Assembly: GCA_910575105.1 (NCBI GenBank)
Contig: CAJTDK010000028.1
Span: 1-38,539, forward strand
DNA from: Lachnospiraceae bacterium
Lineage (GTDB): Bacteria; Bacillota; Clostridia; Lachnospirales; Lachnospiraceae
Direction of reading: 5' to 3'
Length of the DNA: 38,539 bases
Made by a program: the position numbers and the translations under genes. The notes under the pieces are model-generated. The model did no database searches. It saw only the letters and a list, made by a program, of their open reading frames with translations, and had not been told where the DNA came from. Of the stretch, positions 1 to 38,539 are shown piece after piece (the stretch's first letter is position 1; the number at the start of each line of letters is the position of its first letter).

Positions 1-39
1 AGGAATGTTGCAATTTATCAAGCGGTCTGTACATGGCAT
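1..39 (-). CDS. 5' end of an unidentified leftward gene (partial)
   Basis: The reverse strand has an ATG at 39-37 with GAGGAG five bases upstream, and the frame stays open for the 13 codons to the window edge (reads MPCTDRLINCNIP). A perfect TATAAT lies about 80 bases upstream on the same strand. Too little protein is visible to name a product. The call rests on ribosome binding site plus promoter only. Confidence 0.35.
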   Translation of the reverse strand, partial: MPCTDRLINCNIP

Positions 40-116
40 TTTAACTCCTCTGCAAGTATATTTTATAAGGTTATCTGCATGAAAAACGAATTCCAATGGT
101 TCATTACCTTGCATTT

Positions 117-122
117 ATTATA
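117..122 (-). promoter_or_regulatory. -10 element for the leftward gene at the window edge
   Basis: Reverse-strand TATAAT at 122-117. A -35 match is poor: TTACTG with a 19-base spacer is the best candidate. It faces the ATG at 39. Confidence 0.35.
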
Positions 123-195
123 CGCCTATTGAAAGAAAAATCAGTAAAATCAAGCATTTAAGACTTAATCAGCAGTCACTAAATATGTATTTTAT

Positions 196-459
196 GTGGA
201 GAGGATGTCCAAGGAACTGGCCGGCAGAGAGATAACAAAAGAGTTTCTTTTGACGTATCGGGACGGGTTGATGCAGAAGTATAAGCCGCAGACGGTAAAC
301 GGAAATATTTCGGCGATCAATGCTTTCCTGACTTTCTGTGGTCTGCCGGATATGAGGCTTAAGCTTCTCAAAGTGCAGCGCCAGGTATTTCTGGAGGAGG
401 AAAAGGAGCTGCCTAAGGAGGAATATACGCGGCTTTTTAATTCGAACGGTATTGATTAA
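196..459 (+). pseudogene. Tyrosine recombinase fragment (core-binding domain only)
   Basis: About 80 residues resemble the SAM-like N-terminal core-binding domain of XerC/D-type tyrosine recombinases: a helical stretch around TYRDGLMQKYKPQTVNGNIS, then FLTFCGL, then the conserved linker EEEKELPKEEYTRL. The catalytic domain (R-H-R-H-Y) is absent. Homology stops near 435, where the sequence meets the 3' end of a glycosyltransferase on the other strand. It is therefore a remnant and cannot be active. Such recombinases often flip promoters next to polysaccharide genes, so it may be the relic of an invertase for the switch at 3565-3866, but that link is speculative. GTG 196 or ATG 205 could have been a start; the upstream part seems lost. 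Confidence 0.55.
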
Positions 460-700
460 ATACATGATCTCTGACGGCAGAAAGTGTATCCGGCAGGGCA
501 TCTTCATCCCGGCATGTATAGACCAGATTTATCGCATGGAGCCGGACCGGCAGCTCCATCTGATGGTCATCTATATGTTCCCGGTATTTGGAAAGCCTGG
601 GGACAACGATTGTTCTTCTCCCGCGCTTTACGGCGTCAATGACCGTGCCGGCCCCGCCATGGGTGATCAGGATGCTCACGGTTTTTTGTGATCTTTCCGT
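437..700 (-). pseudogene. Glycosyltransferase C-terminal fragment (GT28/PssE-like)
   Basis: The reverse-strand frame contains ILITHGGAGTVIDAVKRGR followed by TIVVPRL and HIDDHQMEL. This is the nucleotide-sugar-binding signature of the GT28 C-terminal domain seen in PssE/Alg13-type polysaccharide glycosyltransferases. Only the C-terminal ~85 residues remain; the natural end is probably the TAA at 439-437. Upstream the frame runs into an unrelated membrane-protein remnant near 690, a deletion junction. It is part of the leftward polysaccharide-type block and is non-functional as it stands. Confidence 0.6.
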
Positions 701-1101
701 CAAGAATCTCAGAAAGGAGCTGCTTGACCTCTACATCTCTGATAAACTCAAATTCATTTTTCAGATCCTGAAAACTCCAGCCAGTCCTGCTGGAGCGGAA
801 ATCAGCGTTCCATTCTGCCTTTTCTGTCAGGTGCTCGGTAATATCATCTAAAGTATCGTCCATGACTTCGTCCATCTCCAGGTAATCATAGCCTTTTGTC
901 GAAATATCACTGACCGGGTTGGCTGCCTGTGAAGTATTGACATGGACTTTTCCGTAATAGAGCGCGTACTCCTGCAGAATCTGGTTAAGGATCTTGCGGG
1001 GATATTCCTTGCCGTTTTTGACTCCGCAGTTGAACGAAACAATATAGCGGGTCGGTATAAATTCGTAGTCCTTTTCTTCGTTTTCAAGCTTGGGTTTTAT
1101 T
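690..1101 (-). pseudogene. Chain-length-determinant-like fragment (second copy)
   Basis: A continuous reverse-strand frame without a usable start encodes about 135 residues, including IPTRYIVSFNCGVKNGKEYP, YDYLEMDEVMDDTLDDITEHL-like helices, and FEFIRDVEVKQLLSEILDGK. The middle matches the pattern of the neighbouring upstream protein (MEYLDVKDYLELQAAKLKDYL, then YEKLQNYIDVELERYGAFVLE), so the two appear paralogous. Both the N-terminal membrane part and the C-terminal part are missing. The 3' side fuses to the glycosyltransferase remnant. I infer a Wzz-like extracytoplasmic domain, but family assignment is tentative. Confidence 0.4.
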
Positions 1102-2524
1102 TTTTCTTCTTAAGATAGCTGCTTTGGATCCATCTGCACGTTTGCCATCACGCTCGCGGTAAAACGGATTCAACACTGCGAGTCCGCTAAGCGCGGCAGT
1201 AAAAAGGACCGTGCGCAGCAGGGAACGGACAGCGATGTCTCTGCCCGGCGGCGAGGTAAAGCTGACTTGCATGTAACCGTCCCGTTTTTCCTCGATATAT
1301 GTATCACACAGCGCCCTGCTCTGGTCAGCCAGATTGAGCAGTTCCGTTTTTAAGGCGTTGATCTGCTTGTCAGCCTGCTCACAGATGCTGGCAAAACCAT
1401 TGTTTTTCCCATCTGTGCAGAAGAGTAAGTATTATGCTCCATTTTCTCAACCAGCTCCGTGGCGGATGCAAGATACTCCTTTGCTTCATCCGCGAAGTAA
1501 TCTACGCCGACCTTTGTTCTTGACATGTAGAATTCCTAGTTCTCATCATAGGTGGGGATCAGGACAAAACGGGTCATAAATGCATTATAGTTATCGATTG
1601 CCTCTATGCGCACATCGTGAGCTGCCATATCTTTTTTGCGGGATGTCTCCAAAATATGGTTTGTATACTGCATTCTGGACTGATAGGTATCCTTGTTAGC
1701 GGAAAGCCCGTTTTCCAGAACAAAGGCTCCGTAACGCTCCAATTCAACATCGATATAGTTCTGGAGCTTTTCGTACAGTGAGGAGAAGGTTTTCTCGCTT
1801 TCTTCTGCGCGGTAGCTGTTGCTTTCGTTGCTGTTTCCAGGGAGGTAGTCCTTCAGCTTGGCCGCCTGCAGCTCCAGATAATCTTTTACATCCAGATATT
1901 CCATTCCCTCCAGGCTTTCAAAAGACAGATCCAGCACACTGTCATTCTCTGCGTAGTTGTGTGTAAAATATTCCCGGTACACATCAACTAGAAGATTCAG
2001 GACAGTCTTCGGGTCAGTATGGTACAAAGACACGCGTTCGGAGCAGTGGATCCAGTACTTCGTAGAAATCTTCAGGTCAGATTCCTTAGAGACATCCAGT
2101 TTTTCTGAATCCAGAGGGGTAGATATCGTCAAAAGTTCAGATGACTGTCCGGCGTTTAGCTTCAAGTTTCCGCGCTCGACTACTTTTTTAGGATCTCGTC
2201 GGAAAGAATATCAGATTCATTGAATCTGGTTTCATTGGGATTCTGTCCCTTTGCTGCTTCCTCATAGTTGAAAGCCATCAACATGTCCGGTGACCAGAGC
2301 TTGGTCAGCAGACGTCCGGTAAAACAAATCAGAAAGAACAACACTCCTGCCAGAGCAACCTTTCGCTTTTTGCCGGAAAGGCTTCCGATTCCATGTTTTA
2401 GTTCAGAGATCTGCAGCTTTGATTTCACCTTAAAAATGCGCCAGATCAAAACGATGTACAGACAGATTATGCATAGATTTAAAACTGGCCCGATCACACT
2501 TAACAAAATCATAACATCAATCAC
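1084..2524 (-). pseudogene. Membrane protein, polysaccharide chain-length-determinant-like (frameshifted)
   Basis: Three reverse-strand frames join into one plausible protein of about 470 residues. It has two N-terminal membrane segments (LLSVIGPVLNLCIICLYIVL and KVALAGVLFFLICFTGRLL), a long helical extracytoplasmic region, and a C-terminal membrane segment (LLRTVLFTAALSGLAVLNPF). The layout resembles Wzz-type proteins that set polysaccharide length. Three lesions are visible: a one-base loss in the T-run at 2184-2189 (A-run in the coding sense), an in-frame TAG near 1536-1538, and a frameshift near 1420. It lies 36 bp downstream of the phosphoesterase, probably in the same transcript. Translation could start at GTG 2524 or ATG 2512. 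Confidence 0.5.
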
Positions 2525-2560
2525 TCCTTTATTTTCCTGCTATTGCTGCGGGCTTCCCGA

Positions 2561-3460
2561 TTATTCCCGGGTATTGATATCGATGACAGCCAGCTCAGGC
2601 CTGTTGTTGATTCTGGGAAATCCACTGTGTCCATCCATTCCCCTGGAAATAAAAACAGTACTGGCCGGCAGGTCATACATCCCGCCGCTGTATTTGGGGA
2701 AAAATCCTGTATCCCCATGATATAAACCGCTAATCCCGGGTATACGGGCTACGCCTCCGTGGTAGTGTCCGCAGATACCCAGGTCAATCTCTGTATTTGC
2801 CAGTGCCTCGTAATAAAGCCCCGGGTAGTGGGAGATCAGCAGTTTAAATCCATCACTTTTTTCGTACTCCCTGATAAATTCCTTACCGTATTCGTCGTAG
2901 CCCTCAGGAGCTGTGGTCAGTCCTCCGATCTGGAAAAGTGTCCCGTGGATTGTTGCCGTTTCGGCCCGGTTGACCAGAACATGGGCGCCTCTGTCTGCGA
3001 GCTGTTGCTCAAGAGGGAGCTCCTTTTCATAGAGCAAATGATTCTCATGATTGCCGGGACTGTAGTAAACAGGGGCAATCTCTGTCAGCTTCTCACACAG
3101 GCTCAGGACGATGTTAACGTTGTCGTCATCCGCGTTGACCATGTCTCCCGCGATTGCGATCAGGTCAGACTTTAGATCTTTGATCTGTTCGGTCAGATTC
3201 AAGTTGTCTGGGTCGAATTCCCGGTTGTGGAGATCTGACAAGACCACAGGGCGGATAGCCTGAGTGTCTTCTATCTTTGGAGAGTACAGGTGGTAAAAGG
3301 TGGTCTCCAGCTCGTTGGAGAACAGGTATCTCCCGCAGAAGACCAATACAGCAATGAGGAGTACTGTCAGGAACGCCTGCTTGTGCCTGTCTTTCCGTAA
3401 GGGTTTGTCAATGGAAACGCTGGAAGCCTGCTGTTCCTTTTTTCGCTTATGTATATTCAT
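2561..3460 (-). CDS. Membrane-anchored metallophosphoesterase (YkuE/YaeI-like)
   Basis: The 299-residue protein has a cationic N-terminus, one membrane helix at about residues 29-47, and an extracytoplasmic calcineurin-like phosphoesterase domain. All metal-binding motifs are present: SDLH (D76, H78), GDMVN (D106), GNHEN (N137, H138), a SHYP histidine and GHYHGG. YkuE/YaeI-type members remove phosphate groups from lipid-linked or other phosphoesters at the membrane; the substrate here is unknown. The start at 3460 directly abuts AAGGAGG, which is unusually tight, so the true start may differ slightly. It is the first gene of the leftward block and is intact, whereas everything downstream is decayed. 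Its only obvious promoter source is the invertible segment upstream. Confidence 0.85.
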   Translation of the reverse strand: MNIHKRKKEQQASSVSIDKPLRKDRHKQAFLTVLLIAVLVFCGRYLFSNELETTFYHLYSPKIEDTQAIRPVVLSDLHNREFDPDNLNLTEQIKDLKSDLIAIAGDMVNADDDNVNIVLSLCEKLTEIAPVYYSPGNHENHLLYEKELPLEQQLADRGAHVLVNRAETATIHGTLFQIGGLTTAPEGYDEYGKEFIREYEKSDGFKLLISHYPGLYYEALANTEIDLGICGHYHGGVARIPGISGLYHGDTGFFPKYSGGMYDLPASTVFISRGMDGHSGFPRINNRPELAVIDINTRE

Positions 3461-3564
3461 CCTCCTTAAAACGGCTGCAATCTGTTGTTCAAAATATGTA
3501 ATGAATATATGCGGTTTTGTATAGAATATTTTTTGCGGTCTGCATATATTGATTATACGGCTGG

Positions 3565-3588
3565 CCACGGAATAAACATTCTGTGGTA
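3565..3588 (+). repeat. Inverted repeat, left crossover site of the invertible segment
   Basis: This 24-bp repeat matches the reverse complement of 3843-3866 at 22 of 24 positions. It has arm-spacer-arm form: CCACGGA, spacer ATAAACAT, TCTGTGG. The arms are imperfect (6 of 7 pairs). The spacer matches that of the right site in inverted orientation at 7 of 8 bases. Confidence 0.75.
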
Positions 3589-3781
3589 GTACCTACGGAC
3601 TGCAATGCCCGGACGGCATGGTAAAAAAAGAGCTCCGGCCTGCATAAACCGAAGTAATAAGGGGAACGCAAAATAAGCCTGCAGATATTTATACATATAT
3701 ATTCAGGCTTGTTCACTGTATGGTAAAAAATGGATGATTAAAGTAAAATGCTAAATAAACGCTTAAATATTTGTATTATCA

Positions 3782-3810
3782 TTGATTTTTTTTCGTCAAA
3801 AAGATATAAT
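3782..3810 (+). promoter_or_regulatory. Consensus sigma-A promoter inside the invertible segment
   Basis: TTGATT at 3782-3787, a 17-base spacer, and TATAAT at 3805-3810. This is the best promoter match I found in the left half. The transcript would start near 3817, cross the right crossover site (a hairpin-forming palindrome), and reach the GH3 lipoprotein ATG at 3978. Confidence 0.8.
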
Positions 3811-3842
3811 CAACATATATGCAGGTATATGCTTTTCAGAAA

Positions 3843-3866
3843 TACCACAGAGTGTTTATTCTGTGG
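3843..3866 (-). repeat. Inverted repeat, right crossover site of the invertible segment
   Basis: Partner of 3565-3588. Here the arms are a perfect 10-bp inverted pair (ATACCACAGA at 3842-3851 and TCTGTGGTAT at 3860-3869) around the 8-base spacer GTGTTTAT. This is the textbook geometry of a tyrosine-recombinase core site. Confidence 0.75.
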
Positions 3867-3977
3867 TATAGAAGTACTAGCTGCATATTTATGATGAATA
3901 ATTATGCAGCAGGATAATGGGCGGATAGCCTTATCTATGTATAAGCGCAAGGAGGCTTAAGGAAGGAGCGCAGGTCA

Positions 3978-5237
3978 ATGAAGCATAAGCTGGCAGTGAT
4001 TCTGATCTTGATCTTAGTGGTGAGCATAACAGCCGCCTGCCGGGTAAAGGCAGGAGACGATACCGATACCCGTAAGGAGGAGAAAAGTTCGCAGGATAAG
4101 CCGGACGTAAAGCCTCGCAATAGCACTGGAAAGGGTGAAGAAGATATTAGCAGAGAAGACAGTCTGGAAGAATCTGTCGGAGAATATATGGAACGGATGA
4201 CGGTGGAGGAGAAAGCGGCACAGCTTTTTATCATTCTACCGGAGGCATTGATGAAGGATGCAGGGACGGTTACGGCAGCCGGGGAGACTACACGGAAGGC
4301 AGTCGGCCAGATACCGGTAGGCGGCTTCATTTATCTGGATGATAATCTTAAGTCCCGCGATCAGGTAAAGACGATGCTCGAGAAGGTGCAGACATACAGC
4401 ATGGAGAGGACAGGACTTCCCATGCTTCTGTGTGTGGATGAAGAAGGCGGTGCCATAGCGCGTATCGCAAACTCCGGCCGGTTCGACGTACCGCAGATGG
4501 AAGATATGTCTGTGATCGGGGCGCGTGGAGATACAGACGAAGCCGGGAAGGCTGGCAGGACGATAGGGACTTACCTGAGTGATCTGGGCTTTAACGTAGA
4601 CTTTGCACCGGTTGCCGATGTGCTGACGAACCAGGAGAACCAGGTGGTGAGAAGGAGAGCCTTTGGCTCTGAGCCCGGGCTGGTGGCCGCTATGGCGGCA
4701 GCAGTTGCCGGCGGACTGCAGGAGCAGGGCGTATGCGCTGTCTATAAGCATTTTCCTGGACATGGAAGCACGGCCGCCGATACCCACGAGGGATATGCGT
4801 ATGTCGATAAGGACATAGAAGAACTGAAGAGTCAGGATCTGGTGCCCTTTCAGGAAGCGGCAGACAGCGGGGCAGAGATGATTATGGTCGGCCACATCTC
4901 ATTGCCGAAGGTAACGGGAGATGATACGCCGGCATCGATGTCCCGGGAGATCATCACTGGCCTTTTAAGGACGCAGATGGAATATGATGGTATAGTCGTC
5001 ACTGACGCATTGAATATGGGGGCGGTAACTAAGCAGTATACCTCCTCACAGGCAGCAGTACAGACGATCCTGGCAGGCAGCGATCTGGTGCTGATGCCGG
5101 ATAATTTTGAAGAAGCATATCAGGGTGTACTGGATGCAGTGGAGAAAGGGACGATTTCAAAAGAAAGGCTGGATGAATCCGTAAGGCGGATCCTCAGGAT
5201 GAAGATTTCTATGACGAAAGAAAAGGAAATGAAGTAA
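3978..5237 (+). CDS. GH3 family beta-N-acetylhexosaminidase lipoprotein (NagZ-like)
   Basis: The 419-residue protein starts with a lipoprotein signal (hydrophobic stretch, SITAAC, lipidated Cys21), so it should be anchored outside the membrane. A charged linker to about residue 70 precedes a single GH3 catalytic domain. The NagZ signature KHFPGHG (257-263) followed by DTH (268-270) gives the His-Asp dyad, and the likely nucleophile is D343 in VTDALNMG. Such enzymes remove N-acetylglucosamine from peptidoglycan or glycans; here the likely role is trimming of wall or surface glycan where pili are assembled. It is the first gene after the promoter switch. A GGAAGGAG sequence precedes the start. 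The next gene follows after 15 bp, suggesting co-transcription. Confidence 0.9.
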   Translation: MKHKLAVILILILVVSITAACRVKAGDDTDTRKEEKSSQDKPDVKPRNSTGKGEEDISREDSLEESVGEYMERMTVEEKAAQLFIILPEALMKDAGTVTAAGETTRKAVGQIPVGGFIYLDDNLKSRDQVKTMLEKVQTYSMERTGLPMLLCVDEEGGAIARIANSGRFDVPQMEDMSVIGARGDTDEAGKAGRTIGTYLSDLGFNVDFAPVADVLTNQENQVVRRRAFGSEPGLVAAMAAAVAGGLQEQGVCAVYKHFPGHGSTAADTHEGYAYVDKDIEELKSQDLVPFQEAADSGAEMIMVGHISLPKVTGDDTPASMSREIITGLLRTQMEYDGIVVTDALNMGAVTKQYTSSQAAVQTILAGSDLVLMPDNFEEAYQGVLDAVEKGTISKERLDESVRRILRMKISMTKEKEMK

Positions 5238-5252
5238 AAAGAGGCCTTAATT

Positions 5253-6311
5253 ATGACAGAAAAAGAATTTCGTAAGCTGAAGACGCTGGACCTTATACAG
5301 ATCTTGCTGAGACAGAGCGCTGAAGTTGCAGAGCAGCAGAAGGATCTGGACGGGATGAGCGCACAGTTGGAATTACTTTTGGAAGAAAATGAGATTATAA
5401 AGGCGAAGCTTGACGACAGGGACGCCATGACTGAAGTGATAAAGAAAAATCTTGATGAGAGTGACGAATGTATCCGCGTACTGGAAGAGGAAGTGAAGAA
5501 CCTTTATTCCGACAGGCAGATCACGCTGAAGGAGACAGGATCTCTCGTGCAGGCTGCGCTGGAACTGAATAAGATCTTCGAGCTGGCACAAAGGGAGGCA
5601 GAACAGTATATATATAATGTAGAAAGAAGGATCGGCGGAAGACGGTTCAAAGCCTTAGGCATAATGGAGGAGTTCGAAGAGCTGCGGCAGTTAGAGAGAG
5701 CCATCACGCCCGTCACGCAGCCGCAGATGGTACAGCCGGCAGCCGGGGGAAGACCGGCCGTCAAACCGGTAACCGCAAAAGGGAAGCTTACAGAGCCAAT
5801 TATGGCAGAAAGACAAAGCTGTCCGGCAGAACCGATGATCGAAAAGGAACTGGTTATAGAGCCTATCGTCAGTGAGGAGCCGGCAGCAGAATCGGTAATA
5901 GATAGAGATATAGATATAGATATAGACAGAGATAAAGAAATGATGGATATAGACTCCCTGGAAGAACCAGAGGAGGGATCAATAGAAGAAGACAACGGAC
6001 TCCTAAGGCCGGATGATTTCAAAAAGCTGCTGGAGCAAGAAAGCCCGCAAAGCAGCCGGCCGGTATCTGAAGGGCCAGAGCCGCCGTGGAAGCGGGCAGC
6101 GTTGCAGGAGCAGTCCCCGGAGCCGCCGTGGAAGCAGCAGGAAGCGCCGCCGTGGCCGGAACTGCCGCAGAAGCCGGCACCGGCAGCGCAGTCAGGACAG
6201 ACACCGCAGCCTAACCAGGCAGTTCAGCCAGAGCCGGGACCGGAGCCGCCGCAGAAGCCGGCACCATCGCGGCCAAAAGGCTTATTCGGCATTTTCAGGA
6301 GAAAGAGGTAG
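5253..6311 (+). CDS. Coiled-coil protein with Pro/Glu-rich tail, first paralogue
   Basis: The 352-residue protein has no signal peptide. Residues 1-150 are heptad-rich coiled coil, including KTLDLIQILLRQSAEVAEQQ and a conserved segment AALELNKIFELAQREAEQYI. Residues ~160-250 are acidic, and ~255-340 are Pro/Gln/Glu rich (repeats around PEPPWK and PQKPAP), ending in a basic tail (FGIFRRKR). It is clearly related to the protein at 6495-6941, which shares both coiled-coil blocks. A cytoplasmic or membrane-proximal scaffold for the surface apparatus is possible, but I do not recognise a defined function. Relatives may be mis-annotated as DNA repair proteins. Confidence 0.8.
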   Translation: MTEKEFRKLKTLDLIQILLRQSAEVAEQQKDLDGMSAQLELLLEENEIIKAKLDDRDAMTEVIKKNLDESDECIRVLEEEVKNLYSDRQITLKETGSLVQAALELNKIFELAQREAEQYIYNVERRIGGRRFKALGIMEEFEELRQLERAITPVTQPQMVQPAAGGRPAVKPVTAKGKLTEPIMAERQSCPAEPMIEKELVIEPIVSEEPAAESVIDRDIDIDIDRDKEMMDIDSLEEPEEGSIEEDNGLLRPDDFKKLLEQESPQSSRPVSEGPEPPWKRAALQEQSPEPPWKQQEAPPWPELPQKPAPAAQSGQTPQPNQAVQPEPGPEPPQKPAPSRPKGLFGIFRRKR

Positions 6312-6356
6312 ATGAAAGTAAGTTGATTTTGAACATAATGCAAGAGAATAAAATAA

Positions 6357-6419
6357 TTTAAAAACGACCTGTTTTTTAAAGATTTTTGACGCATCTTTTG
6401 ACTGCCGCTCTGTTATACT
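6357..6419 (+). promoter_or_regulatory. AT hairpin plus extended -10 promoter before the second coiled-coil gene
   Basis: TTTAAAAA at 6357-6364 and TTTTTAAA at 6373-6380 can form a weak hairpin, possibly a soft terminator for the upstream genes. An extended -10 follows (TG at 6411-6412, TATACT at 6414-6419). No -35 box is well placed: TTGACG sits 22 bases and TTGACT 10 bases upstream. This could allow expression of signal peptidase and adhesin independently of the upstream switch. Confidence 0.45.
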
Positions 6420-6494
6420 TTTAGCAAGCTGGGATACATGCAGCAAAAAGCAGCCAGGCAGTTCTTAAGACAGGATTCGGAAGAGGGGCTTGGC

Positions 6495-6941
6495 ATGACT
6501 GTAAAAGAATTACAAAAACTAGAAAGGCAGGATCTTCTTCTGCTGCTGGTGGAGCAGAGTAGGGAAGCAAAACAGCTCAAGGAGGAGCAGGAAACGAAAA
6601 AAATTGAGCTTCTTAGGGTAGAAGAAAGCAATATACGCTTGCAGGCCAAAGTAAGCGAGAAGGACGCCCAGATCGAGCGGCTGACCGGAAGGCTTAACGG
6701 TAAGAAGGAAAGGATCAAAGAACTGGAAGAACAGATAGAAGCATGGCATTCGAACCGGCAGGCCGGGATGGAAAATGCAAGAAATGTTGCAGAAGCGGCA
6801 CTGAGGCTCAACGGCATCGCCGAGGCAGCACAGAAGGCGGCAGACCAGTACCTGTTCAATATCAGACAGAGATGCGAAAGACAGGTGGCGGCCATAGACG
6901 GGCAGCCGGACGTCGGAAGTATAGGAGGATCTGAAGGATAA
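6495..6941 (+). CDS. Coiled-coil protein, second paralogue
   Basis: 148 residues, almost entirely coiled coil (LQKLERQDLLLLLVEQSREA, a long KVSEKDAQIERLTGRLNGKK-type stretch, then ARNVAEAALRLNGIAEAAQK). It matches the first 150 residues of the upstream paralogue in order and spacing, but lacks the acidic and proline-rich tail. I chose ATG 6495, preceded by GAGGGG, rather than 6438, because 6438 lies only about 12 bases after the predicted transcription start and alignment to the paralogue begins at MTVKEL. Its stop overlaps the start of signal peptidase I by one base, so the two are translationally coupled. Function unknown; probably accessory to surface assembly. Confidence 0.75.
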   Translation: MTVKELQKLERQDLLLLLVEQSREAKQLKEEQETKKIELLRVEESNIRLQAKVSEKDAQIERLTGRLNGKKERIKELEEQIEAWHSNRQAGMENARNVAEAALRLNGIAEAAQKAADQYLFNIRQRCERQVAAIDGQPDVGSIGGSEG

Positions 6942-7540
6942 TGGCGAATAAGGATGCACAGAGCCAAAAGGAGCTGGAAGTTCCCAGTCTGGAGATGCTG
7001 GAAGCAGAGCTGAAGCGGGAGCAGTACAAGAGAAGCTACGGCAGAGTGCTGAAAAGTACAGTATTTTCGCTGCTGGTAGTTGCCGCGGTCGCAGCTTTGA
7101 TCGCAGTACTGCTGCTTCCGGTATTGCAGATCAGCGGGACGTCCATGACAGAGACGCTGCAGGATCGGGATATCGTGGTGGCGCTTAACAGCACAAAATA
7201 TAAGACCGGGGATGTCATCGCATTCTACTATAACAACAACATCCTGATCAAGCGGGTGATAGCCGGCCCGGGCGACTGGGTGAATATAGATGAGGAAGGC
7301 AATGTATTTGTGAACGAGGTGAAGCTCGATGAGCCTTACGTCAAGGAAAAGGCGCTGGGAGAGTGCAACATCGAGCTTCCATATCAGGTCCCCGATAAGA
7401 AGTGCTTTGTGATGGGGGACCACCGCTCTACAAGTATAGACAGCCGCAACTCAACAGTTGGCTGCATAGAAAATGATGCGGTCATCGGGCGGATACTGAT
7501 CCGCGTCTGGCCGCTTTCAGGAATTGGATTCATAAAATAA
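6941..7540 (+). CDS. lepB: Signal peptidase I (Ser-Lys type)
   Basis: The 199-residue protein has an N-terminal cytoplasmic coiled segment, one membrane helix (about residues 41-62), and an extracytoplasmic S26 peptidase domain. Catalytic residues are visible: Ser68 in SGTSM and Lys104 in LIKRVIAG. The GDHR..SIDSR box near the C-terminus is present. It removes signal peptides from secreted proteins; its place directly before the adhesin and pilin genes suggests it is dedicated to them, as in Gram-positive pilus islands that carry their own SipA/LepB. Translation is coupled to the upstream gene by a one-base overlap. Confidence 0.93.
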   Translation: MANKDAQSQKELEVPSLEMLEAELKREQYKRSYGRVLKSTVFSLLVVAAVAALIAVLLLPVLQISGTSMTETLQDRDIVVALNSTKYKTGDVIAFYYNNNILIKRVIAGPGDWVNIDEEGNVFVNEVKLDEPYVKEKALGECNIELPYQVPDKKCFVMGDHRSTSIDSRNSTVGCIENDAVIGRILIRVWPLSGIGFIK

Positions 7541-7572
7541 ATCGATGTAGATAAAAGAAGGGAGGCTGCATT

Positions 7573-10500
7573 ATGGAATCTCCAATATTAAGACAGATTG
7601 CGAAATTCTTGCAGGAACGAAAAAACCATAAGCGGTGGAAGGTGGTATTTGTATGCTTAGCCGTTATCGTCGGAGTCGGTACAGGCATCGGACTTCGGAT
7701 GATGGGGCTTGCGATGACTCACAAGGAAAGAGTGCTGAACTGCCAGTTTGTACTGCACGAGCACACAAAAGACTGCTATGACCAGGACAACAACGTGATA
7801 TGCGGCTATGCGGATTACGCCGTGCATAAGCACAATGACGACTGCTACAACGCAGACCTCAAGCTGGTATGTCCTCTTCCGGAGATCGAGAAGCACGAGC
7901 ATACGGAAAAATGCTATGACAAAGTGGTACTTCTCGTGTGCGGTCAGGAAGAATCAGCCGGGCATGAGCACACGGATGCCTGTTATACAAAGCAAAAAGG
8001 CAGCCTTGCATGTACGGCCGAGGAACATGAGCACACGGATGCCTGCTATGATGAGGAGAATAATCTTGCCTGCGGTCTTGAGGAGCATAAGCACAGCGAC
8101 GACTGCTACAACTGGGAAGATGTGCTGACCTGTACGCTTCCTGCAGGAGACGGCGGACACAAGCACACGGACGCCTGCTATAAGATGCAGGAGGGTTTAA
8201 CCTGCGGGCAGCTTGAGATGCATACCCATACGGAGAAATGTTTTGAAAAGATAGATAAGGACGGCACAGACGAGCAGGAGAACTTAAGGCTGATCTGCGA
8301 TAAGACAGAGCTTACCGAGCATGTCCACACGGAGGCTTTTGGATGTCTCAAGACTGTGGAAGTCACACCCGGCGAGACAACCCAGGAGACGGAGGGCACA
8401 GACGGCGCTTCTGAAGACGGCGACGGCGTATTCACCACTGACTTAAACGGTGCGGGAGAAAGCGGCGAGGACGCAGCAGCACCGGAAGGTGAAGAAGGCG
8501 CCGACGGCGAAGCGGCCGGAGACGGAACCGGTGAAGCGGCGGAAGGCACAGAGGGCGAAGGAACCGACGGCGAGACAGCCGATGGCGGGGAAGGCGGAGA
8601 CGGAACCGGAACCGACGCAGACGAAGCAAAGACGAAGCCGGAGGATTACGATGAGACGAAGACTTACGAAGGGCTAGGCTATATCGTATCAGCTTCTTAT
8701 AATAAGGAAGCGAATATTCCGGAAGAGGCGAAGCTTATCGCTGAACAGATCACAGAAGTGACCGACAGCGAGGATTACAAAAAGCACGAAGCTGAGTTCA
8801 AGAAGAACATGGGCGATGAAAATGCGACCATGAGCGCATTGTTCAAGATCGGTTTCTATGTAGACGGCGAGGAGGTAGAGCCGGAAAGTCCGGTACTGGT
8901 TACGATCCAGTTCGTAGATAAGAACGGACTGCCGGAGGGCGCGCCGATCAAGGTCGTACACTTTGGGGATGCCGAGACTGAGGTTATCGACGGCGGCAAG
9001 GCAGAGAGCGGAAGTACGTCCTTTAAGACGAAAGGGTTTTCAAAATTTGCGGTGGGGTTTAGTAAAGAAGAAGAGGCGGATGTGGAAAAAACATCCGTCC
9101 ACATTGCGGAAACCGAGGTTTATGAGGATGATGTTTTTCGAGCGACCTTTCATATCGAAGGAGATATAGAAGTTAGTAAAGAAGCAGCGGATGAACTGCA
9201 GACTGGTGGTGAAGAAAAAGCGGAGGAAGGGGATTCGGGAGAAGAGACTGACGGAGAAGAAAATGCTGAAAGCGTCAAAGATTCCGAAGGCGCTGCCGAA
9301 AGTAAAGAAGCGAAAGGTGAAGAAGAAAACGATGCCAAAGATACATCTGCATCTGATGACGCTTTGCCGGAAGATGATAAAGATGGAAAGCTGAAGTTCG
9401 AAATTAAAGCCTTAGATGAAAACAGTGATAAATATGCAGCAGCAGTTGAGCAGGCAGGCGGGTCAGATGATATGGGGGCAATGCTTCGACTCCAGGTGTT
9501 ATCCTGTTCCCTGACCTATGATGGCGAGGAGATAGATATATCGGATTGTAAGGTCACAGCAGAGATTACAACTTCCAATACGCTGAATGAACAAGCGAAA
9601 GAGTCTATTCCAGACACAGTAAAGCAGTTGCTTGGCGACGAGGAAAAGATTGCAGAGGTCGGGGAAGAGATAATTGATAATGGAACTGAGATATCAGTTA
9701 AGGCTATGGGTGTAAATGGAGCAAAGATAGATACACTCGGACAGACCTATTTGAGCGAAAAAGAAGTTGAAGAGCCAATAGTATGTGAATTTGATGCAGT
9801 TGAAGAAGAAGTTGTATTGACTGCAAGAAGTCAGGCTAATCCCCATTTTACAGTAGAGTATTATGCGAATCTTAAAGTGCTGGCAACGAGCGGGGCTAAT
9901 GTATTTGATATTATTGATACATCAAAAAGTGTAAACGGGGGTAATTCGCCAGTATTGCCAAGTAATGGAACAACTCCCAAGACAAAAAAAATGTATGCTG
10001 ATGCTGATGGTAATATTCAGTATACAAATAAACTGATTGAGATATACAGGTCAAGAGAGTTTGATTATGTAATGGCACCAAGTCTGATGTATTTTGATGC
10101 GTTAGTAGAAAATAAGGATAGTTACAAGTTGGTTGGGATCGAAGTAACGACAAATGGAGAAAAGAAAATATATAGTGAGGCTCAGCTTGCCAACCTGCAT
10201 TTTACAAACAGGGATAAAACGGCGGAGAATCTGGAGTATGCGTTGATTGCCGAAGGAACGGTAATCCGTCTGCTCTATGATGTTGTAGATACACAATGGG
10301 ATTCTGACGTAGCATTTTATGATTATGATGTTTCGGATGGGAATATTTATCGTAGTGCTGATAAGGCAGGAGGAACGCTGGCTCGTTCAGAAACGGATAA
10401 GACATGGTATATCTACACAGAACAGTCAGGAATCAATTCCTCGACAAATTATAACGGTGATGGCGCAAAGTTAGCTTTTGGTAACAGTGAATCTACGCTT

Positions 10501-11967
10501 CCGACATCGCTTGGCGGCGTTCAATATAATAATAATAGCATTAATGCTGCGACACTGAGTAACTATGGTAGTTGTACCTATGGAATCGTAACCGGGCTAC
10601 AGGACGGAAAGCTAGTTTATGCAGATGGAATTATAGCTCCGAATCTGTTTAATGAAGGTAATGCGGCAGGGAAAACCACTTATAATGACTATGACCTTAG
10701 ATTTATTCGTAAAGGTGATACGTATACGCTGACTTCAGTAACGGGGACAGGCGCCAATGATCTACACAAGTTTGGGCATAAACGTTCCAACTGGAATAAT
10801 ACACGTACAATACTCTCTAATGAATTCTGGCCTATGGATGGTGTTGAGCATGCAGGTACAGATGGATATGATCCAAAGTTCCATCATAGTAATACAATGA
10901 TAGCATTTGACAGCAAAGGTACAACACGGACTGCGCCTAATAATGACTTTGCAGGTACAACACACAATCCATATTTTGGGATGATGTATCAAGTAGAATT
11001 TGATTTAAGTACAGATTACATCGGACCATTGGAATATTATTTCTTCGGTGATGATGATATGTGGGTATTTTTAGATGGTCAGCTTGTGTGCGATATTGGT
11101 GGCGTTCACAGTTCTGTTGGCGAATATGTTGATCTTTGGGATTATCTGGAAGCAGAACGGGCGGCGAATGAGAATCATGAACACGTAAATGAATGCTATG
11201 ATGAAAAAGGTAAACTTACATGTTCGACGAAGCATGTTTTATCGTTTTTCTATACTGAGCGGGGCGCTTCAGGATCTACTTGCTGGATGCAGTTTACCTT
11301 GCCTTCCATATCTTCCATGACGCCAGAGCAGGCTTCAGGGCAGTTTACAAATTCATTACAGGTTGGAAAAACAGTAGAAAATGCTAATCCGGATCAGAGT
11401 TTTGAGTTCCAGATACATTTTCAAAATAATGCTGGTGCCAATTTGCCGGATGATTACTGCTATACAAAATTCAAGAAGAAGAGAAAAATGGATAGCAATG
11501 GAAAACCTGTATTTGATGAGAATGGAAAGCCTGTATATGTTGAGAAGCTGGATGAAGACGGGAATCCGGTGTTAGATGCAGATGGTAAGCCGGTATATGA
11601 AACAGAAATTGTTAGTAATGATATTATAATCAGTGACGGAGATACTTTCTGGCTGGGGGATGGTGAGTATATCATCGTCAATTATCTGCCTCAGGGAACA
11701 ACTTATACGATCACAGAAGTTCGGCCAGAAAATGGAAATGATGATTATGATATTAATATTGATGGTGAAAAGGAAAATTCAGGCGTAATAACAGATGAAA
11801 TGGGAAACGTGGATACGACTGTTGAATATGTAAATGAATACCATCAGTATGAACTCCCCGAAACCGGCGGTTCCGGTCTGATTATATATACTATTGCAGG
11901 CGCTTTGTGCATACTGCTCGGCGCAGGCTTTATGTATAGAAAAAAAGCTAAGGAAAGGAGGGTGTAG
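7573..11967 (+). CDS. Giant LPXTG surface adhesin with His/Cys repeats and fibro-slime domain
   Basis: The 1464-residue protein has an atypical, long N-terminal signal/anchor (hydrophobic 24-48). Residues 62-258 hold nine copies of an H-x-H-x3-C-(Y/F) motif, most followed by a second Cys 8-15 residues later (for example HEHTKDCY, HKHNDDCY, HEHTDACY). An acidic Gly/Glu/Asp linker follows to ~350. A fibro-slime type domain occupies ~1083-1246 (FFGDDDMWVFLDGQL, then FFYTERGASGS), with a tenth HEHVNECY motif inserted in it. Tandem GKPV-type repeats lie at ~1305-1345. The C-terminus has LPETG (1428-1432), a membrane helix and a basic tail, so sortase should anchor it. Its place before the major pilin suggests a tip adhesin. 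Base composition changes from GC-rich (to ~9100) to AT-rich, then back at the sorting signal. Confidence 0.92.
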   Translation: MESPILRQIAKFLQERKNHKRWKVVFVCLAVIVGVGTGIGLRMMGLAMTHKERVLNCQFVLHEHTKDCYDQDNNVICGYADYAVHKHNDDCYNADLKLVCPLPEIEKHEHTEKCYDKVVLLVCGQEESAGHEHTDACYTKQKGSLACTAEEHEHTDACYDEENNLACGLEEHKHSDDCYNWEDVLTCTLPAGDGGHKHTDACYKMQEGLTCGQLEMHTHTEKCFEKIDKDGTDEQENLRLICDKTELTEHVHTEAFGCLKTVEVTPGETTQETEGTDGASEDGDGVFTTDLNGAGESGEDAAAPEGEEGADGEAAGDGTGEAAEGTEGEGTDGETADGGEGGDGTGTDADEAKTKPEDYDETKTYEGLGYIVSASYNKEANIPEEAKLIAEQITEVTDSEDYKKHEAEFKKNMGDENATMSALFKIGFYVDGEEVEPESPVLVTIQFVDKNGLPEGAPIKVVHFGDAETEVIDGGKAESGSTSFKTKGFSKFAVGFSKEEEADVEKTSVHIAETEVYEDDVFRATFHIEGDIEVSKEAADELQTGGEEKAEEGDSGEETDGEENAESVKDSEGAAESKEAKGEEENDAKDTSASDDALPEDDKDGKLKFEIKALDENSDKYAAAVEQAGGSDDMGAMLRLQVLSCSLTYDGEEIDISDCKVTAEITTSNTLNEQAKESIPDTVKQLLGDEEKIAEVGEEIIDNGTEISVKAMGVNGAKIDTLGQTYLSEKEVEEPIVCEFDAVEEEVVLTARSQANPHFTVEYYANLKVLATSGANVFDIIDTSKSVNGGNSPVLPSNGTTPKTKKMYADADGNIQYTNKLIEIYRSREFDYVMAPSLMYFDALVENKDSYKLVGIEVTTNGEKKIYSEAQLANLHFTNRDKTAENLEYALIAEGTVIRLLYDVVDTQWDSDVAFYDYDVSDGNIYRSADKAGGTLARSETDKTWYIYTEQSGINSSTNYNGDGAKLAFGNSESTLPTSLGGVQYNNNSINAATLSNYGSCTYGIVTGLQDGKLVYADGIIAPNLFNEGNAAGKTTYNDYDLRFIRKGDTYTLTSVTGTGANDLHKFGHKRSNWNNTRTILSNEFWPMDGVEHAGTDGYDPKFHHSNTMIAFDSKGTTRTAPNNDFAGTTHNPYFGMMYQVEFDLSTDYIGPLEYYFFGDDDMWVFLDGQLVCDIGGVHSSVGEYVDLWDYLEAERAANENHEHVNECYDEKGKLTCSTKHVLSFFYTERGASGSTCWMQFTLPSISSMTPEQASGQFTNSLQVGKTVENANPDQSFEFQIHFQNNAGANLPDDYCYTKFKKKRKMDSNGKPVFDENGKPVYVEKLDEDGNPVLDADGKPVYETEIVSNDIIISDGDTFWLGDGEYIIVNYLPQGTTYTITEVRPENGNDDYDINIDGEKENSGVITDEMGNVDTTVEYVNEYHQYELPETGGSGLIIYTIAGALCILLGAGFMYRKKAKERRV

Positions 11968-12055
11968 ATTTCCTCTTGGATTTAGCAGAATAAAGTTAAA
12001 GGCTTAAGAAAAGCCGACAAGTCAAAGACAACAAAAATTAAGGAAAAGGAGAAAG

Positions 12056-13588
12056 ATGATGATGAGAAAAATCAAAAAATTGACAGCTTTAATGCTGGCA
12101 ATAGTGATGGTGTTAGCGATGAGTATCACAGCTTTTGCCAGTGAAGTTGAGGGTGGAGATACAAATGAACCTTCGACAACTCCAGAAGCGCCAGCACCGA
12201 CAACTACAGTAGGAAAAACGGATGGTCACACATACCAGCTTTATCAGATCTTTACAGGGGTATATGATGCTGCAAGTGGACGTCTTTCTGATATCAAATG
12301 GGGACAGAATAGTCAAGGTGGAACAGTAGACGCATTAGTTGGAGACAATGTTTTAAAGGAATTAACAGATCTTCAGGCTAATGCTAATGCTAGTGATAGT
12401 GAAAAATTAGCAGTTATTGAAAAATATGTCAATTTAAATAGTCCGGCATTTTCTGCCACTCCTGATTTGAGCGGAAATACAATAAAGTATACAAATCTTC
12501 CAGCGGGTTACTATTTAATTAGAGATGAGCCAAATTCTTTGGATGGCAAAGAGGATGGGGCATATACATTTTATATTGTACAGGTAACTAATGGTACATT
12601 AGAAGTTACTCCTAAGGCAGATGTACCGTCTATTGATAAGAATATTGTGGGTGCAGATAGCGCTGAGGGTGAAGAGGGTAAAGGTACCGCTGTTAATGTA
12701 GGTGATACAGTTACATTTAAGCTGACATCAACAGTTCCTAAAATGAAGGAGTATGGTTATGAGAAGTATACGTATACCGTAACTGATACTATGTCTGCTG
12801 GTCTGACTTTTACAGGGGATGCTCCTATAGTTAAAGTTGGTAATGCAACGCTTACAAATGGAACAGATTACAACTATAAATATGACGGTCAGGTGCTTAC
12901 AGTTACTTTTGTGCCAGAAAGATTTATTACTTTAGCTGAAGGCGCTTCTATTGAAATTACTTATACTGCGACTTTAAATGATAAGGCTTTAACTACAGAT
13001 GTTGAAGTGAATAAAGTTAAGCTTGAGTATTCAAATGATCCCAAGAGTGAGGGTACTGGCGAAACACCTGAAAAAGAAGTTTATGTATATGACTTTGATA
13101 TCGATATCAATAAGTATCAAGAAGGCGATGATACGCAAAAATTGGCAGGAGCAAAATTTGTTTTAAAGAATACAGAGGGTAAGTATTACAAAGTAGGAGA
13201 TGATAAAAAAGTTAGCTGGGTTGATTCTAAAGACGAAGCAACAGAGGTAGAGACTGATGTTAATGGGCATGCTAAGTTTTCCGGTCTTGACAGCGGTGTA
13301 TATTACCTTGAAGAGACAGAAGCTCCGGCAGGTTATAATAAATTAACAGAGGACGTAACTGTTACTATCAGTGTGACATATGATTCGGACGGCAAAATAA
13401 CATCCACAGATGTTACATCGACTAATAATGGTCAGTATGTTCATACAGAGAATATCGATAACAAGAAAGGTTCCCTCCTCCCAAGCACCGGTGGTATCGG
13501 TACCACGATCTTCTACATCATTGGAGCGATCCTCGTTATCGGCGCTGGCATTATCTTAGTTGTTAAGAAGCGCATGAGCAACGAATAA
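12056..13588 (+). CDS. Major pilin, isopeptide-forming LPXTG protein
   Basis: The 510-residue protein has a signal peptide (cleavage near AFA-S, ~29), then an N-terminal pilin region ending in the pilin motif VTPKADVP with the likely cross-linking Lys187. SpaA/Cna-B type domains follow, including the E-box YYLEETEAPAGY (~residue 420) needed for intramolecular isopeptide bonds. The wall signal is LPSTG (475-479) with membrane helix and basic tail. The class C sortase encoded next should polymerise it through Lys187. Three consecutive ATGs (12056, 12059, 12062) are possible starts, with GGAG a few bases upstream. The centre is AT-rich while the 3' end encoding the sorting signal is GC-rich, a sign of recombinational exchange. 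Confidence 0.92.
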   Translation: MMMRKIKKLTALMLAIVMVLAMSITAFASEVEGGDTNEPSTTPEAPAPTTTVGKTDGHTYQLYQIFTGVYDAASGRLSDIKWGQNSQGGTVDALVGDNVLKELTDLQANANASDSEKLAVIEKYVNLNSPAFSATPDLSGNTIKYTNLPAGYYLIRDEPNSLDGKEDGAYTFYIVQVTNGTLEVTPKADVPSIDKNIVGADSAEGEEGKGTAVNVGDTVTFKLTSTVPKMKEYGYEKYTYTVTDTMSAGLTFTGDAPIVKVGNATLTNGTDYNYKYDGQVLTVTFVPERFITLAEGASIEITYTATLNDKALTTDVEVNKVKLEYSNDPKSEGTGETPEKEVYVYDFDIDINKYQEGDDTQKLAGAKFVLKNTEGKYYKVGDDKKVSWVDSKDEATEVETDVNGHAKFSGLDSGVYYLEETEAPAGYNKLTEDVTVTISVTYDSDGKITSTDVTSTNNGQYVHTENIDNKKGSLLPSTGGIGTTIFYIIGAILVIGAGIILVVKKRMSNE

Positions 13589-13636
13589 GAGTTTTATCCT
13601 TACACGTTTTATATTTTTACAAAGTACTTAACTTCA

Positions 13637-13701
13637 CCGGGGACGGCACGTCCCGTCCCCGGCTATGCCGCACAGGCTGACACCTTCCCGTGGTGTGCGG
13701 C
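13637..13701 (+). terminator. Tandem GC-rich hairpins between pilin and sortase
   Basis: A perfect 10-bp stem (CCGGGGACGG at 13637-13646 with CCGTCCCCGG at 13653-13662) is followed by a second 8-bp stem (GCCGCACA at 13667-13674 with TGTGCGGC at 13694-13701). A smaller AGCGGC/GCCGCT hairpin lies near 13755. None has a U-tract, so this is more likely an attenuator or RNA-stability element that lowers sortase relative to pilin than a full terminator. The rest of 13589-13840 holds no gene that I can see. Confidence 0.45.
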
Positions 13702-13840
13702 GAGCAACGGATGTAGGATGTATTTATTCCACTTATTCATTCGGCAGACGTCAGCGGCGGCAGATTATGCCGCTTATCGCCCGGTGTACGGATCTTTCGT
13801 ACATCAGGGAACCCATTCTGACAAGATTGTGGGGAGATCT

Positions 13841-15055
13841 ATGAACGAAGAGACACATAACCATGAACAGATATATACCAACGGGGGAATTGAGCCGCCA
13901 GAGCCTGGCTCCTTACCCAGATGGGAGGAGCTGCAGATAGACAGCGGGGAGCCGTCAAGCCCCGCAGAACCGGTTATCCCCGGAGATATCCCGGATCCGG
14001 CGCCGGAGACAGCGGCTGCGAAGAACCCTGCGCCTGCGCCGGAGCCGAAGGCGGAGCAAAAACCGGAGCAAAAACCAGCGCAGGCAGGAGAATCCGCACC
14101 CGGAGAGGCGAAGCCGTCCGAAGGCGGCGTCGTACCGGAGGAACTTCTGGCAGCGGCGAAGCAGGAGACGAAGAAAGGAAAGCCCGGGAAAAAGAAGAAG
14201 AAAAAGAAAGTATCCATAACCAATATTCTGCTGGTACTGATCATGCTGACGGGCGTGGGCGTTCTGGCCTATCCCACCGTCAGCGACTGGTGGAACTCCA
14301 GGCACGCCACACAGGCCATCGCAGGCTACGTTGAAGCAGTAGAAAGCATGTCCAAGGAGGATAAGGAAGCTATCTTTGCCAAAGCGAAGGAGTACAACGA
14401 ATCCCTTCCCAACGGCGTGAATTTTAACATTCCTGAGGAGAAGTACGCGGAGTATGCCAGTATCCTCGACATTACCGGCACAGGGATCATGGGCTATATC
14501 CAGATCGACTCGATCGGGGTGAACCTTCCTGTCTACCACGGCGTAGACGAAGGGGTGCTCCAGATTGCGGCGGGACATATCCCGGGCTCATCCTTCCCCA
14601 TCGGCGGGGAGCGGACCCACGCCATCATGTCCGGCCACCGGGGACTTCCCAGCGCCAAGCTGTTCACTGACCTGGATAAGCTGGGGGAGGGGGACGTATT
14701 CACCGTCACCGTGCTTGACGAGACATTTACATACATGGTAGACCAGATTCGGATCGTGCTGCCGGAGGAGACTGACGAGCTTGCCATCGTAGACGGCAAG
14801 GAGTATGCGACATTAGTTACCTGTACGCCTTACGGGGTCAATTCCCACCGTATCCTGATGCGCGGTCACCGGATTGCCAACATCGAGGGAAAGGCTACTC
14901 CGGCGGAGGCAGTGAAGATCCCGACGTATATCGTCATCCCGGCGGTAGGTATCCCGCTTTTGTTCATCGTTCTGGCGCTCATGCTTATCTATTACCGCAG
15001 GAAAAAGCCGGGGAAGAGCACGAAGGATATCCTGGATGACATCAGGAAGTCGTAG
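13841..15055 (+). CDS. srtC: Class C (pilin-polymerising) sortase
   Basis: The 404-residue protein starts at ATG 13841, preceded by GGGGAG; an upstream in-frame ATG at 13718 lacks a site and lies in the hairpin region. A ~120-residue cytoplasmic Pro/Ala/Glu/Lys-rich extension precedes the first membrane helix (NILLVLIMLTGVGVLAYPTV). The sortase domain has His266 (MSGHRGLP), Cys328 (TLVTCTPYG) and Arg337 (NSHRILMRG). A second membrane helix and basic tail end the protein, as usual for class C. The unusually long cytoplasmic extension is odd for the family. I did not find a clear DPF/DPW lid motif. It should polymerise the upstream LPSTG pilin. Confidence 0.92.
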   Translation: MNEETHNHEQIYTNGGIEPPEPGSLPRWEELQIDSGEPSSPAEPVIPGDIPDPAPETAAAKNPAPAPEPKAEQKPEQKPAQAGESAPGEAKPSEGGVVPEELLAAAKQETKKGKPGKKKKKKKVSITNILLVLIMLTGVGVLAYPTVSDWWNSRHATQAIAGYVEAVESMSKEDKEAIFAKAKEYNESLPNGVNFNIPEEKYAEYASILDITGTGIMGYIQIDSIGVNLPVYHGVDEGVLQIAAGHIPGSSFPIGGERTHAIMSGHRGLPSAKLFTDLDKLGEGDVFTVTVLDETFTYMVDQIRIVLPEETDELAIVDGKEYATLVTCTPYGVNSHRILMRGHRIANIEGKATPAEAVKIPTYIVIPAVGIPLLFIVLALMLIYYRRKKPGKSTKDILDDIRKS

Positions 15056-15144
15056 TATTCGGATTGCTGCTAATAACAGTAATTTTAGATTCGGCAGCTC
15101 AGCTTAGTAGGACTGCTGCCAGAATGATAAAGGAGGAGAGAATT

Positions 15145-16227
15145 ATGGAGATAAGATGGAACGGCCGGCGTAAAAAAAGCTTAAGCCGCCTGTTATGTCC
15201 AGTGCTGACGCTTATGCTGGCTGCCGGCCTTATCGCGGCCGCGCCGGGCCTGACCAGGGCAGCGGAGGCAGTGGATGTGGGCAGGAGCGACTGCTCTCTG
15301 ACCATACATCCCGGAGGGGGAGAGCTTTCAGAGGACCTGGCAAAAGCGAATGTGGTAGTTGATCTCTACAAGGTCGCTGACGCAGTGGAGACAGAGGGGA
15401 AGGATGGCTTTACCTTTGCATTCCTGAGCGGTTATGAGTCATTGAAGGGGGCCTATGACCAGAATCCGGACAACGAATCGTGGAGGCAGATGGCCCAGAC
15501 CGCGGCAAAGTACGCGCTGGAGAGCGGCGAACCCATTTCCAAAGGGAATCCCGTGGATAAAAAGGTGGAAAACCTGGCCTGCGGCCTGTATCTACTCATT
15601 GCCAGAGGCGCGGATATCGAGGATTACAAGACGACTGTGAAGAACGAGGACGGGACGGAGGAGATCGCTACGATCGCCCGCTCTGAGAGCCATGATTATA
15701 CTTTCGCGCCGGAGCTTATCGCCCTGCCGAGCAGGCAGAACATCGATGAGAACGGGAACGAGATCAGCCAGTGGGTTTATGATATGGAAGTAACCCTGAA
15801 GCCGGAGCAGAAAGGCCGCCCCGGTTCCCTGGAGATCGTAAAGAATCTCGCCACCTACAACGTGAATGTCCCGGCGGTCTTCGTCTTCCAGGTGGAGGCA
15901 GAGCTTGAGGGAGAAGTGGTATACAGCGATGTGGTGACGCTGACATTTACCGAAGCAGGGCAGAAGACGGCGCTTTTGGAAAATAAGATCCCCGTAGGGG
16001 CAAAGGTGACGGTGACAGAGATCTACAGCGGCGCATCCTACAAGATTACGTCGGCAGATGAGCAGAAGGTGACGATAGAAGCCGACAAGATCGCGTCAGT
16101 AGAGTTCAGCAATGACCACGACACGACCAATCACGGCGGCGGCGGGGTGAACAACCATTTTACCTATGACTCGGAAAATGGATGGCAGTTAGAAAAGCAG
16201 CCGGCGAACCGCGCGGATGGAGAGTAA
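15145..16227 (+). CDS. Secreted pilin-like protein with Cna-B-type domain, no sorting signal
   Basis: The 360-residue protein starts at ATG 15145 behind AAGGAGGAG. A signal peptide ends near TRAAEA (~residue 36). The N-terminal part looks like a SpaA-type pilin domain (VVDLYKVADAVET, LACGLYLLIARG, YTFAPELIALPS); the second part resembles a DUF5979/Cna-B fold (GSLEIVKNLATYNVNVPAVF, then VPVGAKVTVTEIYSG-like). Unlike the upstream pilin it lacks LPXTG and a C-terminal helix, ending in a polar Gly/Asn-rich tail. It could be a basal or accessory subunit incorporated without sortase, or one held by the TasA-like matrix proteins encoded just downstream. Confidence 0.8.
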   Translation: MEIRWNGRRKKSLSRLLCPVLTLMLAAGLIAAAPGLTRAAEAVDVGRSDCSLTIHPGGGELSEDLAKANVVVDLYKVADAVETEGKDGFTFAFLSGYESLKGAYDQNPDNESWRQMAQTAAKYALESGEPISKGNPVDKKVENLACGLYLLIARGADIEDYKTTVKNEDGTEEIATIARSESHDYTFAPELIALPSRQNIDENGNEISQWVYDMEVTLKPEQKGRPGSLEIVKNLATYNVNVPAVFVFQVEAELEGEVVYSDVVTLTFTEAGQKTALLENKIPVGAKVTVTEIYSGASYKITSADEQKVTIEADKIASVEFSNDHDTTNHGGGGVNNHFTYDSENGWQLEKQPANRADGE

Positions 16228-16242
16228 GGAGGGCAGGAGCAG

Positions 16243-16755
16243 ATGAAAAAGAAAAGTATTTTTCTGGCAGTTTTTGCTGTAGTATTGGCTCTGTCCGGGA
16301 CGGCCGGCAGCGCTTGGGCTTACTTTACGACTTACGTGGAGGCGCGGGGCATGCTGACGCTGGAGCTTGGAGATGAGACGACTATCGACGAGCCGAAGTT
16401 CGAGTCCTGGACGAAGCACATCGTCGTATCCAGCGACCCGGGGTCAAAGCCGGTATATGTCCGGGCGAGGGCATTTTGCGGCAGCCAGTACAGCCTGGTT
16501 TACAGCGGCTCGGATAAATGGACGCCGGGCAGCGACGGCTATTACTACTACAGCGATATCTTAAACGGCGGCGAAAAGACCGAGGAGCTGCTGGTAAAGA
16601 TTGAGAATGTCCCGGAGGATGTCGCCGATGCATCGGAGTTCAACGTAGCGGTGGTCTACGAGACGACCCCCGTTCTTTACGACGAGGACGGCAAGCCTTA
16701 TGCAGACTGGAATGCAAAGCAGGAAGTGACAAAGGCGGAAGGAGGAAGTAACTGA
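16243..16755 (+). CDS. TasA/CalY-like secreted protein with SipW-type signal peptide
   Basis: The 170-residue protein begins with MKKKSIFLAVFAVVLALSG and an SAWAYFTT cleavage region, the pattern of SipW-dependent signal peptides (alanine, then aromatic Phe-Thr). The mature part is beta-rich with VYVRARAFCG and ending in an acidic linker. TasA/camelysin proteins form fibres of the biofilm matrix in Bacillus. The SipW-type peptidase needed to process it is encoded at 19320-19853. The stop shares one base with the next start, so the two are translationally coupled. Confidence 0.8.
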   Translation: MKKKSIFLAVFAVVLALSGTAGSAWAYFTTYVEARGMLTLELGDETTIDEPKFESWTKHIVVSSDPGSKPVYVRARAFCGSQYSLVYSGSDKWTPGSDGYYYYSDILNGGEKTEELLVKIENVPEDVADASEFNVAVVYETTPVLYDEDGKPYADWNAKQEVTKAEGGSN

Positions 16756-17516
16756 TGAAGCGGATAAAAAGATTCCTTAAATCTCCGGCAGCCACGATGA
16801 TCTCATTTTTCCTGGCAGTGGGATTGCTTCTTTTTTCTACTATAGGAGGCGCCAGAGCGGCACTGACTTATTTTTCCGACACTTATGTGTCCCGTGTGCA
16901 GACGTCCAATATCGGCGTGACGCTGCTGGAGAACGGCAGGGAGATTGCTAAGAGGGATTACAATGAGACCTCCGACGGAACCTGGGATGAGAGCACAGGT
17001 GTGCTGTTGGCCAATCTGCTGGCAAAAGATGAGAAATTTGCCGTCGGAAAGAAATATAAAGAAGAGCTGAGCGTGAAAAACAGCGGGACGATCGACCAGT
17101 ATGTCCGCGTCAGTGTGTTCAGGTACTGGCTGAAGGATGAAAAGAAGGACCGGACACTGTCGCCGGAGCTTATCGGCCTTAATCTGGTCAACGTAGGCGG
17201 CGACTGGCTTTTAGACGAGACTTCCACGACAGAAGAGCGTATCGTGCTGTATTACTCCAAGCTTTTGAAGGCGGGAGAGACATCGTCTTTGTTCGCGGAC
17301 AGCATTAAGATCGACAATATGATCGCCACTAAGGTGACCCAGGTCCCGGTTGAGGGAAAGAAGAATACTATCCGGACAGTCTATGATTACGACGGGATGC
17401 AGTTCTGCGTGGAGGCTAAGGTGGACGCAGTCCAGAACCACAATGCGGAGGACGCCATCTGGAGTGCATGGGGCAAACGGGTTACGGTAGACAATGACAC
17501 GCTGAAGCTGAGATAA
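16755..17516 (+). CDS. TasA-like secreted protein, second
   Basis: 253 residues with a SipW-type signal peptide (helix FFLAVGLLLFSTIGGARAAL, followed by TYFSDTYVSRV). The mature domain has the TasA-like order of short strands: SNIGVTLLENG, EELSVKNSGTIDQYVRVSVF, then TSSLFADSIKI and a C-terminal VEAKVDAVQNHNAEDAIWSA. The NSGTIDQYVRVSV segment is typical of camelysin/TasA-type proteins. It probably forms or caps extracellular fibres together with its upstream partner. Start overlaps the previous stop by one base. Confidence 0.8.
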   Translation: MKRIKRFLKSPAATMISFFLAVGLLLFSTIGGARAALTYFSDTYVSRVQTSNIGVTLLENGREIAKRDYNETSDGTWDESTGVLLANLLAKDEKFAVGKKYKEELSVKNSGTIDQYVRVSVFRYWLKDEKKDRTLSPELIGLNLVNVGGDWLLDETSTTEERIVLYYSKLLKAGETSSLFADSIKIDNMIATKVTQVPVEGKKNTIRTVYDYDGMQFCVEAKVDAVQNHNAEDAIWSAWGKRVTVDNDTLKLR

Positions 17517-17529
17517 GGAGGGAGAGAGC

Positions 17530-18321
17530 ATGAGGAAGAAGATCGGACGGCTGTTCCTTTTGATTGGACTGCTTGTTTCACTGAATATGACGGCCTATGC
17601 GGAGACCTCCTATGGCAATTCGGACTGGTCTGTCGTATTCACGAAGGATAAGAAGATGGAAACGAACTTCAAGACTTCCGATATCGATGATGTGATTTAC
17701 GGCCTGCAGCCCGGCGATAACGTCATCATCAATCTGAAGCTTAAGAATGAAAATGGCAGCGCTACAGACTGGTACATGACCAACAAGGTACTGTACTCGC
17801 TGGAGGATCGCAGCAAGAATTCGGCCACAAGCGGCGGCGCATATACTTACAAGCTGACTTATAAAGGGCCGGACGGCAAAGTAGATACGCTTTTTGACAG
17901 CGAGAGTGTAGGCGGAGAGGGAGAGAGCAAGGCCGGGGAAGGGCTTAAGCAGGCCACGAACGGACTTAAGGATTACTTCTATCTGGATACCCTCAAAAGC
18001 GGGGACAGCGGCGAGATCACGCTGGAGGTAGCCCTTGAGGGAGATACCCAGGGCAATGACTACCAGGATACCCTGGCGGACCTGCAGATGAATTTTGCCG
18101 TAGAGCTTAATGATTCGGGGACTGATACGCCGACGAATGGAACCGGCAGGCGTGCCCGGGCAGTACAGACCGGCGACGACCTGTCGCTGACGCCGTTTAT
18201 CATCACGGCGTGCGTGACCGGAACTTTACTGATGATATTCGCAGTCTGCAGTCAGAGGCAGCGGGAGAAGGAGAAGAAGCTGAGAGCAAAAAGGAGGGCG
18301 GCGCAGCATGAAGAGTTTTAA
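17530..18321 (+). CDS. Surface protein with VQTGD sorting-like signal
   Basis: 263 residues: signal peptide to about residue 24 (NMTAYAETSYG), then a beta-rich domain starting with WSVVFTKDKKMETNFK and containing LQPGDNVIINLKLKNENG, a TasA-type strand pattern. The C-terminus has AVQTGDDLS, then a hydrophobic helix (TPFIITACVTGTLLMIFAV) and a strongly basic tail. That is the shape of a cell-wall sorting signal with a non-LPXTG motif. The class B sortase four genes downstream is the obvious enzyme, because class B sortases use motifs such as NPQTN or related (Q/K)TG sequences. It may link TasA-like fibres to the wall. Its 3' end overlaps the next gene by 14 bases. Confidence 0.78.
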   Translation: MRKKIGRLFLLIGLLVSLNMTAYAETSYGNSDWSVVFTKDKKMETNFKTSDIDDVIYGLQPGDNVIINLKLKNENGSATDWYMTNKVLYSLEDRSKNSATSGGAYTYKLTYKGPDGKVDTLFDSESVGGEGESKAGEGLKQATNGLKDYFYLDTLKSGDSGEITLEVALEGDTQGNDYQDTLADLQMNFAVELNDSGTDTPTNGTGRRARAVQTGDDLSLTPFIITACVTGTLLMIFAVCSQRQREKEKKLRAKRRAAQHEEF

Positions 18322-19330
18322 AAGAGTGACTGTATTACTGCTGGCCTTTTGTATGGCCGGATCCCTTTCTGTCAATGCTTCGGCAGCGGAAAATAAGGAA
18401 TATACTTACACTGTGCGTTTCTTTGCAGGCGCAAGAGGAACCTTCGGCGGAAAGGAGGTCATCACCTTCAGCAATCTGAAAGAGGGCGACCGCGTATCCT
18501 TCCGCCAGGGGGATGTGACGATGGAGAAGGACAGCAAGTATTATATCCGGGGGATACGTGAGAGCGGCAGGGATAACAATACCGTAAGCTCCCAGTCCTC
18601 CTTCGAGGTGACCGGAGATCAGGATTATGTTGTCGCCTACGGCATCAAGGGCAATACCGTCGCTTATACGGTACGCTATGTGGATGCAGACGGCAAGTCT
18701 CTCCTGCCGGATGAGACTTATTACGGAAATATAGGGGATCGTCCGGTTATCGCATACCAGTATATTGAGAATTACCTGCCCCAGGCATACAACCTGACCG
18801 GCACGTTGAAGGAGAATGAGTCAGAGAATGTCTTCACCTTCACCTACAACGCTGCCGTTACTGAGACACCCGACACACCGGCAGCTCCGAACAGGCAGAC
18901 ACCGACGACTCCGGCAGGGGGAAATACCGCTCCCGCCGCAGGGAACGGAGCCCAGGGGACGGGCAATGCAGCGCCTGCAGGAGACAATGAGGCTGGAAAT
19001 CAAGGCGGGGATGATGCACAGGCTCCGGCGGAAGGCGGAGAAGGAGAAGGGGATCCTGACACGCCGGCAGCTCCCGTAGAGGAACAGAATGCACCGACGG
19101 ATCTGCAGGATATTGAGGACGGCGCGGTACCTCTGGCCAATATAGGAGAAGACCAGCTTACCAATGTAGCAGATGAGCCTACGCCCCTTAGCAGCGGGGA
19201 TTTTGCCAGGAGGATGTTAGATTTCCCGGCAGGAGCGAAGGCGGGCTTTCTGTCGCTGCTCGTCCTTCTTGGAGCAGGCGGATGGCGTCTCTATACCAAA
19301 AAGAAAAAGGAAGCGAAAGATGCAGAATAA
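18308..19330 (+). CDS. Surface protein with MucBP-type repeat and C-terminal anchor
   Basis: 340 residues: signal peptide (~1-27, SVNASAAEN), a first beta domain (YTVRFFAGARGTFGGKEVIT), a MucBP-like unit at ~118-175 (YTVRYVDADGKSLLPDETYY), a Pro/Thr/Ala/Gly/Gln low-complexity stalk (~180-255), and a C-terminal membrane helix with basic tail (FLSLLVLLGAGGWRLYTKKK). There is no LPXTG; the segment before the helix reads VPLANIGEDQL, then SSGDFARRM. It may be held in the membrane or processed by the nearby class B sortase through an unrecognised motif. MucBP units bind mucus glycoproteins, so a host-binding role is plausible. Confidence 0.78.
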   Translation: MKSFKRVTVLLLAFCMAGSLSVNASAAENKEYTYTVRFFAGARGTFGGKEVITFSNLKEGDRVSFRQGDVTMEKDSKYYIRGIRESGRDNNTVSSQSSFEVTGDQDYVVAYGIKGNTVAYTVRYVDADGKSLLPDETYYGNIGDRPVIAYQYIENYLPQAYNLTGTLKENESENVFTFTYNAAVTETPDTPAAPNRQTPTTPAGGNTAPAAGNGAQGTGNAAPAGDNEAGNQGGDDAQAPAEGGEGEGDPDTPAAPVEEQNAPTDLQDIEDGAVPLANIGEDQLTNVADEPTPLSSGDFARRMLDFPAGAKAGFLSLLVLLGAGGWRLYTKKKKEAKDAE

Positions 19331-19853
19331 ATCGTTGCCGTCCGGACAGCGCAGGACAAAGGGAGGGAAGTTTATTCCCGCCCTTTGCAATGTTGTCGGG
19401 ACTTTAATATTACTCAGCGTGATCGTGACATGTCTTCCGGCTACTGTGCCCCGCCTCTTAGGCTATGAAGTATACAACGTCGTCAGCGGGAGTATGCAGC
19501 CAAAGATACCTGTCGGAAGTATGATCTTTGTCAAGCCGGCAGATCCCGGTACGCTTAAGGAGGGCGATATCATCGCCTTTCACAGCCAGGATTCCGTGAT
19601 CACCCACCGCGTGGTGAAGAATAACGAAGTCGAAGGCAAATTTACCACCAAAGGCGATGCCAATGCCGGGGAGGATATGAACGACGTGCCCTACGATGCA
19701 GTGATCGGGGAGGTTACGTACCACTGTCCGCTCTTAGGCGAGCTGCTCTGGGTCTACACCAGCACAGTAGGGAAGGCATATGCAGTCTGCTTTGCGGCCT
19801 GCGGCGCCATGTTCAATATTCTTGCAGGAAGGATGCGAGAGAGAGAAAGATGA
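19320..19853 (+). CDS. sipW: SipW-type signal peptidase I (Ser-His type)
   Basis: 177 residues with an N-terminal membrane helix (~21-45) and a C-terminal helix (~150-172). The S26B catalytic pair is visible: Ser58 in SGSMQP and His96 in ITHRVV, where bacterial LepB would have Lys. The TTKGDAN box follows at ~109-115. Enzymes of this type process TasA/camelysin-like precursors. Start ATG 19320 lies within the last codons of the upstream gene (11-bp overlap), and the ORF overlaps the sortase start by four bases. Two mechanistically distinct signal peptidases thus sit in one locus, each beside its likely substrates. Confidence 0.93.
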   Translation: MQNKSLPSGQRRTKGGKFIPALCNVVGTLILLSVIVTCLPATVPRLLGYEVYNVVSGSMQPKIPVGSMIFVKPADPGTLKEGDIIAFHSQDSVITHRVVKNNEVEGKFTTKGDANAGEDMNDVPYDAVIGEVTYHCPLLGELLWVYTSTVGKAYAVCFAACGAMFNILAGRMRERER

Positions 19854-20692
19854 AAAAAGTAATCAGTCGGATAATTGTAGCAATACTTTTGCTCCTGTTT
19901 ATCGGTTCTGTCGGCGCGATCCTGTTCATCCTGAAGCAGTACCGCGACGACGAGGCAGTATACGGGCAGGCAGCCCAGCGCTTCACCATGGAAAATGACC
20001 CGGCGGCGGAGCCGGAGGGCAGCAAAGAAGAGTGTGCGCCTATCGTCGTGGATTTTGAGGCGCTTAAAAAAGAAAATGAGGATGTGATCGGGTGGATCTA
20101 CTGCGAGGATACGGTGATCGATTACCCGGTGCTTCGGGGAGAGGATAATGATTATTACCTGCATCATACCTACGACAGGAAATCCAGCATCTCCGGTTCG
20201 ATCTTCGTCGATACCAACAACCGCCCGGGGTTTGTCGATTCCAATACGGTGATCTATGGGCACCACATGAAGAATAAATCCATGTTCGCCACCATATCCA
20301 ACTGGGCTGAGCAGGAGTATTACGAGGAGCATCCCATCATGTGGCTTCTGACCCCCGAACAGGATTATAAGATCGTCTTGTTCAGCGAATATACGACCTC
20401 CGCTTACTCGGACACCTATCTGATGTATCAGGAGCCGTGCCCGGAGCTTAATGAATATCTGAAGAAAGCGGCTAAGAAGTCTAACTTCAGATCAGATGCC
20501 CAGTCGGAGGAGCAGCTGGACGGCAATGCGCGCTACGTGCTTCTGTCTACCTGCGCGTATGTATTTGATGATGCCAGGGATGTGCTTCACGGAAAACTAG
20601 TCCCGGTGAACAGTGCCGGCGGAGTGCCGGTTGCGCCGGGAGAAGGCGCGGTCAGCGGAATTGATGCGGGTGAAGCCGCTGCGGGACAATAA
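19850..20692 (+). CDS. srtB: Class B sortase
   Basis: 280 residues with an N-terminal membrane helix (~7-28) and a sortase B domain. Characteristic segments are IGWIYCEDTVIDYPVLRGED and YYLHHTY; the catalytic triad is His138 (VIYGHHMKN), Cys235 (LLSTCAY) and Arg243 (DARDVL). Class B sortases attach proteins to peptidoglycan or polymerise pilins using non-LPXTG motifs. The adjacent VQTGD protein is the likely substrate. The start overlaps the sipW stop (ATGA), so the two are co-translated. Confidence 0.92.
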   Translation: MKKVISRIIVAILLLLFIGSVGAILFILKQYRDDEAVYGQAAQRFTMENDPAAEPEGSKEECAPIVVDFEALKKENEDVIGWIYCEDTVIDYPVLRGEDNDYYLHHTYDRKSSISGSIFVDTNNRPGFVDSNTVIYGHHMKNKSMFATISNWAEQEYYEEHPIMWLLTPEQDYKIVLFSEYTTSAYSDTYLMYQEPCPELNEYLKKAAKKSNFRSDAQSEEQLDGNARYVLLSTCAYVFDDARDVLHGKLVPVNSAGGVPVAPGEGAVSGIDAGEAAAGQ

Positions 20693-20711
20693 TTAACCGG
20701 GGGTGAGGATC

Positions 20712-21938
20712 GTGATAAAGGAAAAAGAAGATAATGTCCTGCATGCGCAGATGTTTGGCAGCTTTTCCCTGATCTGGAACGGAAAATATATCGCAGGCGG
20801 CTCTCGCTCCAGTGAAACCCAGTTTGCCTATCTGATGCAGCTCCTTCTCCATCATAAGGAGAGGGGGATAAGCCGCGGGCAGCTTAGGAAAAATCTCTTT
20901 GAAGACAGAGATATCAAGGATTTCCAGCATGCGGCGCGCAGCGTCATCTATAATGCAAAGAAGAAATTGAGGGAAGCTGGTCTTCCGGATGTGAATTATA
21001 TCGAACAGAGGGACGGAATCTATTACTGGACGCAAAAGATTCCCGTGGAAGAGGATGCGGCAGTGTTCGACGGGCTTTATCTGCAGGCGGAGCAGGAGCC
21101 GGATCCGGATCGGAAGCTGGAGATCTATCTGAAAGCATGCCATTGCTATACCGGCGAATTTTTAGAAAACCAGACGGCGGTCGTCTGGGTGGCCCAGGAG
21201 GCGATGCGCTACCGGAAGCTTTTCTGCGCCTGCGCAGAGCAGGCGGTCCTGCTGCTGAGAGAGCGCCAGGATTATCTGCGCATGGAAAAGCTGGGGCTGT
21301 ACGCGGCCAACATCAATCCGCTGGCAGATTGGGAGAGCGTGACTATGGAAGCGCTGCTGGCGCTGGGGCGAACCGATGAGGCGATACGGCTTTATGAAGA
21401 TACGGCAGAGCTGTATTTTCAGGAAGAGGGACTTCGACCGTCAGGCCGCCTGATGGAGATGCTGGAGGATATGGGCACGCTGATCGGGCATCAGTATGCC
21501 CTGCTTGACGTAATACAGGAGAATCTGTCAGAAAAGAGCGACGAAGATAAGAAAGGCGGATTTTTCTGCTCTTATCCGGTCTTTCAGGGAATCTACCGCA
21601 TGATCGAGCGCGTCATGGAGCGCGGCGGGCAGTCTGTCCATCTGATGCTTTGTACGATCGTAGACAGCAAAGGAAACCCGATGAAAGACGGTCCGGTGCT
21701 TGCTGAACTGTCCGGAAGGCTGGGCGAAGCGATCTGCACTTCCGTGCGCCGCAGCGATGCTGTCAGCAGATATGGAAAAGGGCAGTATCTGGTTCTCCTG
21801 ATGAATACGACACGGGAGAATTGCAGGATACTTCAGAAAAGGATTAATTATCATTTTATCGTAGGGCGTCAGCGTACCGGGCTTCAGTATCATGTGAACA
21901 GCGTCGTATGTACGCCTGACGGCGAACGGATCACGTAG
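20712..21938 (+). CDS. SARP/BTAD-type transcriptional regulator with degenerate GGDEF-like tail
   Basis: 408 residues. The N-terminus is an OmpR-like winged helix as in SARP proteins (AQMFGSFSLIWNGKYI, then RGQLRKNLFEDRDIKDFQHA). A helical bacterial transcriptional activation domain (BTAD, TPR-like) spans ~100-260. The C-terminal ~120 residues resemble a diguanylate cyclase fold (MLCTIVDSKGN, SVRRSDAVSRYGKGQYLVLL), where YGKGQ replaces the active-site GGDEF. It would therefore not make c-di-GMP but might sense a nucleotide. As the only regulator in the surface locus it is the likely activator of pili and matrix genes. I prefer GTG 20712 (GGGGGTGAGG upstream); GTG 20703 is possible. Confidence 0.8.
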   Translation: MIKEKEDNVLHAQMFGSFSLIWNGKYIAGGSRSSETQFAYLMQLLLHHKERGISRGQLRKNLFEDRDIKDFQHAARSVIYNAKKKLREAGLPDVNYIEQRDGIYYWTQKIPVEEDAAVFDGLYLQAEQEPDPDRKLEIYLKACHCYTGEFLENQTAVVWVAQEAMRYRKLFCACAEQAVLLLRERQDYLRMEKLGLYAANINPLADWESVTMEALLALGRTDEAIRLYEDTAELYFQEEGLRPSGRLMEMLEDMGTLIGHQYALLDVIQENLSEKSDEDKKGGFFCSYPVFQGIYRMIERVMERGGQSVHLMLCTIVDSKGNPMKDGPVLAELSGRLGEAICTSVRRSDAVSRYGKGQYLVLLMNTTRENCRILQKRINYHFIVGRQRTGLQYHVNSVVCTPDGERIT

Positions 21939-21953
21939 AAAGGATGAGGTTTC

Positions 21954-22448
21954 ATGGAGAGGTCACAGTGGTATATCGGTGTTCCTAATGGCGTGGTGTT
22001 ATGCATCGACCATATAGACAGATGCCGGATGGAAGGAAGGATATACCATGCCTACAGCAAAGAAGCGGCAAAGATCACAGACATAAGTCAGCTTTTGTTT
22101 GAACTGGAGGATTTCTTTGATTCGATCTGTTTTCCGTTCCCGACCGTCAATGGGCGGTCATTTCTGGAGAAGAAACCGGAAGTAAAGCGCAGAAAAGAGA
22201 GGGTGAAGGCTATGAGAGATGAAGAACTATTAAGCAAGCATGGGGACCTGGGAACTTTTATCATACGTGTACAGCATAGGCAGAACAGCAGCTGGCAAGG
22301 GCGCATCACATGGATGGATAAGAATAAGACACTGTATTTCCGTTCTGTCTGGGAGATGATCAAGCTGATCGGCAGCGCGCTTGAGACGGCCGGCGGGGAG
22401 GAAGATCTGGCAAACGAGGGATGGCCGGAGGAAGATGGGGAAGAATAA
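21954..22448 (+). CDS. Small conserved-looking protein of unknown function
   Basis: 164 residues, soluble, no signal peptide. The C-terminal half has a compact motif FIIRVQHRQNSSWQGRITWM followed by LYFRSVWEMIKLIGSAL. The arrangement (R, R, then S-W-Q-G, then a final helix) recalls, but does not match, the RxxxR and D/NxSxxG pattern of PilZ c-di-GMP receptors. Given the degenerate GGDEF-like domain next door, a nucleotide-sensing partner is conceivable but unproven. It is the last gene before a strong terminator and shares the operon of the regulator (15-bp gap). Confidence 0.7.
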   Translation: MERSQWYIGVPNGVVLCIDHIDRCRMEGRIYHAYSKEAAKITDISQLLFELEDFFDSICFPFPTVNGRSFLEKKPEVKRRKERVKAMRDEELLSKHGDLGTFIIRVQHRQNSSWQGRITWMDKNKTLYFRSVWEMIKLIGSALETAGGEEDLANEGWPEEDGEE

Positions 22449-22512
22449 GTTTTGGGCAGTATTGCAGCTAGTACAGCCAGAAGGTCAATTGACGATATAT
22501 TAAAATAAATAA

Positions 22513-22555
22513 GCAGGAAACCGGGACGAAAAATGTTCCGGTTTCGTTGCTTTTG
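22513..22555 (+). terminator. Rho-independent terminator of the surface locus
   Basis: Stem GAAACCGGGAC (22517-22527) with GTTCCGGTTTC (22535-22545), one G-T wobble, 7-base loop, extended by outer GCA/TGC pairing and followed by a TTTT run. It ends the long rightward locus. Confidence 0.85.
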
Positions 22556-22590
22556 CGGTGATATAGGCGTTACTATGTAAACGGTAGATA

Positions 22591-22612
22591 GGTTCTTTCC
22601 AAACTTAGTTGA
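22591..22612 (+). repeat. ISL3 left terminal inverted repeat
   Basis: Exact reverse complement of 23438-23459 over 22 bases. Confidence 0.9.
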
Positions 22613-22640
22613 TTTTATTTTCCGAAAGTCATATAATATA

Positions 22641-23445
22641 ACTAATGATGATAGAAAAGGACGTGGCTATATCCCTTCCAGGGAAACCGCTGATGTCACC
22701 AACTGGCTTGCGACATTTCCTAATATCCAGGTCATATCAAGGGATGGGGCCGCCACTTACTCATCGGCAGCAAAGGGCTCACACCCTGATGCAGTCCAGG
22801 TGAGCGACCGCTTCCATTTGATAAAAGGCCTTTCAGAAGCCATAAATAAATATATGGTCCGGGAATTTCCTGCCAGGATAGAAATCCCATTGACGGAGGA
22901 GGTTTCAGAAGAGAGGAAAGCCCTGTATAACACGGCAAACCGTCCACTGCGGATCCGCTTTGCCCATCAAAAAAGGAAAGAAGGGCTGACCGTATCCGAT
23001 ATTGCACTATTGATGCATTCATGCCCCACAACCATTCGGAAATACCTTGCCATACCAGAAGATGAAATCACGGAAAGCAGGGCTATCTCCCGGGAAAGGC
23101 AGCACCAGCTGGCAGTGCAGCAGAAGCAGCATGAGGTTGATGAAGCCCGGAAGCTGGCTGGAATTCCATACCGTAATGTTTTCGCAAAAACCCGAAAAGC
23201 TAGATACATGGATAAAATCCGCCCCAAAATATGACATACCTGAACTGCAGTCATTTATAGAAGGTATCTGTAACGATAAAGAAGCTGCCCAAAATGGGAT
23301 TTCCTACTCTTACAATAATGGTTTGGCAGAAGGCAGTGTAAATAAGATAAAGGTGATAAAACGGATCATGTATGGTAGGAACAGTTTTGTGTTACTAAAG
23401 GCAAAAGTATTGTTCCATGAGCTTTTCTACGCTGAATTCAACTAA
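22641..23445 (+). pseudogene. ISL3-family transposase, N-terminally deleted and frameshifted
   Basis: From ~22659 the frame gives GRGYIPSRETADVTNWLATF, then VISRDGAATYSSAAKGSHPD and VSDRFHLIKGLSEAINKY, which is the central DDE region of ISL3 transposases including one catalytic Asp. A helix-turn-helix-like insertion (LTVSDIALLMHSCPTTIRKYL) follows. Around 23190-23205 the frame shifts, and the C-terminus continues as IPELQSFIEGICNDKEAAQN and NGLAEGSVNKIKVIKRIMYG with the catalytic Glu. The N-terminal zinc-finger and first catalytic Asp are missing, so the element could move only if a full transposase is supplied elsewhere. Confidence 0.85.
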
Positions 23446-23459
23446 GTTTGGAAAGAACC
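23438..23459 (-). repeat. ISL3 right terminal inverted repeat
   Basis: Exact reverse complement of 22591-22612. It overlaps the last codons of the transposase remnant. Confidence 0.9.
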
Positions 23460-23572
23460 CCTAAACGCTTATAGAATGGCGGAAACTCGTTTGAAACGTA
23501 TAAATTCCGTCGCGATTTCTTTGACAAAGTTGGGAGCGTAGATTTTACCTCGTTGGGAAAGGAGATGGTTGA

Positions 23573-24645
23573 GTGAAAAGCAGGGAAGGAGAGAAGATTG
23601 TTTTGAGTGATTTGTCAAACGGCCATACATTAGTTCTGGGAAGCTCTGGTCAGGGAAAACGTACTATTGCTGCAGGCGGATAGAGGAAGAAATAGATAAA
23701 AATAAAGATGTCTTGGTGCTGGATTTTTCAAACAGTTATACTGTGGTGGAATTAGAGAAAAACGGATTCAAAATGTTGCATCGAACTAATATAATTAACC
23801 CGTATCAAACGCCGTACTATCTCAGTTTGCATTACGAAAATGCAGAAAAGTTTGGAACGGATTTGTCGGATGCGTTGATTCATCAGCTTAAAATTAAAGG
23901 GTGCAACCAAAGGAGATGTTTCCGAAAGAATCTTCGGGAATATCTTTTGGAGAATAGTGACTGGGATATTCAAAGCTTTGTGAAATTTTTAGAGGAAAAG
24001 GTCGAAAAACTGCAGGAACAACAAGAGTGGACAGATGACGGAAAAAGGAATGTTGAGGAGGTTGATAAAATTGTTCAAATCTTAGAACCGTGTGCTGGTC
24101 TGGGGAGTTTTCATCTTAAACAGAGCGAAAGAGACAATCGGAATAAGAGAAAGAAGCTGACGATTATTCAGCTTTCAGATTTCCCGAAATCTCACCGAAA
24201 ATTTATGGCAGAATTACTTTCAACACTGACGTGGAAGGAAGCCTTTAACAGAAAAGGAACAACAGAGGGAACCGAAAAACCGAGCTGGGATCTTGTTGCT
24301 ATGGATGAATTTCAGTTTATGTCGCTTGAAGACGAGAGTGCGCTTTCCAATATCTTAAGGCAGGGTCGAAAGTTCGGGATGTCATTATTGCTGAGTACAC
24401 AATTTATTGAGGGGTACAGCAGTGAGGAGGTACAGACATTGTTGCAGGCTAATAACAAGCTGATCTTTAAGCCGACGGAAAAAGGATTGAGGGCTGCGGT
24501 AAAAATCATTTCTGAGACAGAAACAGCGCAATGGCGAGAGCTGCTGTCAGGGCTAAAAGTAGGAGAAGCCGTGCTCAAAGGGAGTTACTTTGTGGGAGAG
24601 GGAACTTGCAGTCAGACGAAACCGTTTGTCTGTATAATCGAATGA
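23573..24645 (+). pseudogene. HerA/FtsK-like ATPase of a mobile element (frameshift in Walker A)
   Basis: The gene would start at GTG 23573 (AAAGGAG eight bases upstream). The first frame reads LSDLSNGHTLVLGSSGQGK and then breaks: one A seems lost from the run at 23656-23659. Restoring it gives the Walker A GSSGQGKT followed by YYCCRRIEEEID, in frame with the remaining ~310 residues. Those carry a Walker B-like LVAMDEF, an arginine-rich helix (NILRQGRKFGMSLLLSTQF) and C-terminal ATPase strands. HerA/FtsK-like ATPases pump or load DNA; in small integrative elements they often sit beside excisionase genes, as here. As sequenced it lacks a functional nucleotide site. Total length would be about 357 residues. 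Confidence 0.7.
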
Positions 24646-24677
24646 ATTTAAACTATGACAAATAGAGGTCAAAAAGA

Positions 24678-24956
24678 ATGAGAAAGAATGTACCGATTTG
24701 GGAAAAGGCGACATTAACGTTAGAAGAAGCGGCAGAATATTCCGGGATTGGAATCAACAATCTGCGGGAAATCTCAAATGACGAACATTGTGGGTTCGTG
24801 CTTTGGAACGGCAGCAAACGACTCATAAAGCGCCGGAAACTCGAGGAGTATTTGGAAGGCTGCGTATTCGATTTAAATATCAAGCTCGGAAAAGGAATCA
24901 GAGGCAGAGGCTGTCTATCAGCGGCTTTGGACGGTTCTAAATTGCGGGGCACTTAA
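24678..24956 (+). CDS. Excisionase-like DNA-binding protein (Tn916 Xis family) with extended tail
   Basis: 92 residues. Residues 1-60 match the Tn916 Xis pattern: VPIWEKATLTLEEAAEYSGI, GINNLREIS, then a beta hairpin VLWNGSKRLIKRRKLEEYL. About 30 extra C-terminal residues are unlike the family and are Gly/Lys rich. The fold is a winged helix that bends DNA at attachment sites. It follows the ATPase by 32 bp. It may serve as a recombination directionality factor or as an autoregulator. Confidence 0.75.
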   Translation: MRKNVPIWEKATLTLEEAAEYSGIGINNLREISNDEHCGFVLWNGSKRLIKRRKLEEYLEGCVFDLNIKLGKGIRGRGCLSAALDGSKLRGT

Positions 24957-25218
24957 AAAATTGCGCTGAGAAAATTAATATCGTTAATTTTTCGAGCGTA
25001 GATCCATTAGCGCGGAGCAATCTTGCAGAAATTGCCCTCTCCAATTTATGGCGTCGAATCTGTTTTAAAAGGACGGACTTGGCGGTGGGCGACTTGAATA
25101 GCATAGCAGGAAAATCACAAGACCAATTTTGCTGAGATAGCGAAAAAAGGGTTTTAGGCGCGGTTTAACTAAATAGAAAACGATGTAAAGGAAAATAATA
25201 AAAAACGGAGGAATAGTC

Positions 25219-25422
25219 ATGAAACAGGAAAAAATCCCAATTTGGCAGAAATATACATTATCAATCGAAGAGGCGGCGGAGTACTTTCGGATAGGACAAG
25301 GCAGGCTTCGAGAACTGGCTGCGGAAAATCCCAACGCGGATTTCCTACTGTCCAATGGCAATCGCATACAGATAAAACGAAAGCTCTTTGAGCAATTTAT
25401 TGATGAGGCAACCGTGATCTGA
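25219..25422 (+). CDS. xis: Excisionase (Tn916 Xis-like)
   Basis: 67 residues, the usual length for Tn916 Xis and very close in pattern: [54 protein letters not shown]. It is preceded by GGAGG. It binds attachment-site arms and promotes excision by the tyrosine recombinase encoded just downstream. The 262-bp gap before it (24957-25218) shows no gene; it probably holds promoter and attachment-related sequence. The GAGCGTAGAT word at ~24995 also occurs upstream of the ATPase (~23535). Confidence 0.88.
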
Positions 25423-25492
25423 GTGAAAAGCAGTCAAGAAAGCCGTTTTACGGAGGCTGAATTGAAGCTGGATCGTAATTTTATATGACAAG

Positions 25493-25541
25493 AAGGCTCT
25501 GAATATGGTAAAATAAAGGTGCTGTATCAGAGCCTTTCTTT
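25493..25541 (+). terminator. Terminator/hairpin between xis and int
   Basis: Perfect 10-bp stem AAGGCTCTGA (25493-25502) with TCAGAGCCTT (25527-25536), then a short T-rich tail. The loop contains TGGTAAAAT, an extended -10, so a second promoter for int may lie within it. Confidence 0.65.
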
Positions 25542-25581
25542 AGTGAACCTAAAATCAGGTATTGGAAAGGAGTTCGGTATT

Positions 25582-26765
25582 TTGAGTGCAAAGAGAAGGG
25601 ACAGCCGGGGAAGAGTGTTGCGGAACGGGGAAATCCAAACCCCGGATGGCAGATACCGTTATAAATATATAGATGCTTTTGGCGACATAAGGTATGTATA
25701 TTCATGGCGGCTAGATAAAAATGACAGGATTCCTGCAGGAAAAAAGATGGAGGCGTCTCTGCGTGAAAAGGAAAAACAGATAGCGGCAGATATCTTTGAT
25801 AAGATCATACCAGAGGGCGGGGGTCTGACGGTTACAGAACTGGTAGAAAAATATATTTCGTTAAAGACGGGGGTACGTCCAACTACCGAGGCTAGCTATA
25901 GGACGGTTGTAAATATTTTGAAAAAAGAACGGTTCGGAAGGGAAAGAATTGATAAAGTAAAAATCTCGGATGCAAAAGCATGGCTGATCCAGCTTCAGAA
26001 AAATGGAAGAGGATTCAGTACGATCCGAACGATTAGGGGATCTTAAAGCCTGCCTTTCAGATGGCAGTAGATGATGATCTGATCCGCAAGAATCCTTTTG
26101 GTTTTGAGCTGGCTACAGTTATTTATAATGACAGCGTTACCAGAGAAGCCCTTACCAGAGAACAGGAGCGCAAATTTCTAAAATTTGTGGAGGAAGATTC
26201 CCATTTCAAGAAGTATTATGAAGGAGTTTATATTCTTTTTAATATAGGACTCCGCATTTCTGAATTTGAAGGTCTTACGAAATCAGATATTGATTTTAAA
26301 AATATGAAGATCAATGTAGACCACCAACTGCAGCGCTATGCAAAGATAGGATATCAGATTATTGAGCCGAAGACAGAAAGCGGTACGCGCCAGATTCCTA
26401 TGACAAAGGAAGTGGCAGAATGTTTCCGGAAGATCATTAAATCCAGAAAGAGTCCGAAAGCAGAACCAATCATTGACGGGTATGTGGGCTTTCTATATCT
26501 GGATAAAAACGGAATGCCTATGGTCGCATTACACTGGGAGAAGTATTTTCAGCATATCTACACAAAGTATAATAAGATTTACAGGGTACAGATGCCCCGG
26601 GTAACGCCTCACGTATGCCGCCATACGTTCTGCAGCAAGATGGCCGCAGCGCGGATGAATCCAAAAACCCTTCAATATATTATGGGGCATAGTGATATCA
26701 GTGTGACTATGAATGCATATACACATTTTGGATTTGAGGAGGCAAGTGACGAGGATTTCCGGTAA
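25582..26765 (+). pseudogene. int: Tn916-family tyrosine integrase (single frameshift)
   Basis: The gene starts at TTG 25582 (AAAGGAG upstream), giving SAKRRDSRGRVLRNGEIQTP as in Tn916 Int. The arm-binding domain (YRYKYIDAFGDIRYVYSWRL) is followed by a SAM-like domain. At 26041-26046 the frame hits TAA; adding one T restores RGSLKPAFQMAVDDDLIRKN, as expected. The second frame (to 26765) holds the intact catalytic domain: GLRISEFEGL, HVCRHTFCSKM, MGHSDISVTMNAYTHFGF, so R-H-R-H-Y are all present. Restored length is ~394 residues, close to the 405 of Tn916. As sequenced it would be inactive; a sequencing error is a real alternative. Confidence 0.8.
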
Positions 26766-26770
26766 CTGAA

Positions 26771-26834
26771 CCCGTGAAAAAACGTCAGGTGCAAAATGGT
26801 CTGCCATGCACCCGGATTTGCACCTTTTGACGGG
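26771..26834 (+). repeat. Imperfect inverted repeat downstream of int
   Basis: CCCGT (26771-26775) pairs with ACGGG (26830-26834), and GGTGCAAA with TTTGCACC inside it. There is no clean U-tract. It may be a terminator for int or mark the element end; I could not find a matching left-end copy. Confidence 0.4.
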
Positions 26835-26953
26835 AAAGATGTGTGAAATAATATGAATTTCCGGGAAGAAACCGAAATCAGAGAAAAGATGGAAAACGTC
26901 TGAAAAAGCGCTGTTTTATGAAGTTAAAATAAAAATGAAAGGATATGAAAGCG

Positions 26954-27082
26954 ATGATAAAAGTACTATTTGTGTGCCACGGCAGCACGTCGGATAGCAG
27001 GGAATTGGCGGCACTTGTGGGGCAGAACAGGGCAAATCGCGGCATTTGGGAAAGTGGGTTACTACGGTTTTACTACGAGTGA
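26954..27082 (+). pseudogene. Truncated start of a low-molecular-weight protein phosphatase
   Basis: The 42-codon frame begins MIKVLFVCHG, the canonical N-terminus of LMW protein tyrosine phosphatases/arsenate reductases, but continues STSDSR instead of the expected P-loop (C-x5-R-S). The rest is unrelated. It looks like the 5' stub of a host gene interrupted by an insertion. It ends antiparallel to the 3' end of the gene at 27062-27451. Confidence 0.4.
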
Positions 27083-27451
27083 GGGAACGAAAAAAGAGCC
27101 TACATTTTCAAGCCCTTTTTCCATAATTTGCGACTTAGGTTTTACCTTTCTTGGGATAGTTCTTTTGCTTCTGTCGGCAGGCATTTTCCAAAAAAACATG
27201 GCCTTGCAGTCGGAAAACCCAAGCAGGTAGGCGAGCATCCCAAACCGGGAGTCCAGCGCGTTCTGCTCACTGACGTAGCGGTCGATCAGCAGCCGGATTT
27301 CTTTTGATAAATCCATCCTGTCCAGTTCGCCGGAGTATATGTCCGACTTCCGGAGAATCGCCTGGTATTCCCCGTCACCGCTTACAATTCCATTCATGAT
27401 GCCGTTCATGCGGGTGTCCATGAGCTGGTACAATGCAGAATCTTTTTCCAA
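27062..27451 (-). CDS. Small unknown protein, paralogue of 36876-37178
   Basis: 129 residues from TTG 27451 (GGAGGG six bases upstream). The first 90 residues (LYQLMDTRMNGIMNG, then RMDLSKEIRLLIDRYVSEQN and MLAYLLGFSDCKAM) match the second copy at 36876-37178 along their length. The C-terminal ~35 residues are basic and then run into sequence shared with the phosphatase stub, so the end may be extended by rearrangement. The upstream noncoding sequence is also related between copies. The helical LAYLLGFSD pattern vaguely resembles DUF6809-type proteins, but I cannot name a function. Both copies lie divergently next to mobile modules. Confidence 0.6.
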   Translation of the reverse strand: MEKDSALYQLMDTRMNGIMNGIVSGDGEYQAILRKSDIYSGELDRMDLSKEIRLLIDRYVSEQNALDSRFGMLAYLLGFSDCKAMFFWKMPADRSKRTIPRKVKPKSQIMEKGLENVGSFFVPSLVVKP

Positions 27452-27544
27452 TCCAATCCCTCCTTCCGTGGTGTCGTATCTTAACTCTGTTTTGGCGGGT
27501 TGGCAAGTGGGAAAATAAGTTATAAAAAATTCATAAAAGATTTG

Positions 27545-27573
27545 TTGCGTTAACCGATATAAAATAATAAAAT
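27545..27573 (+). promoter_or_regulatory. Promoter of the toxin-antitoxin pair
   Basis: TTGCGT at 27545-27550, 17-base spacer, TAAAAT at 27568-27573, 60 bases before the antitoxin ATG. Reasonable match; activity is inferred. Confidence 0.5.
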
Positions 27574-27632
27574 AGAGATAGAAAAGTATGAATTGAAACG
27601 GAAGAACCATACTAACAAAGGAGGTGTTTATT

Positions 27633-27842
27633 ATGGCAACTTCAAGTATCACAAAGAATTTTGTCATTTCCGGCAAGGAACAGGTGGAGATGTTCATCAA
27701 TGCGATTGAAGAATCTGCCAAAAACCGTCCTGTGCGTACTCCGGTAAATGTAGAGTTCATTGAAACTGAGGATGAACTGCGAGAATTTATGAGGTTCAGG
27801 GAAAAGAAAGCAAAGGAGAAATTAAATGCCAGTAACGGATAA
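27633..27842 (+). CDS. Putative antitoxin of a GNAT toxin-antitoxin pair
   Basis: 69 residues behind a strong AAAGGAGG site. The sequence starts MATSSITKNFVISGKEQVEM, continues FINAIEESAKNRP, and ends in a charged helix (LREFMRFREKKAKEK). It lacks the ribbon-helix-helix signature of DUF1778 antitoxins found with TacT/AtaT toxins, so it belongs to another small family. Its frame overlaps the acetyltransferase start by 17 bases, typical of type II antitoxin-toxin operons. I infer that it binds the toxin and its own promoter. Confidence 0.65.
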   Translation: MATSSITKNFVISGKEQVEMFINAIEESAKNRPVRTPVNVEFIETEDELREFMRFREKKAKEKLNASNG

Positions 27843-28440
27843 ATTTTTTGCAATCAATATCCGCAAGTATTTGGCATTAGGAGACGACCAAGAAGCCGGG
27901 GAGCCTGCGCTTGTTAAGCTGCTCTCCGGGTTTTCCTGTCCAAAGAATCCGGATTTGGAACGGTTTTTGAAAAAAAGTGCAATAGAGTTCACAAAAAAGA
28001 ACCAGTCAGTTACATATCTTGTTTTTTCCAAAGATAATGGGGAAATGCTTGGTTATTTTACCCTTGCATTAAAACCTTTAACAGTAAGGGGAGAAACAGT
28101 AAGCAATACTGTAAAGAAAAAGTTGTTGCGCATCAGTGAATGGGATGAAAAATCAGATACTTATACTATGTCTGCATATCTGATTGCACAGCTTGGAAAA
28201 AATTACGCGGGCGGCAGGGATAAGGAAATCTCTGGAAAGGCGCTTATTGAACTGGCTTGGATGATGATTGAAAAAGCACAGTATATGTTTGGCGGCATGG
28301 TAACATTCTTAGAAGCTGAAAATGAGGAAAGGCTGTTATCATTTTACCGTGACAACCGCTTTTCGCAGTTCGATACCAGGCAGACCGCATCAGATACGGA
28401 CGAGGCGCATGAGCTGGTACAGCTTTTAAGGCTACTCTAA
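27826..28440 (+). CDS. GNAT-family acetyltransferase, probable toxin
   Basis: 204 residues, starting at ATG 27826 with GGAG seven bases upstream, inside the antitoxin gene. The GNAT core is visible: strands VTYLVFSKDNGEMLGYFTLA, then LIAQLGKNYAGGRDKEISGK (pyrophosphate-loop region), and the C-terminal strand/helix GGMVTFLEAENEERLLSFYR with DNRFSQF. GNAT toxins of type II systems acetylate aminoacyl-tRNAs and stop translation. The small overlapping upstream gene supports that role, but a different substrate is possible. Its length is slightly above the usual 160-180 residues. Confidence 0.7.
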   Translation: MPVTDKFFAINIRKYLALGDDQEAGEPALVKLLSGFSCPKNPDLERFLKKSAIEFTKKNQSVTYLVFSKDNGEMLGYFTLALKPLTVRGETVSNTVKKKLLRISEWDEKSDTYTMSAYLIAQLGKNYAGGRDKEISGKALIELAWMMIEKAQYMFGGMVTFLEAENEERLLSFYRDNRFSQFDTRQTASDTDEAHELVQLLRLL

Positions 28441-28545
28441 TGCGATTGCGTCGCACTGAGAAATATGGATTTTGTCGGTAAGAGCGCAATTTGTCGAATC
28501 CCGTTTGTCGAATGTCGAATTGGGTGGGGTAAAGAGGGGTAAAAG
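28441..28545 (+). other. Possible transfer-origin-like sequence
   Basis: A small hairpin TGCGA-TTGCG-TCGCA near 28440 is followed by GGTAAGAGCGCAAT, similar to the TAAGTGCGC nick region of MOBQ-type origins, then three direct TGTCGAAT/GTCGAAT words. No relaxase gene is adjacent, so this is a weak call. Confidence 0.25.
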
Positions 28546-28604
28546 TCATCAGAATCTAACAGCGGCACAGGCGGCAATAAAAAAATAATGCCATAGGAAT
28601 TTGG

Positions 28605-28957
28605 GTATTCGCAGGCAAAAGTATTGAAGAATGGCTTAAAATCAAGGGTTTTAAGGCTTGGTGGGGTTCACTGGAATGGTTGGTGAACCCCATTTTTTTG
28701 TGTTTTTAGATGCCGCTGATAGGATGGCGATAGGGGAAAAAATCGTACTATCAGGCAAAAGTATACTTTCACGCAAAAGTCCGGGGTTTCCGTGATAGTA
28801 TAAAACGGAAGGGTAAAAAGGTGTAGGATATTGGCGGTTTTAGCTGAAAGATGTATTAGTTTGGCTAAAAATGTTGTTGAAAAACGGGGGATATGATACA
28901 AACACGGAAACAGCATGGAGCTTTCGTGATAGTATGGAGTTTTGCGTGTTTGTTTGC
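28605..28957. repeat. Left group of ~20-bp iteron-like repeats
   Basis: Copies of a motif close to ATACTATCACGGAAAACT occur at 28605-28620, 28745-28762 and 28763-28780, inverted at 28787-28801, direct at 28895-28911, and inverted at 28921-28936 and 28938-28957. The same motif is arrayed at 33129-33316, beyond the three-gene cassette. Between these copies I see no gene. The pattern resembles Rep-binding iterons of plasmid-type origins. Confidence 0.65.
28662..28699 (+). terminator. Rho-independent terminator after the GNAT gene
   Basis: Perfect 10-bp stem TGGGGTTCAC (28662-28671) and GTGAACCCCA (28683-28692), 11-base loop, then seven Ts. It isolates the downstream cassette from upstream transcription. 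Confidence 0.9.
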
Positions 28958-28996
28958 AAAATTTGTGTTTTTTGGATAGTAAATGAAATGAGGATA

Positions 28997-29005
28997 TGGT
29001 AAAAT
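28997..29005 (+). promoter_or_regulatory. Extended -10 promoter of the three-gene cassette
   Basis: TG at 28997-28998, one base, TAAAAT at 29000-29005, about 30 bases before the first ATG. No good -35 is apparent, as is common for extended -10 promoters. Confidence 0.5.
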
Positions 29006-29035
29006 ATTAGCAATATAGAGTCAGGGAGAGATACC

Positions 29036-31051
29036 ATGAAAAATATATTGATTACACCTGAAGGAATAAAGAAAAATTTGAAAAATGTAAAACCATTAGA
29101 TGCAATATGTGAATACATATGGAATGGGTTTGATGCGGGCGCGTCTCATGTGAGAGTATATTTGCATACTAATGAAATGGGTTTGATAAATATGGTATCT
29201 ATTATAGATGATGGTACAGGTATTGTATATGATGAATTACCACATAAGTTTCAACCTTTTAATGAATCTAAAAAGGCTGATTTACCTAGCAGACTAAATC
29301 ATTCATTGCCACATGGGCGTAAAGGTATAGGACGTTTGACGTTTTTCTCTTTTGCTCAAATAGCAAGATGGGACACTGTTTACGAGAAAAACGAAAAGAA
29401 ATATAAATATTATATTGGAATGAATAAAGATTCTCTTAATGAATATGACGATAACGGTGGGTTAAAACCAACTGAAACAAAAGATTCAGTTGGAACTAAA
29501 GTTACATTTACACAATTAATTGCATTATCTAAAGAAGAAATAATTGAAGAGATAAGGAATGAATTTTTTTGGTTTTTAGAATTAAATGAAAGTAATAAGT
29601 ATGAGATATCCGTAGATGATCAGCTGATTTCTTATGAGGATATTGTGATAAATAGAACAGAGTTAGATTTAGTTCAACTTAAACTAAATCATGAATATGA
29701 AGTAAAGTTCGTGCAATGGAGTAAAAGTTTGGGGAAGGAGTATTCAAAATTTTACTTTATTGGATCAGATAATAAGGAGTGTTATAAAGAGGCGACTAAG
29801 TTAAATAAGAAGTCGGATGAATTTTTTCACAGTATATTTATTAAGAGTTCCTATTTTGATGAATTTAATTTTGATAATACTCAGATTGAGGGGCAAATAG
29901 GTTTATTCCCTAATAAAAATGAATCAGAGTTTAAGATTTTGATTGATGCTATTAATCGCTATTTAATAAAGTTTAGAAAAGAGTATTTGAAAGAGGCATC
30001 TGATAAATATATAGATGCGTTAATTAAAAAAGAAGTGTATCCAAATTTTAATATGAGTAATTTTATTGACATATATAGAAAAAGAGAACTTGATAATCTA
30101 GTTGAAACACTATATACAGCACAACCTAAAATATTTACAGGACTAAACGATGACAACAAAAAAATAATGATTCATTTATTACAACTCATTATGGATAATA
30201 GTAATAAACCAGAACTTTTTGAAGTGCTGCAACAAATAATAGACCTTGATGAGGATGAAATAAAAGAATTGGCGGATGTATTAAGATATACTACATTAAA
30301 CAATATTACAAAAGTTATTAAATTATTGCAGGACCGTTTAAGAGTAGTTCAAGGATTAAAAGAAATTGTACTTGATGATAAGAAATTCGCAAAAGAGGTA
30401 GAACATTTACAAGAAGTTATAGAAAGACATTACTGGCTATTTGGAGAGCAATATAGCTTGATAACTGCCGCAGAGCCAGATTTTGAATTGGCATTAAAGG
30501 GGCTTTTAATAGCAACGAAAGGTGACGATTCTAAAGTTACTCTCGATCATGAAGATAAAAATAAAGAGATGGATATTTATATGATAAGGCAAGATCGGAA
30601 GGGTAATGTCACTGAAAATGTTGTAGTAGAATTAAAACGACCTGTTATTCCTTTGGGAGAAGAACAACTTTCTCAGGTTAAGAAGTATATGCGTGTTATT
30701 AAGTCTGATGACAGGTTTAATGCAAGTAATGTCAAATGGACCTATTTTTTGATAGGTAACAGATTTAATAAAAACGGGTTTATTCAAGATGAGTTAGAAA
30801 GTCATAGAAATCTCGGAGAGCCACATTTGGTTCATGTAGATGGGAACGGAAATAACAAAATCTATGTTTTGACATGGAGCGATATTTTCGATGAGTTTTC
30901 CAAAAGACATGATTATTTAATGAGTAAATTGGAAATAGAAAAAGAAATTTGGTTAAAGAAACATGATTCAGTTGAAGAGGTAGTGGAAGATATAAAAGAA
31001 AATTCAGCTACATTGAAGGGCGCAGTTATTCCGAAACGCGCATCGAACTAA
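29036..31051 (+). CDS. GHKL ATPase fused to a Shedu-like PD-(D/E)XK nuclease (candidate defence protein)
   Basis: 671 residues. The N-terminal GHKL (Hsp90-like) ATPase has the N-box ICEYIWNGFDAGAS (E26, N30, D33), the G1 box IIDDGTGI (58-63), and the glycine-rich lid HGRKGIGRL (93-101). A helical middle (~300-455) follows. The C-terminus resembles DUF4263/Shedu nucleases: IERHYWLFGEQYSLITAAEP, Asp513 in MDIYM, and VVVELKRP (Glu532, Lys534) with EEQLSQVKKY. This is a PD-(D/E)XK arrangement. ATP-dependent DNA or RNA cleavage on infection is the likely role. The gene is very AT-rich, unlike the surface locus, and starts a tight operon with the DUF262 and HEPN genes (11- and 13-bp gaps). Confidence 0.8.
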   Translation: MKNILITPEGIKKNLKNVKPLDAICEYIWNGFDAGASHVRVYLHTNEMGLINMVSIIDDGTGIVYDELPHKFQPFNESKKADLPSRLNHSLPHGRKGIGRLTFFSFAQIARWDTVYEKNEKKYKYYIGMNKDSLNEYDDNGGLKPTETKDSVGTKVTFTQLIALSKEEIIEEIRNEFFWFLELNESNKYEISVDDQLISYEDIVINRTELDLVQLKLNHEYEVKFVQWSKSLGKEYSKFYFIGSDNKECYKEATKLNKKSDEFFHSIFIKSSYFDEFNFDNTQIEGQIGLFPNKNESEFKILIDAINRYLIKFRKEYLKEASDKYIDALIKKEVYPNFNMSNFIDIYRKRELDNLVETLYTAQPKIFTGLNDDNKKIMIHLLQLIMDNSNKPELFEVLQQIIDLDEDEIKELADVLRYTTLNNITKVIKLLQDRLRVVQGLKEIVLDDKKFAKEVEHLQEVIERHYWLFGEQYSLITAAEPDFELALKGLLIATKGDDSKVTLDHEDKNKEMDIYMIRQDRKGNVTENVVVELKRPVIPLGEEQLSQVKKYMRVIKSDDRFNASNVKWTYFLIGNRFNKNGFIQDELESHRNLGEPHLVHVDGNGNNKIYVLTWSDIFDEFSKRHDYLMSKLEIEKEIWLKKHDSVEEVVEDIKENSATLKGAVIPKRASN

Positions 31052-31062
31052 AGGAGAAAATT

Positions 31063-32304
31063 ATGGAAAATATGGATATTATTTTTGACTTAAATGGAGA
31101 AGAAAATGAGGAAGAATTAAAGGTAGATTTAGGGAAATTTAATCAAGCTGTTATTTGGGGGACGGATTGGACTACAGAAACAATTGCAAGACAATTGGAG
31201 AAAGGGAATATTGATTTAAATCCTTCATTTCAAAGAAGGGATGCTTGGAGTGAACAGGAGAAAAGCAAATTAATAGAATCGTTAATGTTAGGCTTTCCAG
31301 TTCCGCCCATTATTTTAGCAGAGAATAAGCAAAAAAAGAATTCATATATTGTTATAGATGGAAAACAAAGATTATTAAGTATTCGTAGATTCTATTCAGA
31401 TATTTCCGAAAAGGAATTTAAAGAAAAAAGTTTACAAGAGAAAGATGTATTTAAGCAGCTTAAATTGAAGGGGTTAGATATATTAGAGGATTTCAACGGA
31501 AAAACGTATAGTCAATTAGAAGTAGAGAGTACAGATTATATTAATAATTTAGATAATCAATCAATACGAACAATAGTCATAAAAAACTGGCCGGATGAAG
31601 CGTTTCTTTATACTGTTTTTTTGAGGTTAAATACTGGTAGTAAAAAATTATCTCCTCAGGAATTAAGGCAAGCATTAAAACCTGGTCCATTCTTGGATTT
31701 TTTAGATGATGAAACGGCCAATAGTGAAGTAATAAAAAATATGTTAAATAACAAAAGTGCTGATCCACGCATGAAAGATATAGAATTGGCTTTAAGATAT
31801 TTCGCATTTAAATGTTTTGCGGATAAATATGAAGGAAACTTAAAAGAATTTCTTGATTATACATGTGAAAATTTAAATAAAAGTTGGGAGAAAAATGAAA
31901 AGGTACTTCGAGAATTGTTTAAGGAATTGGAAAATGCAATTCTTTATTTAACTGATTTGTTTACACCCAATTCTGCATTTAGTAGGTATACAAAGGGAAA
32001 ATGTAACGGGAGATTTAATCGTTCGATATATGAGGTTTTGACGTATTATTTTTCAATAAAGGAAATAAGATTTGCTATAGATAAAAAGAAGAAAGAATTT
32101 GTAGAAGAATTTGTAAAAATGAATGATAATAATGAGTTTATACATGCTGTAAGTGATACTACAAAGGATATTAATCGAATTGCTTTGCGATTTACAAAGG
32201 TATCGGATATTTTAGAATTGCTAATTAATGTTGATGAAAACCATGTGAAAATTCCTAAATTGAAACTTAATGAAGGCAAGATAGAAGTTATGAGCGAAAT
32301 GTAG
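31063..32304 (+). CDS. DUF262 protein (GmrSD/ParB-Srx-like N-domain, no HNH)
   Basis: 413 residues. The DUF262 signature is present: LNPSFQRRDAWSEQEKSKLI (QRR 57-59), LGFPVPPIILAE, and VIDGKQRLLSI (99-103, DGKQR for the usual DGQQR), then FLRLNTGSKKLSPQELR. DUF262 domains of GmrS-type proteins use NTP hydrolysis and act in DNA modification-dependent restriction. The C-terminal half is helical and lacks the DUF1524 HNH nuclease normally fused in GmrSD, so nuclease activity probably comes from its operon partners. Ribosome site AGGAG lies six bases upstream. Composition is AT-rich like its neighbours. Confidence 0.85.
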   Translation: MENMDIIFDLNGEENEEELKVDLGKFNQAVIWGTDWTTETIARQLEKGNIDLNPSFQRRDAWSEQEKSKLIESLMLGFPVPPIILAENKQKKNSYIVIDGKQRLLSIRRFYSDISEKEFKEKSLQEKDVFKQLKLKGLDILEDFNGKTYSQLEVESTDYINNLDNQSIRTIVIKNWPDEAFLYTVFLRLNTGSKKLSPQELRQALKPGPFLDFLDDETANSEVIKNMLNNKSADPRMKDIELALRYFAFKCFADKYEGNLKEFLDYTCENLNKSWEKNEKVLRELFKELENAILYLTDLFTPNSAFSRYTKGKCNGRFNRSIYEVLTYYFSIKEIRFAIDKKKKEFVEEFVKMNDNNEFIHAVSDTTKDINRIALRFTKVSDILELLINVDENHVKIPKLKLNEGKIEVMSEM

Positions 32305-32317
32305 TAGAGGTGCCTTT

Positions 32318-32899
32318 ATGAGTGAACAAAAGAGATCTAAAGAATATAAGCATTTAGAAAAAAGAATTTCACAAATTGAGAAAAATTTCAAGTTCAATCA
32401 ATCTATAAATGGTATTACTAATTTGCAAGCAGATAGACTGAGAGGTTTGAGGCTTTTATGTCATGCTGAATTAGAAGATTATTTTGAAAGTGTCGCATTA
32501 AAGTTGTTAACTAAAGCAGAAAAAAGGTGGGTAGAGAAAAAGATTGCAAATTATAATCTATCGTCACTTTTTATTTGGCATGATAAAATAGACAAGAATG
32601 ACACAAATGATACGAAAGCAAGGATGATTATTGCAGATTATAGAAAAGAAATTAAATCCAATCATGGAATAAAAGAGGATAATATAAAAAAATTATTTGG
32701 TCCTTTAGGGTATAGAACAGATGATTTTGATTCAACATTTATATCTACATTATCGTCTTTTGGTGCTTTGAGAGGAGAAACAGCACATATGTCTGCAAAT
32801 AAAACTCAACAGCCATTAGATCAAAATACGGAATTAAAAAGAATTAAAGATTTGTTAAAGGGAATTGCAGATTTTGAGGATGTATTAAATTCCAAATAA
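32318..32899 (+). CDS. HEPN-domain RNase-like protein
   Basis: 193 residues, all helical. The two HEPN features are visible: an N-terminal helix with LRGLRLLCHAELEDYFESVA and the catalytic motif ALRGETAHMS, where Arg152-x4-His157 fits the HEPN Rx4-6H RNase active site. The pattern resembles MAE_28990/RiboL-PSP-HEPN families, which often pair with DUF262 proteins in defence loci. It would be the effector that cleaves RNA and arrests the cell. It is the last gene of the cassette. Not a Cas protein: no CRISPR or cas genes are near. Confidence 0.75.
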   Translation: MSEQKRSKEYKHLEKRISQIEKNFKFNQSINGITNLQADRLRGLRLLCHAELEDYFESVALKLLTKAEKRWVEKKIANYNLSSLFIWHDKIDKNDTNDTKARMIIADYRKEIKSNHGIKEDNIKKLFGPLGYRTDDFDSTFISTLSSFGALRGETAHMSANKTQQPLDQNTELKRIKDLLKGIADFEDVLNSK

Positions 32900-33128
32900 T
32901 GTTTGATTGAATAGAAGTTTTTAATAAAATCATAGGAGCAATAATCTTAGCATCCAACGGTGTCTCCTTCCCCGGCAGATACGGACACGGAAAGCCGGGA
33001 AAGCCCGTAAACACGGCACTTTTGGCACTACATAGATTTCAGAGTCACATTATTTTCGTGTGCTTTTAGGGGCATTTTTACATTAGCGAGGGTACGAACT
33101 TCTGTTCTGGGGTTGTTTTGCCTGATAG
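32900..33128. other. Gene-free stretch after the defence cassette
   Basis: I see no intact gene. A short frame near 32950 (SNGVSFPGRYGHGKPGKP) looks like a broken fragment but I do not recognise it. Composition returns to average GC here, so the AT-rich import seems to end near 32940. Confidence 0.5.
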
Positions 33129-33316
33129 TGTATACTCGTAGACAAAAGTCGGTTATTATCACGGAAACTCGGATACTAACAGGCAAAACTAGATACTATC
33201 ACGCAAAAGTCGATACTCGCAGGCAAAACCCATATACAAACACGGAAACTGCCTGTATTATCACGGAAACAGGATGGGAGTTTTCGTGATAGTATAAGGG
33301 TTTCCGTGTTTGCATA
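33129..33316. repeat. Right iteron-like array
   Basis: Seven direct copies start at about 33132, 33153, 33173, 33193, 33213, 33234 and 33255, a period of 20-21 bp, each close to GATACTATCACGGAAAACT (core CACGGAAA or CAGGCAAAA). Two inverted copies follow at 33280-33296 and 33300-33316. The regular period places repeats on two-turn spacing, as for replication-initiator or repressor binding. No rep gene is adjacent. Confidence 0.75.
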
Positions 33317-33356
33317 CGAGTAAAACGGTAAAAACTGAATGAATAAATGATAACAA

Positions 33357-33389
33357 GAGAAAAGGGCTGTTTCGGCAGTCCTTTTTCTC
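33357..33389. terminator. Hairpin with A/T-rich arms, possible bidirectional terminator
   Basis: GAGAAAAGGGCTG (33357-33369) can pair with CAGTCCTTTTTCTC (33376-33389), one mismatch. The A and T runs inside the arms fit a terminator used from either side. The following 284 bases (33390-33673) contain no recognisable gene; an AGGAGG followed by ATG-GCG-TAA near 33585 forms only a start-stop. Confidence 0.5.
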
Positions 33390-33673
33390 ATGTCTTAAGA
33401 TTTCACAATTTATTTCTTTACATTTCAAATTTCATGGATATTTTTATAACGGTTCATAAGCAAACGGTGAATAGTGCATATCGTGCATCGGTATTATTCC
33501 GGTTCACCAGTCAGAAAACATAAAAAAATTTTTGAAAAAAACCGAAAAAAGTGCCCCGGACTATCCGTTTGGAGAGTGGACTTAACAGGAGGAATGGCGT
33601 AAAATAAAGCATAACTGCGGATGCACAGCATATCCGCAGCATGAAAAATTAACGGGAAAGGGGTTGAAAAAAG

Positions 33674-33811
<138 letters not shown>

Positions 33812-33863
33812 CTGCGCCCTTTTTTGCCCCGTTATTATTTTTTACATGCACAGAAATGGCAGG

Positions 33864-33912
33864 GCCGATTAAGAGGCATGGGAATACTCATGCCTCTTAA
33901 TCGGCTTCTTTT
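33864..33912 (+). terminator. Strong Rho-independent terminator
   Basis: Perfect 17-bp stem (33864-33880 with 33889-33905), 8-base loop, followed by TTCTTTT. It separates the AAGC repeat from the regulator downstream. A second hairpin follows at once: GTCTGGGG (33914-33921) with CCCCAGAC (33943-33950), within the leader of the regulator. Confidence 0.9.
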
Positions 33913-33970
33913 GGTCTGGGGATAACCCGCAGGGTGTGGCAGCCCCAGACTTGTGGAAGGAGAAGGTCAT

Positions 33971-35332
33971 TTGGATAAAGGATATATAGCGCCGGAGTCT
34001 GCATTAAGGAAACTGCGTGCGGCAAATGGGCTGGGGCAGACGGTCATATCTATGGGGCAACCGGCTATGGGAAAACGGAACTGGTGAAGCAGTACCTGTC
34101 AAAACGCAGGTACCGTTATATTTCCAGTGCAGAGGATGCCGCAGGGCTTCTTGATGTGGCGGCACAGGGGGACAGGAAAGGAAAAGGGGCGGAAACCCGG
34201 ACAGTGGTGGCCGTGGATGACCTGCACCTTCTGAAAGACCAGGAGGGGCGCAGGGCTGTCCTTTCCCTCATAAAGCGGGAGGATGTATGGCTCATCTTGA
34301 TCTGCCGCAGCCCCATCCCGGCCTGGCTGATGCCGCCCTATGTGGGCGGGGGGTTCCTCGTCATCACGGAGGATGAGCTGCGGCTTGGGGAAAAAGAGGC
34401 TGCCGTCTACATGGAGTCACAGGGGCTTAGTATCACAAAGGAAGAACTGGCATTTGTAGTGCAAAGGAGCCGGGGCAACGCCTATATCGTGCGCCATGCC
34501 GCCCTTAAGATGCTGGAAGGCATGCGCCCCGGCCCGGAGATGGCGGAAGAAATCGTGGAGGCTTTTGCCGCATACCTGGAAAGCCATGTGATGGTGCAGT
34601 GGGATTCCGATCTGCTGGAATTTCTCATGCAGGTCAGCGTCACCGATGAATTTACCCTTCCCCTTGCGGAGATGGTCACGGGTAACCGCCATGCGCCGGA
34701 ACTTTTGGAGCGGGTGGTGGAGACAGGGAATTTCCTTTCCTGCAAAGACGGAACCTACCGCCTGCGCCCGCAGCTTATCCGGGCGCTGCGCAGAAGGGCG
34801 GCAAAGGAATACAGCCTACAGGAGCGGGCAGACCATGCCTACAACGCGGGGCTGTATTACGAGATGCAGGGGCAGATCGTGCCCGCCCTTGCCATGTTTG
34901 AACAGTGCGGGAAGAAAGAGCGGCTCAGGGAACTGTTGATACGGAACGCCCGCCTCAATCCCGGCAACGGTCATTACTTTGAGCTGCGCCGTTACTATTT
35001 ACAGATGGAGGAAAAAGAACTTGAGGACTGTCCCGTGCTGATGGCGGGGATGAGTATGCTCTATTCCCTGCTGATGCAGGAGGAGGAAAGCGAATACTGG
35101 TATCAAAAACTGGAAAAATTTGCAGCCTCCGCAAGGGGCGGGCAGAAACGGGAAGCCGTAAGCCGCCTTGCCTACCTTGCCATCGCCCTGCCCCACCGGG
35201 GGAGCGCGGATATGATAGAGATTATGAAGAAGATGCCGCCCTGATCTTTGATAAGGGCATGAGCCTGCCGGAGTTTTCCGTCACCAGCAATTACCCTAGC
35301 ACCATGAACGGGGGCAAGGACTTCTGCCACTG
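33971..35332 (+). pseudogene. LuxR/MalT-type ATPase regulator, frameshifted and lacking its HTH
   Basis: Starts at TTG 33971 with GGAAGGAGAA upstream. The frame reads DKGYIAPESALRKLRAANGL and breaks near 34045; one extra T gives VYIYGATGYGKTE, a Walker A. The second frame (34084-35244) holds the NACHT/STAND-like ATPase: VVAVDDLHLL (Walker B), LILICRSPIP, and TPR-like helices. A second one-base loss near 35222 breaks it again; the restored frame continues ALIFDKGMSLPEFSVTSN and STMNGGKDFCHW, then stops matching at ~35330. The C-terminal LuxR helix-turn-helix is missing because the sequence joins an amidase gene there. Non-functional as it stands. Confidence 0.75.
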
Positions 35333-36798
35333 GAGGGAGGAAGATCACGGTAAAGGGGCTGATGCTCCACTCTGTGGGCTGCCCGCAGCCGAAGGCGTCC
35401 GTATTCATCAACTCATGGAACAGCCCGTCGCATGACACTTCCTGCGTCCATGGGTTTATTGACGGGAATGATGGCACGGCTTACCAGACATTACCGTGGA
35501 ACCACAGGGGGTGGCACTGCGGCTCCGGCAGCAAGGGCAGCGGCAACAATACCCATATCGGGGTGGAAATGTGCGAACCGGCGTGTATCAAGTACACATC
35601 AGGCAGCAATTTCACCTGCTCCGACACGGCCACGGCAAAGGCGGTGGCAAAGCGGACTTATGAAACGGCGGTGGAGCTGTTCGCCATGCTCTGTGAGAAG
35701 TACAGCCTTGACCCGCTTGCGGACGGTGTCATCATCAGCCACAAGGAAGGCTGTGCGAGGGGCATTGCCAGCAACCACGGCGACCCGGAGCATTTATGGA
35801 CGCAGCTTGGGATGGGGTACACAATGGATTCCTTCCGTAAAGCGGTCAAGGCAGCGATGGGCGGCACTGCTTCTGGCACAGACAGATACACCAAGATCAT
35901 GGGGAATGCCGTGACAGAGGCGGAGCAGATGAAGGCATATCTGAAAGCGAAGAATCCGGCAGTGGCGCAGTCCGTCCTCGACATGGTTCCGCTGTACCTT
36001 TCAGAAGGGAGAGCGGAAGGGGTGCGTGGTGACATTGCCTTTGCGCAGTCCTGCCTTGAGACCGGGAACTTCAGTTTCTCCGGCTCTGCGGTCACGCTTT
36101 CACAGAACAACTTCTGCGGCATGGGCGTGACTTCTAACGGGGTGAAGGGGAATTCCTTCGACACGCCGCAGCTCGGCATCCGGGCGCAGGTACAGCACCT
36201 GAAAGCCTACGCTTCCACAGAGGCATTAAAAAACGTTTGCATTGACCCGCGTTTCAAATATGTCACGAGGGGCTGTGCGGAATATGTGGAGTGGCTTGGG
36301 CAGAAGGAAAACCTTGCCGGAAAGGGATGGGCGGCAGGTGCCGGCTATGGGGAGAAGATCCTCACGATCCTGAAAGGCATCCTCGGCACGGCTGGAGGGG
36401 CAGCTCCTTCCGCTCCTGCAGAAACGGAAATCTGGTACCGCGTCCGGAAGAACTGGGCAGATGCATCCTCACAGAAAGGGGCGTTCAAGTCGTTGGAGAA
36501 CGCAAAGAAATGTGCGGATGAGAACCCCGGCTATTCCGTTTTTGATGAATCCGGGAAAGCGGTGTACACCAAGGCGGCAACGTTCAAGACGTATCTGGTG
36601 CGGGTATCCATCTCCGACCTTAACATCCGGAAAGGCCCTGGCACTGACCATGCAAAGACTGGGAAATATACGGGAGCCGGCACTTTCACGATTGTGGAAG
36701 AGGCAGATGGCAAAGGCGCATCCAGGTGGGGATTGCTGAAATCCTATCAGGAAAAGAGAGACGGATGGATTTCGCTGGATTATGCGAAAAGAGTGTAA
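35333..36798 (+). pseudogene. N-acetylmuramoyl-L-alanine amidase / glucosaminidase / SH3, 5'-truncated
   Basis: The frame enters at ~35335 with RKITVKGLMLHSVGCPQPKA, i.e. inside the Amidase_2 domain. Zinc ligands and signature residues follow (LHSVG, HIGVEMCEP, ISHKEGCARGIASNHGDPEH). Residues equivalent to ~190-340 form a glucosaminidase domain (IAFAQSCLETGNFSFSGSAV, NNFCGMGVTSNG). The end is a linker and an SH3b domain (DLNIRKGPGTDHAKTGKYTG). It is a phage/ICE-type wall hydrolase used for transfer or lysis. The first ~25 residues are lost at the junction with the regulator. ATG 35362 (within GLMLHS) could give an N-truncated product of 478 residues. Confidence 0.8.
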
Positions 36799-36818
36799 AC
36801 TGAATATCGGAGGACAGA

Positions 36819-36863
36819 AAAACAAGCCCGTGGCATTTGAAACGATGCTGCGGGCTTGTTTTG
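36819..36863 (+). terminator. Terminator after the amidase gene
   Basis: AACAAGCCCG (36821-36830) pairs with CGGGCTTGTT (36851-36860), with an inner GCAT/ATGC helix. A's before and T's after allow use in both directions. Confidence 0.85.
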
Positions 36864-36875
36864 CGTTCTGTGGCT

Positions 36876-37178
36876 TTAATCTGTTTTCTTTGGTGCGCCC
36901 GGCAGATGCAGTGGCTTTGTCATCAGTTCCACGCAGTCTGAAAAGCCGAGCAGATAGGCAAGAGCGCCATACCGTGCGCCGAGTGCGTTCTGTTCGCAGG
37001 AGTGCAAGTCAATCAGCTCTCGTGCCTCCTTTGGCAGGTCCATAGCCTCCAGCCGGTCTAAATATCCCCTAGACTTCCGGGCAATTTCCTGATATTCCTC
37101 ATCTTTTTCCAGAATGCGGTCCAGTACGCCGTTTACCCGCATATCCATCAGCAGGTACAGTACGGAATCCTTATCCAT
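36876..37178 (-). CDS. Small unknown protein, paralogue of 27062-27451
   Basis: 100 residues from ATG 37178, with AGGAGGG eight bases upstream. Pattern: LYLLMDMRVNGVLDRILEKD, RLEAMDLPKEARELIDLHSC, EQNALGARYGALAYLLGFSD. Helical, no membrane segment or signal. The copy at 27062-27451 has the same blocks in the same order. It converges on the amidase and diverges from the downstream xis, much as the other copy diverges from the toxin-antitoxin genes. Function unknown; a conserved passenger of mobile elements. Confidence 0.7.
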   Translation of the reverse strand: MDKDSVLYLLMDMRVNGVLDRILEKDEEYQEIARKSRGYLDRLEAMDLPKEARELIDLHSCEQNALGARYGALAYLLGFSDCVELMTKPLHLPGAPKKTD

Positions 37179-37385
37179 GGCAGAATCCCTCCTTCCTCAG
37201 TGGTGCATATTAACTCTGAATCAGCAGGTTATCAACAGGTAAAATCTAAAAGAATTTTTCAAAAATACCCCGCCGGACTGCTGTCCAAATCTCCGTATAG
37301 TGAGGGGACAGCGGCGGCAGATATTTTATGCCGGAGGGTGTATAAAGCCGCCAGGAAATCTCCGTATGATGAGGAGGTGGCTTAG

Positions 37386-37625
37386 ATGACAGATGAACAG
37401 AAAAACAGCTATATCATTACAGAAAAAGAAAGAGCGGGCGTACCGGTCAGTGAAAAGTATATGCTGACCATTAGGGAGGCTGCGGAATATTTCAGCATTG
37501 GGACAAAAAAGATGAGGCGGCTTGCCGAGGATAACCTTGGAAGATTTGCAGTCTATAGCGGAAACCGCTATCTTATCATACGCACGAAATTTGAAAAGTT
37601 TGTTGATGAATCCTCTGCGATATAA
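37386..37625 (+). CDS. xis: Excisionase (Tn916 Xis-like), third copy
   Basis: 79 residues from ATG 37386 with GAGGAGG nine bases upstream. An N-terminal extension of ~20 residues precedes the Xis core: VSEKYMLTIREAAEYFSIGT, KKMRRLAEDNLGRFAVYSGN, RYLIIRTKFEKFVDESSAI. In intact elements an integrase gene would follow; here an IS110 element follows instead. The 207-bp leader contains a short direct repeat (AAATCTCCGTAT at ~37287 and ~37356, each followed by a TGAGG-like word), a possible binding site. Confidence 0.85.
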   Translation: MTDEQKNSYIITEKERAGVPVSEKYMLTIREAAEYFSIGTKKMRRLAEDNLGRFAVYSGNRYLIIRTKFEKFVDESSAI

Positions 37626-37639
37626 AACCTTTTTATTTG

Positions 37640-37919
37640 CCACAAGTAGTTGACTTTCCGGGGCTTTAGAGTGATCGGACATGAAAAGGGTATTTTCACA
37701 GTCAGAGATGAAACCAGGGCAATGGCGTAGTATACTGAATCTGCAGGGCAAGGTCGATATACATCTGAATCTTTGAATTCGTGAGTGATCGTGGCTGGAT
37801 GTGCTTTGGAGCACAGTAACATGTTGCCCTCCTGCATCATTATGCGGAGGAATAGCACGCGTAGTATAATTCAATTTACCGAAGTGCGTCAGCCCTGCAA
37901 ATTTAATGAAGGATGGTAA
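37640..37919 (+). ncRNA. Candidate IS110 bridge RNA region
   Basis: This stretch has no gene. IS110 elements of the main group encode a structured guide (bridge) RNA in the noncoding region upstream of the transposase. Here there are hairpins such as GTGCTTTGGAGCAC (37801-37814) and a 10-bp stem with one bulge at 37828-37850, and a TATAAT at 37865-37870. The left end of the element and the RNA limits cannot be fixed by eye. Confidence 0.35.
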
Positions 37920-38539
37920 ATGAATATGCAGAATCTTTTGGAAGTGTGCTGTGGGCTGGATGTCCACAAAGAAGTTATTGTCGCATGCCTGCTCAAGGGG
38001 AGGCTTGAGGAAGATCCGGAACCAATTATCCGGGAATTTCCCACATTGCTCAGCGGACTTGACGAATTTAAGAAATGGATTATGGAAAATGGCTGCCGCA
38101 ATGTGGCAATGGAGAGCACGGGAGTATACTGGTTTCCGATTTACAACGTACTGGAATCCATCCTGTACGGGGAGGAACGGGTCAATATTATTGTTGCGAA
38201 CCCGCATCATATGAAAAATGTTCCTGGCAAGAAGACAGATGTTAAAGATGCGCAGTGGATAGCCACACTCCTGCGGGCGGGCTTGCTGGCGCCAAGCTAC
38301 ATACCGCCAAAAGAAATCCGGGAGCTACGTGACTGGACACGGTACAGGGATGTCCTCATCAAAGAAATGGTCGGCCATAAAAACCGCATTGAAAAGCATC
38401 TCCAGCAGTGCGGTTTTAAGCTGTCCACAATCCTCTCGGACATCTTTGGGATGAGCGGCACGCTACTCGTCAAGCGGCTCTGTGAAAAGGGTGCGCTGGA
38501 GGAACGGGATGTTGTGGAATGCCTGAAAGGCACACTGCG
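37920..38539 (+). CDS. IS110-family transposase (N-terminal 206 residues; partial)
   Basis: The frame opens at ATG 37920 (GAAGG upstream) and stays open to the window edge. It shows the RuvC-like DEDD transposase domain: CCGLDVHKEVIVACLL with Asp14, AMESTGVYWFPIYNVLE with the Glu, IVANPHHMKNVPGKKTDVKD with the last Asp pair, AQWIATLLRAGLLAPSYIPP and a helical EIRELRDWTRYRDVL. The Tnp20/serine domain must lie outside the window. DEDD transposases of this family cut DNA guided by the upstream RNA and leave no target duplication. The frame has no lesion in the visible part. Confidence 0.93.
   Translation, partial: MNMQNLLEVCCGLDVHKEVIVACLLKGRLEEDPEPIIREFPTLLSGLDEFKKWIMENGCRNVAMESTGVYWFPIYNVLESILYGEERVNIIVANPHHMKNVPGKKTDVKDAQWIATLLRAGLLAPSYIPPKEIRELRDWTRYRDVLIKEMVGHKNRIEKHLQQCGFKLSTILSDIFGMSGTLLVKRLCEKGALEERDVVECLKGTL

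Follow-up and report, generated by a model that had tools for sequence, protein, structure and literature searches.

The window analysed here is a 38,539-nucleotide stretch of a Lachnospiraceae bacterium genome (contig CAJTDK010000028.1, assembly GCA_910575105.1) and contains three adjacent plus-strand genes called as open reading frames: gene A (29036–31051; 671 aa), gene B (31063–32304; 413 aa), and gene C (32318–32899; 193 aa). The A–B and B–C intervals are 11 bp and 13 bp, and an AAAGGAG motif sits ahead of the B start. The GC contents of the genes are 0.302, 0.292, and 0.285 respectively, compared with 0.403 in the 595 bp before the trio, 0.391 in the 601 bp after it, and 0.38–0.58 elsewhere in the window (sampled every 1 kb, clear of the trio and its borders), confirming the tight packing and AT-richness (GC ~30%) noted in the original prediction. 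An 11-bp A–B gap and common AT-richness are also expected from one operon-encoded system. The surroundings had been described as mobile DNA, which is backed by a Tn916-type integrase in two open reading frames and a weak TrwB-like match. The genes of a toxin-antitoxin pair proposed at 27624–28440 are arranged as expected for one, although nothing in Pfam matches them at E 0.1. The supposed iterons are genuine repeats (13 matches in the window with up to three mismatches, where 0.44 are expected) but form part of a dispersed intergenic element.

The N-terminal part of A matches HATPase_c_3 (Pfam, 1.6e-15), a domain present in all 24 members of the A family, and the C-terminal part has a weak Pfam match to HSDR_N_2 at residues 501–557. 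Residues E26, N30, D58, G60, G62, G97, G99, and R100, together with the nuclease residues D513, E532, K534, and Q547, are invariant in these 24 sequences. The predicted structure of A matches MutL, TRAP1, and MORC, and the nuclease domain by itself aligns with EndoMS, Shedu, and SduA. These observations support the proposed fusion of a GHKL ATPase to a PD-(D/E)XK nuclease, with A modelled as an N-terminal GHKL ATPase of MutL/MORC/Hsp90-like fold, a helical middle, and a C-terminal PD-(D/E)XK domain, similar to paraMORC3 and VcSduA; the residues singled out earlier for mutation (D513 and E532 in A, R152 and H157 in C) lie at the positions named. A thereby has the N-terminal GHKL ATPase with conserved motifs that marks paraMORC3/Shedu type I-D, as well as an acidic residue followed by ExK within a C-terminal RE-fold nuclease. 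Matches to A occur in 45 plasmid records and two Pasteurella phages, with a single partial relative in IMG/VR. Seven of the 45 plasmid records were inspected, and their gene tables, which are incomplete, list no DUF262 gene within 6 kb.

B matches GmrSD_N/DUF262 (Pfam, 8.8e-26) and has the motifs QRR at 57, DGKQR at 99, and FLRLN at 186. Pfam detects no DUF1524/HNH in B at E 0.1, in agreement with the earlier description of a DUF262 protein lacking an HNH domain, and no DUF1524 in A or C at that threshold. B is a predicted NTPase or sensor-type protein. The best PADLOC match of B is NsnA (7.5e-72), and PD-T4-2_A also matches (1.2e-35). In a phylogenetic tree, B clusters with HEPN-paired DUF262 proteins of Rhodococcus and Rhizobium (support 100/99) and lies outside a group of nine ATPase-paired DUF262s (support 93/92). 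Searches of IMG/VR gave no relatives of B or C.

The only Pfam match of C at E 0.1 is HEPN_RiboL-PSP (PF18735; 3.3e-14, above the family cut-off), and its R152-GETA-H157 sequence (RGETAH) conforms to the Rx4H motif, bearing out the predicted HEPN assignment and supporting C as a putative RNase of the RiboL-PSP type. RGxxAH is found in C and its three closest homologues, and RN or RH in 19 of the 22 HEPN-type partners. PADLOC has no match for C at E 1, nothing better than E 0.0063 for 10 related HEPN proteins, and nothing at 1e-5 for the HEPN protein of a Klebsiella phage. C was found in one of 392 genomes, and tblastn searches with C on plasmids and in phages gave no matches. However, profile and neighbour checks place C homologues next to B homologues on two plasmids and one phage, so the apparent rarity of C reflects divergence. 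C is strongly divergent, and this was counted against a two-module reading of the locus.

At the 30 loci related to A, the gene never has B or C next to it; the sequence continues past A at 27 of them and stops at A, or no more than 50 bp from it, at the other three. In a sample of 392 genomes of the order, a single-sequence search finds A in six and B in 32, with both present only in the genome of the window (G000). In one of the 31 other B-bearing genomes (G062), 161 bp separate a Menshen-type DUF262 gene (Menshen being the label given in the present analysis to DUF3696/ATPase-paired sets) from a divergent, A-like GHKL gene upstream of it, and an adjoining GHKL and DUF262 is thus not unique to the window.

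Pairs of the B–C type recur without A. Of 33 places with a B-like match, 14 have a PF18735 HEPN gene as the next gene downstream, 13 of these outside the window, and Rx4H is present in all 14 of these profile-detected partners, the window included; further pairs without A are present at loci L069, L070, L071, L072, and L153. The nearest relatives of B that were found belong to Rhodococcus, Rhizobium, and a Klebsiella phage (Peduoviridae), and each has a C homologue but no A in its vicinity. In Rhodococcus and Rhizobium the C homologue follows after 3–5 bp, and in the phage a B homologue 41% identical to B is paired with gp39 (PF18735, 3e-7) between tail genes, the surrounding annotation being phage genes only. 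All 22 pairs classed here as HEPN-type are separated by no more than 21 bp or overlap. Methyltransferase genes lie beside several related pairs, as checked with Pfam (L101, L103, L104, L112), from annotation (L071, L154), or from a look at the sequence (L106, L110, L113, L114, L139).

What is new here is the setting of the trio, which is enclosed by a non-coding repeat of dispersed occurrence. The left end (LE; 28554–28960, plus strand) is supported by 20 LE-core matches in nine of 12 genomes and an alignment of 11 copies. Its core (28554–28803) is common to empty and other-cargo copies, and LE carries a terminator-like hairpin (28660–28694) and 20-nt repeat units. The right end (RE; 32959–33387, plus strand) has 26 matches in seven of the 12 genomes, including partial and internal-repeat ones, and phased 20-nt repeat units at 33115–33321; five copies were aligned, one of which is homologous for only about 117 bp. 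To the left of LE, some groups of copies have yet more sequence in common, which makes 28554 a provisional outer limit of the element.

Seven copies in the 12 genomes have both LE and RE. Three are empty, with closely similar 82–83 bp spacers between the ends, and four are filled with 2.6–4.2 kb of AT-rich genes (cargo GC 0.29–0.36, outside flanks 0.40–0.51) that differ in each: the A–B–C trio, a caspase with DUF4062, a set with Fic, and two genes that no Pfam or PADLOC model recognises. A recognised defence-linked domain is present in only three of the four filled cassettes. The cargo sits at a point within the repeat where other copies have nothing or a different load, and we read element and trio as an exchangeable cassette with two putative defence modules.

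We consider it somewhat more likely than not that this AT-rich cargo comprises two anti-phage modules, A alone and B with C, probably expressed as one transcript. In the first, the GHKL domains of A would bind ATP and dimerise as a clamp that loads onto DNA or senses it, and ATP turnover would then allow the PD-(D/E)XK domain to cleave the DNA of an invader; the predicted fold and conserved residues of A are observed, and such activity is suggested by analogy with VcSduA. In the second, where the pairing and motifs are directly observed, B may be an NTP-driven protein that senses infection or some feature of the DNA and restrains or releases C, and C would then cut RNA and halt the infected cell. 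Since several related pairs adjoin DNA methyltransferases, the signal would most likely be a mark on the DNA, be it methylation state or some other. The original interpretation is supported for the domains, the catalytic residues, and a likely defence role, but not for a single three-component system, which largely falls under the refuting conditions set out with that prediction.

That single system, with DUF262 sensing, the GHKL-nuclease cutting DNA, and HEPN cutting RNA as a last resort, would account for the close packing and like composition of the genes, their position within one cassette between the same repeat ends, and the A-like gene adjoining a Menshen-type DUF262 in G062. We regard it as unlikely and set it aside because the families mostly occur separately: A lacks B and C at every related locus, including the three cut at A, B–C-type pairs stand without A at many places, and no second trio was seen among the loci examined. 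Moreover, a GHKL-Shedu gene beside a DUF262 pair in V. cholerae proved on testing to be two independent systems (PMC12137116). A still less probable arrangement has A as a defence gene and gives B–C a selfish or regulatory role like that of a toxin-antitoxin pair, with the HEPN toxin held in check by DUF262 and defence as a side effect. HEPN RNases are often toxins (PMC3710099), the HEPN-type pairs are uniformly close, and a putative toxin-antitoxin pair lies just upstream of the trio; yet a pair is carried by a phage between tail genes, others are often beside DNA methyltransferases, and DUF262 proteins of other anti-phage systems sense modified DNA (PMC10952713).

The role of the repeat is a separate question. 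We tentatively propose, at somewhat short of an even chance, that short Lachnospiraceae non-coding repeats with no transposase or integrase of their own serve AT-rich defence cassettes, which can replace one another, as a vehicle or landing pad. Genomes would carry filled as well as empty copies, in differing positions, and the trio would be one of at least four loads. It is also conceivable, though rather doubtful, that LE and RE are just a widespread intergenic repeat in which unrelated genes landed by chance, with no cargo-moving role; this is compatible with two modules. Many LE or RE copies stand cargo-free between ordinary host genes, no recombinase was consistently seen beside them, the cargo break points vary by tens of bases, and the copies also form groups by what they share to the left of LE, so that the repeats are mosaic. 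Against chance landing, four unrelated AT-rich cargoes sit between the same two landmarks, where three other copies have near-uniform spacers.

Adjacent AT-rich genes are easily misread as one system in defence mining, and this case illustrates how separate occurrence distinguishes two modules. Both the GHKL-nuclease and the DUF262-HEPN pair are little studied; the latter teams a HEPN RNase with a DUF262 protein that would sense DNA, frequently has a methyltransferase for a neighbour, and might act like a restriction system with RNA cleavage as its weapon. If the repeat truly exchanges defence cassettes, LE and RE offer a simple sequence hook for unknown defence genes, and they have already led to the caspase–DUF4062, Fic, and model-unrecognised two-gene sets.

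The original prediction did not recognise the trio as a named system, and there is indeed no joint match in PADLOC-DB 2023, but counterparts of each half have been published (PMC12137116, PMC2292703, and PMC3710099). A resembles paraMORC3 and VcSduA (V. cholerae Shedu type I-D) in its N-terminal GHKL ATPase, C-terminal PD-(D/E)XK nuclease, catalytic Glu (E26 in A, E27 in VcSduA), and single-gene occurrence, its solitary loci being consistent with a protein that may work alone. In comparisons through sequence models, the Shedu signature domain (DUF4263/SduA_C) is barely detected: Pfam SduA_C is not found in A and in only one of the 24 family members (E 0.057), and PADLOC SduA matches three of the 24 (best 6.4e-4). 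VcSduA requires both its GHKL and nuclease residues and acts apart from the neighbouring DUF262 pair GrwAB (PMC12137116), and on the mobile island VSP-II the GHKL-Shedu gene adjoins this two-gene DUF262 operon much as A adjoins B–C; however, GrwA has a DUF1524 nuclease and its partner is a second DUF262 protein, where here it is HEPN.

B–C, with the HEPN gene directly after the DUF262 gene and an Rx4H motif, resembles the DUF262/ParB-fold and RiboL-PSP-HEPN pairs noted by Anantharaman et al. 2013 (PMC3710099) and PD-T4-2, listed with DUF262 and HEPN in a 2023 review (PMC10952713). For C, the comparison was made through PADLOC models, none of which matches it at E 1. Menshen (NsnA DUF262 with an OLD-type ATPase) is suggested by the best PADLOC match of B, but B is partnered by HEPN and not an OLD-type/DUF3696 ATPase, and the ATPase matches of A are of GHKL type. 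Membership was rejected because the NsnA model also matches eight HEPN-paired DUF262s (1.8e-59 to 9.3e-80), as well as a DUF3696-paired one (1e-122), and the tree separates B. Type IV restriction of the GmrSD/BrxU/SspE kind has a DUF1524 (HNH-type) nuclease fused to or beside DUF262, and none of the three proteins has DUF1524 at E 0.1. Defence hot spots in phage loci hold interchangeable defence genes at one site, and REPIN-type repeats are short non-coding repeats with no transposase; here, by contrast, the cargo lies inside a dispersed 0.75-kb repeat whose chromosomal positions vary.

Genes A (29036–31051; 671 aa), B (31063–32304; 413 aa) and C (32318–32899; 193 aa) are all transcribed rightwards, with spacings of 11 and 13 bp and GC contents of 0.285–0.302, confirming the tight packing and AT-richness of the original prediction. 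Its domain assignments were also correct: Pfam matches are HATPase_c_3 (1.6e-15) plus a weak HSDR_N_2 in A, GmrSD_N/DUF262 (8.8e-26) in B and HEPN_RiboL-PSP (3.3e-14) in C. In PADLOC-DB 2023, the sole match to A is a type II restriction endonuclease model covering the GHKL part, B matches NsnA (7.5e-72), PD-T4-2_A (1.2e-35) and two further weak models, and C has no match. Upstream, a Tn916-type integrase is split over two ORFs (25519–26046 and 26061–26765) corresponding to the DNA-binding and catalytic parts. The genome carries another RiboL-PSP-HEPN gene (L115 5396–5956; G000:C15:6895–7455), next to a gene that looks ParA-like by sequence.

The 20-nt repeats upstream of A and downstream of C, predicted to be iterons, are real but form part of a non-coding element with dispersed copies. 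Across 12 genomes, the left end (LE; 28554–28960, core 28554–28803) is matched 20 times, in nine of them, and the right end (RE; 32959–33387) 26 times, in seven, partial matches counted; these genomes (the window's own, five congeners and six further members of the family in which LE was matched) were chosen by kinship or LE match and are thus a non-random sample. LE was detected in 8 of 299 family genomes, with only two candidates scored per listed genome. Most partnerless LE or RE copies and short forms occur between ordinary genes. To the left of 28554, groups of copies have further sequence in common: the window with two G637 copies and one C24 copy, G636 with G645:C41, and Petralouisia muris with G645:C66. 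The repeats are therefore mosaic and the core may not mark the outer edge, which tempers the cassette reading given below. The 204-aa gene of a putative toxin-antitoxin pair (27826–28440) has look-alikes immediately to the left of LE copies at L188 3846–4460 and, judged by eye, at L211 3635–4246 (leftwards), and may therefore belong to a larger repeated unit. A perfect (AAGC)27 array (33697–33804) lies between RE and the following gene.

Seven LE–RE pairs in the 12 genomes lie on a single contig, on the same strand and in the correct order. Three are empty (G422:C75, G637:C53 at 31.7 kb, and G637:C97), with closely similar spacers of 82–83 bp between the ends, and four are filled, each with a different AT-rich gene set at one interior site. 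The window's copy (4,155 bp; GC 0.297) carries A, B and C. That in G419:C2 (3,854 bp; GC 0.32; L186 7170–10643, leftwards) encodes a Peptidase_C14 caspase (9.8e-26), a DUF4062 protein (4.5e-29) and a 170-aa protein with no match, and that in G645:C41 (3,201 bp; GC 0.294; L202 4174–7122) has two genes (391 and 551 aa) that neither Pfam nor PADLOC models match. The fourth, in G637:C53 at 52 kb (2,647 bp; GC 0.36; L200 9688–12093, leftwards), encodes a Fic protein (Pfam 8.6e-15; PADLOC SoFic 2e-39) and a 410-aa protein of no assigned function; here RE matches over its first 117 bp only. GC content outside the filled copies is 0.40–0.51, compared to 0.294–0.36 for the cargo. The cargo is bounded by the landmarks TG(C/T)TGTTGAAA and GGTGTCT, with break points shifting by tens of bases; the Fic copy is exceptional in having a second TGTTGAAA to the right of its cargo. 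Host genes flanking the copies appear on inspection to differ from copy to copy. We tentatively propose, at somewhat below even confidence, that the element is a swappable cassette for interchangeable AT-rich defence gene sets, and this is the part of the result most worth following.

The original prediction that A, B and C constitute a single three-component system is not supported. Scanning 84,980 species genomes supplied 30 relatives of A, and phmmer (E 1e-3) detected neither B nor C in their loci, although three loci (L012, L024, L027) stop at A or no more than 50 bp from it, such that the downstream neighbour is visible in only 27. Whole-genome searches gave a weak B-like match in four of those 27 A-bearing genomes; all four matches lie outside the A loci, in which the B profile had no hit. 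By single-sequence search, six of 392 genomes from the order have A and 32 have B, and the window's own genome is the only one with both. Neighbours of A relatives vary and include type I restriction HsdR, Schlafen/AlbA_2 and Abi-alpha genes (Pfam-checked) and, judged by eye, an OLD-like and UvrD-like pair. With iterated profiles over the loci searched, A-like and B-like genes adjoin each other in the window and at only one further place, G062 (L141 6990–10249), the one other GHKL–DUF262 neighbourhood seen. The A-like protein there has 640 aa, with a match to HATPase_c_3 (1.2e-17) and none to a nuclease at 1e-3, and its gene lies 161 bp ahead of a DUF262/ATPase set of Menshen type; GHKL and DUF262 proteins may thus be functionally linked. 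With A found apart from B and C, and B–C-type pairs recurring elsewhere, we moderately favor two known kinds of module, A and B–C, occupying one cassette. A Schlafen/AlbA_2 protein of ~500 aa adjoins A-family genes in L003 (10043–11548), L014 (6493–7989), L015 (1521–3014) and L026 (2967–4446, two ORFs), the first two Pfam-checked. A P. muris contig (family Lachnospiraceae) is 97% identical to window positions 28554–29907, which makes the window's host probably a Lachnospiraceae as well. On this contig LE is followed by an A frame of 293 residues that stops close to the end of the contig (L012 8001–8922); the final bases could form a hairpin, presumably resembling an IS200/IS605 end.

Across the 392 genomes, PF18735 has 24 occurrences, spread over 22 genomes, and lies directly downstream of a B-like gene on the same strand at 14 of 33 B-like places, the window included; five others have a downstream DUF3696 match, a layout we take for Menshen. 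In a 40-protein DUF262 tree (omitting duplicates, rows under 250 aa and a Klebsiella phage protein), B clusters with Rhodococcus and Rhizobium proteins (support 100/99), nine ATPase-paired proteins form a group excluding B (93/92), and the 22 HEPN-paired rows do not form one group (five changes). The Rhodococcus and Rhizobium homologues are followed 3–5 bp downstream by C homologues with RGDTAH or RGGAAH motifs that are missing from the PLSDB gene table, and Klebsiella phage ST16-OXA48phi5.4 has a 41% identical DUF262 gene followed by gp39 (PF18735, RGDYAH). Rx4H is present in all 22 HEPN-type partners examined, although the clean count is the 14 of 14 detected by profile, because the motif itself contributed to the labelling of a few. 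C5 or N6 DNA methyltransferase genes adjoin ten DUF262–HEPN pairs (L112, L113, L114, L103, L139, L101, L104, L106, L110 and L071; four Pfam-checked) and suggest a restriction-like system whose effector is an RNase. In L116–L121 a RiboL-PSP-HEPN gene directly follows a gene that looks by sequence to encode an AAA-type ATPase, which probably gives this HEPN family another two-gene layout.

By analogy with the named families, both modules would act in defence through sensing and cleavage. The GHKL part of A would form an ATP-gated dimer clamp controlling the DNA-cutting domain, while B would be an NTP-driven sensor, possibly reading a DNA mark, that controls the HEPN RNase C. Among known systems, PD-T4-2 comprises DUF262 and HEPN as summarized in a 2023 review (PMC10952713), and Anantharaman et al. 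2013 (PMC3710099) already lists RiboL-PSP-HEPN in an operon with ParB, and ParB with DNA methylase for a different HEPN family. A close parallel is VSP-II of WASA-lineage V. cholerae, where, according to PMC12137116, the DUF262 operon GrwAB and the GHKL-Shedu gene VcSduA share one cluster, are two independent systems by genetic dissection and seldom co-occur outside V. cholerae. The window has a similar GHKL/DUF262 pairing, but with a HEPN protein where GrwAB has a second DUF262 protein.
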